DNA of 64,000 nucleotides from contig NZ_JASJOC010000006.1 of the NCBI RefSeq assembly GCF_030068615.1, positions 124,001 to 188,000 of the forward strand, in the 5' to 3' direction. The translations under genes and the position numbers were made by a program. The DNA comes from Halostagnicola sp. A-GB9-2 (GTDB lineage: Archaea > Halobacteriota > Halobacteria > Halobacteriales > Natrialbaceae). Under the pieces are notes generated by a model. It had not been told where the DNA came from. It did not search any database and saw only the letters and a list, made by a program, of their open reading frames with translations. Positions 1-64,000 of the stretch are shown in pieces; position 1 is the stretch's first letter, and each line of letters opens with the position of its first letter.

Positions 1-692
1 TCCGTGTAGATCCGCGTCGGTCGCAGGAGTTCCTCGCCGATGGTGACCTCGGGATCGAGCGGGAACGTGTCGGTGTACTCGTGCTCGCGGGTTACGGCCT
101 CGCGTGCGAGGGTGAGCCCGTTCGAGTGGATCCCGTTCGAGGGAAACCCGACGAGCACGTCGCCGACGGCCGCCTCGCCTTCGAAGATCGCGTCTTTGTC
201 CGCGAGGCCGACGCAGGTGCCCGCTAGATCGAATCCGGAGACGACCTCGGGCATCACGGCGGTTTCGCCACCTAGAAGGGTGAGATCGGCCTGCTCGAGG
301 CCGACCGCGAGTCCCTCGCCGATTTCGTTCGTAATTTCGTCGTCCGGTTCGTCGATCGCGAGGTAGTCGACGAACGCCGTTGGCCCGACGCCCGCCGCGA
401 CGAGGTCGTTGACGTTCATCGCGATACAGTCGATTCCGATCGTCGAGAAGTCTTCGATGGCCTCGGCGACGAGCAACTTCGTTCCGACGCCGTCGGTCGC
501 CAGCGCGAGATAGCGATCGCCGATGTCGAGCAACCCGGCGTACTCCGTGGTCAGGTCGCTCCCGAAGGCCTCGAGCAACGCCGCCGTGGCGTCTTCGCTG
601 GCCTCTATATCGACGCCCGTTTCGGCGTAGGTGAGCCCCTCGGATTTCTCGTCCTCCGGGTTGGAGTCGGTTTCGTCCGTCTGGTCGGTCAT
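1..692 (-). CDS. purM: Phosphoribosylformylglycinamidine cyclo-ligase (AIR synthetase), 3' end outside window
   Basis: Catalyses ATP-dependent ring closure of FGAM to AIR, step five of purine synthesis, in the cytoplasm. I translated the minus strand from the ATG at 692: an acidic N-terminal lead of about 20 residues, then LTYAETGVD, the glycine-rich ATP-site segment ATDGVGTKLL, the MNVNDLVAAG segment, LLGGETAVMPE and HSNGLTLAREA, all typical of PurM. About 230 residues are visible and the reading frame is open to the window edge, so the C-terminal ATP-grasp-like part is simply cut off. Start choice: the only early ATG before the conserved region. Sure of the family. Confidence 0.93.
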   Translation of the reverse strand, partial: MTDQTDETDSNPEDEKSEGLTYAETGVDIEASEDATAALLEAFGSDLTTEYAGLLDIGDRYLALATDGVGTKLLVAEAIEDFSTIGIDCIAMNVNDLVAAGVGPTAFVDYLAIDEPDDEITNEIGEGLAVGLEQADLTLLGGETAVMPEVVSGFDLAGTCVGLADKDAIFEGEAAVGDVLVGFPSNGIHSNGLTLAREAVTREHEYTDTFPLDPEVTIGEELLRPTRIYT

Positions 693-815
693 ATCTGAAC
701 GACCTCCCGGATTGTCTAAAAGCCCACCGGTCCGCGCTGTCGGAGTCGAGTTGGGCCAAAAAGCTAGCCAGCCAAACCGCGTGAACCCACGGGGGAGTAC
801 CCGAAACGGAGTCGC

Positions 816-1439
816 TTACCAAAATCCGAGGCCGAATACCATGATAAAACCGGCCAGCAGGGCCGCGCTCGAGAGGAACACGGCGGCGAAAACGGGCTTG
901 CTCCAGTTCCAGACGGACTTGCCGTCGAGGGGTCCGAACGGGATCATGTTGAACGCGGCCAGAAAGAGGTTAATCAGGACGCCCATGTGACCGACGATGG
1001 AGAGTCCCGGGACGAACAACAACGGGAAGAACAGGAGCGCCAGACCGTGGTTGGTCAGCGGTCCGACGACCGCGATCATCGCGTTCTCGCGTTCGGTGAT
1101 CCGTCCGGCGTGATAGACCGCTCCCGGTGCGGCGAAGAGAAAGCCGATCAGCGCGCTCATGATCGCCAGAAAGAGCATCTGGTAGTCCGCCCGAAACTCG
1201 GCGACCTGACCGTACCGAATCGCGACGACCTTGTGTGCGAGTTCGTGACAGATGAACCCGACACCGACGGTTACGAAACTCAACGCGATCATCATGACGA
1301 ACGTTCCGGTCGTGTCGGTACCCTGAGGAATCGGGCTCAAGATCAGCGCGAATGCGACGCTCAAGACGATCCACGCGATCGCGAGGTCGATCAACTCCTT
1401 GTCGCTGAAGCTCAACTCCGGCTTCGTTTGATAGCTCAC
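816..1439 (-). CDS. M50 (site-2-type) intramembrane metalloprotease family protein
   Basis: Predicted polytopic membrane zinc protease of the S2P/M50 family. Visible: HELAHK at residues 65-70 (HExxH zinc motif) inside a hydrophobic segment, and NMIPFGPLDGKSV near the C-terminus, matching the second (N/P)xxPxxxLDG motif that gives the third zinc ligand. About six hydrophobic segments; 207 aa, a compact archaeal form. I chose the GTG at 1439 because a GGAGGG Shine-Dalgarno (1448-1453) sits 8 nt upstream, just after the stop of the TraB gene; the ATG at 1505 would overlap that gene by 44 nt. Likely translated with the TraB-family gene. Substrate unknown. Confidence 0.85.
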   Translation of the reverse strand: MSYQTKPELSFSDKELIDLAIAWIVLSVAFALILSPIPQGTDTTGTFVMMIALSFVTVGVGFICHELAHKVVAIRYGQVAEFRADYQMLFLAIMSALIGFLFAAPGAVYHAGRITERENAMIAVVGPLTNHGLALLFFPLLFVPGLSIVGHMGVLINLFLAAFNMIPFGPLDGKSVWNWSKPVFAAVFLSSAALLAGFIMVFGLGFW

Positions 1440-1461
1440 CGTTCGTTCCCTCCGACGAAGA

Positions 1462-3237
1462 TCATGAGAAGATCCCCCACAGTAGCTCGAGCGTGTTTCG
1501 GGCACCGCGGAGCAGTTCGTCGAACAGCGCGTCGACGCCGCCGATTTCGGGGCCAGCTAGCCACGGCAGAACGACCAGCGGGAACAGCAGAGTTGCAATC
1601 AGGCTCCCGATATTCGTCAACGCGACGATCATGATGAGCCGGAACAGCGGCACATCGAACATCTCTTCGACGGCTTCGCCGAGCGGCCGCTCCGTGTCGC
1701 CGACGATCTCGTTGAGCACCTGGATGTCGCGAACGTTGACCGGTCGGTGTTTGAGTTCGACGTAGCCGGCGAACCAGCCCGGTGCGAGTAGTGGATTGAT
1801 GCTGGTAAGCCAGGCGACCGAACCGCCGACGCCGGCGCTGGTCCAGCGCGCCCCGGCGAGTCGAGCGAGCGTAAAGGCGAAAATGCCGTTGAAGAGGAAC
1901 CAGGCGGCAAAGAGCTGGAGCAGGAAGGTATCCTGAACACCGGCCATGATCAACAGGAAGAAAAAGCCGATGAAGACCGTCATTACGAGATAACCAAAGA
2001 GCTTGACGACCGAAAACCGGCGTCCGGAATCCGTTCCCGTAATCGACTCGAGGGGCGGCAGTGAGTCCGGGTTCTCGAGGTACTGGTCGATACCCGCTTT
2101 GTGTCCTGCACCGACGACGGCGAGGACGTCGTAACCCTGATTCGAGAGCGCGTGGAGATTGTGCGCGATGTAGGCGTCGCGTTCGTCGATCAACGCTTCG
2201 GCACCGCCGGGGCTAAAGCGCCGGAACTCTTCCATCATCGCGGCGACGACATCACCGTCGGTCATCTCCTCGATATCTATTTCGTCTACATCTTCGACGT
2301 CGGCCGTCAGCATGCCGAGTACGATACCGACGACGCCGCCGATGAGAACACCGATTCCGAGTCCGGCGAGGATACCGATTGTTCCCCGAATGGCGTACGT
2401 GCCGACGTTTTCGAACGTAGATGCGGAGATTGGGCCGACGAACGTCTCGGTCGCGACGAGTGCAACGGCGGTGACGAGTCCCAGGCAGATACCGGCGATG
2501 ACGCGAATCGAGAATCCGTTAATAATCCCGCCCGTATTGGTACCCGCATTATCCAGAGACGGAAGAAAGAGCAGGCCCACTAATCCGCCGACGAGCGTCC
2601 CGCCGCCGACGGCACCGACGTATTGTAAGGTCGACTGTTCGGCGACACCGAGCATAAGGAGGTCTCCGAGACCGAACAACGGGGCGATAAACGCCGCGAA
2701 TATGAATCCGAGGAACGCACCGGCGACGGCACCGAAGGTGAGGCCGAGCGTTCGAGGGTCTGTCACCCCGAGTGCCAGTCCGCCGACCATTTTGAGCTTC
2801 TCCGCAAACGAGAGGCGGGCCCAGAACCGCTGGATCGTTATCTGAATGTCTCGGTCAACCAGTGCGACCCCGCTTCCGTTCTCCTCGGCCGCGTCGATCG
2901 CGGCGCGCATATCCGCTCCCGGTTCGATATCGAACTGATCACCGAGGCGGGACTGAACATACGAAAGCATCCAGTACGCGAGAAACTGAAAGACGGTATT
3001 ACCTGAAAGGAGATCCTCTGCCTCGATGTCGTCGGGCGTCCCGCCCTGCATCTGGCGGTAGCGCCCTTCGTCGAGTTCGACGGCGACCATATCGGGAGAC
3101 TCCTGTTCGATCGTCTCCTCGACCTCGTCGACGCTTGCCTGTGAAACGTGAGCCGTCCCGAGGACCTGGACGGATCCACGCTCACGTCCGGGCGGATCAG
3201 AAGGTTCGGGAACGTCGACATCACCTGCATCGCTCAT
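1462..3237 (-). CDS. TraB/PrgY (GumN) family membrane protein
   Basis: 591-aa member of the TraB/PrgY family, related to enterococcal PrgY, which limits pheromone signalling, and proposed to share a fold with Tiki-type metalloproteases. The N-terminal domain carries LGTAHVS (residues 26-32; His30 is the conserved residue), AVELDEGRY and, later, VLAVVGAGHKAGI, the three family signatures. Between and after them lie several hydrophobic segments (roughly residues 150-310 and 410-590), including glycine-rich helices. The M50 protease gene follows after 22 nt, so the two are probably one operon; a membrane quality-control role is inference only. Start ATG 3237 is the only one before the conserved core. 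Confidence 0.85.
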   Translation of the reverse strand: MSDAGDVDVPEPSDPPGRERGSVQVLGTAHVSQASVDEVEETIEQESPDMVAVELDEGRYRQMQGGTPDDIEAEDLLSGNTVFQFLAYWMLSYVQSRLGDQFDIEPGADMRAAIDAAEENGSGVALVDRDIQITIQRFWARLSFAEKLKMVGGLALGVTDPRTLGLTFGAVAGAFLGFIFAAFIAPLFGLGDLLMLGVAEQSTLQYVGAVGGGTLVGGLVGLLFLPSLDNAGTNTGGIINGFSIRVIAGICLGLVTAVALVATETFVGPISASTFENVGTYAIRGTIGILAGLGIGVLIGGVVGIVLGMLTADVEDVDEIDIEEMTDGDVVAAMMEEFRRFSPGGAEALIDERDAYIAHNLHALSNQGYDVLAVVGAGHKAGIDQYLENPDSLPPLESITGTDSGRRFSVVKLFGYLVMTVFIGFFFLLIMAGVQDTFLLQLFAAWFLFNGIFAFTLARLAGARWTSAGVGGSVAWLTSINPLLAPGWFAGYVELKHRPVNVRDIQVLNEIVGDTERPLGEAVEEMFDVPLFRLIMIVALTNIGSLIATLLFPLVVLPWLAGPEIGGVDALFDELLRGARNTLELLWGIFS

Positions 3238-3346
3238 TACCGGACCAACTCGGGCCCGACTTTTACCAGTATCGAAGCGTGTGAATCAGCAACGTCCGTC
3301 GTGCCGTGTCGAGAGATTGATTGCAACCCCCGGGAAACACCGACCG

Positions 3347-3790
3347 ATGACTGATCTCCTCGAGACCGTGGTGGAAAACCGCGAGATGGTCCAGCCCCAC
3401 CACGCGAACATGCTCGACGTCACTCACGGTGGGAACGTGATGAAGTGGATGGACGAGGTTGGGGCAATGGCCGCGATGCGGTTCGCCGGCGAAACCTGCG
3501 TGACCGCGCGCGTCGATCGAATGGACTTCGAACGACCGATCCCGGTGGGGGATACGGCGTTTATCACCGCGTACGTCTACGACGTCGGGTCCTCGAGCGT
3601 GAAGGTACGGATCGTTACCGAACGCGAGGATCTCCGGACGCACGAACGAGAGAAAACGACCGAATCATACTTTGTGTACGTGGCTATCGACGAAGATGAA
3701 GCGCCGACGACCGTCCCCGAACTGACCGTCGACACGACAGAGGGCGAACGCCTCCGGGAGGAGGCGCTCGCGGGCGAAAACGGCAACTAG
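3347..3790 (+). CDS. Acyl-CoA thioesterase, hotdog fold (YciA/BACH-like)
   Basis: Hydrolyses acyl-CoA to free acid and CoA. The 147-aa protein has the single hotdog domain with HANMLDVTHGGNVMKWMDEVG (the N/H-x-GG-x-x-x-x-W-x-D helix motif), then the strand pattern TARVDRMDFERPIPVGD and VKVRIVTERED, both typical of the 4HBT BACH/YciA group. I start at the ATG at 3347; the frame extends upstream to 3281 but those residues have no family resemblance. Stands alone, convergent with the HAD gene. Chain-length preference cannot be told from sequence. Confidence 0.85.
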   Translation: MTDLLETVVENREMVQPHHANMLDVTHGGNVMKWMDEVGAMAAMRFAGETCVTARVDRMDFERPIPVGDTAFITAYVYDVGSSSVKVRIVTEREDLRTHEREKTTESYFVYVAIDEDEAPTTVPELTVDTTEGERLREEALAGENGN

Positions 3791-3937
3791 TCGACTCCGT
3801 TACCGGTCTCGACCAGTCGGATCCATCGCTGACTCCAGCTATCCAGTCGGCTACCGGTTTCGATCGCGGCCGCCGGTAAATAGACTCTCGCCGCCGGCGC
3901 ACCTATTGTCGCCACCAGTACGCCGATAGTCGGCAGT

Positions 3938-3983
3938 GACACACCGATCGGCAGGCTAGCGACATACCGATCGACAGGTCACC
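3938..3983. repeat. Two tandem degenerate 23-bp units
   Basis: Adjacent units at 3938-3960 and 3961-3983 share GACAnACCGATCGnCAGG; a weaker third copy may precede them at 3915-3937. They lie in the 264-bp space between convergent genes, where I see nothing else. Confidence 0.4.
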
Positions 3984-4054
3984 GACACGCGGTCTGGTTG
4001 ACAGCTGTCCGAGGACCGTTCCGTGTTCGTTTCGGAGAAAAGAGACGAGTTGCG

Positions 4055-4837
4055 CTACTCCAATAGCTCCCCAACCTCGCCGAGCGACTCGAGAACGTAA
4101 TCCGGTTCGACCGCTGCGTCCTCGAGGTCACCGCGTTCGGTAACGCCGGTGAGGACGGCGGCTGTCGTCATTCCGGCCCGGTTTCCGAGTTCGATATCGG
4201 TGTTGAGCCGGTCGCCGACCACGAGCGTTCGTTCCGGCGGCGTCTCGAGCCGGGAAATTGCGGTCTCGGCCGCCATTTTCGACGGTTTTCCCAAAATCGA
4301 ATCAGGTTCGCGGCCGGCGACGGCCTCCATCGCGGCGAGAATCGTCCCCGAACCGGGGATTTCCCCCTCATCCGTCGGGATGGTCACGTCAGGATCGGTG
4401 CCGTAAAACTGGGTGTCGCCCTCGAGTGCGCGTAACGACTCCCAGATCGTTCCATAGGAGAACTCCCGATCGAACGAGCCGAGGACGACGTCGCTCTCGT
4501 CGGGATCGTCGGTTACAGTGAGATCGTGATTCTCGAGAATGGCTCGTAATCGGTCGTCGCCGACCAGGAAGATGGATTCGCCGGCGTGATTCGCCTGCAG
4601 ATATTCGGCCGAAACGAGTGCGGACGTCAGAACCGATTCCGATGCGATATCGAGCCCGTGTGGCTCGAGTTTCGCTCCGTAGTGGGCCGCTCCTCGGGTC
4701 GGATTGTTCGAAAAAAGCAATCTGTCGATCCCCGCGTTTTCGAGGGCGCGGAGGCCGTCGATCGCACCGGGAATCAACTCCTCGCCGCGAACGATCGTTC
4801 CGTCGACGTCGAGGATCGCAGCCTCGAAGGCAGTCAT
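4055..4837 (-). CDS. HAD-superfamily hydrolase, NagD/p-nitrophenylphosphatase subfamily (IIA)
   Basis: Sugar- or nucleotide-phosphate phosphatase type protein of 260 aa. Visible motifs: I, AILDVDGTIVRG (residues 7-18; catalytic Asp pair); II, LLFSNNPTRG; III, SILGKPSKMA; IV, TLVVGDRLNTDIELG. Between II and III is the large C2 cap of subfamily IIA. Its length matches NagD-type enzymes (250-270 aa). The substrate is not decidable from sequence. ATG at 4837 directly precedes the first beta strand. Stands alone between a convergent and a divergent neighbour. Confidence 0.87.
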   Translation of the reverse strand: MTAFEAAILDVDGTIVRGEELIPGAIDGLRALENAGIDRLLFSNNPTRGAAHYGAKLEPHGLDIASESVLTSALVSAEYLQANHAGESIFLVGDDRLRAILENHDLTVTDDPDESDVVLGSFDREFSYGTIWESLRALEGDTQFYGTDPDVTIPTDEGEIPGSGTILAAMEAVAGREPDSILGKPSKMAAETAISRLETPPERTLVVGDRLNTDIELGNRAGMTTAAVLTGVTERGDLEDAAVEPDYVLESLGEVGELLE

Positions 4838-4973
4838 TATCCCGGTAAAGGGGCGTCCACCGGTTGAATTTTCGGGTTCCGGTTGCGCGCGTGCCCTTGT
4901 CTCGAGCGACCAAGCAGTACTCGGCGGGTTCGAGGTGGGAATTCTTATCCGGAGACGACGCGAAGGATCGGTT

Positions 4974-5447
4974 ATGGGACTTGAGGTCGAGCCGCCGGAT
5001 CCGCCCGAGTTGTCGTTCGTCGATCCGAACGAGTACGACGACGCGACGATCAGCGGTGGAGATGAGAATACAGATATCGACTACCGTCGCGAGGAACTAC
5101 AGGGGTTCCTCAAGGAGGGAGCGTGGGAGGAAGCCTTCGACGAGTGGCTCGAAGACACGGATCTCGATGAACGGGAGTTCGGGATCGCTCGTGATCTCGA
5201 CCTCTTCGTCGAGTTCGATTTCTTCTGGGACGATTTTGCCGATCGAGTCGGCTATCACGCGCCGGGTATCGCCGAGGACTGGCAGGCGCGCGAGTATCAC
5301 CCCGAGCTCGATTCGTGGGGAACCGTCTCGTCTATCAACGCGGAGCTCACGGAGTTCGGACAGATCGTTTCCGTCTTGCTAAAAGAGGAATACATCGACT
5401 GGGAAGCCCAGTACGAACCGCCCGAGGATCTTCCCGATTTCGACTGA
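4974..5447 (+). CDS. Conserved haloarchaeal protein of unknown function
   Basis: 157 aa, very acidic, no membrane segment or signal peptide. Starts MGLEVEPPDPPELSF at the ATG at 4974; the open frame reaches upstream to 4704, but that part overlaps the divergent HAD gene and its promoter. It is rich in Trp/Asp/Glu (AFDEWLEDTDLDEREF, FFWDDFADRVGYH) and looks like a compact soluble helical fold. No motif I recognise. I infer it is a real gene from codon usage, acidic bias and the clean space around it. Confidence 0.7.
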   Translation: MGLEVEPPDPPELSFVDPNEYDDATISGGDENTDIDYRREELQGFLKEGAWEEAFDEWLEDTDLDEREFGIARDLDLFVEFDFFWDDFADRVGYHAPGIAEDWQAREYHPELDSWGTVSSINAELTEFGQIVSVLLKEEYIDWEAQYEPPEDLPDFD

Positions 5448-5496
5448 TCGGTCCTGTTCGCGAGCCCTCGATTCGTGGACGATCGACCGACGGTTC

Positions 5497-5646
5497 TCAC
5501 TCTCGAGTGACGCCGATGTTCAACACCGCACCGTGGCACTTCGGACAGAACCCGATCGAAGTCGACGTCGTTTCTCGATGTCCGCAGGCTCGACACTCGT
5601 ACGTTCGCTTGTTCTCGTTCGGCGTGTACGGATCTGTATAGACCAT
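5497..5646 (-). CDS. Rubrerythrin-like mini zinc-ribbon protein (49 aa)
   Basis: Short protein with two CxxC knuckles, YECRACGHRE and GFCPKCHGA, the rubredoxin/rubrerythrin-like zinc-ribbon layout common among tiny haloarchaeal proteins. Probably binds one zinc. Start ATG at 5646 gives MVYTDPYTPNENKRTYEC; the longer open frame upstream runs through AT-rich promoter DNA. It is divergent from a second, similar mini-ribbon at 5839. Function unknown; a nucleic-acid or partner-protein role is a guess. Confidence 0.8.
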   Translation of the reverse strand: MVYTDPYTPNENKRTYECRACGHRETTSTSIGFCPKCHGAVLNIGVTRE

Positions 5647-5838
5647 ACTGTACGGGCGAGTAAGTTTACCCAAAAGCGTTGTGTGGGTGTACTTCGGTGG
5701 GCGATTGAACAATAACTTCCGATAATATGGCGTAATATAGTGGACGATTGTGCAGTACTTCCATCCGGCCCGCGGTAAGACTGGTTGGAATTCGGATCGA
5801 TCGCGACTCAAGCAATCCTGTGTGTGAAAAGAGTTAAC

Positions 5839-5997
5839 ATGGGTCAATTGTTACAACGACATATGTCCCGGCCCGTCCAACTCGAGTACGAGTGTTTCAG
5901 GTGCGGGCGACGAGAGACGGTTGACGACGCACTTCTCAGTGAGTGTCCCCGGTGTGGTGGTGACATGCGGAACGTGGATCGGATCCAAACGTATTGA
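5839..5997 (+). CDS. Rubrerythrin-like mini zinc-ribbon protein (52 or 44 aa)
   Basis: Two CxxC knuckles: YECFRCGRRE and SECPRCGGDMRN, the same plan as the divergent neighbour at 5497-5646, so the two may be paralogues. Two in-frame ATGs are possible, 5839 (MGQLLQRHMSRPVQ) and 5863 (MSRPVQLEYEC); homology to the partner begins after the second, which I think is as likely. Zinc binding is expected from the cysteines; the role is unknown. Confidence 0.75.
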   Translation: MGQLLQRHMSRPVQLEYECFRCGRRETVDDALLSECPRCGGDMRNVDRIQTY

Positions 5998-6071
5998 TCG
6001 GCGACGAAAAGATGGCTCGAGTATCCCGTCAGCGATGAGACGGTATAACGCCAACGCGTCTCCAACAGCCC

Positions 6072-6884
6072 TCAAGATGTCGTAGGAGCTGAATCCGGTT
6101 TCGGTTCGCCGGCCGTAATCGACTCGCCGGTTACGAGGCGATTCCCCCAGACGGTTTCGGGGACCCGCGTGTTAACCATTAGCCGGAAGTAGTGATCGAA
6201 CCACGCCGGATTCGCCCACTCCGGAAGCGTCGCTTCGCGCCGTTCGACGAATCGATTCTGAAAGCTGTCCGTTTGCGCTCCCGTATCCGGATCTCGTGTC
6301 GGAACGACGCATCGTTGGCACGGGTTGACGCCGTTGATCGTACTCGAGCCGATCTCGAACGGAACGACCGTTCCCGGCTGATCGTAGAGTCGATCCTCCC
6401 AGAACGGTTCGACGCCGCTGATCTCGAGGTTCGGCCGGAGCCGCCGACGCATCTCTGTAGTATCGATTCCCTCGAACCACGATGCGACGGCTTCGAGGGT
6501 TCCGGTACTGATGACGGTCGGTCCCGATGCGTCGGTATCGTCGGGAAATCCGCCTTCGTCGGCGCGGACGACCTCGACGTCGTAGCCGAAATAACACGTC
6601 AGCCACGAGCCGAAATTGTCGCGATCAACCTCGAGGTGAAACGAGAAACTGTCGCCGGTGGCGTGTTCCCAGATCGTGATCGTCTCGCGTTCGAGGTCGT
6701 ACTCCGCACGTAATCCGTGAATTTGTCGCTCCCGCTTGCCGTTGACGTAGTTCCCGTCCTCGTCGACGATCGCGTAACGGCGGTCCCATTCCAGACCTCC
6801 GTGTTCCCGAATCGTTGCCGCTTCTACCGGCGTACAATCCAGTGATTTGACGGGATAGACGAGTATTTGCTCGAGGTGAGCCAT
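6072..6884 (-). CDS. MOSC domain protein with N-terminal beta-barrel (YcbX/mARC type)
   Basis: 270 aa. The N-terminal MOSC_N beta barrel is clear (LEQILVYPVKSLDCTPVEAA, then LEWDRRYAIVDEDGNYVNGK). The C-terminal MOSC domain has the conserved cysteine in NPCQRCVVPTRDPDTG, which in mARC/YcbX proteins ligates the molybdenum cofactor. There is no fused ferredoxin domain, so an external electron donor would be needed. Predicted to reduce N-hydroxylated compounds or handle Moco; substrate unknown. Stands alone, divergent from pckA. Confidence 0.88.
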   Translation of the reverse strand: MAHLEQILVYPVKSLDCTPVEAATIREHGGLEWDRRYAIVDEDGNYVNGKRERQIHGLRAEYDLERETITIWEHATGDSFSFHLEVDRDNFGSWLTCYFGYDVEVVRADEGGFPDDTDASGPTVISTGTLEAVASWFEGIDTTEMRRRLRPNLEISGVEPFWEDRLYDQPGTVVPFEIGSSTINGVNPCQRCVVPTRDPDTGAQTDSFQNRFVERREATLPEWANPAWFDHYFRLMVNTRVPETVWGNRLVTGESITAGEPKPDSAPTTS

Positions 6885-7278
6885 TGGCTGTACTAATATG
6901 ATCCACCCTGAAATCAGTATCTGTAACGATTATTTTATTGCTTCCAACCTCGGTTTGGGTGAGCCGATCAGCAGCCTGGGCTCTTTCGTCTGACCCGTGA
7001 GAAAATCGACGGCTCTGACCCTCCTCCGAACGAAGAGTATTCCTCACCGCTTCGGCGTGAACGACTCGATTACGTGTGCTAAAAGATCTTATTTCTGTCT
7101 CGAGTAAATACTCATAACTACCAGTACTATGACTATATATTCCCAAAACAGGATTCCACTAGTTGAGCCCCTAAATCGGTAATAACTCCCATATGACAGC
7201 TACAATTAGGGTAGGTTGTGACACACTCAATTCAGAAACCTCCGGGTTTATGCATCAGGATGTTGGCTGGTTACGTAT
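6885..7278. promoter_or_regulatory. Divergent intergenic region upstream of the MOSC gene and pckA
   Basis: 394 bp without a convincing gene. Markedly more AT-rich than its flanks (7080-7150 and 7190-7260). TTTATGC at about 7249-7255 lies 24-30 nt before the pckA ATG and would suit an archaeal TATA box for a leaderless or near-leaderless transcript. No operator palindrome was clear. Confidence 0.4.
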
Positions 7279-8790
7279 ATGTCCGAAACCGGGACGGAGT
7301 CCCGTCCGCTGGTCAGACAGCTTCCCGATCCATCCACGGCGTCGAACGTCCGATACAACCCGTCACTTGAGGCACTGCGAGAACTCGCGAGCCCCAACGA
7401 GACGACGACCGAATACGGGTCGCCGTCGTACGTCAGCGAGTTCCGTTCCCGAAGCTCCGACCGGACGAAAAACGCGATCGATAGCGAGTTTTCAGACGAC
7501 GATTACGACCTGCTCGCCGACGCCGTCGAAATCGCGGACGAGCGGGACATGCTCTGTATCGACCGCCTCCTCGGTCGTCATCCCGACGCAACGTTTTGTT
7601 GTCGACTATTCGTGCCGGTCGAGCACGCTCGAATCGCGCTCGCGTGGGCCAAGCTGTTCGAGCCGGCCGACGGCCGCGATCCCGATTTCTCGACCATTCA
7701 GCTTCCCGATTACGACGAGCGGACGATCCGCGTCTTGCCCGACGACGGGTTCACCGCCGTCCTCGGCACCGATTATCTCGGCGAGGCCAAGAAATCGTTC
7801 CTCCGACTGTTCATGCGACGGGCCAAAGAGCGCGACGGACTCGGCCTCCACGCCGGGAGCAAGCGCGTCCGCGTTCGCGACGAAGACGACGACCTCCGAA
7901 TCGTCGGACAGGTCTTCATGGGTCTCTCCGCGACGGGTAAGTCGACCCTAACCTCCCACGGCTGTTGGCTCGAGGATCCCGAGGGGGCGGTGATGCTACA
8001 GGATGACGTCTGTGCACTCTTGCCCGACGGGTCCGTCGCCGGAAGCGAAGGCGAAGGACTGTTCATCAAAACGATCGGCCTCGATCCCGACGAACAGCCC
8101 GGTCTCTACGAGGCCGCAACCGACGAATCAGCCGTCCTCGAGAACGTCGCCGTCGACGACGACGGAACGGTCGACTTCGACGAACCCCGCTATACGTCCA
8201 ACTCCCGGGCGGTCGTCCAGCGCGAGGAACTCGAGAGTGCGGACGAGGAAATCGACCTAGATCGGATGGATCAAGTCTTTTTCATCACGCGAAATCCGCT
8301 GATGCCGCCGGTTGCGAAACTCGACACCGATCAGGCCGCCGTCGCGTTCATGCTCGGCGAGTCGATCGAAACGAGCGCCGGCGATCCGTCTCGAGCGGGC
8401 GAGTCGATCCGCGTCGTCGGAACGAACCCGTTCATCATCGGTCCGGAGGGCGAGGAGGGGAACATCTTTCAGGACCTTATCGAGACGCTCGACGTCGACT
8501 GCTACGTGATCAACACGGGCTATCTCGGCAACGAATCGAAGGATATCGGCGTCACCGAGTCCGTGACCGTCCTCACCGAAGTCGCTCGCGGCACAATCGA
8601 CTGGGCCGACGACGAACGGACGGGACTGACGATTCCCGAATCCGTTCCGGGCCTCGACATCGAGGAGTACTACGTTCCGGATCACGTCGACGAGTACGAC
8701 GAGGCGCTCTCGAATCTTCGGGCCGACCGTCGTGCGTACCTCGAGGAGTTCGACGAACTTCGCGAGGAAATCGTCGACGCTGTCTACTGA
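7279..8790 (+). CDS. pckA: Phosphoenolpyruvate carboxykinase (ATP)
   Basis: Converts oxaloacetate plus ATP to PEP and CO2, the entry to gluconeogenesis. 503 aa. Diagnostic: P-loop GLSATGKST at residues 215-223 (Lys221), the second kinase motif MLQDDVCALLPDGS, EGEGLFIKTIGLD, and PRYTSNSRAVVQREEL, all as in ATP-dependent PEPCK. The P-loop Ala/Ser variants (GLSATGKS for GLSGTGKT) are conservative. The N-terminus is haloarchaeal-type. The ATG at 7279 directly follows the AT-rich promoter region. TbsP, lying 52 kb away in this window, belongs to central-carbon regulation in haloarchaea; any link here is inference. Confidence 0.93.
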   Translation: MSETGTESRPLVRQLPDPSTASNVRYNPSLEALRELASPNETTTEYGSPSYVSEFRSRSSDRTKNAIDSEFSDDDYDLLADAVEIADERDMLCIDRLLGRHPDATFCCRLFVPVEHARIALAWAKLFEPADGRDPDFSTIQLPDYDERTIRVLPDDGFTAVLGTDYLGEAKKSFLRLFMRRAKERDGLGLHAGSKRVRVRDEDDDLRIVGQVFMGLSATGKSTLTSHGCWLEDPEGAVMLQDDVCALLPDGSVAGSEGEGLFIKTIGLDPDEQPGLYEAATDESAVLENVAVDDDGTVDFDEPRYTSNSRAVVQREELESADEEIDLDRMDQVFFITRNPLMPPVAKLDTDQAAVAFMLGESIETSAGDPSRAGESIRVVGTNPFIIGPEGEEGNIFQDLIETLDVDCYVINTGYLGNESKDIGVTESVTVLTEVARGTIDWADDERTGLTIPESVPGLDIEEYYVPDHVDEYDEALSNLRADRRAYLEEFDELREEIVDAVY

Positions 8791-8903
8791 CCCGGTTGTC
8801 ACCTGTTCAAGTCGGTACTGTATTTATCACGATCGTTCGACGATTGAAGCAGTGTTTGCCGAACACAGTCACGATTATATGCGTTGAGTTCTCATAGCCG
8901 CTA

Positions 8904-9089
8904 ATGAGCGTCGAACTTCGAACCCCGACCGCCCGCGTCTGCGAGCGGTGTGGTCGCGGCGAACAGTGGGACGAGAACCTCGAGGCCTGGCAACTTGCAA
9001 CCGAAGACGGCAAAAAACAGATCGGAAATCCTCATTGTCTCCACGAATGGGACATCAACGGTGCGTTCAATCCGTTTGGCGGAAACTGA
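8904..9089 (+). CDS. HEWD family small zinc-finger-like protein
   Basis: 61-aa protein with CERCG near residues 14-18 and the signature HCLHEWDINGAFNPF at the C-terminus, which gives the haloarchaeal HEWD family its name. Cys/His content suggests one metal site, but only one CxxC is present. Function unknown. ATG 8904 follows an AT-rich stretch, and the gene stands alone between pckA and cutA. Confidence 0.82.
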   Translation: MSVELRTPTARVCERCGRGEQWDENLEAWQLATEDGKKQIGNPHCLHEWDINGAFNPFGGN

Positions 9090-9176
9090 TCCGATTGCCT
9101 GGCGTCGACCGGTGACGTAGCCACAGCCGAACTCGAAGCGTGAACACTTTTCTCCGACTCGAGCGTAGTCGGTCCC

Positions 9177-9479
9177 GTGCCGACAGTCTATCTCACTTCG
9201 CCGCCGAAGTCAGCCAAAGCGATTTCGGAAACGTTGCTCGAGGAGCGTCTCGTCGCCTGCGTGAACCAGTTGTCCTCGGAATCGGTCTACCGCTGGGAGG
9301 GTGAGGTGCACCGGGACGAAGAGGTGATCTTGCTCGCGAAGACGACCGAGGATGCGTACGACGACCTTCTCGCCCGCGTTCAGGAAATCCATCCCCACGA
9401 GGTGCCCTGCATCGAGCGATTCGATGAGGACCACGTTCTCGAATCGTTCGCGACGTGGCGAGCGGAGAACGTCGACTAG
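9177..9479 (+). CDS. cutA: Divalent-cation tolerance protein CutA
   Basis: 100-aa trimeric ferredoxin-like fold protein. Visible: VYLTSPPKSAKAISETLLEERLVACVNQL (start of the fold with conserved Cys), VYRWEGEVHRDEEVILLAKT and HPHEVPCIERF, all CutA signatures. Linked to copper and other divalent-ion tolerance in bacteria; its exact role in archaea is unsettled. The start is GTG at 9177, immediately followed by PTVYLTS; no alternative start lies closer. It precedes rpl11 by 144 nt. Confidence 0.92.
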   Translation: MPTVYLTSPPKSAKAISETLLEERLVACVNQLSSESVYRWEGEVHRDEEVILLAKTTEDAYDDLLARVQEIHPHEVPCIERFDEDHVLESFATWRAENVD

Positions 9480-9623
9480 CCGCCGACCGGGGCCGCCAGC
9501 GCGGAGCGGATCCGTTCCGTTCGATATCTGCCAGTCCGTTCCGTTCGAGCCCTGTCAGACAGTCACAGGATCGGACTACCCGAAAAAGCAACCCTTAAAA
9601 CTCGAGCGAGGATTGATTGGGGT

Positions 9624-10100
9624 ATGGCTGGAACCATCGAAGTGCTCGTTCCGGGTGGCCAGGCGAACCCTGGCCCACCGCTCGGTCCCGAGCTCGGACC
9701 GACGCCCGTCGACGTACAGGCGGTCGTCAACGACATCAACGAACAGACTGAAGCGTTCGACGGCACCGAAGTACCCGTGACCGTCGAGTACGAGGAGGAC
9801 GGCTCCTACTCGATCGACGTCGGTGTGCCACCGACGGCCGCGCTCGTCAAAGACGAGGCCGGCTTCGAGACCGGAAGCGGCGAACCGCAGGTAGATTTCG
9901 TCGCGGATATCTCCGTCGATCAGGTCAAGACGATCGCAGAGCAGAAACATCCGGATCTGCTCGCCTACGATACGAAAAACGCCGCCAAAGAAGTCGTCGG
10001 CACCTGCGCCTCGATGGGCGTCACCATCGAAGGCGACGATGCCCGCGAGTTCAAGGCGAAAGTCGACGACGGCGAGTACGACGACGTCCTCGTCGAATAA
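9624..10100 (+). CDS. rpl11: 50S ribosomal protein L11
   Basis: 158 aa. L11 binds 23S rRNA at the GTPase-associated centre. Signatures: VPGGQANPGPPLGPELGP (flexible N-terminal domain hinge), QVKTIAEQKHPDLLAYD and KEVVGTCASMGVTIEG (rRNA-binding C-terminal domain). Full length for archaeal L11. In many archaea rpl11 lies just upstream of rpl1-rpl10-rpl12; here an insertion-sequence remnant and an amphi-Trp gene now separate them by 1.7 kb, so L11 must have its own transcript. AT-rich AACCCTTAAAA upstream (9589-9599) suits a promoter. Confidence 0.96.
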   Translation: MAGTIEVLVPGGQANPGPPLGPELGPTPVDVQAVVNDINEQTEAFDGTEVPVTVEYEEDGSYSIDVGVPPTAALVKDEAGFETGSGEPQVDFVADISVDQVKTIAEQKHPDLLAYDTKNAAKEVVGTCASMGVTIEGDDAREFKAKVDDGEYDDVLVE

Positions 10101-10246
10101 CTCCCGAGCTCGCGACCGAGCTCCGCGGATTTTCGTTGTTTCCGATTCGTTAGCCGTCGGATTGTCGTTTGTCGGGTTCTTCGTCAGTCACTTCCTCGAG
10201 GGGATACGTTACGTAAAACAGGCGCAAAGCCTCGCCCTTTAGAGGC

Positions 10247-10530
10247 ATGGCAAGACGCTCTACTGCCACATAGTATTTATCCCGAAATCTCTCAGAGCCG
10301 AAGGTTCTGCGGACATCGCGGAGCAAGGCTCCGCTCAGTATCGGGAGCCGCGTCTTACGGGTGCAACGAGAGAACGCCTCAAAACCATCTTCGCGGAGAT
10401 ATGCGACGACAAAGACCTCGAACTCGTCGAGGTTGAAACCATGCCCGACCACGTTCACCTGTTCGTGGGAAGCCCGCCGCGCAACGAACTATCGTTGCTC
10501 GTCAACTGGCTGAAAGCTTCCAACCTGTCA
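10247..10530 (+). pseudogene. tnpA: tnpA remnant: IS200-type Y1 (HUH) transposase, N-terminal part
   Basis: Reading from 10267 gives HIVFIPK, then an extra 17 codons, then [15 protein letters not shown] and [13 protein letters not shown], where HVH is the HUH metal site of the Y1 transposase, then [10 protein letters not shown]. The ATG at 10247 is one base out of frame with this, so a frameshift lies between. The C-terminal helix with the catalytic tyrosine is gone. Clearly a dead gene. Confidence 0.85.
10288..10338. repeat. 51-bp palindromic element inserted in frame in tnpA remnant
   Basis: Between IPK and YREP, where the Y1 transposase family normally reads IPKYR without interruption, there are exactly 17 extra codons. 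The DNA has two short hairpins, AGAGCC-GAA-GGTTCT (10294-10308) and GCGGAGC-AAG-GCTCCGC (10318-10334), separated by GCGGACATC. The linker GCGGACATCGC also occurs in the hairpin array at 33210-33415. Confidence 0.6.
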
Positions 10531-10559
10531 TCACCCCTGATTTTCGGCAGGGTTCACCA

Positions 10560-11261
10560 CTGGCGGACGAAACCGCCGCTCTGGACGTAGGCGCAAACAA
10601 CATCGTAGCGTGTTCGGTTTCGACCGGTCAACAGTACCTCTACGAAGGACGCTCCCTCTTTGAGCGGTTCCGCGAAACCACCGAAGAAATCGCCCGCCTA
10701 CAGTCGAAGTTGCCCGAAGGACGCTACAGTAGCAACCGTCTCCGGCGGCTCTACCGGAAACGGACGCACCGACGCGACCACGCGATAAACGCCGTTGCCC
10801 GCGACCTCGTAGAACGGTTGTACGAGGAGGGCGTGGCGACGGTGTATGTGGGCGATTTGACCGGCGTGCTGGAAACGCACTAGTCGGTCAGAGTGAACGC
10901 GAAGACGCACAACTTTTGGGCGTTTCGAGCGTCTATTAACCGTTTCGCGTGCGTCTGAGAGGAATACAGCATCTCGCTCGAAGCCCGGGCGGAAGCGTGG
11001 ACCTCCCAAGAGTGCCCCGACTGTGGGGAGCGAGAGGCGACTGTGCGCTACGAGGATACGTTGACGTGCTCGTGCGGTTTCGAGGGGCACGCGGACCTCA
11101 CGGCTTCAGAGACGTTCTTAAAACGCGAAGTGAGCGGTGGAGTCGGGCCGATGGCACGGCTTGCACGGTTCAAGTGGGACGACCATTCCTGGTCAGCGTC
11201 ATCACGCGCTTGTCCCAACGAACAGCGTGCGAACCCGCAAGTCGCCTCCGTGTATCGGTAG
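10560..11261 (+). pseudogene. tnpB: tnpB remnant (RuvC-like IS605 accessory nuclease), C-terminal two-thirds
   Basis: One continuous frame interrupted by in-frame TAG at 10881 (replacing a Trp in the ETHWS segment) and TGA at 10956. Conserved pieces: [10 protein letters not shown] (first RuvC Asp), [42 protein letters not shown], the zinc finger CPDC...CSCGF, and [15 protein letters not shown] (last RuvC Asp). The N-terminal part is deleted. The gene is inactive; the 3' end overlaps where an omega-type guide RNA would come from in a live element. Confidence 0.88.
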
Positions 11262-11366
11262 CCGAACCCAACGGAGGAATCTCGTCCCTTTAGGGGCGGG
11301 AGGATGTCAAAGTTGCTGGCAAATTCAAGGACGGCGATTATTCATCTTCGTTCAGAAAAGGAATCC

Positions 11367-11657
11367 ATGAGCGACGAAGAGGAGATCGAAGTCGAGTACG
11401 AAGGGACGCTTTCGCGCGAAGACATCGCAACGCACCTCGAGACGTTCGCAGAGAACCTGCGCGAGTCCGGCGACTTCGATATCGAAATCGGCGACAACAC
11501 CGTTTCGATCGCCCCGCCCGATTCGCTCGAGTTCGAGGTCGAACTCGAGGACGAACCGGAAGACGGCGGCGTCGAGCGAAGCATCGAATTCGAACTCGAG
11601 TGGATGCGAACCGACGAGGAGGATCCGCTCCCCGATTCGAAGGAGTTCGAAGACTAA
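11367..11657 (+). CDS. Amphi-Trp domain-containing protein
   Basis: 96 aa, very acidic. The short alternating-hydrophobic strands with a terminal aromatic (VSIAPPDSLEFEVELED, then RSIEFELEWMRTDE) and the helix LSREDIATHLETFAENLRESG match the amphi-Trp domain (TIGR04354 type) seen in archaea and bacteria, of unknown function. ATG 11367 follows the IS remnant; the frame runs upstream into the IS right end, which is not coding. Sits between the IS element and the L1 operon leader. Confidence 0.83.
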   Translation: MSDEEEIEVEYEGTLSREDIATHLETFAENLRESGDFDIEIGDNTVSIAPPDSLEFEVELEDEPEDGGVERSIEFELEWMRTDEEDPLPDSKEFED

Positions 11658-11749
11658 TCTGTAGACCAATCGGAAAGCGTAGTCCCATCCGGTTGCCATG
11701 CAGTCCCCTCTCATCTCGTCGTGGTCCCGCGAGAGCGTGGTTCGACGGG

Positions 11750-11842
11750 TTTAAGTTCGTCATGGGACTTCTCTCAAAGGAGACAGGCTTCGCCTGTTTC
11801 ACTGACCCGTAGGAGCATCCCTGCGTACTACGGAGGTGAACG
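11750..11842 (+). promoter_or_regulatory. Promoter and structured leader of the L1-L10-L12 operon
   Basis: TTTAAG at 11750-11755 fits a haloarchaeal TATA box and predicts a start near 11777, giving a leader of about 66 nt. The leader has a perfect hairpin ACAGGC-TTC-GCCTGT (11783-11797) and ends with a strong GGAGGTGA Shine-Dalgarno (11832-11839) 3 nt before the rpl1 ATG. In Halobacterium and Methanococcus the equivalent leader carries an L1-binding site for autoregulation; that role here is inferred by position. Confidence 0.65.
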
Positions 11843-12475
11843 ATGGCAAACTCGGATATTGAAACAGCAGTCGCTCGAGCGCTCGAGGACTCACCGGATC
11901 GGAACTTTACCGAAACGGTCGACCTCGCAGTTAACTTGCGCGACCTAGACCTAGACGAACCGTCGAATCGTGTCGACGAGTCCGTCGTCTTGCCGTCCGG
12001 AACCGGCCAAGAAACTCAGATTATCGTCATCGCCGAGGGAGAAACTGCAGTCCGCGCAGAAGAAGTCGCGGACGACGTTCTCTCGGGCGACGACGTGGCC
12101 GATCTGGACGACGACGAGGCCAAAGACCTCGCAGACGAGACGGACTTCTTCATCGCCGAAGAGGCGATGATGCAAGATATCGCACGGCACCTCGGGACCA
12201 TTCTCGGTCCGCGAGGGAAGATGCCGGACCCGCTCTCGCACGACCAGGATGTCGTCGAGACCGTCAACAGACTCAAGAACACGGTTCAAATTCGCTCCCG
12301 GGACCGGCGCACGTTCCACACGCGCGTCGGTGCCGAAGATATGGAGGCAGAGGATATCGCCGACAACGTCGACGTTATCCTTCGCCGACTGCACGCCGAC
12401 CTCGAAAAGGGTCCACAGAACATCGATTCAGTCTTCCTGAAGACGACGATGGGCCCGTCCGTGGAGGTGGCCTGA
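11843..12475 (+). CDS. rpl1: 50S ribosomal protein L1
   Basis: 210 aa; binds the L1 stalk of 23S rRNA and, in archaea, its own mRNA leader. Signatures: [19 protein letters not shown] at the N-terminus, [16 protein letters not shown] (the L1 core GxLGPRGxMP) and [12 protein letters not shown] at the C-terminus. First gene of rpl1-rpl10-rpl12; its TGA overlaps the next start region, with the following ATG 2 nt downstream. Confidence 0.96.
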
Positions 12476-12476
12476 G

Positions 12477-13520
12477 ATGAGCGCAGAAGCCGAGCGCAAA
12501 ACTGAGAACCTTCCACAGTGGAAAGAAGAGGAAGTCGCCGAACTCTCGGAGATCATCGAGAACTACGAGAGCGTCGGCGTCGTCGGCATCGCCGGCATTC
12601 CAAGCAAACAGCTCCAGGACATGCGCCGCGGTCTCCACGGCACCGCCGTGGTCCGCGTCAGCCGAAACACGCTTCAGACCCACGCACTCGAGAAAGCCGG
12701 ATTCGACGAACTCGTTCCTCATATTGAGGGACAGGTCGGTCTGGTTGCGACGGATAGCAATCCGTTCGCACTCTACAAGGAACTCGAGGCGTCGAAGACC
12801 CCCGCCCCGATCAACGAGGGCGAGGTTGCCCCGAACGACATCGTCATCCCGGAGGGTGACACCGGCGTCGATCCGGGGCCGTTCGTCGGCGAACTGCAGA
12901 GCGTGGGTGCCAACGCACGCATCGAGGACGGTTCGATTCAGGTGATGGAGGACTCGACCGTCCTCGAAGCCGGAGAAGAGGTCTCAACTGACCTCTCGAA
13001 CGTTCTCAACGAACTCGGTATCGAGCCGAAGGAGGTCGGACTCGACCTTCGTTCGGTTGTCGCCGAGGGCGTCCAGTTCGATCCCGAAGATCTCGACATC
13101 GACATCGAAGCCTACGAGAGCGACGTGGCCACCGCGGCCGCTCGTGCACGGAACCTCGCGGTCAACGCGACGTTCCCGACCGAGTCGACCGCACCGACGC
13201 TCATCGCGAAAGCGACGGGCGAGGCCAAGAGCCTCGGCCTGCAGGCGTCGATCGAATCCCCGGATCTCGCCGACGACCTCGTGAGCAAAGCGGACGCACA
13301 GCTTCGTGCGCTCGCCGCCCAGATCGAGGACGAAGAGGCGCTTCCGGAGGAACTCCAGGGTGTCGAGGCACCGGCTGTCACACAGGCAGAGCCCGACGAA
13401 GACGAATCGGCTGACGATCAAGACGAGGAGTCCGACGCTGACACCGAAGACGAAGCGGACGACGAAGACGACGATGACGATTCCGGTGGCGGCGAAGGGC
13501 TCGGCGAAATGTTCGGTTAA
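12477..13520 (+). CDS. rpl10: 50S ribosomal protein L10 (acidic P0)
   Basis: 347 aa. Stalk-base protein that carries L12 dimers and binds 23S rRNA near L11. N-terminal rRNA-binding domain ([48 protein letters not shown]), the archaeal P0 insertion domain, C-terminal helices for L12, then a very acidic hinge ending GEGLGEMFG, the same C-terminal tip as L12 that recruits translation factors. Begins 1 nt after the rpl1 stop, so translation is coupled. Confidence 0.96.
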
Positions 13521-13534
13521 TAGAGGTTACAACA

Positions 13535-13888
13535 ATGGAATACGTATACGCTGCACTCATCCTGAACGAAACGGACGAAGAGATCAACGAAGACAACCTG
13601 ACGGACGTGCTCGACGCAGCCGGCGTCGACGTCGAAGAGTCTCGAGTCAAGGCGCTTGTCGCCGCACTCGAGGACGTCGACATCGACGAGGCCGTCGACG
13701 AGGCCGCCGCAGTTCCTGCCGCGGGCGGCGCAGCAGGCGGCGCAGCCGCAGCAGGCGGCGCTGACGACGGCGGAGACGAGGAGGCCGCTGACGAAGGCGG
13801 CGACGCCGATGCAGGTGCCGACGATGAGGACGAAGACGACGAGGACGAAGGCGACGGCGGCGAAGGGCTCGGCGAACTCTTCGGATAA
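13535..13888 (+). CDS. rpl12: 50S ribosomal protein L12 (P1)
   Basis: 117 aa. N-terminal dimerisation helices ([34 protein letters not shown]), then an Ala/Gly-rich hinge (13700-13770) and an acidic tail ending GEGLGELFG, as in archaeal P1. Last gene of the rpl1 operon, 14 nt after rpl10. A T-rich tract at 13914-13924 may help termination. Confidence 0.96.
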
Positions 13889-14035
13889 CTCGTCTCTAAA
13901 CGATTCAATCCCGTTATTTTCTTTCAACGATAACGCGATAGCTCCGGCTCCGTCTTACGCGATTTTCACTCGTCGGAGACTCGATTCTCACTGGCCGTCC
14001 GAGAATTGATAACCGATTCCGCGGCCAGACCGGGT

Positions 14036-15277
14036 ATGGCCGTCTCCGCACTCGAGTTGCTCACGGATCCAGCGCTTTCGGCCCGGTTAGTCGCCTGGGT
14101 TCTCGCGGGGGTTGTACTCGGAAGTTGTAGCGGCTTGATTCCGGGATTGCACGCGAACAATTTTGCACTGTTGCTTGCGGGGGTCGCTCCGTCGATTCCA
14201 GGGCCGCCGCTTTTCGTCGGCTGTGCAATGCTCGCGGCAGGTGTCGTCCACACGTTCGTCAACGCGGTTCCGGCGATGGCACTCGGGGTGCCCGACGCGG
14301 AGATGGCGATCACCGCACTCCCTGCCCATCGAATGGTGATGGATGGCCGGGGTTACGAGGCGATTCGACTCTCCGCGCTTGGGAGTATCCTCGCCGTGAT
14401 CGCGGCCGTCCCCCTCGCGCTTCCGATCACCTGGGGCGTCACCGCCGCCTATCCGACGATCCGTTCGAATCTTCCGCTCGTGCTGGCGATGGTCGTCGTT
14501 GCGCTGGTCGCCTCGGAGTACACGTGGAAACGCCGTTTCGGCGCGATGCTTTCCTTTACACTCGCCGCCGCACTTGGCGGGCTCACGCTCGATCTCGAGC
14601 CGGACTCGCCCCTCGAAGCCGGCGGGATGCTCGCGCCGCTGTTCGCGGGGTTGTTCGGCGCACCCGTCCTGATCGACGCGATCCGCGGCGGCGGGGTTCC
14701 GTACCAACACGACGAGGAGATTCGACTGTCGCGTCGACTGGTCGGCCTAACGGCGCTCGCGGGCGCGTTCGCTGGAGCCGTCGTCGGCTACATTCCCGGT
14801 ATCTCCGCGGCCATCGCGGCGGTCGCCGTCCTCGTTCTCGTTCCGGGCGAATCGGGTGACAGGGGGTACATCGTCGCGACGAGCGGCGTCGACACGGCAA
14901 ACTCGATTTTCGCCCTCTTTGCGCTCGTCGCGATCGGACAACCCCGAACTGGCGTCATGGTCGCCTTCGAAAACGCGAACGCGCCGCTCGAGCTTCCGAT
15001 CTTACTCTTGAGTATCGTACTCGCCGGCGTCGCCGGATTCCTTCTCGTGATCGTTATCGGAGACTTCTACCTCGAGTTCGTCGGCCGGCTGTCCTACTGG
15101 AAGATTTCGACTGCCGTCCTCGGCCTCCTGCTCGTGCTCTCGTATCTCTTCACCGGGTTCGTCGGCGTCGGCGTGTTCGTCGCTGCGGCCGGGATTGGCA
15201 TGGTTCCGGTACGGCTTCGCACTCGACGGGTGCACCTGATGGGCGTTTTGATCGGGCCGCTGATGATCGGGTTTTGA
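14036..15277 (+). CDS. Tripartite tricarboxylate transporter permease family protein (TctA/DUF112-like)
   Basis: 413-aa polytopic membrane protein with about ten hydrophobic segments. Its internal pseudo-repeat has two similar motifs, GSCSGLIPGLHANNFALLL near the N-terminus and GAVVGYIPGISAAIAAVAV in the middle, matching the duplicated GxxxGxxPG signature of TctA-type permeases. No TctB or periplasmic TctC gene is beside it, so it may act as a stand-alone carrier; the substrate is unknown. I chose ATG 14036 over TTG 14006 because the hydrophobic region starts just after it. Confidence 0.8.
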   Translation: MAVSALELLTDPALSARLVAWVLAGVVLGSCSGLIPGLHANNFALLLAGVAPSIPGPPLFVGCAMLAAGVVHTFVNAVPAMALGVPDAEMAITALPAHRMVMDGRGYEAIRLSALGSILAVIAAVPLALPITWGVTAAYPTIRSNLPLVLAMVVVALVASEYTWKRRFGAMLSFTLAAALGGLTLDLEPDSPLEAGGMLAPLFAGLFGAPVLIDAIRGGGVPYQHDEEIRLSRRLVGLTALAGAFAGAVVGYIPGISAAIAAVAVLVLVPGESGDRGYIVATSGVDTANSIFALFALVAIGQPRTGVMVAFENANAPLELPILLLSIVLAGVAGFLLVIVIGDFYLEFVGRLSYWKISTAVLGLLLVLSYLFTGFVGVGVFVAAAGIGMVPVRLRTRRVHLMGVLIGPLMIGF

Positions 15278-15367
15278 GGCCATAGTATACCGCCACCTCT
15301 TGCAACTGACTTGAACAACACGAACGATTATGTATTATTCCGGTGTAGCGAGTCGAGGTGTCTCATC

Positions 15368-16174
15368 ATGGTTGATGCTACCATCGACGTCCTGTATCGA
15401 GGCGCGCTCGAGTGCGATCAAAACTACATGATCGAGGGCCAGACGCTCGGAACGAAAGCCGAGCCGAATCCGGATCTCGACTACGAGGAGATCCCCGTCT
15501 GGAACCTCGTCATCGACCACCCCGAAGGGACGATCCTCTGGGATACCGGCTCGCATCACGACGCGCTCGAGGGCCATTGGCCCGAAGAACTCGCACAGGC
15601 GTTCTATCCGTACGACGCGGCCGAATACCCGCTTGACGAGGTCCTCGAGGAGAACGGTTACGGACTCGGTGACATCGACTACGTGTTCCAGACCCACCTG
15701 CACCTGGACCACGCCGGCGGGTTGGAGTTTTTCGACGGCACCGACGTACCGATCTTCGTCCACGAGCGCGAACTCAAGTTCGCCTACTACAGCGCGAAGA
15801 CCGACAAGGGAAGCGGCGCGTACATCCTCGAGGATTTCGATCACGACCTCAACTGGCGGATCCTCCACCAGGATCGGGAACGCCACTTCGAGGACGTCGA
15901 ATTCGTTCGCTTCCCCGGACACACGCCCGGTCTGACCGGGACGATGATCCACCTCGACGACGACGGAACGGTCGTCTTCACGGGCGATCAAGTCTACCAG
16001 TCGCCCAATTACGAGGACGAAGAACCCCTTGGTGCGTCGCTCCTCTGGGGCAAAACCGAGTGGTTCGACAGCCTCAGGCGAATCAAATCGTTCGAACGGC
16101 GATACGACGCGGAGGTCGTCTACGGTCACGATACCGACCAGTTCGAGGAGATTCAGGACGGGTGGGGCAAATGA
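15368..16174 (+). CDS. N-acyl homoserine lactonase-like metallo-beta-lactamase-fold hydrolase (AttM/AhlD type)
   Basis: 268 aa. The HxHxDH motif HLHLDHAGG is at residues 110-118, with the later His in GHTPGLTGT, FTGDQVY, and VVYGHDTDQFE, the dinuclear zinc set of AHL/gamma-lactone hydrolases. Closest to the AttM/AiiB/AhlD group by motif spacing. Likely opens a gamma-lactone ring. It overlaps the next gene by 4 nt (ATGA at 16171-16174), so the two are translationally coupled; this pairing points to gamma-butyrolactone or 4-hydroxyacid use rather than quorum quenching. Start ATG 15368 precedes VDATIDVLYRG. Confidence 0.83.
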   Translation: MVDATIDVLYRGALECDQNYMIEGQTLGTKAEPNPDLDYEEIPVWNLVIDHPEGTILWDTGSHHDALEGHWPEELAQAFYPYDAAEYPLDEVLEENGYGLGDIDYVFQTHLHLDHAGGLEFFDGTDVPIFVHERELKFAYYSAKTDKGSGAYILEDFDHDLNWRILHQDRERHFEDVEFVRFPGHTPGLTGTMIHLDDDGTVVFTGDQVYQSPNYEDEEPLGASLLWGKTEWFDSLRRIKSFERRYDAEVVYGHDTDQFEEIQDGWGK

Positions 16175-17484
16175 GCTACGAGCGGTCGGTTTCTGCTGAA
16201 AGTCACGCAATCGAGCCCGAAACCGTCTGGCACCTACAGATGCCCCAGATCCGATTCGGGCGCGACGCGGTCGAGGAACTGGGCTTTCAGCTCCGAGACC
16301 TCGGCGTCGAGGAAGAAGCACGCGGGCTGGTCGTTACGGACGAGAATCTCCGCCAGATCGGTCACGTCGGTCGCGTAACGGACCACCTCGAGGACGCCGG
16401 CTACGACGCCACCGTCTGGGACGGCGTCGAACGCGAACCCTCGATCGAGGTCGTTGACGACTGCATCTCGTTCGTCCGCGAGAACGAAGGCGGGGACGGC
16501 TACGATTTCTACATCGGGTTCGGCGGCGGGAGTTGTATCGACGTCGCCAAAACGACGCGTGCGGTGATCGCCAACGGCGGCGAGGTGCTCGATTACATTG
16601 CCGAGCCGACGGGCGATGGCGAGAACCTGACTGAGTCGGGGCCGCCGCTCGTCCTCATGCCGACGACGGCGGGAACCGGTGCCGAAATCTCGCCGGTCGC
16701 GATTCTCTCCGTGGAAGAAAAAGACATCAAGGAAGGAATCTCGAGCAACCACATTCGCGCGGACGCGGCCGTACTTGACCCCACGTTCACGACGACGTTG
16801 CCGCCGGACACGACGGCGAAAACCGCGATGGACGCGCTCGGTCACGCAATCGAGGGCTATACGACACACCCCTTCGACGGATTGCTCCGCGCCACGGATC
16901 CGCAGGAACGACCCGTCTACGCGGGCCGAACGGAGCTCACCGAGATGTTTTCGGAGAAGGCGATCGACCTGCTCTCGAGCAACGTTCGAACCGCCGTCCA
17001 CAACGGCGACGACATCGAGGCTCGAGCGGGCATGTTGAAGGGTGCGTTGTTCGGCGCAATCGCGGGGCTCACCGCCGGAGCGAGCCTCTGTCACGCGATG
17101 GCCTACCCCGTCGGAAACCGATATCACACCTATCACGGCGAAACGATCGCCGTCCTCACGCCGGCTTCGACGCTTGGCTACAACGCCGCCAGCGATCCCG
17201 AACGGTTCGCGGAGGTGGGCAGACTATTGGGCGTCGACACGGGCGGGATGGGGGACAGAGAAGCGGCTGATCTCGCTCGAGATGCGTACGTTCGGCTCCA
17301 GCAAGACCTCAACGTCATCCCGAGCGGCCTCAACGAACTTGCGGGGATTACGGAGGAAGACGTCGACTGGCTCGCGAGCCAGACCGTCGAGACCCAACAA
17401 CGACTGCTCCGGTGCAATCCGCGACCGGTGACCGAGGCCGATGCCGAGGCCATCTTCCGGGACGCGCTGTACAACTGGGACTAA
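16171..17484 (+). CDS. Iron-containing alcohol dehydrogenase (hydroxyacid-oxoacid transhydrogenase-like)
   Basis: 437 aa from the ATG at 16171. NAD-binding IGFGGGSCIDVAKTTRAV, LMPTTAGTGAEISPVA, and metal-site residues in DALGHAIEGYTTHPFD and LCHAMAYPVGNRYHTYHG. The long insertion between the two metal motifs and the overall length resemble HOT-type 4-hydroxybutyrate oxidases more than short-chain alcohol dehydrogenases. Coupled to the lactonase by ATGA overlap. Inferred role: oxidises the hydroxyacid released by the lactonase to the semialdehyde. Cofactor metal (Fe or Zn) not decidable. Confidence 0.85.
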   Translation: MSYERSVSAESHAIEPETVWHLQMPQIRFGRDAVEELGFQLRDLGVEEEARGLVVTDENLRQIGHVGRVTDHLEDAGYDATVWDGVEREPSIEVVDDCISFVRENEGGDGYDFYIGFGGGSCIDVAKTTRAVIANGGEVLDYIAEPTGDGENLTESGPPLVLMPTTAGTGAEISPVAILSVEEKDIKEGISSNHIRADAAVLDPTFTTTLPPDTTAKTAMDALGHAIEGYTTHPFDGLLRATDPQERPVYAGRTELTEMFSEKAIDLLSSNVRTAVHNGDDIEARAGMLKGALFGAIAGLTAGASLCHAMAYPVGNRYHTYHGETIAVLTPASTLGYNAASDPERFAEVGRLLGVDTGGMGDREAADLARDAYVRLQQDLNVIPSGLNELAGITEEDVDWLASQTVETQQRLLRCNPRPVTEADAEAIFRDALYNWD

Positions 17485-17549
17485 AATACACCGGCACGTC
17501 CTGCCGAGGTCCAGCACCGGTTTACGTCTCGACTCCATAGGCGATTTTA

Positions 17550-18560
17550 ATGAAGGGGAGCATCCTGGATACCATCGGATCGCCGCTCGTCCAGGTGGAC
17601 TCGCCGGAGGGTGTGACGATCGCGGCCAAGATCGAATCGTTCAACCCCGGCGGGTCGGCCAAGGATCGACCGGCGCGAGAGATGGTGCGAGCGGCCGAGC
17701 GCGAGGGACTGATCGAGCCGGGCGATCGGCTCGTCGAGCCGACCAGCGGCAACACCGGTATCGGGCTCGCCCTCGTCTGTGCCGCTCGAGACTACGATCT
17801 CACGATCGTGATGCCGACCTCGAAATCTGAGGAGCGACGGCGAATCATGTCCGCCTACGGAGCTGACCTCGAGTTGGTCGACGGCGAGATGGAGGACGCT
17901 CGCGAACGTGCGGACGAACTCGAAGCCGAGGGCGCGATTCAACTCGGTCAGTTCGAGAACCCGGCCAACCCGGAAGCGCACTACCGAACGACGGGTGAGG
18001 AAATCGTCGAACAGGTCGGCGAACGCGAAATCGACGCCCTCGTCGCCGGCGTCGGCACCGGCGGAACCCTCTCGGGGATCGGTCGACGACTCCGCGAGGA
18101 GTTTCCAGAGATGGACGTTGTCGCCGTCGAACCCGAGCGCAACGCCGTTCTCTCGACGGGCGAATCCGGAAACGACGAGTTCCAGGGAATGGGGCCGGGA
18201 TTCATCAGCGATAATCTCGACCGGGAACTGATCGATTCGGTAGAAACGGTTCGACTCGAGGACGCAGAAGACGAGTGTCGGCGGCTCGCTCGCGAGGAGG
18301 GCATCCTTGTCGGCCAGTCCAGCGGCGCGACGAGTCTGGCCTCTCGACGCGTCGCAGAGCGCATCGCCGAACCCGAACTGAACTGCCCCGAGGTGCCGGA
18401 TGCGTTCGACGCGGAACCACAGCCGTCGCCGGAAACCCGATCCGACGGTAGTGGAACACTGAGCGGGGCGGGCTCCGGTGAGTTCGACGACTGTCCGCTG
18501 GTCGTGACGGTCTTCTGGGACAGCGGCGAACGGTATCTCTCGACCGGGCTGTTCGACTAA
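17550..18560 (+). CDS. cysK: Cysteine synthase (O-acetylserine sulfhydrylase family, PLP)
   Basis: 336 aa. PLP-lysine in NPGGSAKDRPAREM (Lys38), substrate loop EPTSGNTGIGLAL, phosphate-binding GVGTGGTLSGIGRR, and VGQSSGATSLAS near the C-terminus. Makes cysteine from an activated serine and sulfide. The extension after SLASRRVAERI is variable and ends in RYLSTGLFD, the usual closing motif of CysK-type enzymes. 65 nt after the alcohol dehydrogenase; the link is probably positional. ATG 17550 chosen. Confidence 0.9.
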   Translation: MKGSILDTIGSPLVQVDSPEGVTIAAKIESFNPGGSAKDRPAREMVRAAEREGLIEPGDRLVEPTSGNTGIGLALVCAARDYDLTIVMPTSKSEERRRIMSAYGADLELVDGEMEDARERADELEAEGAIQLGQFENPANPEAHYRTTGEEIVEQVGEREIDALVAGVGTGGTLSGIGRRLREEFPEMDVVAVEPERNAVLSTGESGNDEFQGMGPGFISDNLDRELIDSVETVRLEDAEDECRRLAREEGILVGQSSGATSLASRRVAERIAEPELNCPEVPDAFDAEPQPSPETRSDGSGTLSGAGSGEFDDCPLVVTVFWDSGERYLSTGLFD

Positions 18561-18662
18561 CTGCCGTCGTGGCGGTGGCACTCGGAATGGGAACCGTTCG
18601 ATAAAATACCTTTTTCAGCTAGCCTGAGATACATAACCGCGAACAGTGTAGCGTCACCTATC

Positions 18663-19373
18663 ATGTCACGCCCTTCAAGACGTCACGTCATCGCCGGTTC
18701 GATTGGATTGGTCGCACTCACCGCAGGCTGTTTGGATAACGGTGGACTGGCCTCTTCACCCGACTCGACGGCAGAGAACGAAATCGGCTCGAACGATGGG
18801 GACAACGGCACCGAAGACGACCAAGACGACGATCCGTTCGAGTTCGAACCCGTCGGCTTCCGACACCCCGATCGACCCGAAACCCCCGAGGCAGACCTGC
18901 TGAGAACTGAAGCCGACGCCGAGGACTGGGCCGAAGAACGCGGTCTCGAGGCCGACGAGGACGTTTCGGCGTTCATCGCAGAGACGGATTTCGACGGCTC
19001 GAGGGTACTTTCGCTCGAGGGAGGCGCGACGGATCTCTGTTACGAAATGGTGCTCGAAACCGTCGAACTCGATGACGAAACGGTGACGATTCGCGGCTAC
19101 GTCACCGACGAGGAGACGGATGGTGATATGTGCGCCCAACAGATCACTGCCGTCGGCGCGCTCGTCCGAGCGACGGTCGACGACGAACAGCCGTCTTCGT
19201 TTTCGGTGACGATCACCGACGCCGACGGGAGAGAGTACGGAACCGGGATTGCCACCGACAGCGCCAGCGATGAGGGATCAGAAACCGGCGATGAAGGGTA
19301 CTTCGGTTCCGCTACGGGCTCTGATCAAGCGGGCGGAAACACAACCAGCTCCGAACGAGACGACTCGAGTTAA
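18663..19373 (+). CDS. Putative Tat-exported lipoprotein, unknown function
   Basis: 236 aa. The N-terminus SRPSRRHVIAGSIGLVALTAGC carries a twin-Arg-like pair and lipobox (LTAGC), so export and lipid anchoring are expected. Then a low-complexity acidic linker, a folded domain (roughly residues 60-200, with DFDGSRVLSLEGGATDLCYE and CAQQITAVGALVRATV), and a Ser/Gly/Thr-rich tail. Two conserved-looking cysteines inside the domain could form a disulfide. Not a family I can name. Confidence 0.75.
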   Translation: MSRPSRRHVIAGSIGLVALTAGCLDNGGLASSPDSTAENEIGSNDGDNGTEDDQDDDPFEFEPVGFRHPDRPETPEADLLRTEADAEDWAEERGLEADEDVSAFIAETDFDGSRVLSLEGGATDLCYEMVLETVELDDETVTIRGYVTDEETDGDMCAQQITAVGALVRATVDDEQPSSFSVTITDADGREYGTGIATDSASDEGSETGDEGYFGSATGSDQAGGNTTSSERDDSS

Positions 19374-19394
19374 CTACCCGGGTAGAAGAAACAA

Positions 19395-20285
19395 TCAGTC
19401 ATCGGTACCGTTCTCGAGAAATTCTCGCAGAATTTCGTTGAACTCCTCTGGGCGTTCGCGGGGAGCCCAGTGACCACAGTTGTCGACGAGCTCGAGTCTC
19501 GAATTCGGAATCAGTTCGTGGGCGCGTTTCGACCACCGAACGGGAAAGAGCGGATCGTCGACGCCGTGGACCAGCAACGTCGGAACCGAAAGTGACTCGA
19601 GTTCGTCGGTGAAATCCGTTCGAGCCTCGCCCTCTGCGGTGAGTTCTGCGCGCTGAAAGGCTTCGAAGGCCTCGCCAGCACCCCGTTGGCGCGCTCGAGA
19701 TCGAAACTCGTCGACGAAGTTGGGGTCGAGATCTGACGGGTTCGCGACGACGTTTCCGAGCGCCAGTCGCGTCGTTTCGCTCGAGACGCTCATCGCCGTC
19801 CAGCCGAGCGAGTTCGCGCCGGGAACGTGTGCCGCCCCTTTGAAGAACGAACCGCCGGGGATCCGCCGTCCGAGCCCGTAGCTGTCGACGAGACCCAGTG
19901 CGTCGACGTTCTTCGGATGCCGGAGTGCGTAGCCGAGCGCGCCGGCACCGCCCATCGAGATGCCGACGAGGGAGACCGACTCGTCATCGAGGTCGGTTTC
20001 GGCGAGAAACCCCCCGAGGACGGAAACGTAGCGGTCGATCGTCTGCTCGCCGATCGGGGTGCTGTCGCCGTATCCCGGCCAGTTAGGGGCGTATACTCGG
20101 TAGTCGTCGGCGAGCGCGTCGATCGCGTGTCGCCAGGAGAGCGTCGCGTCGTCGACGCCGCCGCCGTGGAGCAAGACGACCGGATCGCCGCCGGACGTTC
20201 CGGCGCGACGGTAGCTCAGCCGAACGTCAGCGTCGCCGGGCTTGCCGATACCGGAAACAGTCGTGACGCCGGTGCCGCCCGTCAT
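19395..20285 (-). CDS. Alpha/beta hydrolase
   Basis: 296 aa. Oxyanion-hole HGGGVDDATLSW, YAPNWPGYGDS, nucleophile elbow VGISMGGAGALG, acid in LLVHGVDDPLFPV and catalytic His in VDNCGHWAPRE, so the Ser-Asp-His triad is complete. Similar to C-C bond hydrolases and lactone hydrolases of the fold; the substrate is unknown. ATG 20285 overlaps the stop of the upstream gene (ATGA), so they form one operon. Confidence 0.87.
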   Translation of the reverse strand: MTGGTGVTTVSGIGKPGDADVRLSYRRAGTSGGDPVVLLHGGGVDDATLSWRHAIDALADDYRVYAPNWPGYGDSTPIGEQTIDRYVSVLGGFLAETDLDDESVSLVGISMGGAGALGYALRHPKNVDALGLVDSYGLGRRIPGGSFFKGAAHVPGANSLGWTAMSVSSETTRLALGNVVANPSDLDPNFVDEFRSRARQRGAGEAFEAFQRAELTAEGEARTDFTDELESLSVPTLLVHGVDDPLFPVRWSKRAHELIPNSRLELVDNCGHWAPRERPEEFNEILREFLENGTDD

Positions 20286-20914
20286 CGGGTAAATTCCGAT
20301 TCGGTGAGTCGAACGACGAGTGTTTCTTCGACATCCCTGAGGTCGTACTCGGGGAGGTCGCCGTCAATTCGGCGAACGTACAGCGGCTCGACCAGTTCCT
20401 TCGGCCCGAACGCTGTCGTGACGGTTCGTTCTGTATTCGACCCCTCGGGATCGTCCGCAGAGTCGGCTTCGGGGCCCGTCGGTCGAGTCCGTCTCGATCC
20501 ACCGTCGGATTCTCCGCCGCCATCCGTCTCCGAATGTGGCGGCGTGTCGGTTCCGTCGCTCTCGTCTTCCCGAGAAGCAGGTGTCTCGAGGCCGTACACC
20601 TTGCAGAACTCTCCCGTAGTATCGGGGTCGATATCGCCGTTTCGAAGCTGTTCGGCAAGCTGACGCGACAGCCACTCCTCATCGTCAATGCTCGGCTCCT
20701 GAACGAGGCATTCGTCGACGAATCGAGTGAGGTACCACTGCAGATCGTTGAGCAACGAAACCGCGGCTCCGACGCTTACGGTTCGAACCGCAAGTGCGTT
20801 CTCGAACGGACGTTCGAGATCGTACGTCGCCAGCGCGTCCCTGGAGGTCTCTCGAGAGAGCAGTTCGTACTGGAGGTTCACACCGTCTTCTCCGATGAGA
20901 CAGACGCGGGTCAC
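20282..20914 (-). CDS. Conserved haloarchaeal protein (DUF5804-like)
   Basis: 210 aa from the GTG at 20914 (TRVCLIGEDGVNLQYELLS). Well-structured N-terminal half (LATYDLERPFENALAVRTVS, LLNDLQWYLTRFVDECLVQ), a disordered Asp/Ser/Gly-rich linker, then a short C-terminal strand region ending LTESEFTR. I recall this N-terminal pattern as DUF5804 but cannot check. The longer ATG start at 21028 adds residues without resemblance. Coupled to the alpha/beta hydrolase by a 4-nt overlap. Function unknown. Confidence 0.68.
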   Translation of the reverse strand: MTRVCLIGEDGVNLQYELLSRETSRDALATYDLERPFENALAVRTVSVGAAVSLLNDLQWYLTRFVDECLVQEPSIDDEEWLSRQLAEQLRNGDIDPDTTGEFCKVYGLETPASREDESDGTDTPPHSETDGGGESDGGSRRTRPTGPEADSADDPEGSNTERTVTTAFGPKELVEPLYVRRIDGDLPEYDLRDVEETLVVRLTESEFTR

Positions 20915-21042
20915 TGTTGGGATGTGTGCGGGACTCGGTAATGTGGGTTTCGCCTCTGGCCCGGTTTTCGATCGGTACTGAAGCCGAAATATCTGTTCCG
21001 AACGGTCTCGTCGACGAAGGGCTCCCATCGAAGCGATTTTCC

Positions 21043-22146
21043 TTACTGGTTTGGGACCTGCGCCGTCTGCGGCCGTTTGGAGCTACTCGAGACGACTCGT
21101 TCGACGTTTCCGCGTGCCTCGGCGACGTCGACGATCAGTTCCGTGAGGTTGACGAGACCCCCGACGTAGGCATCACGGCGTTCGCGTCGACGGCTGCGAA
21201 CGCTCTCGTCTCGAAGGGACTCGAGCGCTCGCGACTTGACGTGCTCGTATCGATCGCAGTCCTCGATCAGTCCCACATCCTCGAGCGCGGCGAATTCTCC
21301 GAACTCTCGGTCCTCGGTCCCGCCGTAGCGGATGGCCGGTGTTCCGAGGAGACCCGCTTCGGTGACGATCGTTCCGGTGTCCGCGACGAGGAGATGGGCT
21401 TCTCGGATCGCATCGTGGATCAACGCGGGATGGAGATCGTACTCGCGCGCCGGTAACTGTCGGAGGTCCATCGTCCCGGCCTCGTCGGAGACGAAGACAG
21501 TCGCCTCTTCAGAGAGCGAGGTGAGAAGGTCCTCGCGTTGTGCCGGCGAAAACCCCGCCGCACCGACGTCGTGGAGTGCATCAAAGGCGTTGAACCGTAC
21601 GATCGCGTACCGTTCGTCGTCCTCGACACCGAGTCGATCACGGATATCCGGAATCGGTTCGTAGACCGCTGGATGGAGGTACGCACACTCTTTGAACCCG
21701 TCGAACGTGTAGTGGTCCGACCCGAGATCTCGCCGCGTGACGTGTGGGGTGATGATCGCGTCGGCGAACGGCTGCGAGACGGTGTGGTTGAAATCACCCG
21801 GCTCGTCGTCGAGAAGCAACACCGTGTTCGCCGTCGTAATCGTTCCCGAAAACGCGGCGTAGGGCCCCCGTCCGAATATCACGTCCGGTTGAAACCGTCG
21901 CGCTTCGAGCGCGATTTCTGTGAGTTGCCCGCCCAGTTCGCGGGCGAACTCGAGCCGAGAGTATGCTGTTGTTTCGTGGCTACCGTACACTCTGTATGTG
22001 ATACCAAAAAAATCCAGAAGGTCAGTTGTGCATCCATACTCACGGGCCAGAACGAGGACGTCGTGGCCTCGTTCGGTGAGTCGGGAGATGGCGTTGCTGT
22101 ACGTGTGGGCGTGTGCCGGCGTATTCGCGAAGATCAGAACCCGCAT
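21043..22146 (-). CDS. DUF354 family protein (GT-B-like glycosyltransferase fold)
   Basis: 367 aa. RVLIFANTPAHAHTYSNAISRLTERGHDVLVLARE is the DUF354 N-terminal Rossmann entry; ADTGTIVTEAGLLGTPAIRYGG is the C-terminal nucleotide-sugar-type loop. DUF354 proteins resemble UDP-GlcNAc 2-epimerase/GT-B enzymes, and many sit in surface-glycan loci. No other glycan gene is adjacent here. Soluble; no signal peptide. Confidence 0.83.
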   Translation of the reverse strand: MRVLIFANTPAHAHTYSNAISRLTERGHDVLVLAREYGCTTDLLDFFGITYRVYGSHETTAYSRLEFARELGGQLTEIALEARRFQPDVIFGRGPYAAFSGTITTANTVLLLDDEPGDFNHTVSQPFADAIITPHVTRRDLGSDHYTFDGFKECAYLHPAVYEPIPDIRDRLGVEDDERYAIVRFNAFDALHDVGAAGFSPAQREDLLTSLSEEATVFVSDEAGTMDLRQLPAREYDLHPALIHDAIREAHLLVADTGTIVTEAGLLGTPAIRYGGTEDREFGEFAALEDVGLIEDCDRYEHVKSRALESLRDESVRSRRRERRDAYVGGLVNLTELIVDVAEARGNVERVVSSSSKRPQTAQVPNQ

Positions 22147-22434
22147 CGAGACGACCTTGCCACTATCAGCCCTTTGTAATTAGAATGGTACAAATGGCAG
22201 TACCAAGTTGTGTCAGATGTACATACAATAGTGAATAGCTATAGGAGGGTAACCGATCCGAAACGGTCGAGTAACTGTATCATATCTATCTATATCCGGC
22301 GCTTACGAATTTTCACTCTTCGTCCGGAGACCAACGAACAACCCGCTTCGCGGACGACTACTACAGTATGTCTATCCCAACGTCGAGAACCTCTCTGATA
22401 AGTGATGTCTCGGAATTTCAGGACGAGGAGGATA

Positions 22435-23613
22435 TCAAGGTTCGATCAGCTCTGCATCCGTGGCCGCCGTCGTTGCACGTTCGAGTAGGTCGTCCGGTTC
22501 GGCCGCCAACAGCGGCTCGAGTTGCGCGTTCGTCTCGGCCCGGTCGGGGGCGACCCGGTTACAACCCGCGTCGATCGTCGAATCGGTGTACGTGCCGATT
22601 TCGCGGGCTTTCGCGACGATATCCTGTTTGTCCCAGGTGAGGAGGGGTCGGTGGATCGGCAAATCCGTTACGCGGCTCGTCACACCCAGGTTCTGTGCGG
22701 TCTGACTCGATTTCTGCCCGATCGCCTCGCCGGTCACGATACCGCTCGCACCCGTTCGAGTGGCGGTTTCCTCAGCCACTCGATAGAAGAACCGTCGAAG
22801 CGAGAGCATTCGCCCCTCCTCCATTCGCTCGACAAGCTTCGAAACGACGTCACCACCGGGAACGCGATAAACGCGCATATCGAAATCCGGCGCGTACCGC
22901 GAGAGCGATCGAACGGTTTCCATCGCTCGAGCCTCGTGATCGATCCCGCCATAATCGCCGAGATCGACGTAAATTGGGATGATCGGCGATCCGCGTTTCA
23001 TGATCTCGTAGGCGGCAACCGGCGAGTCGATTCCGCCGCTGACCAGCGTGACCATCGGTTCCTGCGAGCCGAGCGGGAGACCGCCGGGCCCGGAAACTGA
23101 ATCGAGGTAGACGAACGCCTCTTCGTCGCGAATCTCGACACCGAACGTGAGATCCGGATCGTCGAGATCGACTTCCGGCTCAAACTCGTCTTCGACCGCC
23201 TCCCAGATGACGGTGCCGCCCTCTCGAGCGAGGTCCTCGCTCGTGTATGGAAGCCGTTTGTCCGCCCGTCTGGCGTCGACAGCGAAGGAGCCGCCGTCGT
23301 AGTGCTCTCGTGCGGTTTCTTCGAGTACGTCGTAGATTTCGTCCCGCTCGGGTGGAAGGGTAACGGCGGCGCTCGCAGAGACCACTCCGAAGGTCGTCGC
23401 CGCGGCCTCGACGGCCTCCGCGGTGTCGGCCTCGTCAGTGGTGATCAGCGGTCGATGCCACCGTCGATCGACCTCACCGGAAACCGACCGGTCCTCGAGT
23501 GCGGCCTCGAGATTCTCGACGAGAATCCGGAGCATGTACCGCTTGACCGTCGTGCTTTTAGTGTTTAGGTCCCCGTGGCGAACGAGGACGGTATCAGCGC
23601 CCGGCGGGTGCAT
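22435..23613 (-). CDS. thiI: tRNA 4-thiouridine synthetase ThiI
   Basis: 392 aa. N-terminal ferredoxin-like/THUMP region (VRHGDLNTKSTTVKRYM), adenylation PP-loop VSGGIDSPVAAYEIMKRGS, and GEAIGQKSSQTAQNL plus HRPLLTWDKQDIV, typical of ThiI. Adds sulfur to U8 of tRNA. There is no C-terminal rhodanese domain, so sulfur must come another way, as usual in archaea. ATG 23613. Divergent AT-rich DNA (22147-22434) lies downstream and holds no gene I can support. Confidence 0.92.
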   Translation of the reverse strand: MHPPGADTVLVRHGDLNTKSTTVKRYMLRILVENLEAALEDRSVSGEVDRRWHRPLITTDEADTAEAVEAAATTFGVVSASAAVTLPPERDEIYDVLEETAREHYDGGSFAVDARRADKRLPYTSEDLAREGGTVIWEAVEDEFEPEVDLDDPDLTFGVEIRDEEAFVYLDSVSGPGGLPLGSQEPMVTLVSGGIDSPVAAYEIMKRGSPIIPIYVDLGDYGGIDHEARAMETVRSLSRYAPDFDMRVYRVPGGDVVSKLVERMEEGRMLSLRRFFYRVAEETATRTGASGIVTGEAIGQKSSQTAQNLGVTSRVTDLPIHRPLLTWDKQDIVAKAREIGTYTDSTIDAGCNRVAPDRAETNAQLEPLLAAEPDDLLERATTAATDAELIEP

Positions 23614-23676
23614 AGGATTCGATAGACGGCCCTGGCTATAAGGGGGTTACGAGGGGCGGACGACGGAGCGGTCGCG

Positions 23677-24951
23677 TTAAATGATCGACTCGTCGACCGT
23701 CGGGCTGAGACTTCCCGTGTGACTGTAAATTCCTGCAACGAGGATGACAGCCGCACAGAGCGGGATGAAGACGCTAAGCGTGTAAATGAAGCTAAAGCCG
23801 ACGGCTTCCGCGACCGGTACTGCGATCAGCGGACCGAGCCCGCCACCGACATCGCCGAGGACGTTGTTCGTGGCCATCGCACGCCCCATTCTGTCTTCGG
23901 GTGTGAGGTCTGCCAACAGCGCCGTAAGCGGGCCGCCGACGCCGCCCTGTCCGGCACCGATCAGCGCGCAGGCGATGACGACGTACCAGAACGACGGGGA
24001 AAGGATCAGGACGACGAACCCGAGGCAGTTCGTAATCAAGAAGAAGACGAGAATGGGAACGCGCGCTCCCACGCTGTCGCTAATCACGCCTCCTGAAATG
24101 GTGAACACCGCCCCGGCGAGAACGGAGACCGCCATCAACATGCCGGACGTCCCCTGCTCTTCGTAGTCGATAGTGTAGCCGAGTATATCCACGGACAGGG
24201 TTAGCGCCTCGGCGTCGAGGTAGATCACGAGCGTCGAGAACAGGACGCCGATGTACGCGAAGTAGAGCCCAAAGTTGACCAAGCCGACGGTGACCGCCGG
24301 CAGGGTCAACTCGACATCCCACGGTTTGACCGAGGTGTTGTGATCCTCGACGTGCGTTTCGGGGACGATAAAGTAGGCGATAACGCTCGCGAGACCCGCG
24401 AAGGCGGCTGCGAGGATGAACGCGCTCGCGTTGCTGTATATCTCGCTGACGAGGCCGCCCAGAACCATCCCTGCGGGGAACCCGAACGTAATCCCCGCGC
24501 GAACGATCCCCATACTGGTTCCTCGCGAGTCGGCTTCGCTGATATCGGCCGTAATCGTGTACGCTGTCGCGAAGACGAGTGCGCTTCCGACCCCCCACAT
24601 AACCCGCGAAAGGACGAACCAGAACTCGGGAACGTCAGGGATAAACGCGATGTCCTGGGCGAGAATCGCAACAACGTAGCCGAACGTCGCGACGCCTTCG
24701 ATCGCCAGGCCCGCGATAAACGGTTTTCGGGTCCCGATACGATCGACGAGAATTCCCGCCGGCGCGTTCGCAAAGAGTCGCGTCCACCGATTAGCCGACA
24801 GGATAACACCGACCATCACCGCCGAAATACCGAGCACTTCGCCGAGGTTCGGGAGAATCGGGAAAATAACGCCGCCGCCGAACCCGACAAAGAAGGTGCT
24901 CGCGACGACCGCAAAAACGACCGCTCGAGCGTTCGCTTCGGATGTAGACAC
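23677..24951 (-). CDS. MFS transporter
   Basis: 424 aa with about twelve hydrophobic segments and the loop 2-3 MFS motif region (SANRWTRLFANAPAGILVDRIGTRKP, the G-x-x-x-D-R-x-G-R/T-[RK] pattern). Central acidic loop and second half GGVISDSVGARVP repeat the same signature. Looks like a drug/metabolite efflux-type member; the substrate is unknown. The start is GTG at 24951. No regulator is adjacent. Confidence 0.85.
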   Translation of the reverse strand: MSTSEANARAVVFAVVASTFFVGFGGGVIFPILPNLGEVLGISAVMVGVILSANRWTRLFANAPAGILVDRIGTRKPFIAGLAIEGVATFGYVVAILAQDIAFIPDVPEFWFVLSRVMWGVGSALVFATAYTITADISEADSRGTSMGIVRAGITFGFPAGMVLGGLVSEIYSNASAFILAAAFAGLASVIAYFIVPETHVEDHNTSVKPWDVELTLPAVTVGLVNFGLYFAYIGVLFSTLVIYLDAEALTLSVDILGYTIDYEEQGTSGMLMAVSVLAGAVFTISGGVISDSVGARVPILVFFLITNCLGFVVLILSPSFWYVVIACALIGAGQGGVGGPLTALLADLTPEDRMGRAMATNNVLGDVGGGLGPLIAVPVAEAVGFSFIYTLSVFIPLCAAVILVAGIYSHTGSLSPTVDESII

Positions 24952-25147
24952 TACGCTGACACCATGGTGTTTCGATTCGTAATAGTAGTTTGCGAGGGGA
25001 GCTAATTATTATTCCGAAGGCCGACGAGACGTTCCAGTACACGTCAGGTCCGACGAAGCCAAAGAGAGACTTCTCTGTTCCCCTATCGAGCGAAAACAGA
25101 ACTGTTCGGAAACGCTCTCGAACGCGTTCTGAAAGTACCGGTCGAGT

Positions 25148-26353
25148 CTAGAACGTCGACAGTTCGCCGTCGATGATGCGACGGGTAATCTCGGTGACGT
25201 TGCCGAGTCCATCGTCGACGATCGCCTGGATCTCTTCTTCGACATCGGCGAGAACGACGCCGTCTTCGGTGACGACGTGAACGTCTGCGACGTGCGGTTG
25301 ATCGATCGGTCGGCCGATCTGGCTCAGCAATCGAACGCGAAGGTCCCGAATGCCGTCGACTTCATCGACGACCCGTTCCGCGATGTCGGTCGAGAGCAAG
25401 TTGTAGATCTTTCCGATGTGGTTGACCGGGTTCTTTCCGCTGGTCGCTTCCATCGACATCGATCGATTCGGCGAGATGAGGCCGTTCGCTCGGTTGCCAC
25501 GCCCAACGGATCCATCGTCGCCTTGCTCGGCGGACGTTCCCGTAACGGTCAGATATATCGCGCCCTGGTCGTAATCGTCCGCGGTGTTGACGTATACGTT
25601 GACGTCTCGATCGGTGTACTCCGTGGCGATGGTCTCGACGAACTCCCGCACCGATTCGACCGCGTCGATGTACGCGTCCATGTTCGGGAGGTACTCGTCG
25701 ATCATGGCCGCCGCGACGGTGACGTCGATCTGGTCACCCTCGCGCTTGCCCATGATCTTCACGTCGGGACCGAGATACGGATTCTCTTCGGCGAATTCTC
25801 CGTTGAGCCGACTCTCGGCGTTGTAGACGATCTGCTCGGTCTCCGAAAGCGGGGCGTGGCCGACGCCGAAACTTGTGTCGTTCGCCATCGGAACGGTCAC
25901 TTCGTCTTCTCCGAAGACCTCCTGGAGGTCGCCGCTTCCTTCGCCCAACTTCACGTCGACGACGATATCCTCGCCGTAGGTGAGCTGTGGAATCTCCGCC
26001 TCGAGGTACTCCCGCGCCGCTTTGAGCGCGATCGTTTCGGTCGGGATGATCTCTCCCTCGTAGCGTTTAGTCGCTCGTCCGACGATGAGCACATAGATCG
26101 GGTCGACGACTTCGCCGCCGCCGAACGCGGGCGCGGCTTCTCCGGCGACGAGTTGCGTTTCGTCCGTGTTGAAGTGCAAGACCTGCCCGACGCGGTCGAG
26201 ATACTCGCGTGCGAGCGCTCCCGCGACGCTTTCGGCGATACCGTCACAGATCGAATCGGGGTGACCGATCCCCTTTCGCTCGACGATTTCGACTTCCTGA
26301 TCCTCAACAGCCCGACGCTCGATCGGTTCGACTCTGATGTTCCGCTCGCTCAT
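25148..26353 (-). CDS. mat: Archaeal S-adenosylmethionine synthetase
   Basis: 401 aa, the archaeal MAT family (distinct from bacterial MetK). [73 protein letters not shown] and [16 protein letters not shown] are signature segments. Makes SAM from methionine and ATP. The ATG at 26353 starts [18 protein letters not shown]; the frame continues upstream to 26695 but that DNA is antisense to the CYTH gene. Confidence 0.96.
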
Positions 26354-26447
26354 TGTCTGATCTTGATCGAGCGTGGTTCTATAACTTGCGGAAACAGTTG
26401 GCCCCAATAATATGCACAGTGGTAATCTCTCGGGCGATCGAGCCGGG

Positions 26448-26999
26448 TTACTCCTCGAGGAGCATGCCGAGATAGGAGGTTTGGACGGTTTCGTCCGGAT
26501 CGAGTCTAAGCTGCTCGAGCACCTCGAACGCGCCCTCGCGTGCCGGTTCGAGGTCGGCGTCGGTAGCAATCGTTTCCACTTCGACGTACTCACCCACGTC
26601 GTCGACCGCATCACAGGTGATCGTATACGAGTCGAACGCCTCGAGCTCGAAGCGCTCGCGTTCCTTTCGAACCGTCGCGGCCGGTTCGAATCCAAGGTTC
26701 TTCAAGACCGCGTCGAAGGCCTCCCCGTCTTCGAGACCGGTTTCAATTTCCTCGCGCGTCTTCGATTCGTCGTCCACGAGCGGCCCTTTGTACGTGACGT
26801 TGGCCTCCGCGTTTTGCTCGTCGATGGATCGTTCCCGTCGAATCCGTAGCGCTTCGTCCGTTTCGGCGAACGACCGATGCGGAGCATCGTAGTAGGTGTC
26901 CGTCTGAACGACGGTTCCCAGCTCTGTCGCCCCGAGTTCGATCACCCGATCGCGGACGCGCTCGAGATCGGCAGGGACTTTCACTTCGACCTCGTACAT
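26448..26999 (-). CDS. cyaB: CYTH-domain class IV adenylate cyclase-like protein
   Basis: 183 aa. The EVEVK signature (residues 3-7) opens the CYTH triphosphate tunnel; QTDTYYDAPHRSFAETDEALRIRRE and NVTYKGPL follow in the expected order, and YVEVETI closes it. Family members act as thiamine triphosphatase, tripolyphosphatase or class IV adenylate cyclase; the sequence does not decide. ATG 26999 chosen because the ExExK motif must lie at the very N-terminus. 95 nt upstream of mat on the same strand. Confidence 0.88.
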   Translation of the reverse strand: MYEVEVKVPADLERVRDRVIELGATELGTVVQTDTYYDAPHRSFAETDEALRIRRERSIDEQNAEANVTYKGPLVDDESKTREEIETGLEDGEAFDAVLKNLGFEPAATVRKERERFELEAFDSYTITCDAVDDVGEYVEVETIATDADLEPAREGAFEVLEQLRLDPDETVQTSYLGMLLEE

Positions 27000-27138
27000 A
27001 CCCGTTTCCACGCACAGGGAGGGTAAGTATCGGTCGTTTCTACCCGGTTTGTGGAACGGAGCTTTCAGGTTATGCACTCGAACCACGTGCTGGCGCGAAA
27101 ACGTCGTCCTTAAATGTAGACAGGGGGACGTACAACGT

Positions 27139-28110
27139 ATGACCGAGGATCAAGAGGCCGAGCTCGATGAGCAGGCCGATGACGTCGACGAAGAAACTGA
27201 AGAAGAGACCGTCGAGGGGCTCCAGAACGGAGACTTCGTCGAAATCGCCTACACAGCACGCACCGTCGAGGAAGGACAGCTAGTCGACACGACCGACGCT
27301 GAGGTTGCCGAGGAAGAGGGTGTCGACGAGGAGGACCGCGAGTTCGAGCCGCGAACGATCGTCCTCGGTGAAGGCCACATTTTCGACGGTGTCGAAGAAG
27401 AGATCATTGGCGGGGAAGCCGGTGACGAAGGCACTGTCACGATCTCCGCCGAGGAGGCATTCGGCGAGTACGACCCTGACGACGTCCAGACCGTCAGCGC
27501 CGACAAAATCGAGGAGGACGACCGCTATCCCGGCGCACACGTCCACATCGACGGCGAGCACGGCTACATTAGTACCATCATCGGCGGCCGCGCCCGCGTC
27601 GACTTCAACCACCCGCTGGCCGGCGAGGATGTCGAGTACGAGTACGAAATCCTCGAGGAGGTCGACGACCGCGAACAGCAGGCTCAGGGCCTCATCGAGA
27701 TGTACCTCGACCAGAAGCTCGAACTCTGGATCGAGACGGACGAAGTCGAAGAGGAAGTCCCCGTCGAGCCCGACGAGGACGAGGACGACGAAGACCCAGA
27801 GCCTGAGTTCGAGACCGAGACGGTCGAGAAGGAAACGCTCTACGTCGAGGCGACGCCACAGCTGACGATGAACCAGCAGTGGATGTTCTCGAAACAGCAG
27901 ATCGCACAGGACGTCATGAGCAAGATCGGCGTCGACCGCGTCATCGTTCAGGAAACCATCGACGGCATGGGCGGCATGGGCATGCCCGGTATGATGGGCG
28001 GTGGCATGGGCGGTATGGGCGGCGGCGACATCGAGGACGCACTCGAGGACGCCGACGTCGATGCGGACGAGATCGTCGACGAACTCGAAGGCGCAGTCGA
28101 CGAAGAGTAG
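27139..28110 (+). CDS. FKBP-type (SlyD-like) peptidyl-prolyl isomerase with Gly/Met-rich tail
   Basis: 323 aa. FKBP core NGDFVEIAYTARTVEEGQLVDTT, the FEPRTIVLGEGHIFDGVEEEIIGG loop, the IF (chaperone insert) region SADKIEEDDRYPGAHVHID, and DFNHPLAGEDVEYEYEI as in SlyD/archaeal long FKBPs. After it come an acidic linker, a C-terminal domain (QLTMNQQWMFSKQQIAQDV) and a GGM-rich stretch at about residues 275-297, then an acidic end. Proline isomerase and holdase activity expected in the cytoplasm. ATG 27139. Confidence 0.88.
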   Translation: MTEDQEAELDEQADDVDEETEEETVEGLQNGDFVEIAYTARTVEEGQLVDTTDAEVAEEEGVDEEDREFEPRTIVLGEGHIFDGVEEEIIGGEAGDEGTVTISAEEAFGEYDPDDVQTVSADKIEEDDRYPGAHVHIDGEHGYISTIIGGRARVDFNHPLAGEDVEYEYEILEEVDDREQQAQGLIEMYLDQKLELWIETDEVEEEVPVEPDEDEDDEDPEPEFETETVEKETLYVEATPQLTMNQQWMFSKQQIAQDVMSKIGVDRVIVQETIDGMGGMGMPGMMGGGMGGMGGGDIEDALEDADVDADEIVDELEGAVDEE

Positions 28111-28335
28111 CTCGCACCGCTCGAGTGTCTTTTGCCGTTTTATTAACTGCTGAGAACACTTTCTTTCGGACGCGATCAGGGACAGGCGTGACCGGAACCT
28201 GATGCTCGCCGCCGCGAGAACATCCGCCTTTATCCGTCGAAACCGGGCTGTTCTCATAGGGTCGGTGTACGTCATTTCCGGCCAGTCGCCACCCTGCTCT
28301 GGCGACAAACCGGTACACAGGGATAATCGACCCTA

Positions 28336-29616
28336 TCAGGCGATATCCCGACTCGTATCGATCCCGACGCCATCAGTGAACTCGAGTTTGATCGCTTCGG
28401 TCGGTTGGCCGCCACACCGCAGTTTCGGTATCGACAGGTGATTCTCGAGTTCGGCCCCGGAGCAGTCGGTTCGGAGATCGAAAACGGCGTCGGCGCAGTG
28501 TTCCGTTCGCGTACGATTATCGGGTTCGTTCTGCCCCTTCAGACAGTGTAAGAACGCGAGGCTATTGGTCTCGCACATGTGCTCGTCGAGTCGGTTGAGA
28601 AATTCGACGTAGGGGGCGGTCTCGGAGTACTCGAGCAGATCCATCGAATCGATGACGACGTTCGATTCGTCCGGAAACGCTTCGATCAGCTGAGTGACTT
28701 CCTCGAGGCTGTCGCCGTCACTGACCGATCGGACGGTCGGTCTGCCGACGTCTGCCCGTGTCGACTCGATCGTCCGCAACACGCCGTCGACAGAGCGCTC
28801 CGTCGTCAGAAACAGCGTCCGGCGCGCCGAAGTGAGTTCGTACAACAGTAGCTCGGATTGACTCGCCGCATCGGCTCTGTAGGCGACGACAGAGCCCGTT
28901 GGTAACCCGCCGCCGAGCGCTCGATCGAGCGCATCGATGCCGGTCTCGAGTCGCCGATCCGGAGGACTATCGACGGGCATCGTACTGGATAGATATCCCT
29001 GCGATGCTAACGCCGAAGCGAGTCCATCGAACGCAGTACACGCTGAAGCCGTCTCGAGTGGCTGTTCGACGTCGGGAATCGTGGCGAGGATTGGGGCATC
29101 GATCCGATCGTCATACCGCGTCGGCACCGTGTCACATTTCGTAAGCACCGTTCCGACGACGGTCGCATCGAGACGACGAGCGATATCGATCGTTTTGGCC
29201 GCGGCGGTGAGGCTCTCGTCGGTCGTGGTCGTAACGACGACGACTGCATCGGCGACCGAAAGCGGGTCGGCGAGATCCGATCGCGTGCCCGAGGGACAGT
29301 CCAGTACGATGTCGGCCGTCTCGGTGCTGAGCGTCCGGAGTTGAGTTTGCATCGCCTCTCCCGCTTTCGGGGCGGGAAGGACGGCTACGCCCGAGTGATC
29401 AGGAACCTGTTGTGCGAAATCTGTGGCGGTACCGTCCGCACCGACCCGATCGACGGTCGGCTCGCGATCGACATGAGCGGCAACGTGGAGGTTTGGGAGG
29501 TGACGATCGGCATCCACGGCGATGGTCGGGTTTCCGGCACGGCCAATCGCCTGTGCGAGTCCAAGCGCTGTCGTCGTCTTTCCGCAGCCGCCTTTCGCCC
29601 CTGCAATTGCGATCAT
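28336..29616 (-). CDS. MinD/ParA-type ATPase fused to a KaiC/RecA-like domain lacking Walker A
   Basis: 426 aa. N-terminal half is a MinD-type ATPase: IAGAKGGCGKTTTALGLAQ (deviant Walker A, signature Lys present), VLDCPSGTRSDLADPL, and VVVTTTTDESLTAAAKT. C-terminal half (from about residue 215) follows a KaiC/RadA-like core: GIDALDRALGGGLPTGSVVAY and VVIDSMDLLEYSE (Walker B-like), but no GKT/GKS where Walker A should be. Start ATG 29616 is unambiguous. It is divergent from pyrB. Function unknown; I infer a spatial-organisation or signalling ATPase with a pseudo-ATPase partner domain. Confidence 0.8.
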   Translation of the reverse strand: MIAIAGAKGGCGKTTTALGLAQAIGRAGNPTIAVDADRHLPNLHVAAHVDREPTVDRVGADGTATDFAQQVPDHSGVAVLPAPKAGEAMQTQLRTLSTETADIVLDCPSGTRSDLADPLSVADAVVVVTTTTDESLTAAAKTIDIARRLDATVVGTVLTKCDTVPTRYDDRIDAPILATIPDVEQPLETASACTAFDGLASALASQGYLSSTMPVDSPPDRRLETGIDALDRALGGGLPTGSVVAYRADAASQSELLLYELTSARRTLFLTTERSVDGVLRTIESTRADVGRPTVRSVSDGDSLEEVTQLIEAFPDESNVVIDSMDLLEYSETAPYVEFLNRLDEHMCETNSLAFLHCLKGQNEPDNRTRTEHCADAVFDLRTDCSGAELENHLSIPKLRCGGQPTEAIKLEFTDGVGIDTSRDIA

Positions 29617-29714
29617 AGCCGGGTTGGTCCCGTTTTCCTACTTGAACTTACGGGGTGAATCGGCGACCGGAGAACGGAGGGATTCAAGGTGAACGCAACT
29701 GCGTACACGAACGG

Positions 29715-30632
29715 ATGCGATACGATCACCTCATCACGAGCAAACAACTTTCGCGCGCTGCTATCGAGACCGTCCTCGATCACGCAGCCGAGATCGACGA
29801 CGATCAGTCGGCCTTCGCCGACAAACACGCGGGTCGGCTTCTCGGCTTGCTCTTTTTCGAACCGAGTACGCGGACGAAGCTGAGCTTCGAGACCGCGATG
29901 AAACGTCTCGGCGGGGACGTTATCGACCTCGGTTCGGTCGAATCCTCGAGCGTGACGAAAGGTGAAAGCCTCGCAGATACGATCCGAGTAATCGAGGGGT
30001 ACGCCGATGCGCTCGTCTTGCGCCACCCAAAACAGGGATCGGCGACGATGGCGAGCGAGTTCGTCGACGTGCCGCTGGTAAACGCCGGCGATGGCGCAGG
30101 TCACCATCCGACACAGACGATGCTCGACCTGTACACGATTCGGGAGAACGCGGGGTTGGACGATCTGACGATCGGCATCATGGGCGACCTGAAGTACGGT
30201 CGAACGGTTCATTCACTCGCGTACGCGCTCTCGAAGTTCGACGCCCGACAACACTTTATCAGTCCGGACAGTCTCGCGCTCCCACGAGAGGTCGTCTACG
30301 ACCTCCACCAGGAGGGGGCGTCGATTCGTGAACACGACGGACTCGAGGAGATCCTGCCGTCGCTGGACGTCCTGTACGTGACTCGAATTCAGCGCGAACG
30401 CTTCCCGGACGAGGACGAGTATCAGAAGGTCGCGGGCGAGTACCAGATCGGCCCCGACTCGCTGGCGGCTGCGGCCGACGATCTGACCGTCATGCATCCG
30501 TTGCCGCGAGTAGACGAGATCGCGCCCGAAATCGATGAGACCGACCACGCGGCGTACTTCGAGCAGGCACACAACGGTGTCCCCGTTCGAATGGCTCTGC
30601 TCGATCTACTTCTGGGTGAGACAGATGAGTAA
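29715..30632 (+). CDS. pyrB: Aspartate carbamoyltransferase, catalytic subunit
   Basis: 305 aa. Carbamoyl-phosphate site [20 protein letters not shown], the 80s loop [33 protein letters not shown], and [15 protein letters not shown], as in PyrB. First committed step of pyrimidine synthesis. The ATG at 29715 starts [14 protein letters not shown]; upstream residues in frame are not conserved. Overlaps pyrI by 8 nt, so subunits are made together. Confidence 0.96.
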
Positions 30633-31131
30633 CGACAACCACGATGAGGAGGCCGGCCGCAACGAAACCCACGATCACGACCACGAACTCCGAGTCAGCA
30701 AGATCCACAACGGAACCGTTATTGATCACGTCCGGAGCGGGCAGGCATTGAACGTCCTTGCAGTCCTGGGTATCGACGGAAGCGAGGGCGAAGAGATTTC
30801 GATCGGGATGAACGTTCCCTCCGATCGATTCGCCAGAAAGGATATCATCAAAGTCGAGGATCGCGAACTGAGTCAGGACGAAGTCGACGTCCTCACGCTC
30901 ATTGCACCGGACGCGACGATCAACATCGTCCGGGAGTACGAAGTCGTCGAGAAATCTCGCGTCGACCGCCCCGACTCGGTCGAGGGCGTTCTCTCATGTT
31001 CGAACTCCGGTTGTATCACGACCGGCGACGAGCCGGTTACCTCGAAGTTCGACGTGCTCGACGATGCCGTCCGGTGTTCGTACTGCGAGACGATCTTCCG
31101 CGAAAACATCCCGGCGTTGATCGATACCTGA
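30625..31131 (+). CDS. pyrI: Aspartate carbamoyltransferase, regulatory subunit
   Basis: 168 aa. Allosteric nucleotide-binding domain ([35 protein letters not shown]) and C-terminal zinc domain with four cysteines, CSNSGC and CSYC, that holds the catalytic trimers. An N-terminal Asp/His-rich extension of about 22 residues ([19 protein letters not shown]) precedes the family start and is unusual. Begins inside the pyrB stop region. Confidence 0.95.
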
Positions 31132-31246
31132 ACTTCGCGTTGAGTGATATCGACACTCGAGGGCGACAAAACCGATTCGCTGATCGATCAAAGCCCGTGA
31201 ACTAACAGAAATCATAAGTACGTTGTGGCCGTAGCTGGTACTGAGT

Positions 31247-31378
31247 ATGTCGCGCACACTCAAAATCCTGGTCGCCCTGTTCGCAATCGCCGTCCTCTGG
31301 AAGGTCGTCTCTGGTGGTGGCTCTTCGGAGGTCGAATACGATTTCGAACCGGCTGAGCAGGCCGAGCAGACGGAATAA
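31247..31378 (+). CDS. Small single-span membrane protein (43 aa)
   Basis: ATG at 31247, stop TAA at 31376-31378. MSRTLKILVALFAIAVLWKVV is one hydrophobic helix with a basic start, followed by a short Gly/Ser turn and an acidic tail (SEVEYDFEPAEQAEQTE). Charge layout predicts N-in or C-in insertion. It is too short for usual gene finders, but the hydrophobic-acidic pattern and third-position GC bias look like real haloarchaeal coding. Not recognised. Confidence 0.6.
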   Translation: MSRTLKILVALFAIAVLWKVVSGGGSSEVEYDFEPAEQAEQTE

Positions 31379-31512
31379 TTTCCTGAAACCAACCGAACGG
31401 ACCGAACGAACACTGGAACGGGAATCGCTCGAGCCAAAGTTCGCCGGACGATTTCCCAACCAGCAAACGAGAAACCCAAACCGCTTACCCGTGCGGCGTC
31501 GTACGAACGACT

Positions 31513-32346
31513 ATGTATGGCGTCGTCACGCGGAACGAAGACGAACTTGAGTGGCCGGAGTTCGACCGCGCCTTCTACGAAGTCAAAGACGTGACCGGTA
31601 GGTCTGCAGAACCCGTCCCGAACGCGGTGAATATGGTCTCCTGTTTCGGTGATAATGCGGCTGCCGACGCGGAGCCGTCACTCGTTCCGGTTGATAAGGA
31701 GGGCAACGCCGCTACTCGAGACCAACCGTACTTCGATTGGGCCTACATCTGCCCGACCCGAGAGGAGTATCGCGAGGGCCTCTTCGACATCATCGACGAC
31801 TGCGTCGCGGCTAACGAAGACGTTCGACTCGACGATATCGGTTTTCCGCGGGAAGAGTACTGTCACTGTGATACCTGTCAGGAGGGCTTCGAAGCCAGCG
31901 AGTACGACGACTGCCTCGAATGGCGTGCAAGCGTCATCACGGAGTTCGTCGCCGAGGCTGTCGAGCGAATCCCCGGTCGAGTCTATATGACGCTGTATCC
32001 GGACCCGTATCCCGGCCACCTCTACGAACGCGCGGGAATCGATCTCGAGGCACTCGAGGCTCACATCGACGAGTTCGTCGTTCCGTTGTACGACATGGCC
32101 TACTCGACGACCTATTGGCTCGAGACGATCGCGAAGGGATTCGAGAGCGCGCTCGAGACTCCGTTCAGCATCGAATTGTACGCGATAAACATCGAAATCG
32201 ACGATCTGATCCACGCCGCGGAGGTTGCAGATGCCTACAGCGAGTCGGTTCTCTTCGGCTACGAGGCGAGCAATGGTCGAGCAACGTTACGACGAATGCA
32301 GGCAGATCAGCGGGAGGGAGTGTCACACGGAAACCCGGGTGCCTAA
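31513..32346 (+). CDS. Conserved haloarchaeal protein, putative TIM-barrel (glycoside-hydrolase-like)
   Basis: 277 aa, soluble, no signal peptide. Contains DWAYICPTREEYREGLFDII, DIGFPREEYCHCDTCQEGF with a CHCxxC motif, RVYMTLYPDPYPGHLYERAG and FVVPLYDMAY, an alternating strand/helix pattern with acidic residues at strand ends like glycosidase barrels. The CHC-C motif may hold a metal or simply a structural loop. I cannot name a family. Alone between the small membrane gene and Nudix. Start at ATG 31513. Confidence 0.7.
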   Translation: MYGVVTRNEDELEWPEFDRAFYEVKDVTGRSAEPVPNAVNMVSCFGDNAAADAEPSLVPVDKEGNAATRDQPYFDWAYICPTREEYREGLFDIIDDCVAANEDVRLDDIGFPREEYCHCDTCQEGFEASEYDDCLEWRASVITEFVAEAVERIPGRVYMTLYPDPYPGHLYERAGIDLEALEAHIDEFVVPLYDMAYSTTYWLETIAKGFESALETPFSIELYAINIEIDDLIHAAEVADAYSESVLFGYEASNGRATLRRMQADQREGVSHGNPGA

Positions 32347-32432
32347 CGTACCGTCTCTGCTGTGAGTGAATCGTGACCGATTCGACGGCACGGTCGTTCA
32401 CTTTCCCGAGTCTCGCCGTTCGTTCTGCCGGT

Positions 32433-32990
32433 CTACTCGAATCGCTGGGCTCGCCAGGTACGCAACTCCGCTCTATCGCGGGTATCTTCGGGCAACGTGT
32501 CGAACCATTTCGCGGCCGAAATCTCGTCGTCAGGATCCGAAATATCCGGTGTGGTGGTCTCCGCACGCGCCGCAAACACCGGTAAAACACCCCACGTTCG
32601 GTAGCCGTTCGTCTCGAGTTCGATACGCGTAATCATCGCGAGACCGTCGTAACACGCATCGACGCCCGCTTCTTCCGCCAGTTCCCGACGTGCGGTTTCG
32701 AGAAACGATTCGCCGGGATCGATGCCACCACCGGGAAGCACCCAGAGATCGACGGCGTCGTGGCGGACTAACAGTAACTCTCCGGACGGGCGATAGACGA
32801 TCGTGTGAACGCCGTACGGCGCGCCAGTTTGCCGGATCCGGTCGACGAGCGTGCGGAACCGCTGGCGAGAGACCGATTCAGTTCGCTCTTGCTCGAGAAA
32901 CGATTCGTACCGTCGCTCGAGTCCAAGGCCCGCCTCTTCGGCACAGCGGGTCGCCTCTTCGGCTCGGAGCGTTAGCTCGTCGACTACCAT
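32433..32990 (-). CDS. Nudix hydrolase
   Basis: 185 aa. The Nudix box GGIDPGESFLETARRELAEEAGV (about residues 86-108) fits Gx5Ex7REUxEExGU completely. The N-terminal ~55 residues form a helical extension (VDELTLRAEEATRCAEEAGLG) common in haloarchaeal Nudix proteins. Cleaves X-linked nucleoside diphosphates; the substrate is not decidable. ATG 32990. Confidence 0.9.
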   Translation of the reverse strand: MVVDELTLRAEEATRCAEEAGLGLERRYESFLEQERTESVSRQRFRTLVDRIRQTGAPYGVHTIVYRPSGELLLVRHDAVDLWVLPGGGIDPGESFLETARRELAEEAGVDACYDGLAMITRIELETNGYRTWGVLPVFAARAETTTPDISDPDDEISAAKWFDTLPEDTRDRAELRTWRAQRFE

Positions 32991-33209
32991 TGAACTCTCG
33001 GTAACCGATCACGGACCGACGAGCCAATACATGTGGAGGGAGTGACCATAGAGAAACATATCCACCCTCGAGGAATAACGCTTCGGTCAGCGAAATTCTC
33101 GAACCGGTTCGGTTCCGAACGGTTCGTAGGCCGTTGGTCACAGGACCATTGTCAGCGGATACGAAACCGGTTATACGGTCGTCTACGAACGAAGGGTGGG
33201 AGTTCCGTC

Positions 33210-33415
33210 GTTCACCCGTCCGTGAACCGCCTCGGGGTCAAGTGGTTCGAGACGCCGTCGGCGTCTCGTCATCAAGCGAACGCTTCGCGTTCGCGGACAT
33301 CGCAAATTCTGGCGGGACGAAGTCCCGCTGACCTCGCGGGATCAGAGATCCCACTTCGCCTCGATTCGCTCAGTCACGGAAATCGAAAATTTCCGTACGA
33401 CCCCGAGACACTCGG
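33210..33415. repeat. Array of seven short palindromes (hairpin cluster)
   Basis: Successive perfect or near-perfect hairpins: GTTCAC/GTGAAC (33210-33227), CGAGACGCC-GTC-GGCGTCTCG (33248-33268), GCGAACGC-TTC-GCGTTCGC (33276-33294), GCGGGAC-GAA-GTCCCGC (33312-33328), GGGATC-AGA-GATCCC (33338-33352), ACGGAAAT/ATTTCCGT (33376-33396), CCGAG-ACA-CTCGG (33403-33415). Most have 3-nt loops and stems of different sequence; linkers include GCGGACATCGC and TGACCTCGC. The surrounding gene-free space (32991-33555) shows no gene I can support. Confidence 0.7.
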
Positions 33416-33555
33416 CCTGTTCTCTCTGTAGAACACTCATGATTGCCGAAATTTGTCCATGCGTCCATCACAAAAGCGATAGTTACGAAACGCGATCGCT
33501 TCCGGTCTAAAAGCGCCCTCAAGCGTGTTAATAGGTGCTGAAATACCTAGACGGA

Positions 33556-34161
33556 CTATATCGTGTCGTCATCGTCGTCGTCGTCCATGAGTCCGCCATC
33601 GTCGTCGTTGTCGTCGTCCATAAGTCCGCCATCGTCGTCGTTGTCGTCGTCCATAAGTCCGCCATCGTCGTCGTTATCGTCCATCAACCCGTCATCGTCA
33701 TCATCGTCCATGAGTCCGCCATCGTCGTCGCTGTCGTCCATCAGCCCGTCATCATCGGATCCCATCCCGTCATCGTCACCCATCAATCCGTCGTCGTCGT
33801 CCATGATGCCGTCATCGTCCTCTCGCATCGACTCGCCACCTACTCCCGTCTCATCGCCAATATCCGACCCCGTCGCGGATCCGGCACCTGCGCCGGCACC
33901 CGCACCTGTACCGGTGTCTCCGAGATCACCCTCGAGTCTGATCTCGTCGCCGGAAACGCTGGCGACCGCCGCCTCCTGAAGTGGGAACGTGTCGTCGCCC
34001 GTCCCCTGCCAGCCGAGTTTCGCTTTTATCGTGTCCGTAATCCCTGGATCTGGTTTGACGTGTGCGGTACCGTGCTCGATATCTGCAACGATTCCGACCT
34101 CGTCACCGTTTTCGTTGACGACGCTCTTTCCGATGTCGTCATCGTTAAATTGTGCACACAT
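33556..34161 (-). CDS. PRC-barrel-like protein with long Asp-rich repeat tail
   Basis: 201 aa from the ATG at 34161 (MCAQFNDDDIGKSVVNENGDEVG). Residues 1-85 look like a PRC-barrel fold (VGIVADIEHGTAHVKPDPG, DEIRLEGDLGD). Then an Ala/Gly repeat (TGTGAGAGAGAGSATG) and about 90 residues of DDDGGLMDDD-type repeats ending in DDDDTI. The tail is too acidic to fold and may act as a sticky or calcium-like buffer segment. An in-frame extension to 34215 is possible. Neighbours: the hairpin array upstream on the map and the HTH_10 regulator. Confidence 0.72.
   Translation of the reverse strand: MCAQFNDDDIGKSVVNENGDEVGIVADIEHGTAHVKPDPGITDTIKAKLGWQGTGDDTFPLQEAAVASVSGDEIRLEGDLGDTGTGAGAGAGAGSATGSDIGDETGVGGESMREDDDGIMDDDDGLMGDDDGMGSDDDGLMDDSDDDGGLMDDDDDDGLMDDNDDDGGLMDDDNDDDGGLMDDDNDDDGGLMDDDDDDDTI
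33577..33675. repeat. Tandem 33-bp coding repeat (three units, then decay)
   Basis: Units at 33577-33609, 33610-33642 and 33643-33675 are nearly identical (one base differs in the first) and encode the 11-residue unit DDDNDDDGGLM on the minus strand. Weaker copies continue to about 33830. The near identity suggests recent slippage expansion. Confidence 0.8.
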
Positions 34162-34313
34162 TGCATCAAGAACTACCACGAACTGCATTATGTCGGTGCT
34201 GCTTGCGAGTGACACCCGTCGGGAGGACGGAGAAGTATACTGATGTTACTGCCACTTGCTATATGTGTTCTTCTCATCCTCTCTGAAACGGGCGAGCCCC
34301 CCCCGCGACCAGT

Positions 34314-34982
34314 TCAGTTTGTCGGAACGGATTTCGATGGCGTCCGACTGTCGGCGTTCTCGAGTTCAGCTGTCACGAGGGCCTGATACGCCCGTCGAAG
34401 CCGTTCCGAAAGAGCCTGATGGGAGACGCCCAGTTCGTCGGACAGCTCTTGCATCGATATTTCGCGGGGAATCTCGAAATAGCCGTGATCGATCGCGGCG
34501 AGGAGCGTTTCGTACTGCTGGTTTGTCATCCCGTATCGGGAATGCATCTCCGTCGTTGGATCGTACAAGCGAACGATCTCCGGCGTGATATCCACCGAGC
34601 GGAACCGATCGTAGAGCGTGCGTAGCGCTTCGCGTTCGACGACCCGCACCCTGAGCTGCCAGGAACCATTCGTCGCCGATGCAGAAAGGACGGTACCGTC
34701 TGTCGACTGGACGATTTCGAAAATATCGACGATATCTTGATCGAAGTCGATGTCGAACAACCATCGCCCGTCTCCGCTGCCGACTCGCTGATAGCTTCGG
34801 ACAGTTGACGCGTCGTCTAGTGCGGATTCGAGCACCGGTAAATCTGTTCCTGAGAGCCACAACGTTCTGTTTCTCGAGGAAATAACTTGTTCCATTTCAC
34901 AGGAAAGCGTCGGAACTGTGTCCGAGACATCGCCGAGACTGGTTTCGTCGATAGGGAGTTTGATATCTACGATCGAGGTCAT
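34314..34982 (-). CDS. HTH_10 (Bat-type) transcriptional regulator
   Basis: 222 aa. C-terminal HTH_10 domain: YGMTNQQYETLLAAIDHGYFEIPREISMQELSDELGVSHQALSERLRRAYQALV, split here across residues ~150-205, the bacterio-opsin-activator-type DNA-binding module. The N-terminal ~140 residues form a sensor-like domain (TLWLSGTDLPVLESALDD, RVRVVEREALRTLYDRF). Haloarchaeal family with many paralogues; target genes unknown. It is divergent from the S49 peptidase operon, a possible target by position. Confidence 0.87.
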   Translation of the reverse strand: MTSIVDIKLPIDETSLGDVSDTVPTLSCEMEQVISSRNRTLWLSGTDLPVLESALDDASTVRSYQRVGSGDGRWLFDIDFDQDIVDIFEIVQSTDGTVLSASATNGSWQLRVRVVEREALRTLYDRFRSVDITPEIVRLYDPTTEMHSRYGMTNQQYETLLAAIDHGYFEIPREISMQELSDELGVSHQALSERLRRAYQALVTAELENADSRTPSKSVPTN

Positions 34983-35207
34983 GGACTCAGTTACAGGTAG
35001 GGAGCAATAACGGCAGTTCCAAACATATTAGCCCTGTTTAGTCTGACAGTCTCGTCTCCCGACCGGGCGCTGTGTTACTCCCGGTCGAATTAGCCATGAA
35101 ATAACGGGAACGCGGATCCGAGGTCGTTTTTCTCACAGAAGTGGCAGACTCGTTCGCATTTTCTGAGACTGAAACTCCTCTTATCGTGTTATGTATTATA
35201 TGTGAGA

Positions 35208-36146
35208 ATGTCCGATCACATGACGTTATGGCCATTCAATAGGCTTTCGCGAGGACAGCAAGTTGCGGTGGTAGCGTTGCTTGCAATCGCAGCTGGTGCG
35301 CTTGCAGCGCCGCAGGTGTACGCCCTCGGCAGTGGTGGAGACGGGACAGTCAAAGTTGTCGAAATAAACGGCATTATCGACTCGAGCGAATCTCAGGAGT
35401 TCGAAGACGAACTTCGAGACGCGCGTCACAACGACTCCGTCGAAGCGGTCGTTCTCGAGATCGACAGTGGCGGCGGCCAACCGGCCTCGAGCGAACGAAT
35501 GTACACGGCGGTCGAACGAACCGCCGAAGAGATGCCGGTAACGGCGGCGGTTGACTCGGTAGGTGCATCTGGTGCGTACTACGCGATGGCACCCGCCGAC
35601 GAAATCTACGTTGCGCCATCCTCGTCCGTCGGCAGTGTTGGCGTGACCGGCCCGGCACCGATGCCGACCGGCCCGAGCGAGGGACAGAGTGCGCCAGACA
35701 AGGGATCCTCCCATCCGGACGATGATCGAGCTGATACGGAGATGATCAAACAGACGTTCGTCGACAGTGTCATGGAACAACGCGGCGACGAAATCGAACT
35801 CGATCGCGAAGAGGTCGCACATGCACGGACCTACTTCGGTGTCGAAGCAGTCGACAACGGGTACGCCGACGAGATAGGTACGCTCGACGATGCAATCCAC
35901 AGCGCCGCTGAGGCGGCCGGAGTGGACTCCTACGATATCGAGATGAATCGTAGCGATGCCGGTCCCTTCGACGGACTGGTTATCGAAACGACGGACGACG
36001 GTGAACCAGTGATACAGGCTACCGGCGAGACGGAGATCAATCCGTATCAACCGCAACTGATTGCTCCGGAGGTCTGGCACGAGCAGGTCGGCGGTGAACC
36101 GGCCGATTCAGTAGTTGCCGCCGATCACGGAGGTGAACAGCCATGA
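35208..36146 (+). CDS. S49 (SppA-like) serine peptidase, membrane-anchored
   Basis: 312 aa. N-terminal hydrophobic helix (QQVAVVALLAIAAGALAAPQV) with a basic lead. ClpP-like core: VKVVEINGIIDSSES, VVLEIDSGGGQPASSERMY, the nucleophile in DSVGASGAYYAMAPADEIYV, SVGSVGVTGPAP. A Lys in APDKGSS sits where SppA has its catalytic Lys, so a Ser/Lys dyad is expected. The C-terminal 60 residues are extra. ATG 35208 chosen; GTG 35202 and ATG 35220 are alternatives. TATA-like TATTATATG lies at 35193-35201. Ends by 4-nt overlap with the next gene. Confidence 0.83.
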   Translation: MSDHMTLWPFNRLSRGQQVAVVALLAIAAGALAAPQVYALGSGGDGTVKVVEINGIIDSSESQEFEDELRDARHNDSVEAVVLEIDSGGGQPASSERMYTAVERTAEEMPVTAAVDSVGASGAYYAMAPADEIYVAPSSSVGSVGVTGPAPMPTGPSEGQSAPDKGSSHPDDDRADTEMIKQTFVDSVMEQRGDEIELDREEVAHARTYFGVEAVDNGYADEIGTLDDAIHSAAEAAGVDSYDIEMNRSDAGPFDGLVIETTDDGEPVIQATGETEINPYQPQLIAPEVWHEQVGGEPADSVVAADHGGEQP

Positions 36147-37189
36147 GCGCAACTGGCCGGACGCTGATCGCCACATTCGTTCTCGGATTCGTTCTCACCG
36201 TCGGGCTCGTGGCCGCAGGCACTCTCGTCGTCGACGATGGAACGCCGGAACCGGCCGAGCTTGAGCAAAGCCACTTCGAACCCGAGCACGCACTGCCCGA
36301 CGAAACGGCAGACGGCGGCGATATCACGATGGATAGTCAGGAGTCGTCGAATACCATCCTGATCCACACCGGTGGAGCGGCCGCGGGGCAGGTTGCGGTC
36401 GATCCGCTGCCGATCGAGGATAGCGGGGAGTCCCCCGAACTCTCGACGGGTACCATGGGCGGTGCCGATCGGGGTGTTACGCCGCTCGTCTCGACGCTCA
36501 TCGAAAACGGCCACGAAGTTGAGTTCTACGCGGGTGCCATAGAAGACGGACCGCTCGCACAATCGCTCGACGAGGCCGACGCGTTCGTCGCGCCCGGCTC
36601 CGTTTCGTTCACCGCACAAGACCGACAGAGCATCGACGCGTTTACTGATGCCGGTGGCCGCTTCGTGATGACCGCCGACCCCGGTAGCTCCGGTAGCGTC
36701 GCCGAACTCGGCGGCTCGGACGGACTGTACACGGATGCGGGCTACCTCTACAACATCACGGAGAACGACAACAACTACCTCAGCATCTACGCCGAATCAA
36801 CCGGTAGTTCGGAACTGACCGACGGCGTGGAGGAGGTTGTTCTCCGAAGCGCCTCCTCGGTAGGTACCACTGACAGTGATGCGGTACTCGAGACCGATGC
36901 GACGCTGTCGACTACCCGTGAAGACGGCGAGTACGATGTCGCTGCCGTTGACGGGAACACCGCACTTATCGGGGACTCGAGCTTTCTCGAGCCCGAAAAC
37001 GCACAGCGTGCGGACAACAACGTCCTCATCGGAAATCTTGCTGACTTCCTCGTGACAGGATCGGCCGGCGACGCCGATCTACCGGGAACCGAACCGCCGG
37101 TGGAGCAACCGCCGGCTGACGAACCGTTCGAGGAACCGATAGACGAATCCGAAAACATTCCGGAGATGAACGCCGACGAATCGGAATAG
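36143..37189 (+). CDS. Membrane-anchored Rossmann/GATase-like extracellular protein (DUF4350/GldG-like)
   Basis: 348 aa. One N-terminal hydrophobic helix (LIATFVLGFVLTVGLVAAGTL), then TILIHTGGAAAGQVAVD, VTPLVSTLIENGHEVEFYAG, ADAFVAPGSVSFTAQDRQSI and FTDAGGRFVMTADPG, which read like the DUF4350/IFT52-like alpha/beta domain of uncharacterised ABC-linked membrane proteins. The C-terminal 60 residues are Pro/Glu-rich. Its ATG overlaps the S49 stop (ATGA), so the two are translated together: probably partner or substrate of the peptidase. Confidence 0.65.
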   Translation: MSATGRTLIATFVLGFVLTVGLVAAGTLVVDDGTPEPAELEQSHFEPEHALPDETADGGDITMDSQESSNTILIHTGGAAAGQVAVDPLPIEDSGESPELSTGTMGGADRGVTPLVSTLIENGHEVEFYAGAIEDGPLAQSLDEADAFVAPGSVSFTAQDRQSIDAFTDAGGRFVMTADPGSSGSVAELGGSDGLYTDAGYLYNITENDNNYLSIYAESTGSSELTDGVEEVVLRSASSVGTTDSDAVLETDATLSTTREDGEYDVAAVDGNTALIGDSSFLEPENAQRADNNVLIGNLADFLVTGSAGDADLPGTEPPVEQPPADEPFEEPIDESENIPEMNADESE

Positions 37190-37376
37190 CGAATCGAACG
37201 AACACTCGTTTTGACGGGTTTTGATCGGATCACTCGCGCGGGATGCTCGGCCTCGAGTCGACGTTCATGATCGGCACGGGACTCAAGCGAATCCGCGCGG
37301 ACGACACGCACGAGCCAAGAGATGCGTTAGTTGCAATAACCGAAAAATCCAATTAAGTTCTCGAGAACTGTCAGAC

Positions 37377-38054
37377 ATGACGACGTACGATTCGGTCCTC
37401 TTCGACAGCGACGGCATCCTCGTCGATCCGCCTGCCAGCGAGACTCAGGCCGACGCGACCCGTGATGCGTTCCGCTCGGTCGGCGCAACCGCTGTCGAAC
37501 CCCATCACGTCGACGCGATTGTCGAGGGCGTCACGCTCGAGGAACTCCACGAAATCTGTACCACGTACGACCTCGAGCCCGAGCGGTTCTGGAAAGCGCG
37601 CGAACGCCTCGACGAGGAATCCCAGTTCGAGAAATTTCGGGACGGGGCTAGGGCCCTATACGACGACGTTTCCGCGATTGCGGCGCTTCCACACACCTGT
37701 GGCGTCGTCAGCAACAACCACCATAGCACGATCGAGTACGTCCTGGACGCGTTCGACCTCCACTCGCTGTTCGACACCTACTACGGCCGCGAGAAAACGC
37801 TCGAGAGCCTCGAACTGAAAAAGCCGAACACTCACTATCTCGAGAAGGCGCTGGCCGACCTCGAGGCCGATTCGGCGCTCTACGTCGGCGATAGCGAAAG
37901 CGACGTGATCGCCGCACACCGGGCCGGGCTGGATTCGGTGTTCGTCCGCCGCGAGCACTGCCGTTCTGTCGATCTCTCGGTGACGCCGACCTACGACGTT
38001 TCAGATCTGCTCGAGTTGTCCGAGATCGTAGATAGTTCGGATGAGAGGCCATAG
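37377..38054 (+). CDS. HAD-superfamily hydrolase
   Basis: 225 aa. Motif I LFDSDGILVDPP (D-x-D-G), helical cap, motif II CGVVSNNHHS, motif III LELKKPNTHYLEKAL, motif IV ALYVGDSESDVIAAHRAG: a phosphoglycolate-phosphatase/beta-phosphoglucomutase-like member. Substrate unknown. ATG 37377. The next open frame begins 3 nt after its stop. Confidence 0.87.
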   Translation: MTTYDSVLFDSDGILVDPPASETQADATRDAFRSVGATAVEPHHVDAIVEGVTLEELHEICTTYDLEPERFWKARERLDEESQFEKFRDGARALYDDVSAIAALPHTCGVVSNNHHSTIEYVLDAFDLHSLFDTYYGREKTLESLELKKPNTHYLEKALADLEADSALYVGDSESDVIAAHRAGLDSVFVRREHCRSVDLSVTPTYDVSDLLELSEIVDSSDERP

Positions 38055-38057
38055 GCA

Positions 38058-38282
38058 ATGTCTGGCGGACGAAAACCGAGAATCACGATTGACGACATTT
38101 TCCACCTCTTTGTAGCGGCCGAAGATGGGTGCGATCCCTTTGACGCCCCCGAGATCGCTGAACTATTGAACTGTCACCGTAATACTGCTCGTACCAAACT
38201 CGAGGATCTCGCATTGACATCCTACGAGGGGGTTGTCTCAACACGACTATCGAATAAGAGTCAAGAATCTCAATGCATCTGA
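38058..38282 (+). CDS. Short winged-helix/HTH protein, possibly truncated
   Basis: 74 aa. RKPRITIDDIFHLFVAAEDG then FDAPEIAELLNCHRNTARTKLEDLALTS looks like a DtxR/MarR-like winged helix cut off after the recognition helix; haloarchaeal relatives of this layout are usually longer. The final 20 residues carry no pattern. It lies in the more AT-rich stretch next to tRNA-Lys, so it may be the stub of an integrated element's regulator. Confidence 0.55.
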   Translation: MSGGRKPRITIDDIFHLFVAAEDGCDPFDAPEIAELLNCHRNTARTKLEDLALTSYEGVVSTRLSNKSQESQCI

Positions 38283-38399
38283 CCCTCCTGCTTGCACGCA
38301 GCGTATTGCATTCGATCCAGACGACAGAACGAATCTACGATCATCTTGATGAAATGTGACAAGCAGACATTTTAGGTCATTGACGTGGATATTCCGATT

Positions 38400-38612
38400 A
38401 TGAATAATACTGGGTTCAACGTCGGAGTCTGGAGAGTAGCTGGCGTGTTCGCTCTCGTCATCGCCCTGTTCGCCGCCTTCGAAATCGCGGTTGCAGAAGT
38501 TAAAACCGGGAATATCAATGCTATTGGTGGGTTTATTGCGGTCTATGTATTCATCGTTATTGTACTCGGACTGACCGGCTGGGTGTGGACGCAATTTGAC
38601 AGTGGGTACTAG
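38400..38612 (+). CDS. Small two-span membrane protein
   Basis: 70 aa from the ATG at 38400. Two hydrophobic helices: VAGVFALVIALFAAFEIAV and IGGFIAVYVFIVIVLGLTG, joined by a short polar loop, ending DSGY. The GTG at 38385 is an alternative start. Not recognised. Lower GC than its neighbours; lies beside tRNA-Lys in the accessory stretch, consistent with transfer. Confidence 0.6.
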   Translation: MNNTGFNVGVWRVAGVFALVIALFAAFEIAVAEVKTGNINAIGGFIAVYVFIVIVLGLTGWVWTQFDSGY

Positions 38613-38782
38613 ATCTGCCTTCGTTATCGAAACCCCGGAAACTCCCCATTGATTCACACGTATTTTGATTCCGTCCCGCTAACTCGTGTGAAATTGCCCT
38701 CGAGTGGCGGATTCGCGGACATACCTCTCCACAATTCCAAATCGCCACGCCGTGTTCGAAATTCTAATCATTACGGGAAGAT

Positions 38783-38870
38783 GCGGACCGGGCGCGATTA
38801 TGAACTACGCCCAGAAATGCTCGCTCCGCTGCGCCTTTCTGGTCTAGTTCAAATCGCTCTGGCCGCTTTG
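38783..38870. repeat. Partial copies of the tRNA-Lys 3' end (probable att remnants)
   Basis: 38783-38805 repeats the tRNA 3' end (38898-38919) in the same orientation, with one substitution and one inserted base over 23 nt. 38847-38870 (GTTCAAATCGC then TCTGGCCGCTTT) is a looser inverted copy of the same end. Such copies are usually left by integrases that use the 3' end of tRNA genes. No integrase gene is present in the window. Confidence 0.6.
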
Positions 38871-38898
38871 CTCCTCACGAAAGTGTTCGTCGCAAAAG

Positions 38899-38972
38899 CG
38901 GGCCGGGCGCGATTTGAACACGCGACCGTCTGATTAAGAGTCAGACGCTCTGCCTAACTGAGCTACCGGCCC
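38899..38972 (-). tRNA. tRNA-Lys(CTT)
   Basis: Folds as a full cloverleaf on the minus strand: acceptor GGGCCGG/CCGGCCC, D-arm GCTC/GAGC with AGTTAGGCA loop, anticodon stem TCTGA/TCAGA with loop CTCTTAA (anticodon CUU, Lys), variable CGGTC, T-arm GCGTG/CGCGC with TTCAAAT, discriminator G. 73 nt plus discriminator. CCA is not encoded and there is no intron. Confidence 0.95.
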
Positions 38973-39131
38973 TGTACCCGAAATTTTCGGATACGCATTC
39001 AAATACGTTTCCCTTGGCACCCGTCGTGGGAGGGGTGCGCACACAACAACTACTGCCAATCCCAATCACCGTTCACGGAACGTACCAATCTTCGGGAGCG
39101 TTAAGTGCTGTGAGACCTACATCACGTTCAT

Positions 39132-40580
39132 ATGAGTATGGGGGTTACGATCTCGTCGATTTCTGACTACGCTATTCTCGGCTGTGGGAGCGTCGGCTAC
39201 GCCGTCGCGGAGGAACTCGTCGAGCAAGGCAAAGACGTTCTTATCATCGACCGAGACGAAAGCCGGGTCGAATCACTTCGAGATCAGGACCTCGATGCAC
39301 GAACCGCAGACATTCGCGAACCGGAGGCCGCCGATCTGGTCGCCGAACGCGATGTCGTTTTGATCCTCGCCTCGAACGTCGAGGCGAACAAACGCGCCGT
39401 CGAACACATCCGAAATACGGACAGCAATCAGTTCGTCGTCGCCCGCGCGAGCGATCCCGTCTCCGGCGACGAACTTTCCGAACTCGGGGCCGATATCGTC
39501 ATCAACCCCTCGGCCGTTATCGCAGATTCCGCGCTCCGCGCACTCGAGTCGGGGGAACTCGAGTACAATGCCGGAAAGCTCGCACAGCTCTTAGAGGAGA
39601 CGACGGAGCGACTGGCGATCGTGACCCAGGAGAGTCCGGATCCGGACTCGATCGCGAGCGCGGCGGCGTTACAGGCGATTGCCACACACCTCGACGTGAA
39701 GTCAGATATCGTCTATCTCGGTGATATGGGCCACCAGGAAAACAGGGCCTTCGTGAACTTACTCGGAATCGATCTCGTCCAGTGGGACGAACTCGAGGAC
39801 CTCTCCGATCACGATACGGTCGCCCTCGTCGATCACTCGACCTCGAGCGAGGTCGATCTCGACGTGGATATCGTTATCGATCACCACGAACCTGAGGCGG
39901 AGTACGAACCCGATTTCGTCGACATTCGCCCGAACATGTCCTCGACGTCGACGATCATGACGAAGTACATCCAGGAGTTCGACGTCAATGTCTCCGAAGA
40001 AGTCGCGACCGCGCTCCTGTATGGGATTCGAGCTGAAACGCTGGATTTCAAACGCGATACGACCCCTGCAGATCTCACCGCCGCCGCCTACCTCTACCCG
40101 TTTGCGGATCACGATACCCTAGAACAGGTCGAATCGCCGTCGATGTCTCCGGAGACGCTCGACGTTCTCGCGGAGGCGATCGCGAACCGGGACGTACAGG
40201 GGAGTCATCTCGTCTCCAACGCGGGAATCGTTCGTGATCGCGAAGCGTTGACCCAGGCCGCTAGCCATCTGCTCAATCTCGAGGGCGTGACGACGACCGC
40301 GGTCTTTGGTATCGCCGACGAGACTATTTTCCTCTCGGCGCGGTCGAAGGATATCCGAATCAATATCGGAAAGATCCTCGCCGACGCCTACGGCGAAATC
40401 GGCGAAACGGCGGGTCACTCCACGCAGGCGAGCGCGGAGATCCCGCTCGGCATCTTTACCGGAATCGAAATCTCGGCGGAGACGAGAGATACGTTCCTTG
40501 AACTGACCGAAGAAGCGGTCAAACGGACGTTGTTCGATGCGATGGGCGTCGAAGGTGGAGAAGGATCGAACGGGAGCTAA
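39132..40580 (+). CDS. TrkA-N (RCK) + DHH/DHHA1 phosphoesterase
   Basis: 482 aa. Residues ~10-140: RCK/TrkA-N Rossmann domain (YAILGCGSVGYAVAEELVEQG, VLIIDRDESRVESL). Residues ~155-330: DHH phosphoesterase with ESPDPDSIASAAALQ, VALVDHS and IVIDHHEPEAEYEP (DHH metal motifs). Residues ~370-460: DHHA1 with ETAGHSTQASAEIPLG. Resembles archaeal DHH enzymes proposed as cyclic-di-AMP phosphodiesterases or nanoRNases; the RCK domain could sense a nucleotide. Convergent with a PRC-barrel gene whose stop abuts this one. ATG 39132, downstream of tRNA-Lys. Confidence 0.86.
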   Translation: MSMGVTISSISDYAILGCGSVGYAVAEELVEQGKDVLIIDRDESRVESLRDQDLDARTADIREPEAADLVAERDVVLILASNVEANKRAVEHIRNTDSNQFVVARASDPVSGDELSELGADIVINPSAVIADSALRALESGELEYNAGKLAQLLEETTERLAIVTQESPDPDSIASAAALQAIATHLDVKSDIVYLGDMGHQENRAFVNLLGIDLVQWDELEDLSDHDTVALVDHSTSSEVDLDVDIVIDHHEPEAEYEPDFVDIRPNMSSTSTIMTKYIQEFDVNVSEEVATALLYGIRAETLDFKRDTTPADLTAAAYLYPFADHDTLEQVESPSMSPETLDVLAEAIANRDVQGSHLVSNAGIVRDREALTQAASHLLNLEGVTTTAVFGIADETIFLSARSKDIRINIGKILADAYGEIGETAGHSTQASAEIPLGIFTGIEISAETRDTFLELTEEAVKRTLFDAMGVEGGEGSNGS

Positions 40581-40874
40581 CTAGGCGATTACTTCTTCTT
40601 CTTCCTCGTCGGGGTTGCGAACGCGTTCGACGACATCGTTGATGAGGATGACATCCCCAGCGGCGCGGACCCAACGATACGGGACGATAACGCCGCTTGC
40701 ACCGCGAGCTTCGGCCTCGAATAGCTCCGTGTTGAGGCCCCCGAGCGCGAGCCCGGTAACGGTCTGGCCGTCGACGTTCAGGCGCAGGTCTTCGACTTCG
40801 CCGACGAAAACGCCGTTGTTCGAATAGACTTCGCGACCGACGAGGGAGGTAATTTCCTGCTGGGTATCGTCCAT
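40581..40874 (-). CDS. PRC-barrel domain protein, probable CdpB1-type cell-division protein
   Basis: 97 aa, a single PRC barrel: ITSLVGREVYSNNGVFVGEVED, QTVTGLALGGLN, VIVPYRWVRAAGDVILI, and an acidic tail ending EEEEVIA. In Haloferax volcanii a one-barrel protein of this size, CdpB1, is needed for division and lies beside a DHH phosphoesterase gene, as far as I recall; the same neighbourhood here supports that assignment. Start ATG 40874. Its stop lies back to back with the DHH gene. Confidence 0.78.
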   Translation of the reverse strand: MDDTQQEITSLVGREVYSNNGVFVGEVEDLRLNVDGQTVTGLALGGLNTELFEAEARGASGVIVPYRWVRAAGDVILINDVVERVRNPDEEEEEVIA

Positions 40875-41209
40875 AATTCCATTCTTGCATGGCACACTCT
40901 TAATTGTTAGTCAGACGCGCGAGCCTCCGACATTATGTCGGATTAAAACCCAATACTGCCGTCATTTCCGAAAAAAATGACGCTGAAAAGTGTATTCTCT
41001 CTTGAATGTGGACGCCACTACTTATAAATAACCATAAGATCTAAATAATCGAGATCACCGTGTGGTCGGTAACGCACCAAATGAGCATATGGGTGTGGAA
41101 CGTGTAGACATAGTTGCCGGGGTGCCTCTGACATTCGGCGACCCGGAACGGGTCGGTTTGCCCGGACCGACCTACCGGTTTTACGAAGACCCAGTGATCG
41201 AAACTCGAG
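40875..41209. other. Gene-free stretch
   Basis: 335 bp; AT-rich around 40975-41050 (TATAAATAACCATAAG at about 41024-41039). I see no convincing reading frame, RNA fold or repeat. Part of it would be the promoter of the PRC-barrel gene. Confidence 0.4.
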
Positions 41210-42340
41210 TCACTCCTCTGGACGGGTTTCAAGAACGTGTTCGATATCCGCGTACTCGGTGAGTAAAGATTCCATCTCTTCGACGGTCCGTTCGCTTCGC
41301 GTTCGTCCACTGCGAACGATGTCCTCGGCGCGTTCGACGGTGGTGAGCGTGTCCGTTTGGACTGCCAGTATCGGAATCCCGCGTTCGGTTGCCTGCCCGA
41401 TGATGGCTCCCGACGGACGGTGCCCACCGGTAAGGATGAGACAACGAACTCCCGGTGCCTCGAGGGCGGCAGTGTGAATTTCCGACCGATCGCCACCCGT
41501 GATGACGGCAGCGTTTTTTGTCCGGCGGAAGTGCCGAAGCGCGCTTTCGGCTCCCATCGCTCCGACGGTAAACCGTTCCACGTACGATTCGGATCCATCC
41601 TCCGCGAGCATCGTCGCCCCGAGTGCCTCGGTGAGTTCGTTCACCGTGACACCGGCTAGCGTCTGCTCCCGCGGGAGAATTCCGCGCGTCGAAATACCGT
41701 TTCCGTCGAGAAACGGAACGACGTCCGTGTCGAGTTCGTCGTACGCCGCGTCGGAAACGTTGTTAAAGAGGACGCCGTCCAGCCGATCTCCGAACGTCCG
41801 AGCCGCCGTGATGACGCGGTCGACATCGCCGGGTGATTCGTAGGACGCGACGAGTAGTACCCGAGCGTCGAGCAACTCGGCGATGTCCGCATCGGTGAGG
41901 TCGATGATGCCGCCGATGTCGAGATTGCCGCCGCCTTCGACGAATAGCCGATCGCAGTCCGCCGCGAGCGTTTCGTACGCTTCTAGGACCCGTTCTCGAA
42001 GCTCATCGGGATCCTCCCGCCCTCGAATCACTTGCTCGACGAACGTCGGTGAGTAAACGATGGGCTCCATATCGTGGATCTCCGCCTCAAACTCGAGGAG
42101 TTCTCGGGCGAGGAACGGGTCTTCGTCGAGCGTCTTCCCGACGTTACTCTCGAGACGGGTCCCTTTCGGTTTCATGTAGCCGACGGCTTCGCCGCCGTCG
42201 CTATCGTTGTGAGCGAGTCGGGCGAGCGCCAGCGCAATCGCGGTCTTTCCGGTGCTTGCCTCGAGGGAACTGATGAGGAGCGCCTCCGTCTCGGTCCGGG
42301 TATCCGTGTCGCTATCTGGGGTGGTATCTGTGTCTGTCAT
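41210..42340 (-). CDS. Phosphotransacetylase-family protein (BioD-like AAA_26 + DRTGG domains)
   Basis: 376 aa. Starts with an acidic 20-residue lead, then a P-loop LLISSLEASTGKTAIALALAR, LFVEGGGNLDIGGIIDLTDA (BioD-like), and a C-terminal DRTGG domain (FTVGAMGAESALRHFRRTKNAAVITGGDRSEI, LILTGGHRPSG). This is the N-terminal architecture of long bacterial Pta proteins without the catalytic transacetylase domain. It overlaps the ADP-forming CoA ligase gene (ATGA at 42337-42340), so likely regulates or assists it. Start ATG 42340. Confidence 0.85.
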   Translation of the reverse strand: MTDTDTTPDSDTDTRTETEALLISSLEASTGKTAIALALARLAHNDSDGGEAVGYMKPKGTRLESNVGKTLDEDPFLARELLEFEAEIHDMEPIVYSPTFVEQVIRGREDPDELRERVLEAYETLAADCDRLFVEGGGNLDIGGIIDLTDADIAELLDARVLLVASYESPGDVDRVITAARTFGDRLDGVLFNNVSDAAYDELDTDVVPFLDGNGISTRGILPREQTLAGVTVNELTEALGATMLAEDGSESYVERFTVGAMGAESALRHFRRTKNAAVITGGDRSEIHTAALEAPGVRCLILTGGHRPSGAIIGQATERGIPILAVQTDTLTTVERAEDIVRSGRTRSERTVEEMESLLTEYADIEHVLETRPEE

Positions 42341-44433
42341 AGTTTCTCCGTATCGACTGTGAGAACGAGATCGATCGCCTGTACGCCGTCCGGCCCTGCG
42401 ACGAGCGGGTTGATGTCGAGTTCGAGGATGGCCGGGAAATCGCTCACGAGCTGTGACAACCGCTGGATCGACTCCACGACGGCGTCGATATCCGCCGGTT
42501 CGCGCCCCCGTGCACCGGCCAACAGCGGGGCGGCCGTAAGGCCGTCAACCATCTCGCGGGCCTCGCTCTCGCCGATCGGTGCGACCCGTACCGACGTGTC
42601 CTCAAGAATCTCCACGAAAATCCCGCCGAGACCGAACAACAACAGTGGGCCGAACTGCGGGTCACGGTTCATGCCGACGATCGTTTCGGTCGACTCGTCT
42701 ATCTCGAGCATCTCCTGGACTTGAACGCCGAGCACTCTCGCATCCGGCTGGTAATTTCGCGCCCGAGTGACGAGGTCCTCGTATGCGTCGTAGACGTTCT
42801 CGTCGGGAACGCCGACCTTCACGCCACCGATGTCCGACTTGTGTGAAATCTCCGGACTCGCGATTTTCATGACGACATCGCCGTCGATCGATTCCGCAAC
42901 GTCTCGTGCCTTCTTCGGGTCATCGACGACGGAACCTGCTGGCGTCGGAATGCCGTACGCCTCGAGAAGGTCCATCGACTCGATTCCGAGGCGATTCCCG
43001 GGACGCGATGTTGTCCGCTCGAGAATCTCCCGCACTCGCTCGCGGTCGACGTCGAAGGTCGTCGGTTCGTCCCTGGACCGGTTCCGAATAGCGCGGTACC
43101 GAGCGAGCGCATCGAGCCCGGAAACTGCGCGCGCCGGATCGAAGTAGTTCGGGATTCCGAACTCGCGGAGCACTTCCTCGGCGGCTCGCGCTCGGTCGCC
43201 GCCCATCATCGAGGCGACGACGGGCTTTCCGTGTCGCTCCCGCGTCTCGATCACCACCTCCGCGAGCTTGTCGTACGTGAGAACGGCCGTCGGCGCGCTG
43301 ACGACGACGGCGCTCCCGACGTTCGGATCGGCCAGTGCAGTATCGAGCGCTTGGCCGAACCGTTCGACGTCCGCATCGCCGATGATGTCGATCGGATTGT
43401 AGATGTTCGCCTCCTCAGGCATCGACTCGGTGAGTGTCTTGAGCGTCTCGTCTGCAAACGATGCCATCTCGAGGGACGAATCACCGACGGCATCCGTCGT
43501 GAGAACGCCGGGGCCGCCGGCGTTCGTGACGACGGCGACGTCACCGGACTCCGGGAGCGGTAACCCGGAAAGCGCACGGGCGTAATCGAACAGTTCCTGC
43601 ACGGACTCCGCTCGGAGTACACCGGCTTGCTGGAGCCCCGTTTCGTACGCGCGTTCGCTCCCAGCGATCGCACCCGTGTGAGATGAGGCCGCGTGTGCCC
43701 CCGCGTCCGTCCGGCCGGATTTGACCAGCACGATTGGCGTCTCGTCGCTCACCGCCCGCGCGGCGCGGACGAACTCCTCGCCCGCGTCGATATCCTCGAG
43801 ATAGCCGATGATGACGTCCGTGTCGGGGTCGTCTCCCCACTCGCGGACGAAGTCAGTCTCCTCGAGAACGGACTTGTTGCCCAGCGAGACGACGTCTCGG
43901 AACCCGATCTTTTGCTCGTTGGCCCAGTCGAGCACCGCGGTGATGAACGCGCCCGACTGGCTCATGAAAGATATCGACCCCTCGCGAGCGTTTTCGGGGC
44001 CGAACGTCGCGTTCATTCCGACTGGCGTCGACATGACTCCCAGACTGTTCGGGCCGACGACGTTGAGGTCGTACGTTTCCGCGATTTCTCGGAGTTCGCG
44101 TTCGCGTTCGGCCCCTTCAACACCGGTTTCGGAGAAGCCAGCCGTGATGACGACGACGTTTTCGGTTCCCGCCTCGCCGATCTCTCGGAGCGTCTCGAGG
44201 ACGACCAGCGGCGGAACGATGACGATCGCGAGGTCGACCGCCGGGGCACTCTCGAGGTCGGCGTAACACTCGAGGCCGAGCACGGTATCGCGGTTCGGGT
44301 TTACCGGAACGACCTCGCCGGCGAATCCACTCGAAAGGTTCTCGAGGATCGCTCGACCGACCGCGCCTTCGCGATCCGTTGCGCCGACGACGGCGACGGT
44401 ATCGGGTTCGAACAGCTCGGATAGCCTTCCCAT
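42337..44433 (-). CDS. acd: ADP-forming acetate/acyl-CoA synthetase (fused alpha-beta)
   Basis: 698 aa. CoA-binding domain VAVVGATDREGAVGRAILE, ligase domain with phosphohistidine loop ASSHTGAIAGSERAYE (His252), then the ATP-grasp beta part (YGIPTPAGSVVDDPKKAR, DVVMKIASPEISHKSDIGGV, FGPLLLFGLGGIFVEILED). Converts acyl-CoA, ADP and Pi to acid, CoA and ATP, the archaeal route for acetate overflow and energy. Both subunits in one chain as in haloarchaea. Translationally coupled to the phosphotransacetylase-family protein. Confidence 0.92.
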   Translation of the reverse strand: MGRLSELFEPDTVAVVGATDREGAVGRAILENLSSGFAGEVVPVNPNRDTVLGLECYADLESAPAVDLAIVIVPPLVVLETLREIGEAGTENVVVITAGFSETGVEGAERERELREIAETYDLNVVGPNSLGVMSTPVGMNATFGPENAREGSISFMSQSGAFITAVLDWANEQKIGFRDVVSLGNKSVLEETDFVREWGDDPDTDVIIGYLEDIDAGEEFVRAARAVSDETPIVLVKSGRTDAGAHAASSHTGAIAGSERAYETGLQQAGVLRAESVQELFDYARALSGLPLPESGDVAVVTNAGGPGVLTTDAVGDSSLEMASFADETLKTLTESMPEEANIYNPIDIIGDADVERFGQALDTALADPNVGSAVVVSAPTAVLTYDKLAEVVIETRERHGKPVVASMMGGDRARAAEEVLREFGIPNYFDPARAVSGLDALARYRAIRNRSRDEPTTFDVDRERVREILERTTSRPGNRLGIESMDLLEAYGIPTPAGSVVDDPKKARDVAESIDGDVVMKIASPEISHKSDIGGVKVGVPDENVYDAYEDLVTRARNYQPDARVLGVQVQEMLEIDESTETIVGMNRDPQFGPLLLFGLGGIFVEILEDTSVRVAPIGESEAREMVDGLTAAPLLAGARGREPADIDAVVESIQRLSQLVSDFPAILELDINPLVAGPDGVQAIDLVLTVDTEKL

Positions 44434-44501
44434 CGGTCGAGGATTTCACGAGCAGCGTGTTAAACGTGTTCGGCGTTCCCAGTCCGAAGGAGGATCTCGA
44501 A

Positions 44502-45515
44502 TTAGTGCGTCGACAGCGCCGATATCGACTGGCTCGATCCAAAAATCGCAAAGAGATAGATGATGATCGCGGCGACGACGATCGAGCCGCCCGGGGGAAG
44601 TCCCTGATGGATAGCGATACCATAGCCGCCAAGCACCGAGAGTTGTCCGAACAGGATCGAGAGGATAAGCGTCTCCCTGAAGCTGTGAGAAATCTGGGAG
44701 GCGGCCGCGACAGGGATGACCAACATCGCGGCGACGAGGATCACGCCGAGAATCTGCATGGCTCCGACGACGACGACGGCGGTCATCACGATCAACAGCG
44801 TGTTGTACCAGGTGACGTTGAGCCGCGCAACACGTGCGGCCTGCTCGTCGAAGGTGATAAACAGCAACTGTTTGTACGTCACCGCGACAATGGCGACGAC
44901 CACGAGACTTAACACCGCCATCAGCTGTGACCCGCCGGTCGTCACGTACGCGGCGCTTCCGAAGAGATACTCTTCGATGTTCACGCCGGAGAGACCACGG
45001 CCGTAACTGATGATGAGCGTTCCGACGGCGAAACTCCCCGTCAGCATGATCGCGATGGGAACGTCTCCGTAGGTGTTCGTTCGCTCCGTCAACCACTGAA
45101 CGCCAAGAGCCCCGAGGACGCCAACCACGAGCGCGGCCGTCAACAGCGAGCCGTCCCAATCAGTCGTCGTGGTGAACAGCAATCCGACGGCGACGCCGGC
45201 AAAAGCCGTATGCGCGAGTGTTTCACCGATGAGCGCCATCTCCCGGTGGACTAGATACGTTCCAACCAGCGGTGCGACGATGCCGATCAAGACGGCCGTC
45301 GCGACCGATCGCCACATGAACCCGTAGCTGAAGACGTTCGTTCCCAGGTAGACATCCATCCACTGTCCGAAGATGATAAACTGGTCGTAGAGCCCTTCAG
45401 CATAGCCGTAGCCGCGAAGCCACTCGAGACCGACAAACGCGATCATGATGACCGCCAACAGGGCGGTCAATCCGATGCCGACGAGTTCGAGCGGGCGTCT
45501 TAGAGATCCGTTCAT
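44502..45515 (-). CDS. znuB: Zinc/manganese ABC transporter, permease
   Basis: 337 aa with about nine hydrophobic segments; ABC-3 family: VLIGIVAPLVGTYLVHREMALIGETLAHTAFAGVAVG split as GTYLVHREMALIGETLAHT (the ABC-3 signature), FGSAAYVTTG, ARVARLNVTWYNTLLIVM and LVAAMLVIPVAAASQISHS. Membrane pore of the Znu system. It shares one base with znuC (45515) and is last in the operon. ATG 45515. Confidence 0.9.
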   Translation of the reverse strand: MNGSLRRPLELVGIGLTALLAVIMIAFVGLEWLRGYGYAEGLYDQFIIFGQWMDVYLGTNVFSYGFMWRSVATAVLIGIVAPLVGTYLVHREMALIGETLAHTAFAGVAVGLLFTTTTDWDGSLLTAALVVGVLGALGVQWLTERTNTYGDVPIAIMLTGSFAVGTLIISYGRGLSGVNIEEYLFGSAAYVTTGGSQLMAVLSLVVVAIVAVTYKQLLFITFDEQAARVARLNVTWYNTLLIVMTAVVVVGAMQILGVILVAAMLVIPVAAASQISHSFRETLILSILFGQLSVLGGYGIAIHQGLPPGGSIVVAAIIIYLFAIFGSSQSISALSTH

Positions 45516-46255
45516 CAGTGGTGGTGGTGGACGACCTGTCCGGATGTTCCGTACGCCTCGGTCAGGGCGTCGCTTTCGACGAACGATTCGGTATCGCCGT
45601 GGTGGTACAGTTCCTGATTGATACAGGCAATGTGGTCTGCGCGGTCAGTAACGACGCCGATATCGTGTTCGATCAGTACGACCGTGATTCCCGACTCGTT
45701 CAGCGAATCGAGCAGTCGATAGAACTCGTCACGAGATTCGGCGTCGACGCCCACCGTCGGCTCGTCCAACGCGAGCAGGTCCGCTTCGGAGGCGAGCGCT
45801 CGAGCGATAAACGCCCGCTGGCGCTGGCCGCCCGAGAGCTGGTTGACTCGCCGGTCGGCGAGTTCCGTTATTCCGACCGTCTCGATAGCATCGTCGACGA
45901 TTTCGTAATCGAAATCGCTCAACCTCGAGTGGCCCGCGTGCGGAAACCGGCCCATCGTTACGGCTTCGCGGACGGTCACCGGCATCGTTCCGCCGCGGCT
46001 GGTCGCTTGCTGGGAAACGTAGCCGATGCGTTCGCCGTGTTCGAACTCCGAAACCGGCTCGCCGAACAGTTTGATGGAACCCTCGTCGGGGGAGTGAAGC
46101 CCGAGCATGAGGTGCAAGAGCGTCGTCTTCCCCGACCCGTTCGGGCCGATCAATCCGAGAAAGTCACCCTTCTCGATCGTCAGCGACACGTCTCTGACCG
46201 CGACTTTGTCTCCGTACGCGAACGTGACGTTCTCGATAGCAACTGCCGGGTTCAC
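45515..46255 (-). CDS. znuC: Zinc/manganese ABC transporter, ATP-binding protein
   Basis: 246 aa. Walker A GPNGSGKTTLLHL, signature LSGGQRQRAFIARAL, Walker B LLALDEPTVGVDAESRDE and switch His in VVLIEHDIGV. Metal-uptake (MntB/ZnuC) subfamily. The C-terminus ends GQVVHHHH; four terminal histidines could sense or hold zinc. Operon znuA-znuC-znuB; 58 nt after znuA. ATG 46255. Confidence 0.92.
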   Translation of the reverse strand: MNPAVAIENVTFAYGDKVAVRDVSLTIEKGDFLGLIGPNGSGKTTLLHLMLGLHSPDEGSIKLFGEPVSEFEHGERIGYVSQQATSRGGTMPVTVREAVTMGRFPHAGHSRLSDFDYEIVDDAIETVGITELADRRVNQLSGGQRQRAFIARALASEADLLALDEPTVGVDAESRDEFYRLLDSLNESGITVVLIEHDIGVVTDRADHIACINQELYHHGDTESFVESDALTEAYGTSGQVVHHHH

Positions 46256-46312
46256 GGTATACTCACTTCCTCCTCGGACGCGAGGCGGCTTATTTCTTCC
46301 ATTTTCGTCGAA

Positions 46313-47695
46313 TCACTCGGCACCGAGTGCCCGTTTCAACGACGGGATGTTGATCTCTTCCATCTGTTCGACCCACCCGTATCCCGCATCGTCCCACGCT
46401 TCGGTGTTCCCCTCGAGTGGCGTCAGGGGTTCGTACTCCGTTGCATCCGTTTCGTCGAGGAGGACCTCGACCATGTCGGGAACGTCTTCGTCGGGATTTT
46501 GCGTCTCGAAGGGGTCATAGAGGATCGTCTCGATATCGTGTTTCTCGACGACTTCGATCATCTCGGAGATATCTTCGGTACTCTCGACTTCATCCGGCGA
46601 GACGCCGGCCGGCGTGTGGAGTTCGAAATCATACCGGCGCTCGATGTACTGATAGGAATCGTGGCCAGCGAAAACCGCAACGTCACGGTCCGCGTTTTCA
46701 GTTAGCTCGTGTAGTTGGTCGTCAATTGCCTCGAGTTTTTCGAGATAGTCCGCTGCGTTTTCCTCGTAAAACTCGGCGTTGTCCGGATCGGCCTCCGCGA
46801 GACCTTCTGCGATCGTTTCGACGATGTCCTGGGCGATTACGGGATCGATCCAGACGTGAGGATCCGCGTTCTCGGGAGCGTCGGTCTCCTCGAGTTCCTC
46901 CACGACCGAGACGATTGAGGTATCGGCACTCGTTTCCCAGACGACTTCGCTGTCGGCGACGAGTTCGAAGACGATCCGCGTCTGGGACACCTCAGTACCG
47001 GAGAGGACGACGTGATCTCCTCGAGATTCGATTTCGAGTGCGTCGCTTTCCTCGTCCACGTAGCTGACTTCGAGCTGAAACTGTTCGTCGGATCCGAGCG
47101 GGAGCACGTTCCCGTCTGCGTCTTCGAAGACGCCAGCGACCGCAATTTCGCCGTCGACGGGAACGTCCGGAACGCCGCCGTGCCAGTGGCCGTCGTGCCA
47201 GTAGGCGACTTCCGCTCCGGTTCGCTGATCGTAGAGGTCGAACCCGGTAATTTCGATTTGGTCGGGGTCGAAATCGCGGTCCGCCGGCTCGCGGTCGAAG
47301 TCGCCGTCGGTGTCCATCTCGAGAAGTTGGTTCTCGAGCCCAGCCATCCCGTCGATCAACGTGACGTGGTCGTAATCGCGTTCGAACTCCGCCGCAAACT
47401 CCTGTGCCCACGCGAACTCGTCCGTATCGAGATAGATAAAAACGTTCGAGTCCGCGATGTCTCGCTGCAGATCGCTGGGTGGCTCCCACCCGTGTCCCAT
47501 CTGACCGGTGTCGATGGCGTTTTCGAACGCTATTTCCTCCCCGGCAATCTGCTCGGCCCAGTCCCAAAGTGGAAAGAACGCAGCGTAGCCGCCTTCGGAT
47601 CCACCGCTATCGGGCTCGCTAAGACACCCCGCGATCGTGCCGAACGCGACGGCCCCCACCCCTGTTCGGAAGACGGATCGGCGTGTACGGTTCAT
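46313..47695 (-). CDS. znuA: Zinc-binding substrate protein (ZnuA family) with inserted HxxHWH domain
   Basis: 460 aa, much longer than usual (about 300). Tat/lipobox N-terminus NRTRRSVFRTGVGAVAFGTIAGC. Cluster A-I core: GQMGHGWEPPSDLQRDI, then after an insertion DPHVWIDPVIAQDIV, AVFAGHDSYQYI and YDPFETQ, which carry the expected metal ligands. Residues ~145-255 are an extra domain with YWHDGHWHGG (His167, 170, 172), where other ZnuA proteins have a His-rich loop. That domain matches the adjacent lipoprotein (47908-48573). ATG 47695. Operon with znuC and znuB. Confidence 0.88.
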   Translation of the reverse strand: MNRTRRSVFRTGVGAVAFGTIAGCLSEPDSGGSEGGYAAFFPLWDWAEQIAGEEIAFENAIDTGQMGHGWEPPSDLQRDIADSNVFIYLDTDEFAWAQEFAAEFERDYDHVTLIDGMAGLENQLLEMDTDGDFDREPADRDFDPDQIEITGFDLYDQRTGAEVAYWHDGHWHGGVPDVPVDGEIAVAGVFEDADGNVLPLGSDEQFQLEVSYVDEESDALEIESRGDHVVLSGTEVSQTRIVFELVADSEVVWETSADTSIVSVVEELEETDAPENADPHVWIDPVIAQDIVETIAEGLAEADPDNAEFYEENAADYLEKLEAIDDQLHELTENADRDVAVFAGHDSYQYIERRYDFELHTPAGVSPDEVESTEDISEMIEVVEKHDIETILYDPFETQNPDEDVPDMVEVLLDETDATEYEPLTPLEGNTEAWDDAGYGWVEQMEEINIPSLKRALGAE

Positions 47696-47723
47696 ACGAG
47701 TACGTACGAGTGAATGGGTAAAA

Positions 47724-47757
47724 GAGTTATTATGGGATCGGATATCGTTAATAACTC
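47724..47757. promoter_or_regulatory. Inverted repeat upstream of znuA (candidate metal-regulator operator)
   Basis: GAGTTATTA (47724-47732) and TAATAACTC (47749-47757) are perfect 9-bp inverted arms 16 nt apart, 29 nt before the znuA ATG. The left half also provides a TATA-like element. A zinc-responsive repressor (DtxR or Fur type) could bind here; not shown. Confidence 0.5.
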
Positions 47758-47907
47758 GTGACACTCGAGAGAGTCGTCTTAGTAATCGTTCCGAACGAAA
47801 GCGGTCATCGGCGTGCGAATTCGGTGCATCACAAACGCACTGGCTCTCACGGACGATAGTCGAGAATCGCATTCTGTCGGTGATAGCGTCGAAATCAGAG
47901 AATCCGA

Positions 47908-48573
47908 TCAGTGGTCGTCGTCGTGGTCGTCATCGTCGTGGTCGTCATCGTCGTGATCGTGGTCGTCATCGTGGTCGTCATCGTGGTCGTCATCGTCGTG
48001 ATCGTGGTCGTGGTCGTGGTCGTGGTCGTTGTCGTATTCACCTATGACGACTTCGAGATCAGGCGTTTCGTACACGACGTGGTCGTCGGATCGAATCTGG
48101 AAGACGACCGTCGTGAACCCGTCGCCGACGCCGTGGAGGTGGACGTGATCCCCGTGGAAATCCTCGTCCGGATCGCTTTCGACGATTCCCTCCTCAGCGC
48201 TGTCTGGCACCTCGACGGCGAGTTCGTACTCGTCACCGAGTTCGATCTCGTCGCCGTCCTCGTCCTCGGCGTGTACGCCGAGGGAGAGATTGTCGTCGTC
48301 TGGAACCTCGAGCGGATCGTCGTGCCAGTGTTCGCCGTGGATGTATACGGTTACGGAATCGTCGTCTCGATCGATGACCTCGAATTCTTCGATCTCGAGG
48401 TCCTCGGGTTCCTCACCGTTTCCGTTCTCGTCGCCTCCGTCGCCACCGTCGTCATCACCGTTCTCTTCCCCATCGTCGTCCCCGCCGAGACAACCGGCGA
48501 GAGCGAGCGTTGTCAGCGAACCCGATGCAGCGAGCACCCGTCGTCGGGACGCCGATCGTGGATTAACAGTCAC
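47908..48573 (-). CDS. Lipoprotein with HxxHWH domain and His/Asp-rich metal-binding tail
   Basis: 221 aa from a GTG at 48573 (no ATG before the signal). SRRRVLAASGSLTTLALAGC gives a Tat-like lipoprotein signal; an acidic linker; then a domain at about residues 65-175 with VTVYIHGEHWHDD (His79, 82, 84), VHAEDEDGDEIELGDEYEL, GDHVHLHGVGDGFTTVVF and DHVVYETPDLEV; and a 40-residue tail of DHDHDHDHDDDDHDDD type. Clearly metal-binding. Same domain as the insert in ZnuA. Upstream of znuA on the same strand, 212 nt away. Role: likely periplasmic-side zinc capture and hand-off (inference). Confidence 0.82.
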   Translation of the reverse strand: MTVNPRSASRRRVLAASGSLTTLALAGCLGGDDDGEENGDDDGGDGGDENGNGEEPEDLEIEEFEVIDRDDDSVTVYIHGEHWHDDPLEVPDDDNLSLGVHAEDEDGDEIELGDEYELAVEVPDSAEEGIVESDPDEDFHGDHVHLHGVGDGFTTVVFQIRSDDHVVYETPDLEVVIGEYDNDHDHDHDHDHDDDDHDDDHDDDHDHDDDDHDDDDHDDDH

Positions 48574-48602
48574 TATTAGACACCAACACCCTATTGTGGG
48601 AA

Positions 48603-48625
48603 GTTACTAATAAATACACCGGTGT
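48603..48625 (-). promoter_or_regulatory. TATA-like element plus ACACCGGTGT palindrome upstream of the zinc lipoprotein
   Basis: On the minus strand TTTATTAG (48606-48613) lies about 35 nt before the GTG start and suits a TATA box. Immediately upstream is the perfect palindrome ACACCGGTGT (48616-48625), a plausible regulator site. The AGTTACTAATAA segment resembles the arms upstream of znuA. Confidence 0.45.
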
Positions 48626-48679
48626 TGTTAATCGATGTGTGTTGATGCCTAGCGCTACGAGTATTCAGAATCCGGAAAT

Positions 48680-48720
48680 CACACCTCGACATCCTCCACG
48701 GCATAGGCCGTGATATTGCG
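48680..48720 (-). mobile_element. Isolated IS200/IS605-type right-end remnant
   Basis: On the minus strand, CACGGCCTATGCCGTGGAGGATGTC-like sequence: a stem CACGGC/GCCGTG followed by GGAGGATGTC, the usual haloarchaeal IS605 3' end. No transposase is left. About 40 bp. Confidence 0.5.
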
Positions 48721-48747
48721 TCTGTTCAGCGCACAATCACCTCTTCA

Positions 48748-49185
48748 TCACTCCAACGAAACCGATAGCTGAATACCGTCGAGGCGTTCGTAGACCGGAG
48801 TCGCTTTCCGAACGATATCGAATACGTCGAACCGGATGAGCACTCGGCCGGGTTCGATCGTCGCCCGACAGATCGGCCCTCGACTCGTGAGAACGACGTA
48901 GGGGGGAGCCGGAACCGGTGTCGACTCGAGGTCGTATCCGGCTGATTCGACGGCGTCGGACAGAACGACCGGGAGCGTTTCGAGGATTCCCGCGGACTCG
49001 AGGGCAGATTGCAACGGTTCGATTACGCGTCGGCGCTCGGTCGTCTGGGTACCGTCCCAGGTGTTGGCGACCAGGTCAGCACAGTAGTCGATCCCGTCGA
49101 TGACCGTTTCGTGATCGCGCTGAATGCAGCGCCGAGTCGCTCGAACCGGATATGACACGCCGTATACTGTGTCGTGGATACCCAA
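48748..49185 (-). CDS. Conserved haloarchaeal protein of unknown function
   Basis: 146 aa. The start is uncertain: a TTG at 49185 (LGIHDTVYGVSYPVRATRR) fits best because residues upstream are only the antisense of the membrane-protein gene. Core: VIDGIDYCADLVANTWDGTQTTERRRVIEPLQSALESAG, DAVESAGYDLESTPVPAPPYVVLTSRGPICRATIEPGRVLIRFDVF, VSVSLE, split here over the chain. I recall similar single-domain haloarchaeal proteins but no function. Soluble. Confidence 0.65.
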   Translation of the reverse strand: MGIHDTVYGVSYPVRATRRCIQRDHETVIDGIDYCADLVANTWDGTQTTERRRVIEPLQSALESAGILETLPVVLSDAVESAGYDLESTPVPAPPYVVLTSRGPICRATIEPGRVLIRFDVFDIVRKATPVYERLDGIQLSVSLE

Positions 49186-49247
49186 AGCTGTCCCGACTTT
49201 GGAGTGACGTTCCGGTCGTGATATCCCAACTCGGAGCAAGCGTACTC

Positions 49248-50543
49248 CTAAATGACCAGAACAACGGAGGCAAGCGCACCGCCGAGCAGGAGGACGGCGC
49301 TGTAGGTTGCGACTTGATTTTTGAACTGCTGGTTCGACGAGGTCGCAGCGAGGAGGGCTTTGACGACGATACTCGAGACCGTTGCGAGCAATATCGCGAT
49401 CGTCGCTTCCGTCGGACCGAGCTGTCCGCCACGATACAGGACGACGGCCGAGGTCGTCGCACCGGCACTCGAAACGAGTCCACTCGCGACGGCTGTAACG
49501 TAGAACCCGAGCGTTCCGAACCACACCTCCGCGAGCGATCCGAACACCAACACAGCGAGAAAGACCGCCCCGAATGCGAGTGCGTTTTTCATCGAAAACG
49601 GGCTCTCGAGTTCCATCACAGTCGACTCTCTCCAATTCGCGGTGACACCAGCCACGATGAACGCAACGACGATCACCGCGCCGAGGGGAACGATTGCCTC
49701 GTAGAGGATATCGACGCCGCCTCCCACGGTAAACGCGAGCGCGATAGCCAGATTCCGAACGGCCATCGCCGCGTCCGCGAGGATGATCGCCGCTACCGCG
49801 TAGGAGGCAGCCTCCGGCCGTTGGCGGACGTGATCGAGCATCGTCCCCACAACCGCGGTCGAGGCCGCCAGTCCGCCGAAAAAGCCCGTGACGGCGATTC
49901 CACGGCCGCCGTAACTCGAGACGATGCCGTAGTTGACGATCCCGATCCCCGCCACAGCGACGACCATCAACCAGATCACCTGTGGCTCGACCGGTATATC
50001 GGTGGTCCCGAGCTCGAGAACGTATTCGGGAGGTAACAGCGGGTAGATGACGAACGCCAGGATCGCGAACTCGGTCGTCGAGCGCATTTCTTCCCGAGAG
50101 AGCCCCCAGGCGAACTCGTGGAGTTCGCGTTTGAGGACGAGCAGTAGTGAGGAGAGTACTGCAACGGTTACGCCCTCGATGATGAATCCGGCCGCGACTA
50201 GCGATCCGACCCCGTAGGCGACGAGCATCGAGACGGAGGTCGTCAGCGAAAGACCCGATTCCTCATCGTCGTCTATGAGGCCCCTGACGGCGAGTAAGAC
50301 TCCTTGAACGATGACCAGCAGTCCACCCAGGACGAGTAACCCTTCTCCAATATCGGTCTCGAGAACGAGAATCGTAAAAACGGCCGCGAGGAGACTTATC
50401 AGGGAGAACGTTCTGATTCCGGCCGATCGTTTGGACCATTCTCGCTCGAGGCCGAGAAACAATCCGAGCGCACCAGCCAGCGCGATCCGAACGACCGTCT
50501 CGTCGAGCGTCCCCTCGACGACCTGTAACGTGATTCCGTTCAT
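49248..50543 (-). CDS. MgtC/SapB + DUF4010 membrane protein
   Basis: 431 aa, about twelve hydrophobic segments. MgtC-like N-terminus: RIALAGALGLFLGLEREWSKRSAGIRTFSLISLLAAVFTIL, whose GLEREW and AGIRTF pieces are the MgtC/SapB signatures. C-terminal half matches DUF4010 (FFGGLAASTAVVGTML, DAAMAVRNLAIALAF, GLVSSAGATTSAVVLYRGGQL). MgtC relatives act in magnesium stress and membrane-energy control; the DUF4010 form is unstudied. ATG 50543. Confidence 0.87.
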   Translation of the reverse strand: MNGITLQVVEGTLDETVVRIALAGALGLFLGLEREWSKRSAGIRTFSLISLLAAVFTILVLETDIGEGLLVLGGLLVIVQGVLLAVRGLIDDDEESGLSLTTSVSMLVAYGVGSLVAAGFIIEGVTVAVLSSLLLVLKRELHEFAWGLSREEMRSTTEFAILAFVIYPLLPPEYVLELGTTDIPVEPQVIWLMVVAVAGIGIVNYGIVSSYGGRGIAVTGFFGGLAASTAVVGTMLDHVRQRPEAASYAVAAIILADAAMAVRNLAIALAFTVGGGVDILYEAIVPLGAVIVVAFIVAGVTANWRESTVMELESPFSMKNALAFGAVFLAVLVFGSLAEVWFGTLGFYVTAVASGLVSSAGATTSAVVLYRGGQLGPTEATIAILLATVSSIVVKALLAATSSNQQFKNQVATYSAVLLLGGALASVVLVI

Positions 50544-50747
50544 CTCCCAGTGTTATTCGCATACACATATAAACGGACTGCCGAAATACAACTTTTGTAT
50601 CGGAAGAATTCGGATTCGAGCGGATTCGCTGATCTGTTCTCACGGGAATTCAGTAGGAGCGGAAATTGGAGATGCGAACCACCCCTGGCCAGTTGAGACG
50701 ACTATCGAGTCGATATGTTTCGAAGAGCGAGGGGGCCGATTTCGTCG

Positions 50748-51023
50748 TTAGAGCTCGACGTACTGCGCTTCCCACTCGCGACGGGCCTCGAGTTCGCGTT
50801 GCCCGCGTCGGGTGAGCGTATAGAAATTGGTCCGCCGGTCCCGTTGCCCCTTCTCTACGAGACCTTTGTCGACGAGCGTGTCCAGATTCGGGTAGAGTCG
50901 CCCGTGGTGAATCTCTTTTTCGTAGTACTGTTCGAGTTCCTCCTTGATGGCCAGTCCGTGAGGTTCTTCCTCGCCAGCGATGACATAGAGCAAGTCACGC
51001 TGAAATCCTGTCAGGTCGTACAT
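50748..51023 (-). CDS. PadR-family transcriptional regulator
   Basis: 91 aa. Winged helix with MYDLTGFQRDLLYVIAGEEEPHGLAIKEELEQYYEKEI, HHGRLYPNLDTLVDKGLVEKG and TNFYTLTRRGQRELEARREW, split here, the PadR pattern; no C-terminal dimer domain beyond a short helix. Haloarchaeal small PadR type. Target unknown. ATG 51023, with AT-rich TTAATAAATATG just upstream. Confidence 0.9.
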   Translation of the reverse strand: MYDLTGFQRDLLYVIAGEEEPHGLAIKEELEQYYEKEIHHGRLYPNLDTLVDKGLVEKGQRDRRTNFYTLTRRGQRELEARREWEAQYVEL

Positions 51024-51249
51024 TGGGTAAGTACCGGTTGTACTTACTGTCGGAATTTAATAAATATGTCGGGTTGCTCCGATCAATACGGCCATTTTCC
51101 GAATAGCGTACGCACAACGGAGATTCACACCACCTATAGCACTAGTGAGAGATTAGCCACGGATCCACACATAACACGCAGTTCATGTTTAGCTTTCAGA
51201 TGGTTTTTGAGAGTACAATTATGGGGTATCCGCTCCGCTACCTTCTACA

Positions 51250-51300
51250 GCGAGGAAACCCCACCAGCGCCCACGCCGGGGAGGATGTCATACAACGTTG
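51250..51300 (+). mobile_element. Possible IS200/IS605-type right-end remnant
   Basis: ACCCCACCAGCGCCCACGCC then GGGGAGGATGTCATAC: the GGAGGATGTC end with a GC-rich CCCC/GGGG pair before it resembles the end at 11279-11311. No transposase is left. Weak. Confidence 0.35.
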
Positions 51301-51364
51301 TACCACCGTACCCTATCGAGTTGACTCGAGAAGTGCAATGATACCACTATTATAGATTAGCCAT

Positions 51365-51468
51365 CCGTAAACAGGAAAGCAAACCGCGTGGCGGAAAAAT
51401 GCCACGCGGTTGCTTGCCGCCCTGAATTGGTCCCCGCTGACGCTTCGGCCCTCCAAGCGAAGCGTCAA
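51365..51468 (-). ncRNA. Candidate two-hairpin small RNA
   Basis: On the minus strand: TATA-like CCTTTAAGTACT at 51487-51498; about 25 nt on, a perfect 10-bp hairpin TGACGCTTCG/CGAAGCGTCA (51438-51467, 10-nt loop CTTGGAGGGC); a linker GCGGGGACCAATTCAGGGCGG; then a 12-13-bp hairpin GCAACCGCGTGGC/GCCACGCGG-TTTGC (51379-51413) and a T-rich end. The TATA-to-hairpin spacing is what archaeal transcription predicts. The reading frames here are not convincing. Family unknown. Confidence 0.6.
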
Positions 51469-51548
51469 CTGAAGAAATTGGCCCGGAGTACTTAAAGGTA
51501 TCGACAATGCCTGAAAGGCGGATATATTTGAGACGATTCTATTTTTCG

Positions 51549-51695
51549 TTAAATGTGTTCTTCCTCGAGGGTCCATCCGAGCGCCCGTTTGTAATACGTG
51601 AACATTTTCTCGACGCCATCGTGGTTCATGTCTTCGCTTTCGAGATGTTCTTTGAGGAACTCATACTGCTCTCGGATTTCCTGCTCGTCTCGCAT
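51549..51695 (-). CDS. Small conserved haloarchaeal protein (48 aa)
   Basis: MRDEQEIREQYEFLKEHLES then a short loop and VEKMFTYYKRALGWTLEEEHI: two amphipathic helices, acidic. I recall near-identical small proteins in other haloarchaea, but no function. The ATG at 51695 is preferred; a longer frame to 51734 adds 13 residues that look non-coding. Confidence 0.7.
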   Translation of the reverse strand: MRDEQEIREQYEFLKEHLESEDMNHDGVEKMFTYYKRALGWTLEEEHI

Positions 51696-51926
51696 ATGAA
51701 GGAGTAACCACTCGAGACGCAAAAAGGTCGCCACTGCCCGTTTTCGTGGACGTTCCCGAGACTCGGAACAGACTGTCAGATACCAGTGGCTGCGACAGAT
51801 ACCCGCTTCGTCACAACGCTACCGCTGTCGGATTGCAGTGGCGCGAAAAAATGCACGACCGATTTGGGTATCCGATCGAACGGTGACCAAACGGTGACCG
51901 AAGGGGATCTCGATTGATCCTCCCGA

Positions 51927-52604
51927 TCAGGCGTTGTTATCGTTTGATTCGTTATCGTCGCCTTCGTCGTCCATATCGTCGTCATCCGCTCCGTTCATGT
52001 CGTCGTCCTCTTCGTCCATACCGTTTCCTTCCTCACCGAGGGTGAGCGTAACTTCTTCGTCGTCGCCGTCGATTTCGACGTCTTCTTCCGCCTCATCCCC
52101 TTCGTGCTCGGCGGTAACGGTGTATTCGCCGTCCTCGAGGCCCTCGAATTCCACCTCGCCGTCCTCGTCGGTTTCGTCTTCCATCTCTTCGTCGTCCATC
52201 TCATCGTCGTCCTCGTCCGCTGGGTCGTCTTCGTCTTCTTCGTCCTCACCGTTCTCGTCGTCCATCTCTTCGTCGTCCTCCTCGTCTTCGCCGTCCATCT
52301 CTTCATCGTCTTCCTCGTCCGCTGGATCGGCTTCGTCACCCTCGTCGACGGTGACGGTCGCTCCTTCCACGGGCTCTTCGTCACCGTCTTCGACGGTTAC
52401 GGTGAGCGTATACTCGCCGTCTTCGTCGTCATCTGCTGGGTCGTCGTCATCGTCGTCACCGACCGGATCACCGTTGTCGTCTTCGGGGTCGTCCGCGGGA
52501 TCATCGTTATCCTGATCGTCGTCGGCACAACCGGCTAAAACCAGTGCACTTGCTGAACCAGCGGCAACTACGAACTTCCGTCGATTGAGTCGTGGGCGAG
52601 ACAT
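51927..52604 (-). CDS. Tat lipoprotein with carboxypeptidase-regulatory-like strands split by an acidic repeat
   Basis: 225 aa. RPRLNRRKFVVAAGSASALVLAGC is a twin-Arg lipoprotein signal. Then an Asp/Pro-rich linker, YTLTVTVEDGDEEPVEGATVTVDEG (first strands of a CarboxypepD_reg-like sandwich), about 60 acidic residues of EEDDEEMD repeats, then GEVEFEGLEDGEYTVTAEHEGDEAEEDVEIDG (remaining strands) and an acidic tail. Probably a surface, ion-loving protein. ATG 52604. Function unknown. Confidence 0.72.
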   Translation of the reverse strand: MSRPRLNRRKFVVAAGSASALVLAGCADDDQDNDDPADDPEDDNGDPVGDDDDDDPADDDEDGEYTLTVTVEDGDEEPVEGATVTVDEGDEADPADEEDDEEMDGEDEEDDEEMDDENGEDEEDEDDPADEDDDEMDDEEMEDETDEDGEVEFEGLEDGEYTVTAEHEGDEAEEDVEIDGDDEEVTLTLGEEGNGMDEEDDDMNGADDDDMDDEGDDNESNDNNA

Positions 52605-52801
52605 ACAATCAGATAGTACGTTCCAGACTGTTGGAATGCGGCCTGCAACTGCCGTACGTTGATCACCTAGGGCACTTCCAATAACGAAATCAGACAGTCG
52701 GCGTAACTGAGAGGACGGGTGTCGCAACTGATGGAATTGATACGCGGCTCGATCCCGTTGCATTCATAACCTAGTTGTAACTACAATACAATGATCGAGG
52801 C

Positions 52802-53812
52802 GTGAAACGACGGATCGCGCTCGGATTTGGGTTTGCGGCGCTCCTCATGGCCGTTCTCATTACCGCAGTTGGGGGCCAAGACGTATTCGATGAGCTCTCG
52901 AGGGCGGATTACTCAGTGTTGGGTCTCGGTGTCTTATCAGGCATTTTCGCGTTGGCCTTTCGTGGATTCGTCTGGAACAGGTTCCTCACGTTGGTCGATA
53001 ACGGACTGTCTCGAAAACGTATCACTGGCGTCTTTCTCACCGCGATGTTCCTCAAGTACGTGACGCCCTACGGCCAGCTTGCCACCGAGCCATTCGTCGC
53101 GTACCTCGTTGTCCAGGAGTCGGAGATGGCGTACGAGGACGGTCTCGCGGGAATCATCTCCGCGGATCTGCTGAACTACCTTCCCTATTACTCGTTCGGG
53201 TTTCTGGCCCTCGGAATCGTCGCAACTGGTGATGCGCTCGGTAACGATCTGTTCGCGCAGTTCGTCGCCTTCAGCGCCCTCTTCGTCGCGGTCATCTCGA
53301 TTATCGCCGTCGGTGCTCGTCGTCCAGATATTGTCTACGGAATCGTCCTCTTTATTACCAGCGTCCTCCGACGCGTTCTCGGAAAACTTACGCCTCGGTT
53401 CGACGAACAACTCAGTCGGTCCGCCGTCCGCACCAGACTCGACGGCTTTTACGCGACTATCACGATGATTACGGCGGACAGACGAACGCTCCTCATCACG
53501 GCGGTGTACGCACACATCGGGATGATATTCCTGATGCTCCCGGTCTACATCGGTGCAGCCGCGCTCGGTCACCAACTCTCACTGCCGGTCGTTGCCCTCG
53601 TTGTCGCCCTCGGAAAGCTCGGTGCCATCGTCCCCGCTCCCGGCGGAACTGGCGGAGTCGAAGCAATGGTAACAGCGAGTCTGACGACGCTGGGGCAACT
53701 CGAGCCGGCGGCCGCGCTGACTATCGCGATCATCTACAGAGTCTGTACGTACTGGCTCACGGTCGGTATTGGAGGGATCTCTGCGGCATCCGTCCTGTTT
53801 CGAGGGGAGTGA
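52802..53812 (+). CDS. Flippase-like/LPG-synthase-type integral membrane protein (UPF0104)
   Basis: 336 aa, about eight hydrophobic segments. RGFVWNRFLTLVDNGLSRKRITGVFLTAMFLKYVTPYGQLATEPFVAY contains the family's P-x-G-x-x-x-E-P motif (PYGQLATEP), and ALGKLGAIVPAPGGTGGVEAMV its second P-x-P-G-G-x-G-x-x-E motif. The family includes MprF N-domains and AglD-like proteins; likely moves a lipid or lipid-linked head group. The start is GTG at 52802. Alone. Confidence 0.85.
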   Translation: MKRRIALGFGFAALLMAVLITAVGGQDVFDELSRADYSVLGLGVLSGIFALAFRGFVWNRFLTLVDNGLSRKRITGVFLTAMFLKYVTPYGQLATEPFVAYLVVQESEMAYEDGLAGIISADLLNYLPYYSFGFLALGIVATGDALGNDLFAQFVAFSALFVAVISIIAVGARRPDIVYGIVLFITSVLRRVLGKLTPRFDEQLSRSAVRTRLDGFYATITMITADRRTLLITAVYAHIGMIFLMLPVYIGAAALGHQLSLPVVALVVALGKLGAIVPAPGGTGGVEAMVTASLTTLGQLEPAAALTIAIIYRVCTYWLTVGIGGISAASVLFRGE

Positions 53813-53855
53813 TTAGGTCGGTGGGTCTTTTGGGCTCCTCGCCGTACACGCGAGT

Positions 53856-54572
53856 ATGAAAATTCGGGGCGAGCGCGAGTGTACCGAGTGTGGCACCCGA
53901 TGGTCGTACTACGAGACCGGGAGCGTTAGCTGTCCGAACTGCGGGACGCTCCGAAGCGTCGGTCTCGACGATCGAACCGAACACACGGATATGGAGGTCG
54001 CGTTCGATCTGACGCCGGTCCGGAACACTATCGACGACAGCTCGACGGGCGAACTCGCCGATCGAAGTCGCGAGCGCGCCCGCGAATACATTCGTCAACG
54101 GGGATTCGTCAACGGCGGCGATCTTCGAGAACTCGACGACACCTATCTCGCCGCGACCGAGTTACTTCACATCGCAGATATCGTTGCGCGCGAACGACGA
54201 CTCGAGGAGGACGAAGAGCTCTACTTCCTCTCCCTGCTCGAGATCGCAGATCGCGGTCAACGGCCACCGCCGGCCGAGGTTCCCCCGTCGCTCCGCTCGG
54301 CTCGCGGGATCGCCGCCGCGAACGCCGTTCGAGAGTACCGCCGCGATATCCGAACCTGGAGCGAGAACGAATCGTTCACGACCGACCAACAAAGCGCGCT
54401 CGAGACGCTCGGGGATCACGTCACGCGAATCCGAATGCTCGAGGGCGATATCGAACCGAAAACTGCCGAGACCCTGATCCGGGCGACACGCGAACTCGCG
54501 GATGGACTCCGCGGCGACGGGGACGCCCTGGCGAGTGCGACACACAGAATTCGAACGCTCGAGTACGAGTAG
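53856..54572 (+). CDS. Haloarchaeal zinc-ribbon protein of unknown function (DUF7117-like)
   Basis: 238 aa. N-terminal ribbon CTECGTRWSYYETGSVSCPNCG (two CxxC pairs at about residues 9-32), then a long helical body (STGELADRSRERAREYIRQRG, LAATELLHIADIVARERRL, ARGIAAANAVREYRRDI). Zinc-binding scaffold with a helical partner-binding part. I recall it as DUF7117 but cannot check. ATG 53856; 43 nt after the flippase-like gene. Confidence 0.75.
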   Translation: MKIRGERECTECGTRWSYYETGSVSCPNCGTLRSVGLDDRTEHTDMEVAFDLTPVRNTIDDSSTGELADRSRERAREYIRQRGFVNGGDLRELDDTYLAATELLHIADIVARERRLEEDEELYFLSLLEIADRGQRPPPAEVPPSLRSARGIAAANAVREYRRDIRTWSENESFTTDQQSALETLGDHVTRIRMLEGDIEPKTAETLIRATRELADGLRGDGDALASATHRIRTLEYE

Positions 54573-54601
54573 ATCGGATCACAGAAGGGGTGTCACAAAC
54601 T

Positions 54602-54730
54602 GCCGGAAGACCCCATCCGGCTCATAGGGTCGTTCGTAATTCTCTCCCGGCATAGATACTCAGTCATCGGTTTCGCTCGGCGAAACTCGTTCTCCGCTGA
54701 GGCTGGCTGAAAATAGGTACGAACGACCCT
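54602..54730. other. Nested inverted-repeat structure between convergent genes
   Basis: Outer perfect 13-bp arms AGGGTCGTTCGTA (54626-54638) and TACGAACGACCCT (54718-54730); an inner CTCAG/CTGAG pair (about 54659-54663 and 54697-54701); and a central hairpin GTTTCGC-TCG-GCGAAAC (54670-54686). A separate hairpin GCCGGA/TCCGGC lies just before (54602-54621). The right arm ends one base before the folD stop codon. Could be a shared terminator, MITE or RNA. Confidence 0.6.
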
Positions 54731-54731
54731 C

Positions 54732-55625
54732 TCAGGGAAGGTCGACGTCGATTCCTTGCTGCGTACTCGCCGCGTTGACCGTGTTGTGAAGCAACATCGC
54801 TCGAGTCATCGGCCCGACGCCACCGGGAACGGGCGTGATGGCGCTCGCTTTCGATTTCGCGCTCTCGAAGTCGACGTCGCCGACGAGTTCGTACCCCTTC
54901 TCGTTGTCCGCGTCGACCCGAGAGATGCCGACGTCGATCACGACCGCTCCGTCGGCGAGCATCGAGGCGTCGACGAGTTCCGTGACGCCGGAGGCGGCGA
55001 TCACGATGTCGGCACGCCTTGTTTTTGCCTCGAGATCCTCGGTTCGGGAGTGACAGACCGTAACCGTCGCGTTGCCGCCGTCGGCTTTTTGCATAAGCAG
55101 GTTCGCCATCGGTTTCCCGACGATGTTCGATCGACCGATGATGGTCACGTCCGCCCCTTCCGTCTCGACGTCGTAGGCCTCGAGCAACTTCTGAATCCCG
55201 TGCGGGGTACACGGCTTGAATCGAGGCTGGCCTGCGACGAGCCGGCCGACGTTTTCGGGGTGGAACGCGTCGGCGTCCTTGGCCGGGTCGATTCGTCGAA
55301 GCACCTCTCGATAATCGATGTGATCGGGAACCGGTTCCTGGACGATGTATCCGTGAACGGACGAATCGTCGTTGAGATCCTCGATTGCGTCGTACAGCTC
55401 GGTTGCCGGGGCGTCCCCGTCGATTTCGACGTGGGTTCCTTCGATCCCGACCTCCTCGCAATCGCGCTGTTTCATGTTGACGTACGTCTGGCTCGCGGGA
55501 TCGTCGCCCATCAGGACGGTCGCGAGTCCCGGCCGCGTTCCGGCGTCCGCGAGCGTTTCGATCGCGTCGGTCAGTCCATCGCGAATCTCGCTCGCAACGG
55601 CGTTTCCGTCGATGATCTCGGTCAT
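54732..55625 (-). CDS. folD: Methylenetetrahydrofolate dehydrogenase / methenyl-THF cyclohydrolase
   Basis: 297 aa. PGLATVLMGDDPASQTYVNMKQRDCEEVGIEG (with the K of the active site in YVNMKxxxC), VQEPVPDHIDYREV, the Rossmann segment VTIIGRSNIVGKPMANLLMQ, and PVPGGVGPMTRAMLLHNTV. Interconverts 5,10-methylene and 10-formyl folate with NAD(P). glyA follows upstream on the same strand; together they form the folate one-carbon unit. ATG 55625; a GTG one codon earlier is possible. Confidence 0.95.
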   Translation of the reverse strand: MTEIIDGNAVASEIRDGLTDAIETLADAGTRPGLATVLMGDDPASQTYVNMKQRDCEEVGIEGTHVEIDGDAPATELYDAIEDLNDDSSVHGYIVQEPVPDHIDYREVLRRIDPAKDADAFHPENVGRLVAGQPRFKPCTPHGIQKLLEAYDVETEGADVTIIGRSNIVGKPMANLLMQKADGGNATVTVCHSRTEDLEAKTRRADIVIAASGVTELVDASMLADGAVVIDVGISRVDADNEKGYELVGDVDFESAKSKASAITPVPGGVGPMTRAMLLHNTVNAASTQQGIDVDLP

Positions 55626-55833
55626 CACTCGAGTTGCCGTGAGCGAGCGTAATCAACCCTCGGGTTTGTGCCTATTTTCGGATGACTGGTAGCAGTGATA
55701 TTCATGTTCTTGCCTACTAGTGCGACCGGTAACCGTAGACTCCCATCACTATCGGCGTTTGTAGAGGCCGGGAAGAATACTCTGTGGCGCGTTGGACCGA
55801 GGTGGCCGTCGCGGTTCGATCGACCGAGTTGGG

Positions 55834-57081
55834 CTATTCGTACAGCGGGTTCGCGTCACAGAGCGCGTCGACTTCCGCTCGAACCTCGCTCTTGACGTCG
55901 TCGTCTTCGGGTGCGTCGATGACTCGGGCGATGCAGTCGGCGACCGTTTGCATGTCGCTCTCGTCGAAGCCGCGCGTCGTCAGGGCTGGCGTCCCTGCGC
56001 GGATACCGCTCGGGTCGAATGCCGAGCGCGTTTCGCCGGGGACGGTGTTGCCGTTGAGGACGATTCCCGCGTCCTCGAGCGCGTCTTCGGCGTCGCCGCC
56101 GGTAGTATCGGGGTGGCTCTCGCGCAGGTCAACGAGCACGAGGTGGTTGTCGGTTCCTTCCGAGACGAGCGAGAAGCCGTGCTCGGAGAGCGCCTCACCC
56201 AGCGCTTTGGCGTTGGCGACCGTCTGCTCGGCGTACTCCTCGAACTCCGGCTGGAGCGCTTCCTCGAAGCCGACCGCTTTGCCTGCGATGTTGTGCATGA
56301 GCGGGCCGCCCTGTCCGCCGGGGAAGACCGCCGCGTCGATATCGTCCGCGTACCCCTCGCCGGTCATGACGATTCCGCCGCGACCGGAACGGATCGTCTT
56401 GTGCGTCGAACCGGTAACGAAATCGGCGATGCCGACGGGAGAGGAGTGAACACCTGCCGCAACGAGGCCGGTGATGTGAGCGATGTCTGCGAGGTGGAGC
56501 GCGCCGACGTCATCTGCGGCGTCTTGAATACGTCCCCACTCGATTTCGCGCGGGTACGCGGAGTAGCCAGAGACGATGATGTCCGGTTCGAATTCCGCCG
56601 CCTGCTCCGCGAGTCCTTCGTAATCGACGTAGCCCGTTTCGGCGTCGACCTCGTACTGTTCGACCTCGTAGAGCTGGCCGACGAAGTTTGCGGGGTGGCC
56701 GTGGCTGAGGTGGCCGCCGTGGGTCAGATCGAGCGAGAGGATCTTATCGCCTGCCTCGAGCATCGCGAAGTAGACGGCCTGATTGGCCTGCGTTCCCGAG
56801 TGGGGCTGGACGTTGACGTGTTCGGCACCGAACAGTTCGGTCGCACGGTCGATCGCGAGTTGCTCGACCTCGTCGGCGTACGTACAGCCGCCGTAGTAGC
56901 GCTCGCCGGGGTAGCCTTCGGCGTACTTGTTCGTCAGCGCGCTTCCTTGTGCGTCAAGGACCGCCCGGCTGGCGTGGTTTTCGCTCGCGATCATCTGAAG
57001 CGTCGATCGCTGCCGATCAACCTCGCTCTCGAGGGCGTCGGCGACGGCGGGATCGACGTCCCGGACGTGGTCGTGTTCCAT
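55834..57081 (-). CDS. glyA: Serine hydroxymethyltransferase
   Basis: 415 aa. LQMIASENHASRAVLDAQGS, YAEGYPGERYYGG, VQPHSGTQANQAVYFAMLEAG, LTHGGHLSHG, and the PLP-lysine motif VTGSTHKTIRSGRGGIV. Swaps serine and glycine, charging folate with one carbon. I chose ATG 57081 (MEHDHVRDVDPAVADALE), giving the usual SHMT length; ATG 57108 would add 9 residues. Same strand as folD, 208 nt apart. Confidence 0.96.
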   Translation of the reverse strand: MEHDHVRDVDPAVADALESEVDRQRSTLQMIASENHASRAVLDAQGSALTNKYAEGYPGERYYGGCTYADEVEQLAIDRATELFGAEHVNVQPHSGTQANQAVYFAMLEAGDKILSLDLTHGGHLSHGHPANFVGQLYEVEQYEVDAETGYVDYEGLAEQAAEFEPDIIVSGYSAYPREIEWGRIQDAADDVGALHLADIAHITGLVAAGVHSSPVGIADFVTGSTHKTIRSGRGGIVMTGEGYADDIDAAVFPGGQGGPLMHNIAGKAVGFEEALQPEFEEYAEQTVANAKALGEALSEHGFSLVSEGTDNHLVLVDLRESHPDTTGGDAEDALEDAGIVLNGNTVPGETRSAFDPSGIRAGTPALTTRGFDESDMQTVADCIARVIDAPEDDDVKSEVRAEVDALCDANPLYE

Positions 57082-57233
57082 AATGAATTCCCTTACTGGA
57101 CGCTCCATAAGTGTACCTTTCCCCGGCAAGTGAGGTCGCTTCTCCCTGTTCCGTACCACGCCACCAATTCACAAATGACGAGAACCTGTTAGCTCGATAC
57201 AACTAACTTCACCGGGTCGCATTTTCCGAATAG

Positions 57234-59318
57234 ATGTTACGGTGGGATATTACTGGAGGAAACCTCAGGATTACCGACGCAGATAACGCCGAAATCGTCG
57301 TCAGGGGATCGAACCTCGAGATTTCCGGTTCAGGTCCGGACATCAAACGACCCGTCGACGAAACGATTGTTGTAACGACCGACGAACTTCGATTTCCACA
57401 CGCGGTCGTCTACGCGTCTGATATCGGTACCAATCGACAGTACGAACTCGACCCGCGGGGCGAACCCCTATCGCTCCCCCGCGGCGAATACGTCGTCGAT
57501 ATCGACGCGAGAATCAAAACGTACCTGCGCTTTTCCGGCACGGCGACGATTCGCAGAACCGACGATATCGAAACTGTCGTCGTCTCGTTTCCCGAACGGG
57601 CGCGCACCGTTCTCGGATTCCGAAGTCGCCACGAAATCCCCACGGACACGATAACGATTCCCGAAACGACCGAGGGACTCGCACGCGCAATAAGCCATCT
57701 CCACGCCTCACAAAAGACCGCGAGCCCCGACCGGACGTATCCGTCGCTCAGGGGCCACCCACCTCGTATCGAAACGGGCTCCCGGCTAGAAATTCCGGAA
57801 AGCGTTCGCCGGGACGTTACCGAGTCGGGTGTCGAACTCGTGGTCCCGCCGACGTACGAAGCGCTGTATGTCGCCACACCTCTCGCCTACTATCTCCAGG
57901 GAAAGGTTACTCTCGACGATCGTGAGACGCCGAGTCTCCACATAGAGAAGCACGAGACGGAGCATTGTCTTCCGTCGATGCCGGCCCTCGAAGACGAAAT
58001 AGAGCGATTGCTTCGGAAGGTTTTCTTTCTCGATTGTCTCGTCCGAAACGTCGGTCCGTTCGGAACGTCCCTTTCCGAACTGAACCTCCTTGAGGCACTC
58101 GAAATCGATAGCGAACGGTTGTACGGTCAGCCGATTCAGGACCGCCTCGAGAGATATCTCGACGTCCCGTACGAAACGGTCGAACACCGGCTCCCCGAGT
58201 GGCATCTCTCGACCTACGTCGACCCGACCCCGGCTAACGCCGAGACGCTTCCGTTCTTACTGGATCGAATGAGCCTGATTTCCACTCCGAAGTTCTCCGA
58301 ACTCGCCGAGCAGGAACTGGTCGAACGGTCGCTCGACGACTTCTATCGAAATCGAGTCGGGGTTGCACGATCCGGAAACGGGCAAATCCCCTCTATCGAG
58401 ATCATCAAACCGGAACTTCGTACCGGACGCGTCCACGGTTGGATCGCCGACGGCGTTCCGATCGACGTGTTCAAGTCGGTGCCCGAAGCGTACAACAATC
58501 GGCTTCGATACCTCGAGCGGCGAAGCGAGTCGTCGTCGATCGTCGTCGTGTTAAACGATCCCGAGATGGCTAGCGAACGCGAGTCGGTCGCAGAAATCTA
58601 CCGAGAGCGGTCCGAATCTCTCTCGACGGAACTTACCGTCAAAGAGTCGCTTACGACCGCAGCGCTCGCTCGCGTCTTCGAGGACGAACACGATTTCGTT
58701 CACTATATCGGTCACTGCGAAACCGACGGACTGTGTTGTCCCGACGGAACCCTCTCGACGAGTAGTCTCGACGAATGTAACACGCAAACGTTTTTTCTCA
58801 ACGCCTGCGGTTCGTTTTACGAGGGATTGGATCTCGTCGAGAAGGGGAGTGTTGCCGGAGCAGTGACCGTTCAGAAGGTATTGAACGATCACGCCGTCAA
58901 AGTCGGCTCGACGTTTGCGAAGTTACTCGTTCACGGGTTTAGCATCGAACGTGCGATGGACCTCGCGCGGAGACGGATCATGATGGGAAAAGACTACGCG
59001 GTCGTCGGCGATGGCACGCACTCTCTTTCGCAGGGGGAACAACAGTACCCCACTACCGTGACCGTCGATCCGGTCGATGACGGACAGTACCGTCTCTCGA
59101 TTGAATGCTATTCGACGCGAGAGAATGGCTCGTATTATTTTCCACACGCCGAAGGCAACGAGCACGCCTATTTGTGCGGTTCGTCCTCGGAACTATTGTT
59201 GACCGAGGAGGAACTTCCGTCGTTTCTCGAAGGTGCTAACGCGTCCGTAATATTCGACGGGGACGTATACTGGTCTCAGCAACTGTCCGCGAAAATGGCG
59301 GATGGACCGGACGGGTGA
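57234..59318 (+). CDS. CHAT-domain (caspase-fold) protein
   Basis: 694 aa, soluble. The C-terminal third fits a CHAT peptidase: a strand ending FVHYIGHCETDGL (catalytic-type His494), and TFFLNACGSFYEGLDLVEKG (catalytic-type Cys525), then VAGAVTVQKVLNDHAVKVGSTFAKLLVHGFSIERAMDLARR, the usual helix-strand close (split here). The N-terminal ~450 residues are a beta-rich region followed by helices and are not recognised; no TPR repeats. Divergent from glyA with its own AT-poor start. The ATG is at 57234. Possible proteolytic or signalling role is inferred from the fold. Confidence 0.75.
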   Translation: MLRWDITGGNLRITDADNAEIVVRGSNLEISGSGPDIKRPVDETIVVTTDELRFPHAVVYASDIGTNRQYELDPRGEPLSLPRGEYVVDIDARIKTYLRFSGTATIRRTDDIETVVVSFPERARTVLGFRSRHEIPTDTITIPETTEGLARAISHLHASQKTASPDRTYPSLRGHPPRIETGSRLEIPESVRRDVTESGVELVVPPTYEALYVATPLAYYLQGKVTLDDRETPSLHIEKHETEHCLPSMPALEDEIERLLRKVFFLDCLVRNVGPFGTSLSELNLLEALEIDSERLYGQPIQDRLERYLDVPYETVEHRLPEWHLSTYVDPTPANAETLPFLLDRMSLISTPKFSELAEQELVERSLDDFYRNRVGVARSGNGQIPSIEIIKPELRTGRVHGWIADGVPIDVFKSVPEAYNNRLRYLERRSESSSIVVVLNDPEMASERESVAEIYRERSESLSTELTVKESLTTAALARVFEDEHDFVHYIGHCETDGLCCPDGTLSTSSLDECNTQTFFLNACGSFYEGLDLVEKGSVAGAVTVQKVLNDHAVKVGSTFAKLLVHGFSIERAMDLARRRIMMGKDYAVVGDGTHSLSQGEQQYPTTVTVDPVDDGQYRLSIECYSTRENGSYYFPHAEGNEHAYLCGSSSELLLTEEELPSFLEGANASVIFDGDVYWSQQLSAKMADGPDG

Positions 59319-59775
59319 CTACGGACCGCCGTAAGTGCTTACCCGTTTTGCAGACGCACACCCGAGTCGGATCGTTCGAGAATCTCGGCCGAATCGGGTT
59401 CGTATTTCATAACCGACACGCCAAAGGTGCTGATGCATAGCGCCCATACACTTGCGACTGTTGCCTGATTGCATATAGTAATTACCATTACTATCTCCAC
59501 TCCGCAATCGGTGAGCGAGATTCTCGAGTATGCCGGACGAGCGATTATCTATAGTTTGCAAGGCAGAGTACCCTGGGTCACCCGACCCGGGTACTTTACT
59601 ATTCAGCAGGTGTAGCGTCTACGGCGAGCGAGAATTATCTCTCATTCAACCAAACTTCGACTACAACGAATTACTAACCGATAAAAATTACCAGTGTTTG
59701 GTTGAGAGTGTAACTTATCCTGTGCGAGCGGCCAACAAAATTAAGTATATAGCCATCATTTACTTCGGTACACAG
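59319..59775. promoter_or_regulatory. Gene-free stretch and tbsP promoter
   Basis: 457 bp. An open frame (from 59530) runs through into tbsP but has no family resemblance before 59776 and is AT-rich, so I treat it as non-coding. TTAAGTATAT (59741-59750), 26-35 nt before the tbsP ATG, is a good TATA box for a near-leaderless transcript. Nothing else clear. Confidence 0.5.
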
Positions 59776-60594
59776 ATGGCTTCGAATTTACTCAATCATC
59801 AGATTGACGATATCCTCAGAGCGGTTCTAGAGGACGCGAGTGGCGACGTTTATATGGTGAACCCATCTCGGGACGCGATCGAAGAATTCGTCTCGGTCGC
59901 GACCGATTTCGACGGCTCGTTGCCGACGGTACAGATGCTCGCCAACGAGCAAACGCTGAAGGACGTTATGGGTGACTTCATCGTCGCTTCGAACGCCGCC
60001 GATCTCATCAGCGACGGCGCGCTCGCTCTCCGGACGCTGGGGGAGACACCGGAAAACTCGCTCTGTCTTACCGAGGATCGCGTCATCGCCGTCGTTCACG
60101 CGGGAGACCGAGTTGGGGGCCTCGTTACCGACGAAGCCGACTTCGTCAACGACACGTTCGCCGCCTACGAAACCCGATGGGAGAACGCGGAACCGTTCAA
60201 ACTTCGAACACCACCAATCAGCGACGTTCGAGAGACCCTTTCCGAGGAGATCAGTCCCGAGGCCGAAGCGGACTTCACCGCGATCCTCAACTCCCTCGAG
60301 ACGGCACGCGGAGACGGGGACGGCCTCGATGAGGTGACCATCTCGCTGGTCGTCGCAGCGAAAAACGAAGCGCTCCTGTACGACATCAGCAAGTGGGGCG
60401 AGGATGTCGGCATCGCTTCCAAGGCGACCTTCTCCCGAACCAAGACCAAACTCGAGGATATGGGCCTCATCGATACGGAAAAAGTTCCGATCGACGTTGG
60501 TCGCCCGCGACTTCGTCTAAAAATCGGCGACGACCGACTCCGTGAAGCGGACAACGGGCAGATTGCGACCGTTACGCAGTCGATTCTCAACTGA
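59776..60594 (+). CDS. tbsP: Transcriptional regulator TbsP
   Basis: 272 aa. MASNLLNHQIDDILRAVLEDASGDVYMVNPSRDAIE, FIVASNAADLISDGALALRTLGETPENSLCLTEDRV, and a C-terminal winged helix GEDVGIASKATFSRTKTKLEDMGLIDTEKVPIDVGRPRLRLKIG (parts split), the haloarchaeal TbsP/DUF5821 pattern. TbsP belongs to haloarchaeal sugar-metabolism regulation, working with TrmB, as far as I recall. ATG 59776 follows the TATA box; upstream residues are not conserved. Confidence 0.85.
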   Translation: MASNLLNHQIDDILRAVLEDASGDVYMVNPSRDAIEEFVSVATDFDGSLPTVQMLANEQTLKDVMGDFIVASNAADLISDGALALRTLGETPENSLCLTEDRVIAVVHAGDRVGGLVTDEADFVNDTFAAYETRWENAEPFKLRTPPISDVRETLSEEISPEAEADFTAILNSLETARGDGDGLDEVTISLVVAAKNEALLYDISKWGEDVGIASKATFSRTKTKLEDMGLIDTEKVPIDVGRPRLRLKIGDDRLREADNGQIATVTQSILN

Positions 60595-60705
60595 TCGCTG
60601 TCGGCCTCGATTCGACCCGCTTTGCCTATTGCTCTTTCCGTCGATCCCCATCCGATCAAACCTGAGTACGTAAACCCCAAGTTATCGCCGCGTAGAAACT
60701 CCGGT

Positions 60706-61410
60706 ATGTACGAAGGCGTCCACGCCCGACCCGACGGTGAAAGCACCGTCGCTCGACTTGCCAAAACGGCGGCCGAATACGGTTTCGATGGCGTGGTCGT
60801 CCGAAATCACGACGACTCGAGAAGCGAGTTCGACGCCGACGAAATCACGGCGGAGTACGGCGTCGACGTCGTCGAGGGGATCGAGGTCCGCGCTGACGCG
60901 CCCGAACAGGCGAGCGGATCGGTCGGAAACTATCGATCGTCGACCACGATACTCGCGGTTCACGGCGGAACCAACGCGATGAATCGCTTCGCCGTCGAAA
61001 ACGAGAAGGTCGACGTTCTCGCTCACCCGATGGCGGGGAGCGGCGATATCAACCACGTCCTGGTCAAAGCCGCCCTCAAGAACGGCGTCCGTCTCGAGTT
61101 CAACCTTGGCGACGTGCTTCGAGAGAGCGGCGGCCGTCGTGTCCGAACCATTCAGTCACTCCGAAAACTACGCGAGATTGTCGACTACTACGGCGCACCC
61201 TACGTCGTGAGCGCCGACCCCCGGTCGCACCTCGAGTTTCGCGGCCCACGAGAGCTCCGTGCGCTCGGCGACCAACTTGGCATCTCGCCGGAGTGGATCG
61301 AAACCGGTCTCGAGGAATGGAAAGAACTCGCCGAGCGCAACCGGGAGATTCAGTCCGATTCGTTCATTGAGCCTGGGGTCAAACGAGGAAGGTATGAAGA
61401 AGAGTCTTGA
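60706..61410 (+). CDS. rnp3: Ribonuclease P protein component 3 (Rpp30)
   Basis: 234 aa. YEGVHARPDGESTVARLAKTAAEYGFDGVVVRNH at the start of a PHP-like TIM barrel, VDVVEGIEVRADAPEQASG, VDVLAHPMAGSGDINHVLVK, VRLEFNLGDVLRESGGRRVR and YVVSADPRSHLEFRGPREL are Rpp30 signatures. Protein subunit of RNase P that matures tRNA 5' ends. First of a conserved string with pop5, psmA and sdo1. ATG 60706; overlaps the next gene by 17 nt. Confidence 0.95.
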   Translation: MYEGVHARPDGESTVARLAKTAAEYGFDGVVVRNHDDSRSEFDADEITAEYGVDVVEGIEVRADAPEQASGSVGNYRSSTTILAVHGGTNAMNRFAVENEKVDVLAHPMAGSGDINHVLVKAALKNGVRLEFNLGDVLRESGGRRVRTIQSLRKLREIVDYYGAPYVVSADPRSHLEFRGPRELRALGDQLGISPEWIETGLEEWKELAERNREIQSDSFIEPGVKRGRYEEES

Positions 61411-62020
61411 GGAACACGCGGCTCGGTTCGACGAGAAAGCCAGCGAGTACGACGACTCGAAATCCCCCGAGTATCGAGCGTGTGCCGATATAGTTATCGA
61501 ACACGCCGATCCCGACCCTGACGAAACGGTTCTCGATCTCGCGACCGGGACCGGTGCGATCGCACTCGCGCTCGCGGCCGATGCCGAGCACGTCGTCGGT
61601 CGAGATATCAGCCAGGGAATGCTCGAGCAAGCGCGGCGGAAAGCCGACGAACGGGGCCTCGAAAACGTTGCGTTCGACGAGGGATCCTTCCGCGAACCGG
61701 AGTACGACGACCCGGTCGATATCGTCACGTCGAACTTCGCGATGCACCACCTCGCGGACGCCGAAAAGCGGGAAGCCATCGAAACGATCGCCGCACTCGA
61801 GGCGCAAACGTTCGTTCTCGGCGACGTGATGTTCTTCGACGAACCGGATCCGAGTGAGCCGTTTTACTCGCCCGAAGTCGACGATCCGGCGACCGTCGGC
61901 ACGCTCGCGGACGCGTTCACCGACGCCGGATTCTCGCTGACGGCGGTCGAACGCGTCCACGATCAGGTTGGCGTGCTCGTCGCTGAACGTTCGACGAGCG
62001 AGAAGCCGAAAACCGAATAA
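61394..62020 (+). CDS. Class I SAM-dependent methyltransferase
   Basis: 208 aa. Motif I VLDLATGTGAIALALAADAEHVVGRDIS (G-x-G-x-G with acidic motif II), DIVTSNFAMHHLADAEKREAI (motif post-II). Belongs to the UbiE/Methyltransf_11 type. Embedded between the two RNase P subunit genes with a 17-nt overlap, so it is in the same transcript; an RNA or ribosomal target is suggested by context only. ATG 61394. Confidence 0.85.
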   Translation: MKKSLEEHAARFDEKASEYDDSKSPEYRACADIVIEHADPDPDETVLDLATGTGAIALALAADAEHVVGRDISQGMLEQARRKADERGLENVAFDEGSFREPEYDDPVDIVTSNFAMHHLADAEKREAIETIAALEAQTFVLGDVMFFDEPDPSEPFYSPEVDDPATVGTLADAFTDAGFSLTAVERVHDQVGVLVAERSTSEKPKTE

Positions 62021-62030
62021 CGACAGTACG

Positions 62031-62510
62031 ATGAAACACCTTCCGAAGCACCTCCGCCCGAGATGGCGTTACCTCGCGGCGGAACTCGAGTCCTGGCCCG
62101 ACGCAGCGATCGATCGACGGGCGTTTCAGCGCGAGCTCTGGTACGCGGGCCAGAATTTACTCGGCGATCCGGGGAGCGCAGACGCCGATTTGTCCGTCGT
62201 CAGGTTCGACTTCGGGGACGGAACTGGCAAAACGGTCATCAAAGTACGTCACGGAGAAACGGAATCTGCCAGAGCAGCGCTCGCGTGTATCGACCGTATT
62301 GATGGGTCTCCCGTCGGTATTCGCGTCGCAGGGATCAGTGGTACGATCCGTGCCGCTGAAGAAAAGTTTTTAGGTAAACGCGGGCAAGTCCCGTCAGAGA
62401 GAAACGTCGTGTTTGAGAACGCTGAGCGAGTCGCGGTCGGACGAAACGGATCCGCGGATATCCGACTCGATGACGCGTTCGTCGGCGCGACAGACCTCGA
62501 TTTAGTGTGA
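62031..62510 (+). CDS. rnp2: Ribonuclease P protein component 2 (Pop5)
   Basis: 159 aa. MKHLPKHLRPRWRYLAAELES, FQRELWYAGQNLLGDPGSADADLSVVRFDFGDG, TVIKVRHGETESARAALACIDRIDGSPVGIRVAGISGTIRAAEEKFL follow the Pop5 ferredoxin-like fold (segments split). Works with Rpp30 as a heterodimer pair on the RNase P catalytic RNA. 10 nt after the methyltransferase; psmA starts 4 nt after its stop. Confidence 0.95.
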   Translation: MKHLPKHLRPRWRYLAAELESWPDAAIDRRAFQRELWYAGQNLLGDPGSADADLSVVRFDFGDGTGKTVIKVRHGETESARAALACIDRIDGSPVGIRVAGISGTIRAAEEKFLGKRGQVPSERNVVFENAERVAVGRNGSADIRLDDAFVGATDLDLV

Positions 62511-62514
62511 TACT

Positions 62515-63273
62515 ATGCAGGGACAAGCCCAACAGCAGGCGTACGACCGAGGCATCACGATCTTCTCGCCCGACGGCCGACTCTACCAGGTCGAGTACGC
62601 CCGCGAGGCGGTCAAACGTGGTACGGCGAGTATCGGCATTCGAACGGAAAACGGCGTCGTTCTCGCGGTTGACAAGCGGATCCCGTCCCCGCTCCTCGAG
62701 GACTCAAGCGTCGAAAAGATCCACAAGGCGGACGATCACATCGGAATCGCAAGCGCCGGTCACGTTGCCGACGCGCGACAGCTGATCGATTTCGCCCGTC
62801 GTCAGGCACAGGTCAATCACCTGCGCTACGGCGAGCCGGTCGGCGTCGAAACGCTGACCAAGAACGTCACCGACCACATCCAGCAGTATACGCAGGTCGG
62901 CGGCGCGCGCCCGTTCGGCGTCGCGCTCATCGTCGGCGGTATCGAAAACGGCGAACCACGCCTTTTCGAGACGGACCCATCCGGCACGCCCTACGAGTGG
63001 AAGGCACTCGCGGTCGGCGCGGACCGGGGCGAACTCCAGAGCTACTTAGAGGAGAACTACGACGCCGAAGCGGATCTCGACGGCGGCATTTCCTTGGCCC
63101 TCGACGCGCTCGCATCGGTCAACGACGGCGGCCTCCTGCCCTCGGAAGTCGGGCTTGCGACCATCGACGCTGAATCCGAGTCCTTCGAGCAGTTCGGTCT
63201 CGACCAGATCGAATCGCACCTCGAGGAGAACGACCTCCTCGGCGAGGAAGGCGCGGACGAAGACGACGAGTAA
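62515..63273 (+). CDS. psmA: Proteasome subunit alpha
   Basis: 252 aa. AYDRGITIFSPDGRLYQVEYAREAV is the alpha-type N-terminal gate and helix signature; RPFGVALIVGGIENG, LFETDPSGTPYEWKALAVG and a Glu/Asp-rich C-terminal tail follow. Forms the outer rings of the 20S proteasome. Fourth gene of the string; TGA to ATG spacing from pop5 is 4 nt. Confidence 0.97.
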   Translation: MQGQAQQQAYDRGITIFSPDGRLYQVEYAREAVKRGTASIGIRTENGVVLAVDKRIPSPLLEDSSVEKIHKADDHIGIASAGHVADARQLIDFARRQAQVNHLRYGEPVGVETLTKNVTDHIQQYTQVGGARPFGVALIVGGIENGEPRLFETDPSGTPYEWKALAVGADRGELQSYLEENYDAEADLDGGISLALDALASVNDGGLLPSEVGLATIDAESESFEQFGLDQIESHLEENDLLGEEGADEDDE

Positions 63274-63499
63274 CGCGACCCGTTTTTGCGTTTCGCACGT
63301 TCCGATTCGAGTCCCACAGCCGTTTGTGCAGTTAGGAGTCCGACGACAGTGTGCGAACGGGTAACGGCCGACGAACCAACGGCGGATCGCCCCGCACACG
63401 CATTCGAAGTGACTATCTCCGAAACCACCGGACACGGAGAACCCGAGGGCGTTGGCCGGCGGCAAAAGCTCTTTTACCCGGCCGGGGGTATGCTCCGGT

Positions 63500-64000
63500 A
63501 TGATATCACTCGACGAGGCGGTGACGGCGCGACTCGAGTCACACGGGGCGCGATTCGAAGTGTTAGTCGATCCCGACGCGGCACTCGAGATCAAGCGCGG
63601 GGAGTTCGACGAGGATCTCGAGGACTACATCGCCGCCGAAGACGTGTTCGAGGACGCCTCGAGTGGCGATCGACCGGCCGAGGATGACCTTGAGAAGGTA
63701 TTCGATACGACGGATCCACTCGAGATCATTCCCGAAGTCATCAAAGAGGGAGAGATTCAGATCACGGCCGATCAGCGCCGCGAGATGCAAGAGCAAAAAC
63801 GGAAACAGCTCATCACGACGATCGCGCGCAACGCCATCAATCCGCAGATGGACGACGCACCGCACCCACCGGAGCGGATCGAAAACGCACTCGAGGAGGC
63901 TGGGTTTACGGTCGATCCGATGGAGCCGGTGAGCGAACAGGTCGACGACGCGTTAGACGACCTGCGACCAGTGATCCCGATCCGGTTCGAAGAGGTCTCG
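63500..64000 (+). CDS. sdo1: Ribosome maturation factor SBDS (Sdo1), 3' end outside window
   Basis: 167 codons visible. [45 protein letters not shown] begins the SBDS N-terminal domain; [37 protein letters not shown] is the family's central signature (parts split); the C-terminal part is starting at the window edge. Archaeal homologue of the factor that helps release eIF6 from 60S. ATG 63500. Follows psmA, the usual archaeal order before exosome genes. Confidence 0.95.

Follow-up and report, generated by a model that had tools for sequence, protein, structure and literature searches.

The ZnuA protein encoded in a 64,000-nucleotide stretch of Halostagnicola sp. A-GB9-2 (the window) carries, where its relatives have a histidine-rich loop, a folded domain that also forms the core of the lipoprotein encoded next to it. 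Residues ~142-263 of ZnuA, the insert, and residues 54-179 of the lipoprotein, its core, are homologous copies of one domain. This domain is probably a histidine-triad module for metal capture, recruiting zinc and passing it to ZnuA. All genes of the locus lie on the minus strand, in the transcription order 221-aa lipoprotein, ZnuA, ZnuC, ZnuB, with the following features:

47908..48573, minus strand: domain lipoprotein, 221 aa, GTG start, one domain copy (twin-arginine signal and LAGC lipobox)
48037..48414, minus strand: free-standing domain copy, lipoprotein residues 54-179 (AlphaFold pLDDT 93.5, pTM 0.86)
48322..48339, minus strand: first His triad HGEHWH, His79/82/84 of the lipoprotein (conservation in 60 lipoprotein copies)
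48139..48156, minus strand: second His triad HGDHVH, His140/143/145 of the lipoprotein (conservation in lipoprotein copies)
47911..48030, minus strand: C-terminal lipoprotein tail of about 40 residues, rich in His and Asp (read from the translation)
46313..47695, minus strand: ZnuA (460 aa), a substrate-binding lipoprotein of zinc-type cluster A-I that contains the inserted domain (PF01297, E 5.6e-43)
46907..47272, minus strand: inserted domain with predicted Ig-like fold and HxxHWH motif, ZnuA residues 142-263 (homology to the lipoprotein, domain-HMM boundaries, model strands at 149-265)
47180..47197, minus strand: HDGHWH, His167/His170/His172 of the insert (conservation in 38 ZnuAs)
45515..46255, minus strand: ZnuC, ABC ATPase (PF00005, 2.8e-33)
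44502..45515, minus strand: ZnuB, ABC-3 permease (PF00950, 8.3e-60)

Profile, fold and ligands all identify the window ZnuA as a cluster A-I zinc substrate-binding protein. PF01297 spans residues 37-431, insert included (147.8 bits against a cut-off of 29), the model resembles the ZnuA domain of AdcA (7jj8, E 2.2e-16), and the zinc ligand-type residues His68, His280 and His345 are all kept; a lipobox is also present. An original prediction, made from the sequence, had judged the protein about 150 residues too long; the excess is real, and comes to about 120 residues, as insert-free relatives mostly measure 317-385 aa. The source genome (4.68 Mb) encodes a second insert-bearing ZnuA, 60% identical in the domain, which stands by itself on contig C38 close to a siderophore-type importer. 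Contig C1 encodes an ordinary ZnuA of 317 aa that has its own ZnuCB and lacks the domain. Elsewhere in the window, positions 51927-52763 encode a low-complexity, very acidic lipoprotein with weak CarboxypepD_reg and Ig-like matches.

Sequence comparison at several levels bears out the prediction of a shared domain, inserted in one protein and free-standing in the other. BLASTP aligned the insert with the lipoprotein domain at 8e-11 (34% identity across 108 aa), the match reached a Z of 17.5 against 1000 shuffles of the insert, and HMM-HMM comparison with hhalign of 18 insert and 18 lipoprotein family members was significant (probability 100, E 1.9e-39), so that the outcome named in advance as refuting a shared domain did not occur. 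The alignment pairs ZnuA H167/170/172 with lipoprotein H79/82/84, the motif positions originally given. Searched against the source genome, insert and lipoprotein retrieved each other (2.9e-10 and 1.8e-11) and the second insert-bearing ZnuA, and every remaining match had E > 0.08. The domain lies outside described families, as had been suspected: no Pfam or NCBIfam profile, known Ig-like and Big families included, matched it above cut-off in the window ZnuA or lipoprotein, and 50 domain members gave weak, scattered matches only against Pfam. A sequence search of the PDB returned no significant relative, a plasmid collection did not contain the domain, and a literature search on zinc supply in soda lakes or a domain inserted in ZnuA found nothing useful.

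The AlphaFold model of the lipoprotein domain, built with 50 relatives, is all beta. Residues 149-265 of the ZnuA model (pLDDT 86.3), the insert, form a separate all-beta block with the same strand order, so the predicted models agree with the like fold proposed for both segments. Structural matches are Ig domains from S-layer proteins and from adhesins (SbsC, LigA, Sap), with a Foldseek E of 4.7e-4 and VIA Z of 8.1-8.3; the best VIA Z, 8.4, lies at the edge of the range for a common arrangement. Pht structures are not among the fold matches listed, which counts neither for nor against a relationship. An Ig-like beta-sandwich arrangement is thus predicted, which does not itself prove kinship with Ig domains; SbsC, LigA and Sap resemble the domain in predicted fold but have no significant sequence match, and their structures are not known as HxxHxH metal binders. 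Judged from strand order alone, three sites could share one end of the sandwich, each falling in a loop or at a strand start: the first triad (domain residues 26-31), the second triad (87-92) and a further His position (112).

Conservation within the domain centres on the triads. Across 38 ZnuAs, only H167, H170 and W171 of the insert are invariant, with H172 present in 35/38; apart from this HxxHW, insert positions vary more than those of the ZnuA core. In 60 lipoprotein copies the first-triad histidines are kept in 88/92/68%. The second triad, HGDHVH, is usual in lipoprotein copies (85/85/63%, versus 29/40/0% in clade I ZnuA inserts) and is often joined by a further His pair; both are mostly lost from subfamily I inserts. 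Many lipoprotein copies also have His/Asp-rich linkers or tails. These counts would fit a many-site scavenger, the lipoprotein, beside a single-site receiver, the insert.

The insert is located just before the second zinc ligand, His280. Four of four insert-free sisters (L084, L145, L127 and L137) to the two insert-bearing subfamilies have a long His-rich loop at the insert position, which is where the domain had been predicted to sit. On the ZnuA-core tree, insert carriers fall in two subfamilies with 98-100% bootstrap each, and a single clade of carriers was rejected (AU p 7e-5), so at least two changes are needed. On the domain tree, a single clade holding every insert is not rejected (p 0.74). 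Two insertions, or one insertion followed by two losses back to a His loop, are possible histories. Inserts of subfamily I, the window type, come from many genera and form one clade on the domain tree (95 and 99 SH-aLRT), so the split between insert and lipoprotein is old. The window pair is therefore no recent duplicate, and the suggestion that one neighbour was copied from the other is not supported; the idea of a mobile module survives on an evolutionary scale, given the several architectures in which the domain occurs.

In 16/16 named archaeal ZnuA loci (L042-L057) the lipoprotein (1-3 copies) comes first, followed by an insert-bearing ZnuA, then ZnuC and ZnuB. At L084 the ZnuA downstream of a domain lipoprotein lacks the insert and has a His-rich loop of 70 residues, and some clade I loci (L002, L087, L089, L099, L100 and L102) are without a lipoprotein neighbour. 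Clade II insert ZnuAs have DAKFF or similar versus DPHVW, so that the second zinc His is gone, and they lie away from domain lipoproteins; their metal may be other than zinc. Members of this clade are L076, L077, L083, L088, L090, L093, L094, L158:3805-5202 and L160:3812-5230, and several, where examined, adjoin ZnuB without an adjacent ZnuC. The domain is also found in ~900-aa surface proteins. A doubled HxxHWH copy with a C-terminal membrane anchor lies directly upstream of CbiM-NikL-CbiM-CbiQ-CbiO at L153:5597-6610 and L155:5844-6872 (methanogen-like), that of L153 standing after cobalamin genes and before this cobalt/nickel ECF transporter. At L156:5444-6619 and L157:5033-6208, a ~220-aa N-terminal region is fused to the domain and adjoins formate dehydrogenase genes. 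A second module, approximately HACxH...RTxLxxG...HVIWNVT...GPFVFYxAxGxAxPV, recurs near insert ZnuAs (L002:94-783, beside the source genome's orphan ZnuA; L067-L071; L091:6195-7142) and accompanies the HxxHWH domain in surface proteins of ~900 aa.

Upstream of znuA in the window lies a candidate promoter element:

47724..47757, minus strand: candidate operator GAGTTATTA-N16-TAATAACTC, an inverted repeat ending 28 nt before the znuA ATG (recurrence upstream of insert znuA genes)

A similar element (>=14/18 positions) precedes 30/42 insert znuA genes, with a spacer of 16 in 26/30, compared with about 2% in shuffles. Its right half, TAATAACTC, may overlap the TATA region, and the repeat is a candidate site for a metal regulator. 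The lipoprotein gene is preceded by a looser related arrangement (48633-48603), and a promoter element common to the two genes suggests co-regulation. The same inverted repeat is also seen upstream of some insert-free znuA genes.

Among sampled haloarchaeal genomes, 71/391 encode the domain; counted by genus, it occurs in 5/5 genomes of the source genus, 4/7 of Natrialba and 5/52 of Halorubrum. A methanogen-like genus accounts for 3/199 genomes of its class, and there a copy is also seen next to a formate dehydrogenase. A pattern search of 84,980 species genomes found twenty named loci. Carriers are Natronococcus, Natrarchaeobius, Natrialba, Halobiforma, Halorubrum alkaliphilum, Natronobiforma, Natronolimnohabitans and Natronosalvus, along with MAGs labelled CSSed, B1Sed, T1Sed and Tc-Br11, labels that belong to soda-lake studies (PMC6146748, PMC4766312, PMC6704655). 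MAG Ods02 seems, from its name, to come from the Odiel saltmarshes (PMC12942990). Nearly all named matches are soda-lake or haloalkaliphilic organisms, a suggestive link given that the pattern search is biased to close relatives. Soda-lake bacterial MAGs (Mollicutes, Myxococcales) carry three copies in L058 and L060 and two to three in L061, with bacterial-type lipoprotein signals and bacterial gene surroundings, and these copies likely reflect transfer between domains of life.

From the homology, fold prediction, conserved triad, operon order and loop replacement we infer metal binding, its transfer and direction of flow, and scavenging at high pH and carbonate, as follows. The predicted Ig-like sandwich with its HxxHxH triad (here HxxHWH) would bind a transition metal, which in this operon would be zinc. 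Equipped with two His triads and a His/Asp tail and encoded alongside the transporter, the lipoprotein would scavenge zinc at the cell surface and hand it to ZnuA, perhaps via the insert, which in place of the flexible loop before His280 would recruit zinc at the mouth of the binding cleft. ZnuCB would then take zinc into the cell. Known systems offer precedents for such a relay. Streptococcal PhtD (PF04270) binds Zn through His83/86/88 of HxxHxH and Glu63, and as a scavenger transfers it to AdcAII of the same operon (PMC3842936); it resembles the window system, by analogy, in its HxxHxH triads, often HGDHxH, and as a surface protein in an operon with a zinc-binding protein. In contrast to the predicted Ig sandwich, Pht units are three-stranded sheets and are not known as inserts in the binding protein. 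Membership of the Pht family was rejected: PF04270 did not match the window domain and matched 2/50 members (best E 0.0089), and the Pht PROSITE motif (PMC3842936) occurred in 0/182 domain-bearing ORFs. AdcA, like the window ZnuA, is a zinc-binding protein with an added domain, and its accessory domain and His loop jointly aid zinc recruitment under restriction (PMC7858048); however, the ZinT-like domain of AdcA is a C-terminal fusion and the His loop is retained, whereas the window domain is internal, at the His-loop position and of predicted Ig type. An AdcA-type two-domain lipoprotein was likewise rejected, as the extra domain is internal and unrelated in sequence, and NF033605 scored 83.5 bits against a cut-off of 700. 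AztD, encoded beside the cluster A-I zinc protein AztC, transfers zinc to it (PMC7463823), but is unrelated to the window lipoprotein, and AztC has no related inner domain. The window system would thus work like PhtD, AdcA and AztD by analogy, and is a member of none.

That zinc is captured and handed to ZnuA is argued for by the homology, invariant H167/H170/W171, operon order, the His loops of sister proteins, retention of His68/280/345, the promoter element, the precedents and the soda-lake carriers. It is weakened by the loss of the second His in clade II, the clade I loci without a lipoprotein, the insert-free ZnuA of L084 and the Co/Ni neighbours. Domain copies beside a cobalt/nickel transporter weaken zinc specificity in particular, and together with the clade II ligand loss they make transition-metal capture the best description of the module. 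It is possible, if rather unlikely, that the module serves transition metals in general and that context decides which one (Co, Ni, Mn or Fe for some members), perhaps in the window pair too: the doubled copies of L153 follow cobalamin genes and precede CbiM-NikL-CbiM-CbiQ-CbiO, and clade II ZnuAs have lost a zinc ligand, but the window ZnuA retains the three ligand His that mark a zinc site, and zinc is most likely the metal in the window operon.

Two other readings give the module a different role. The best fold matches being S-layer and adhesin Ig domains (SbsC, LigA, Sap), and the domain occurring in tandem (1-3 copies) and in ~900-aa surface proteins, it could be a docking or spacer module by which the insert and the lipoprotein contact one another or the S-layer, its histidines making protein contacts rather than binding metal. 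We regard this as improbable, because HxxHW is precisely the invariant part of the insert, the lipoprotein copies carry a second triad as well and in many cases His/Asp-rich linkers or tails, and the genomic neighbours are metal importers. Very doubtful is a buffering role, in which lipoprotein and insert would hold back surplus zinc, or other metals, at the surface and restrict the loading of ZnuA; the lipoprotein's long His/Asp tail speaks for it, and the original prediction noted that ZnuA His loops can be regulatory, but the proteins are encoded with an importer rather than an exporter, AT-rich repeat elements of like arrangement precede both genes, and the AdcA and PhtD precedents are of recruitment. 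Returning to capture, we tentatively extend it, with somewhat less than even confidence, to a general soda-lake transition-metal module that would have spread among haloarchaea, a methanogen-like lineage and bacteria in response to metals locked at high pH and carbonate, replacing the ZnuA His loop and with an HxxHxH independent of streptococcal Pht.

How the binding proteins of ABC importers are loaded with metal, and the role of their His-rich loop, are still debated. With the loop swapped for a folded domain and a matching free domain encoded next door, two small proteins suffice to test directly both what the loop does and whether zinc is handed over. The domain also provides a name-worthy family for many haloalkaliphile surface proteins that lack annotation, and a candidate explanation of how these organisms acquire trace metals in carbonate brines.
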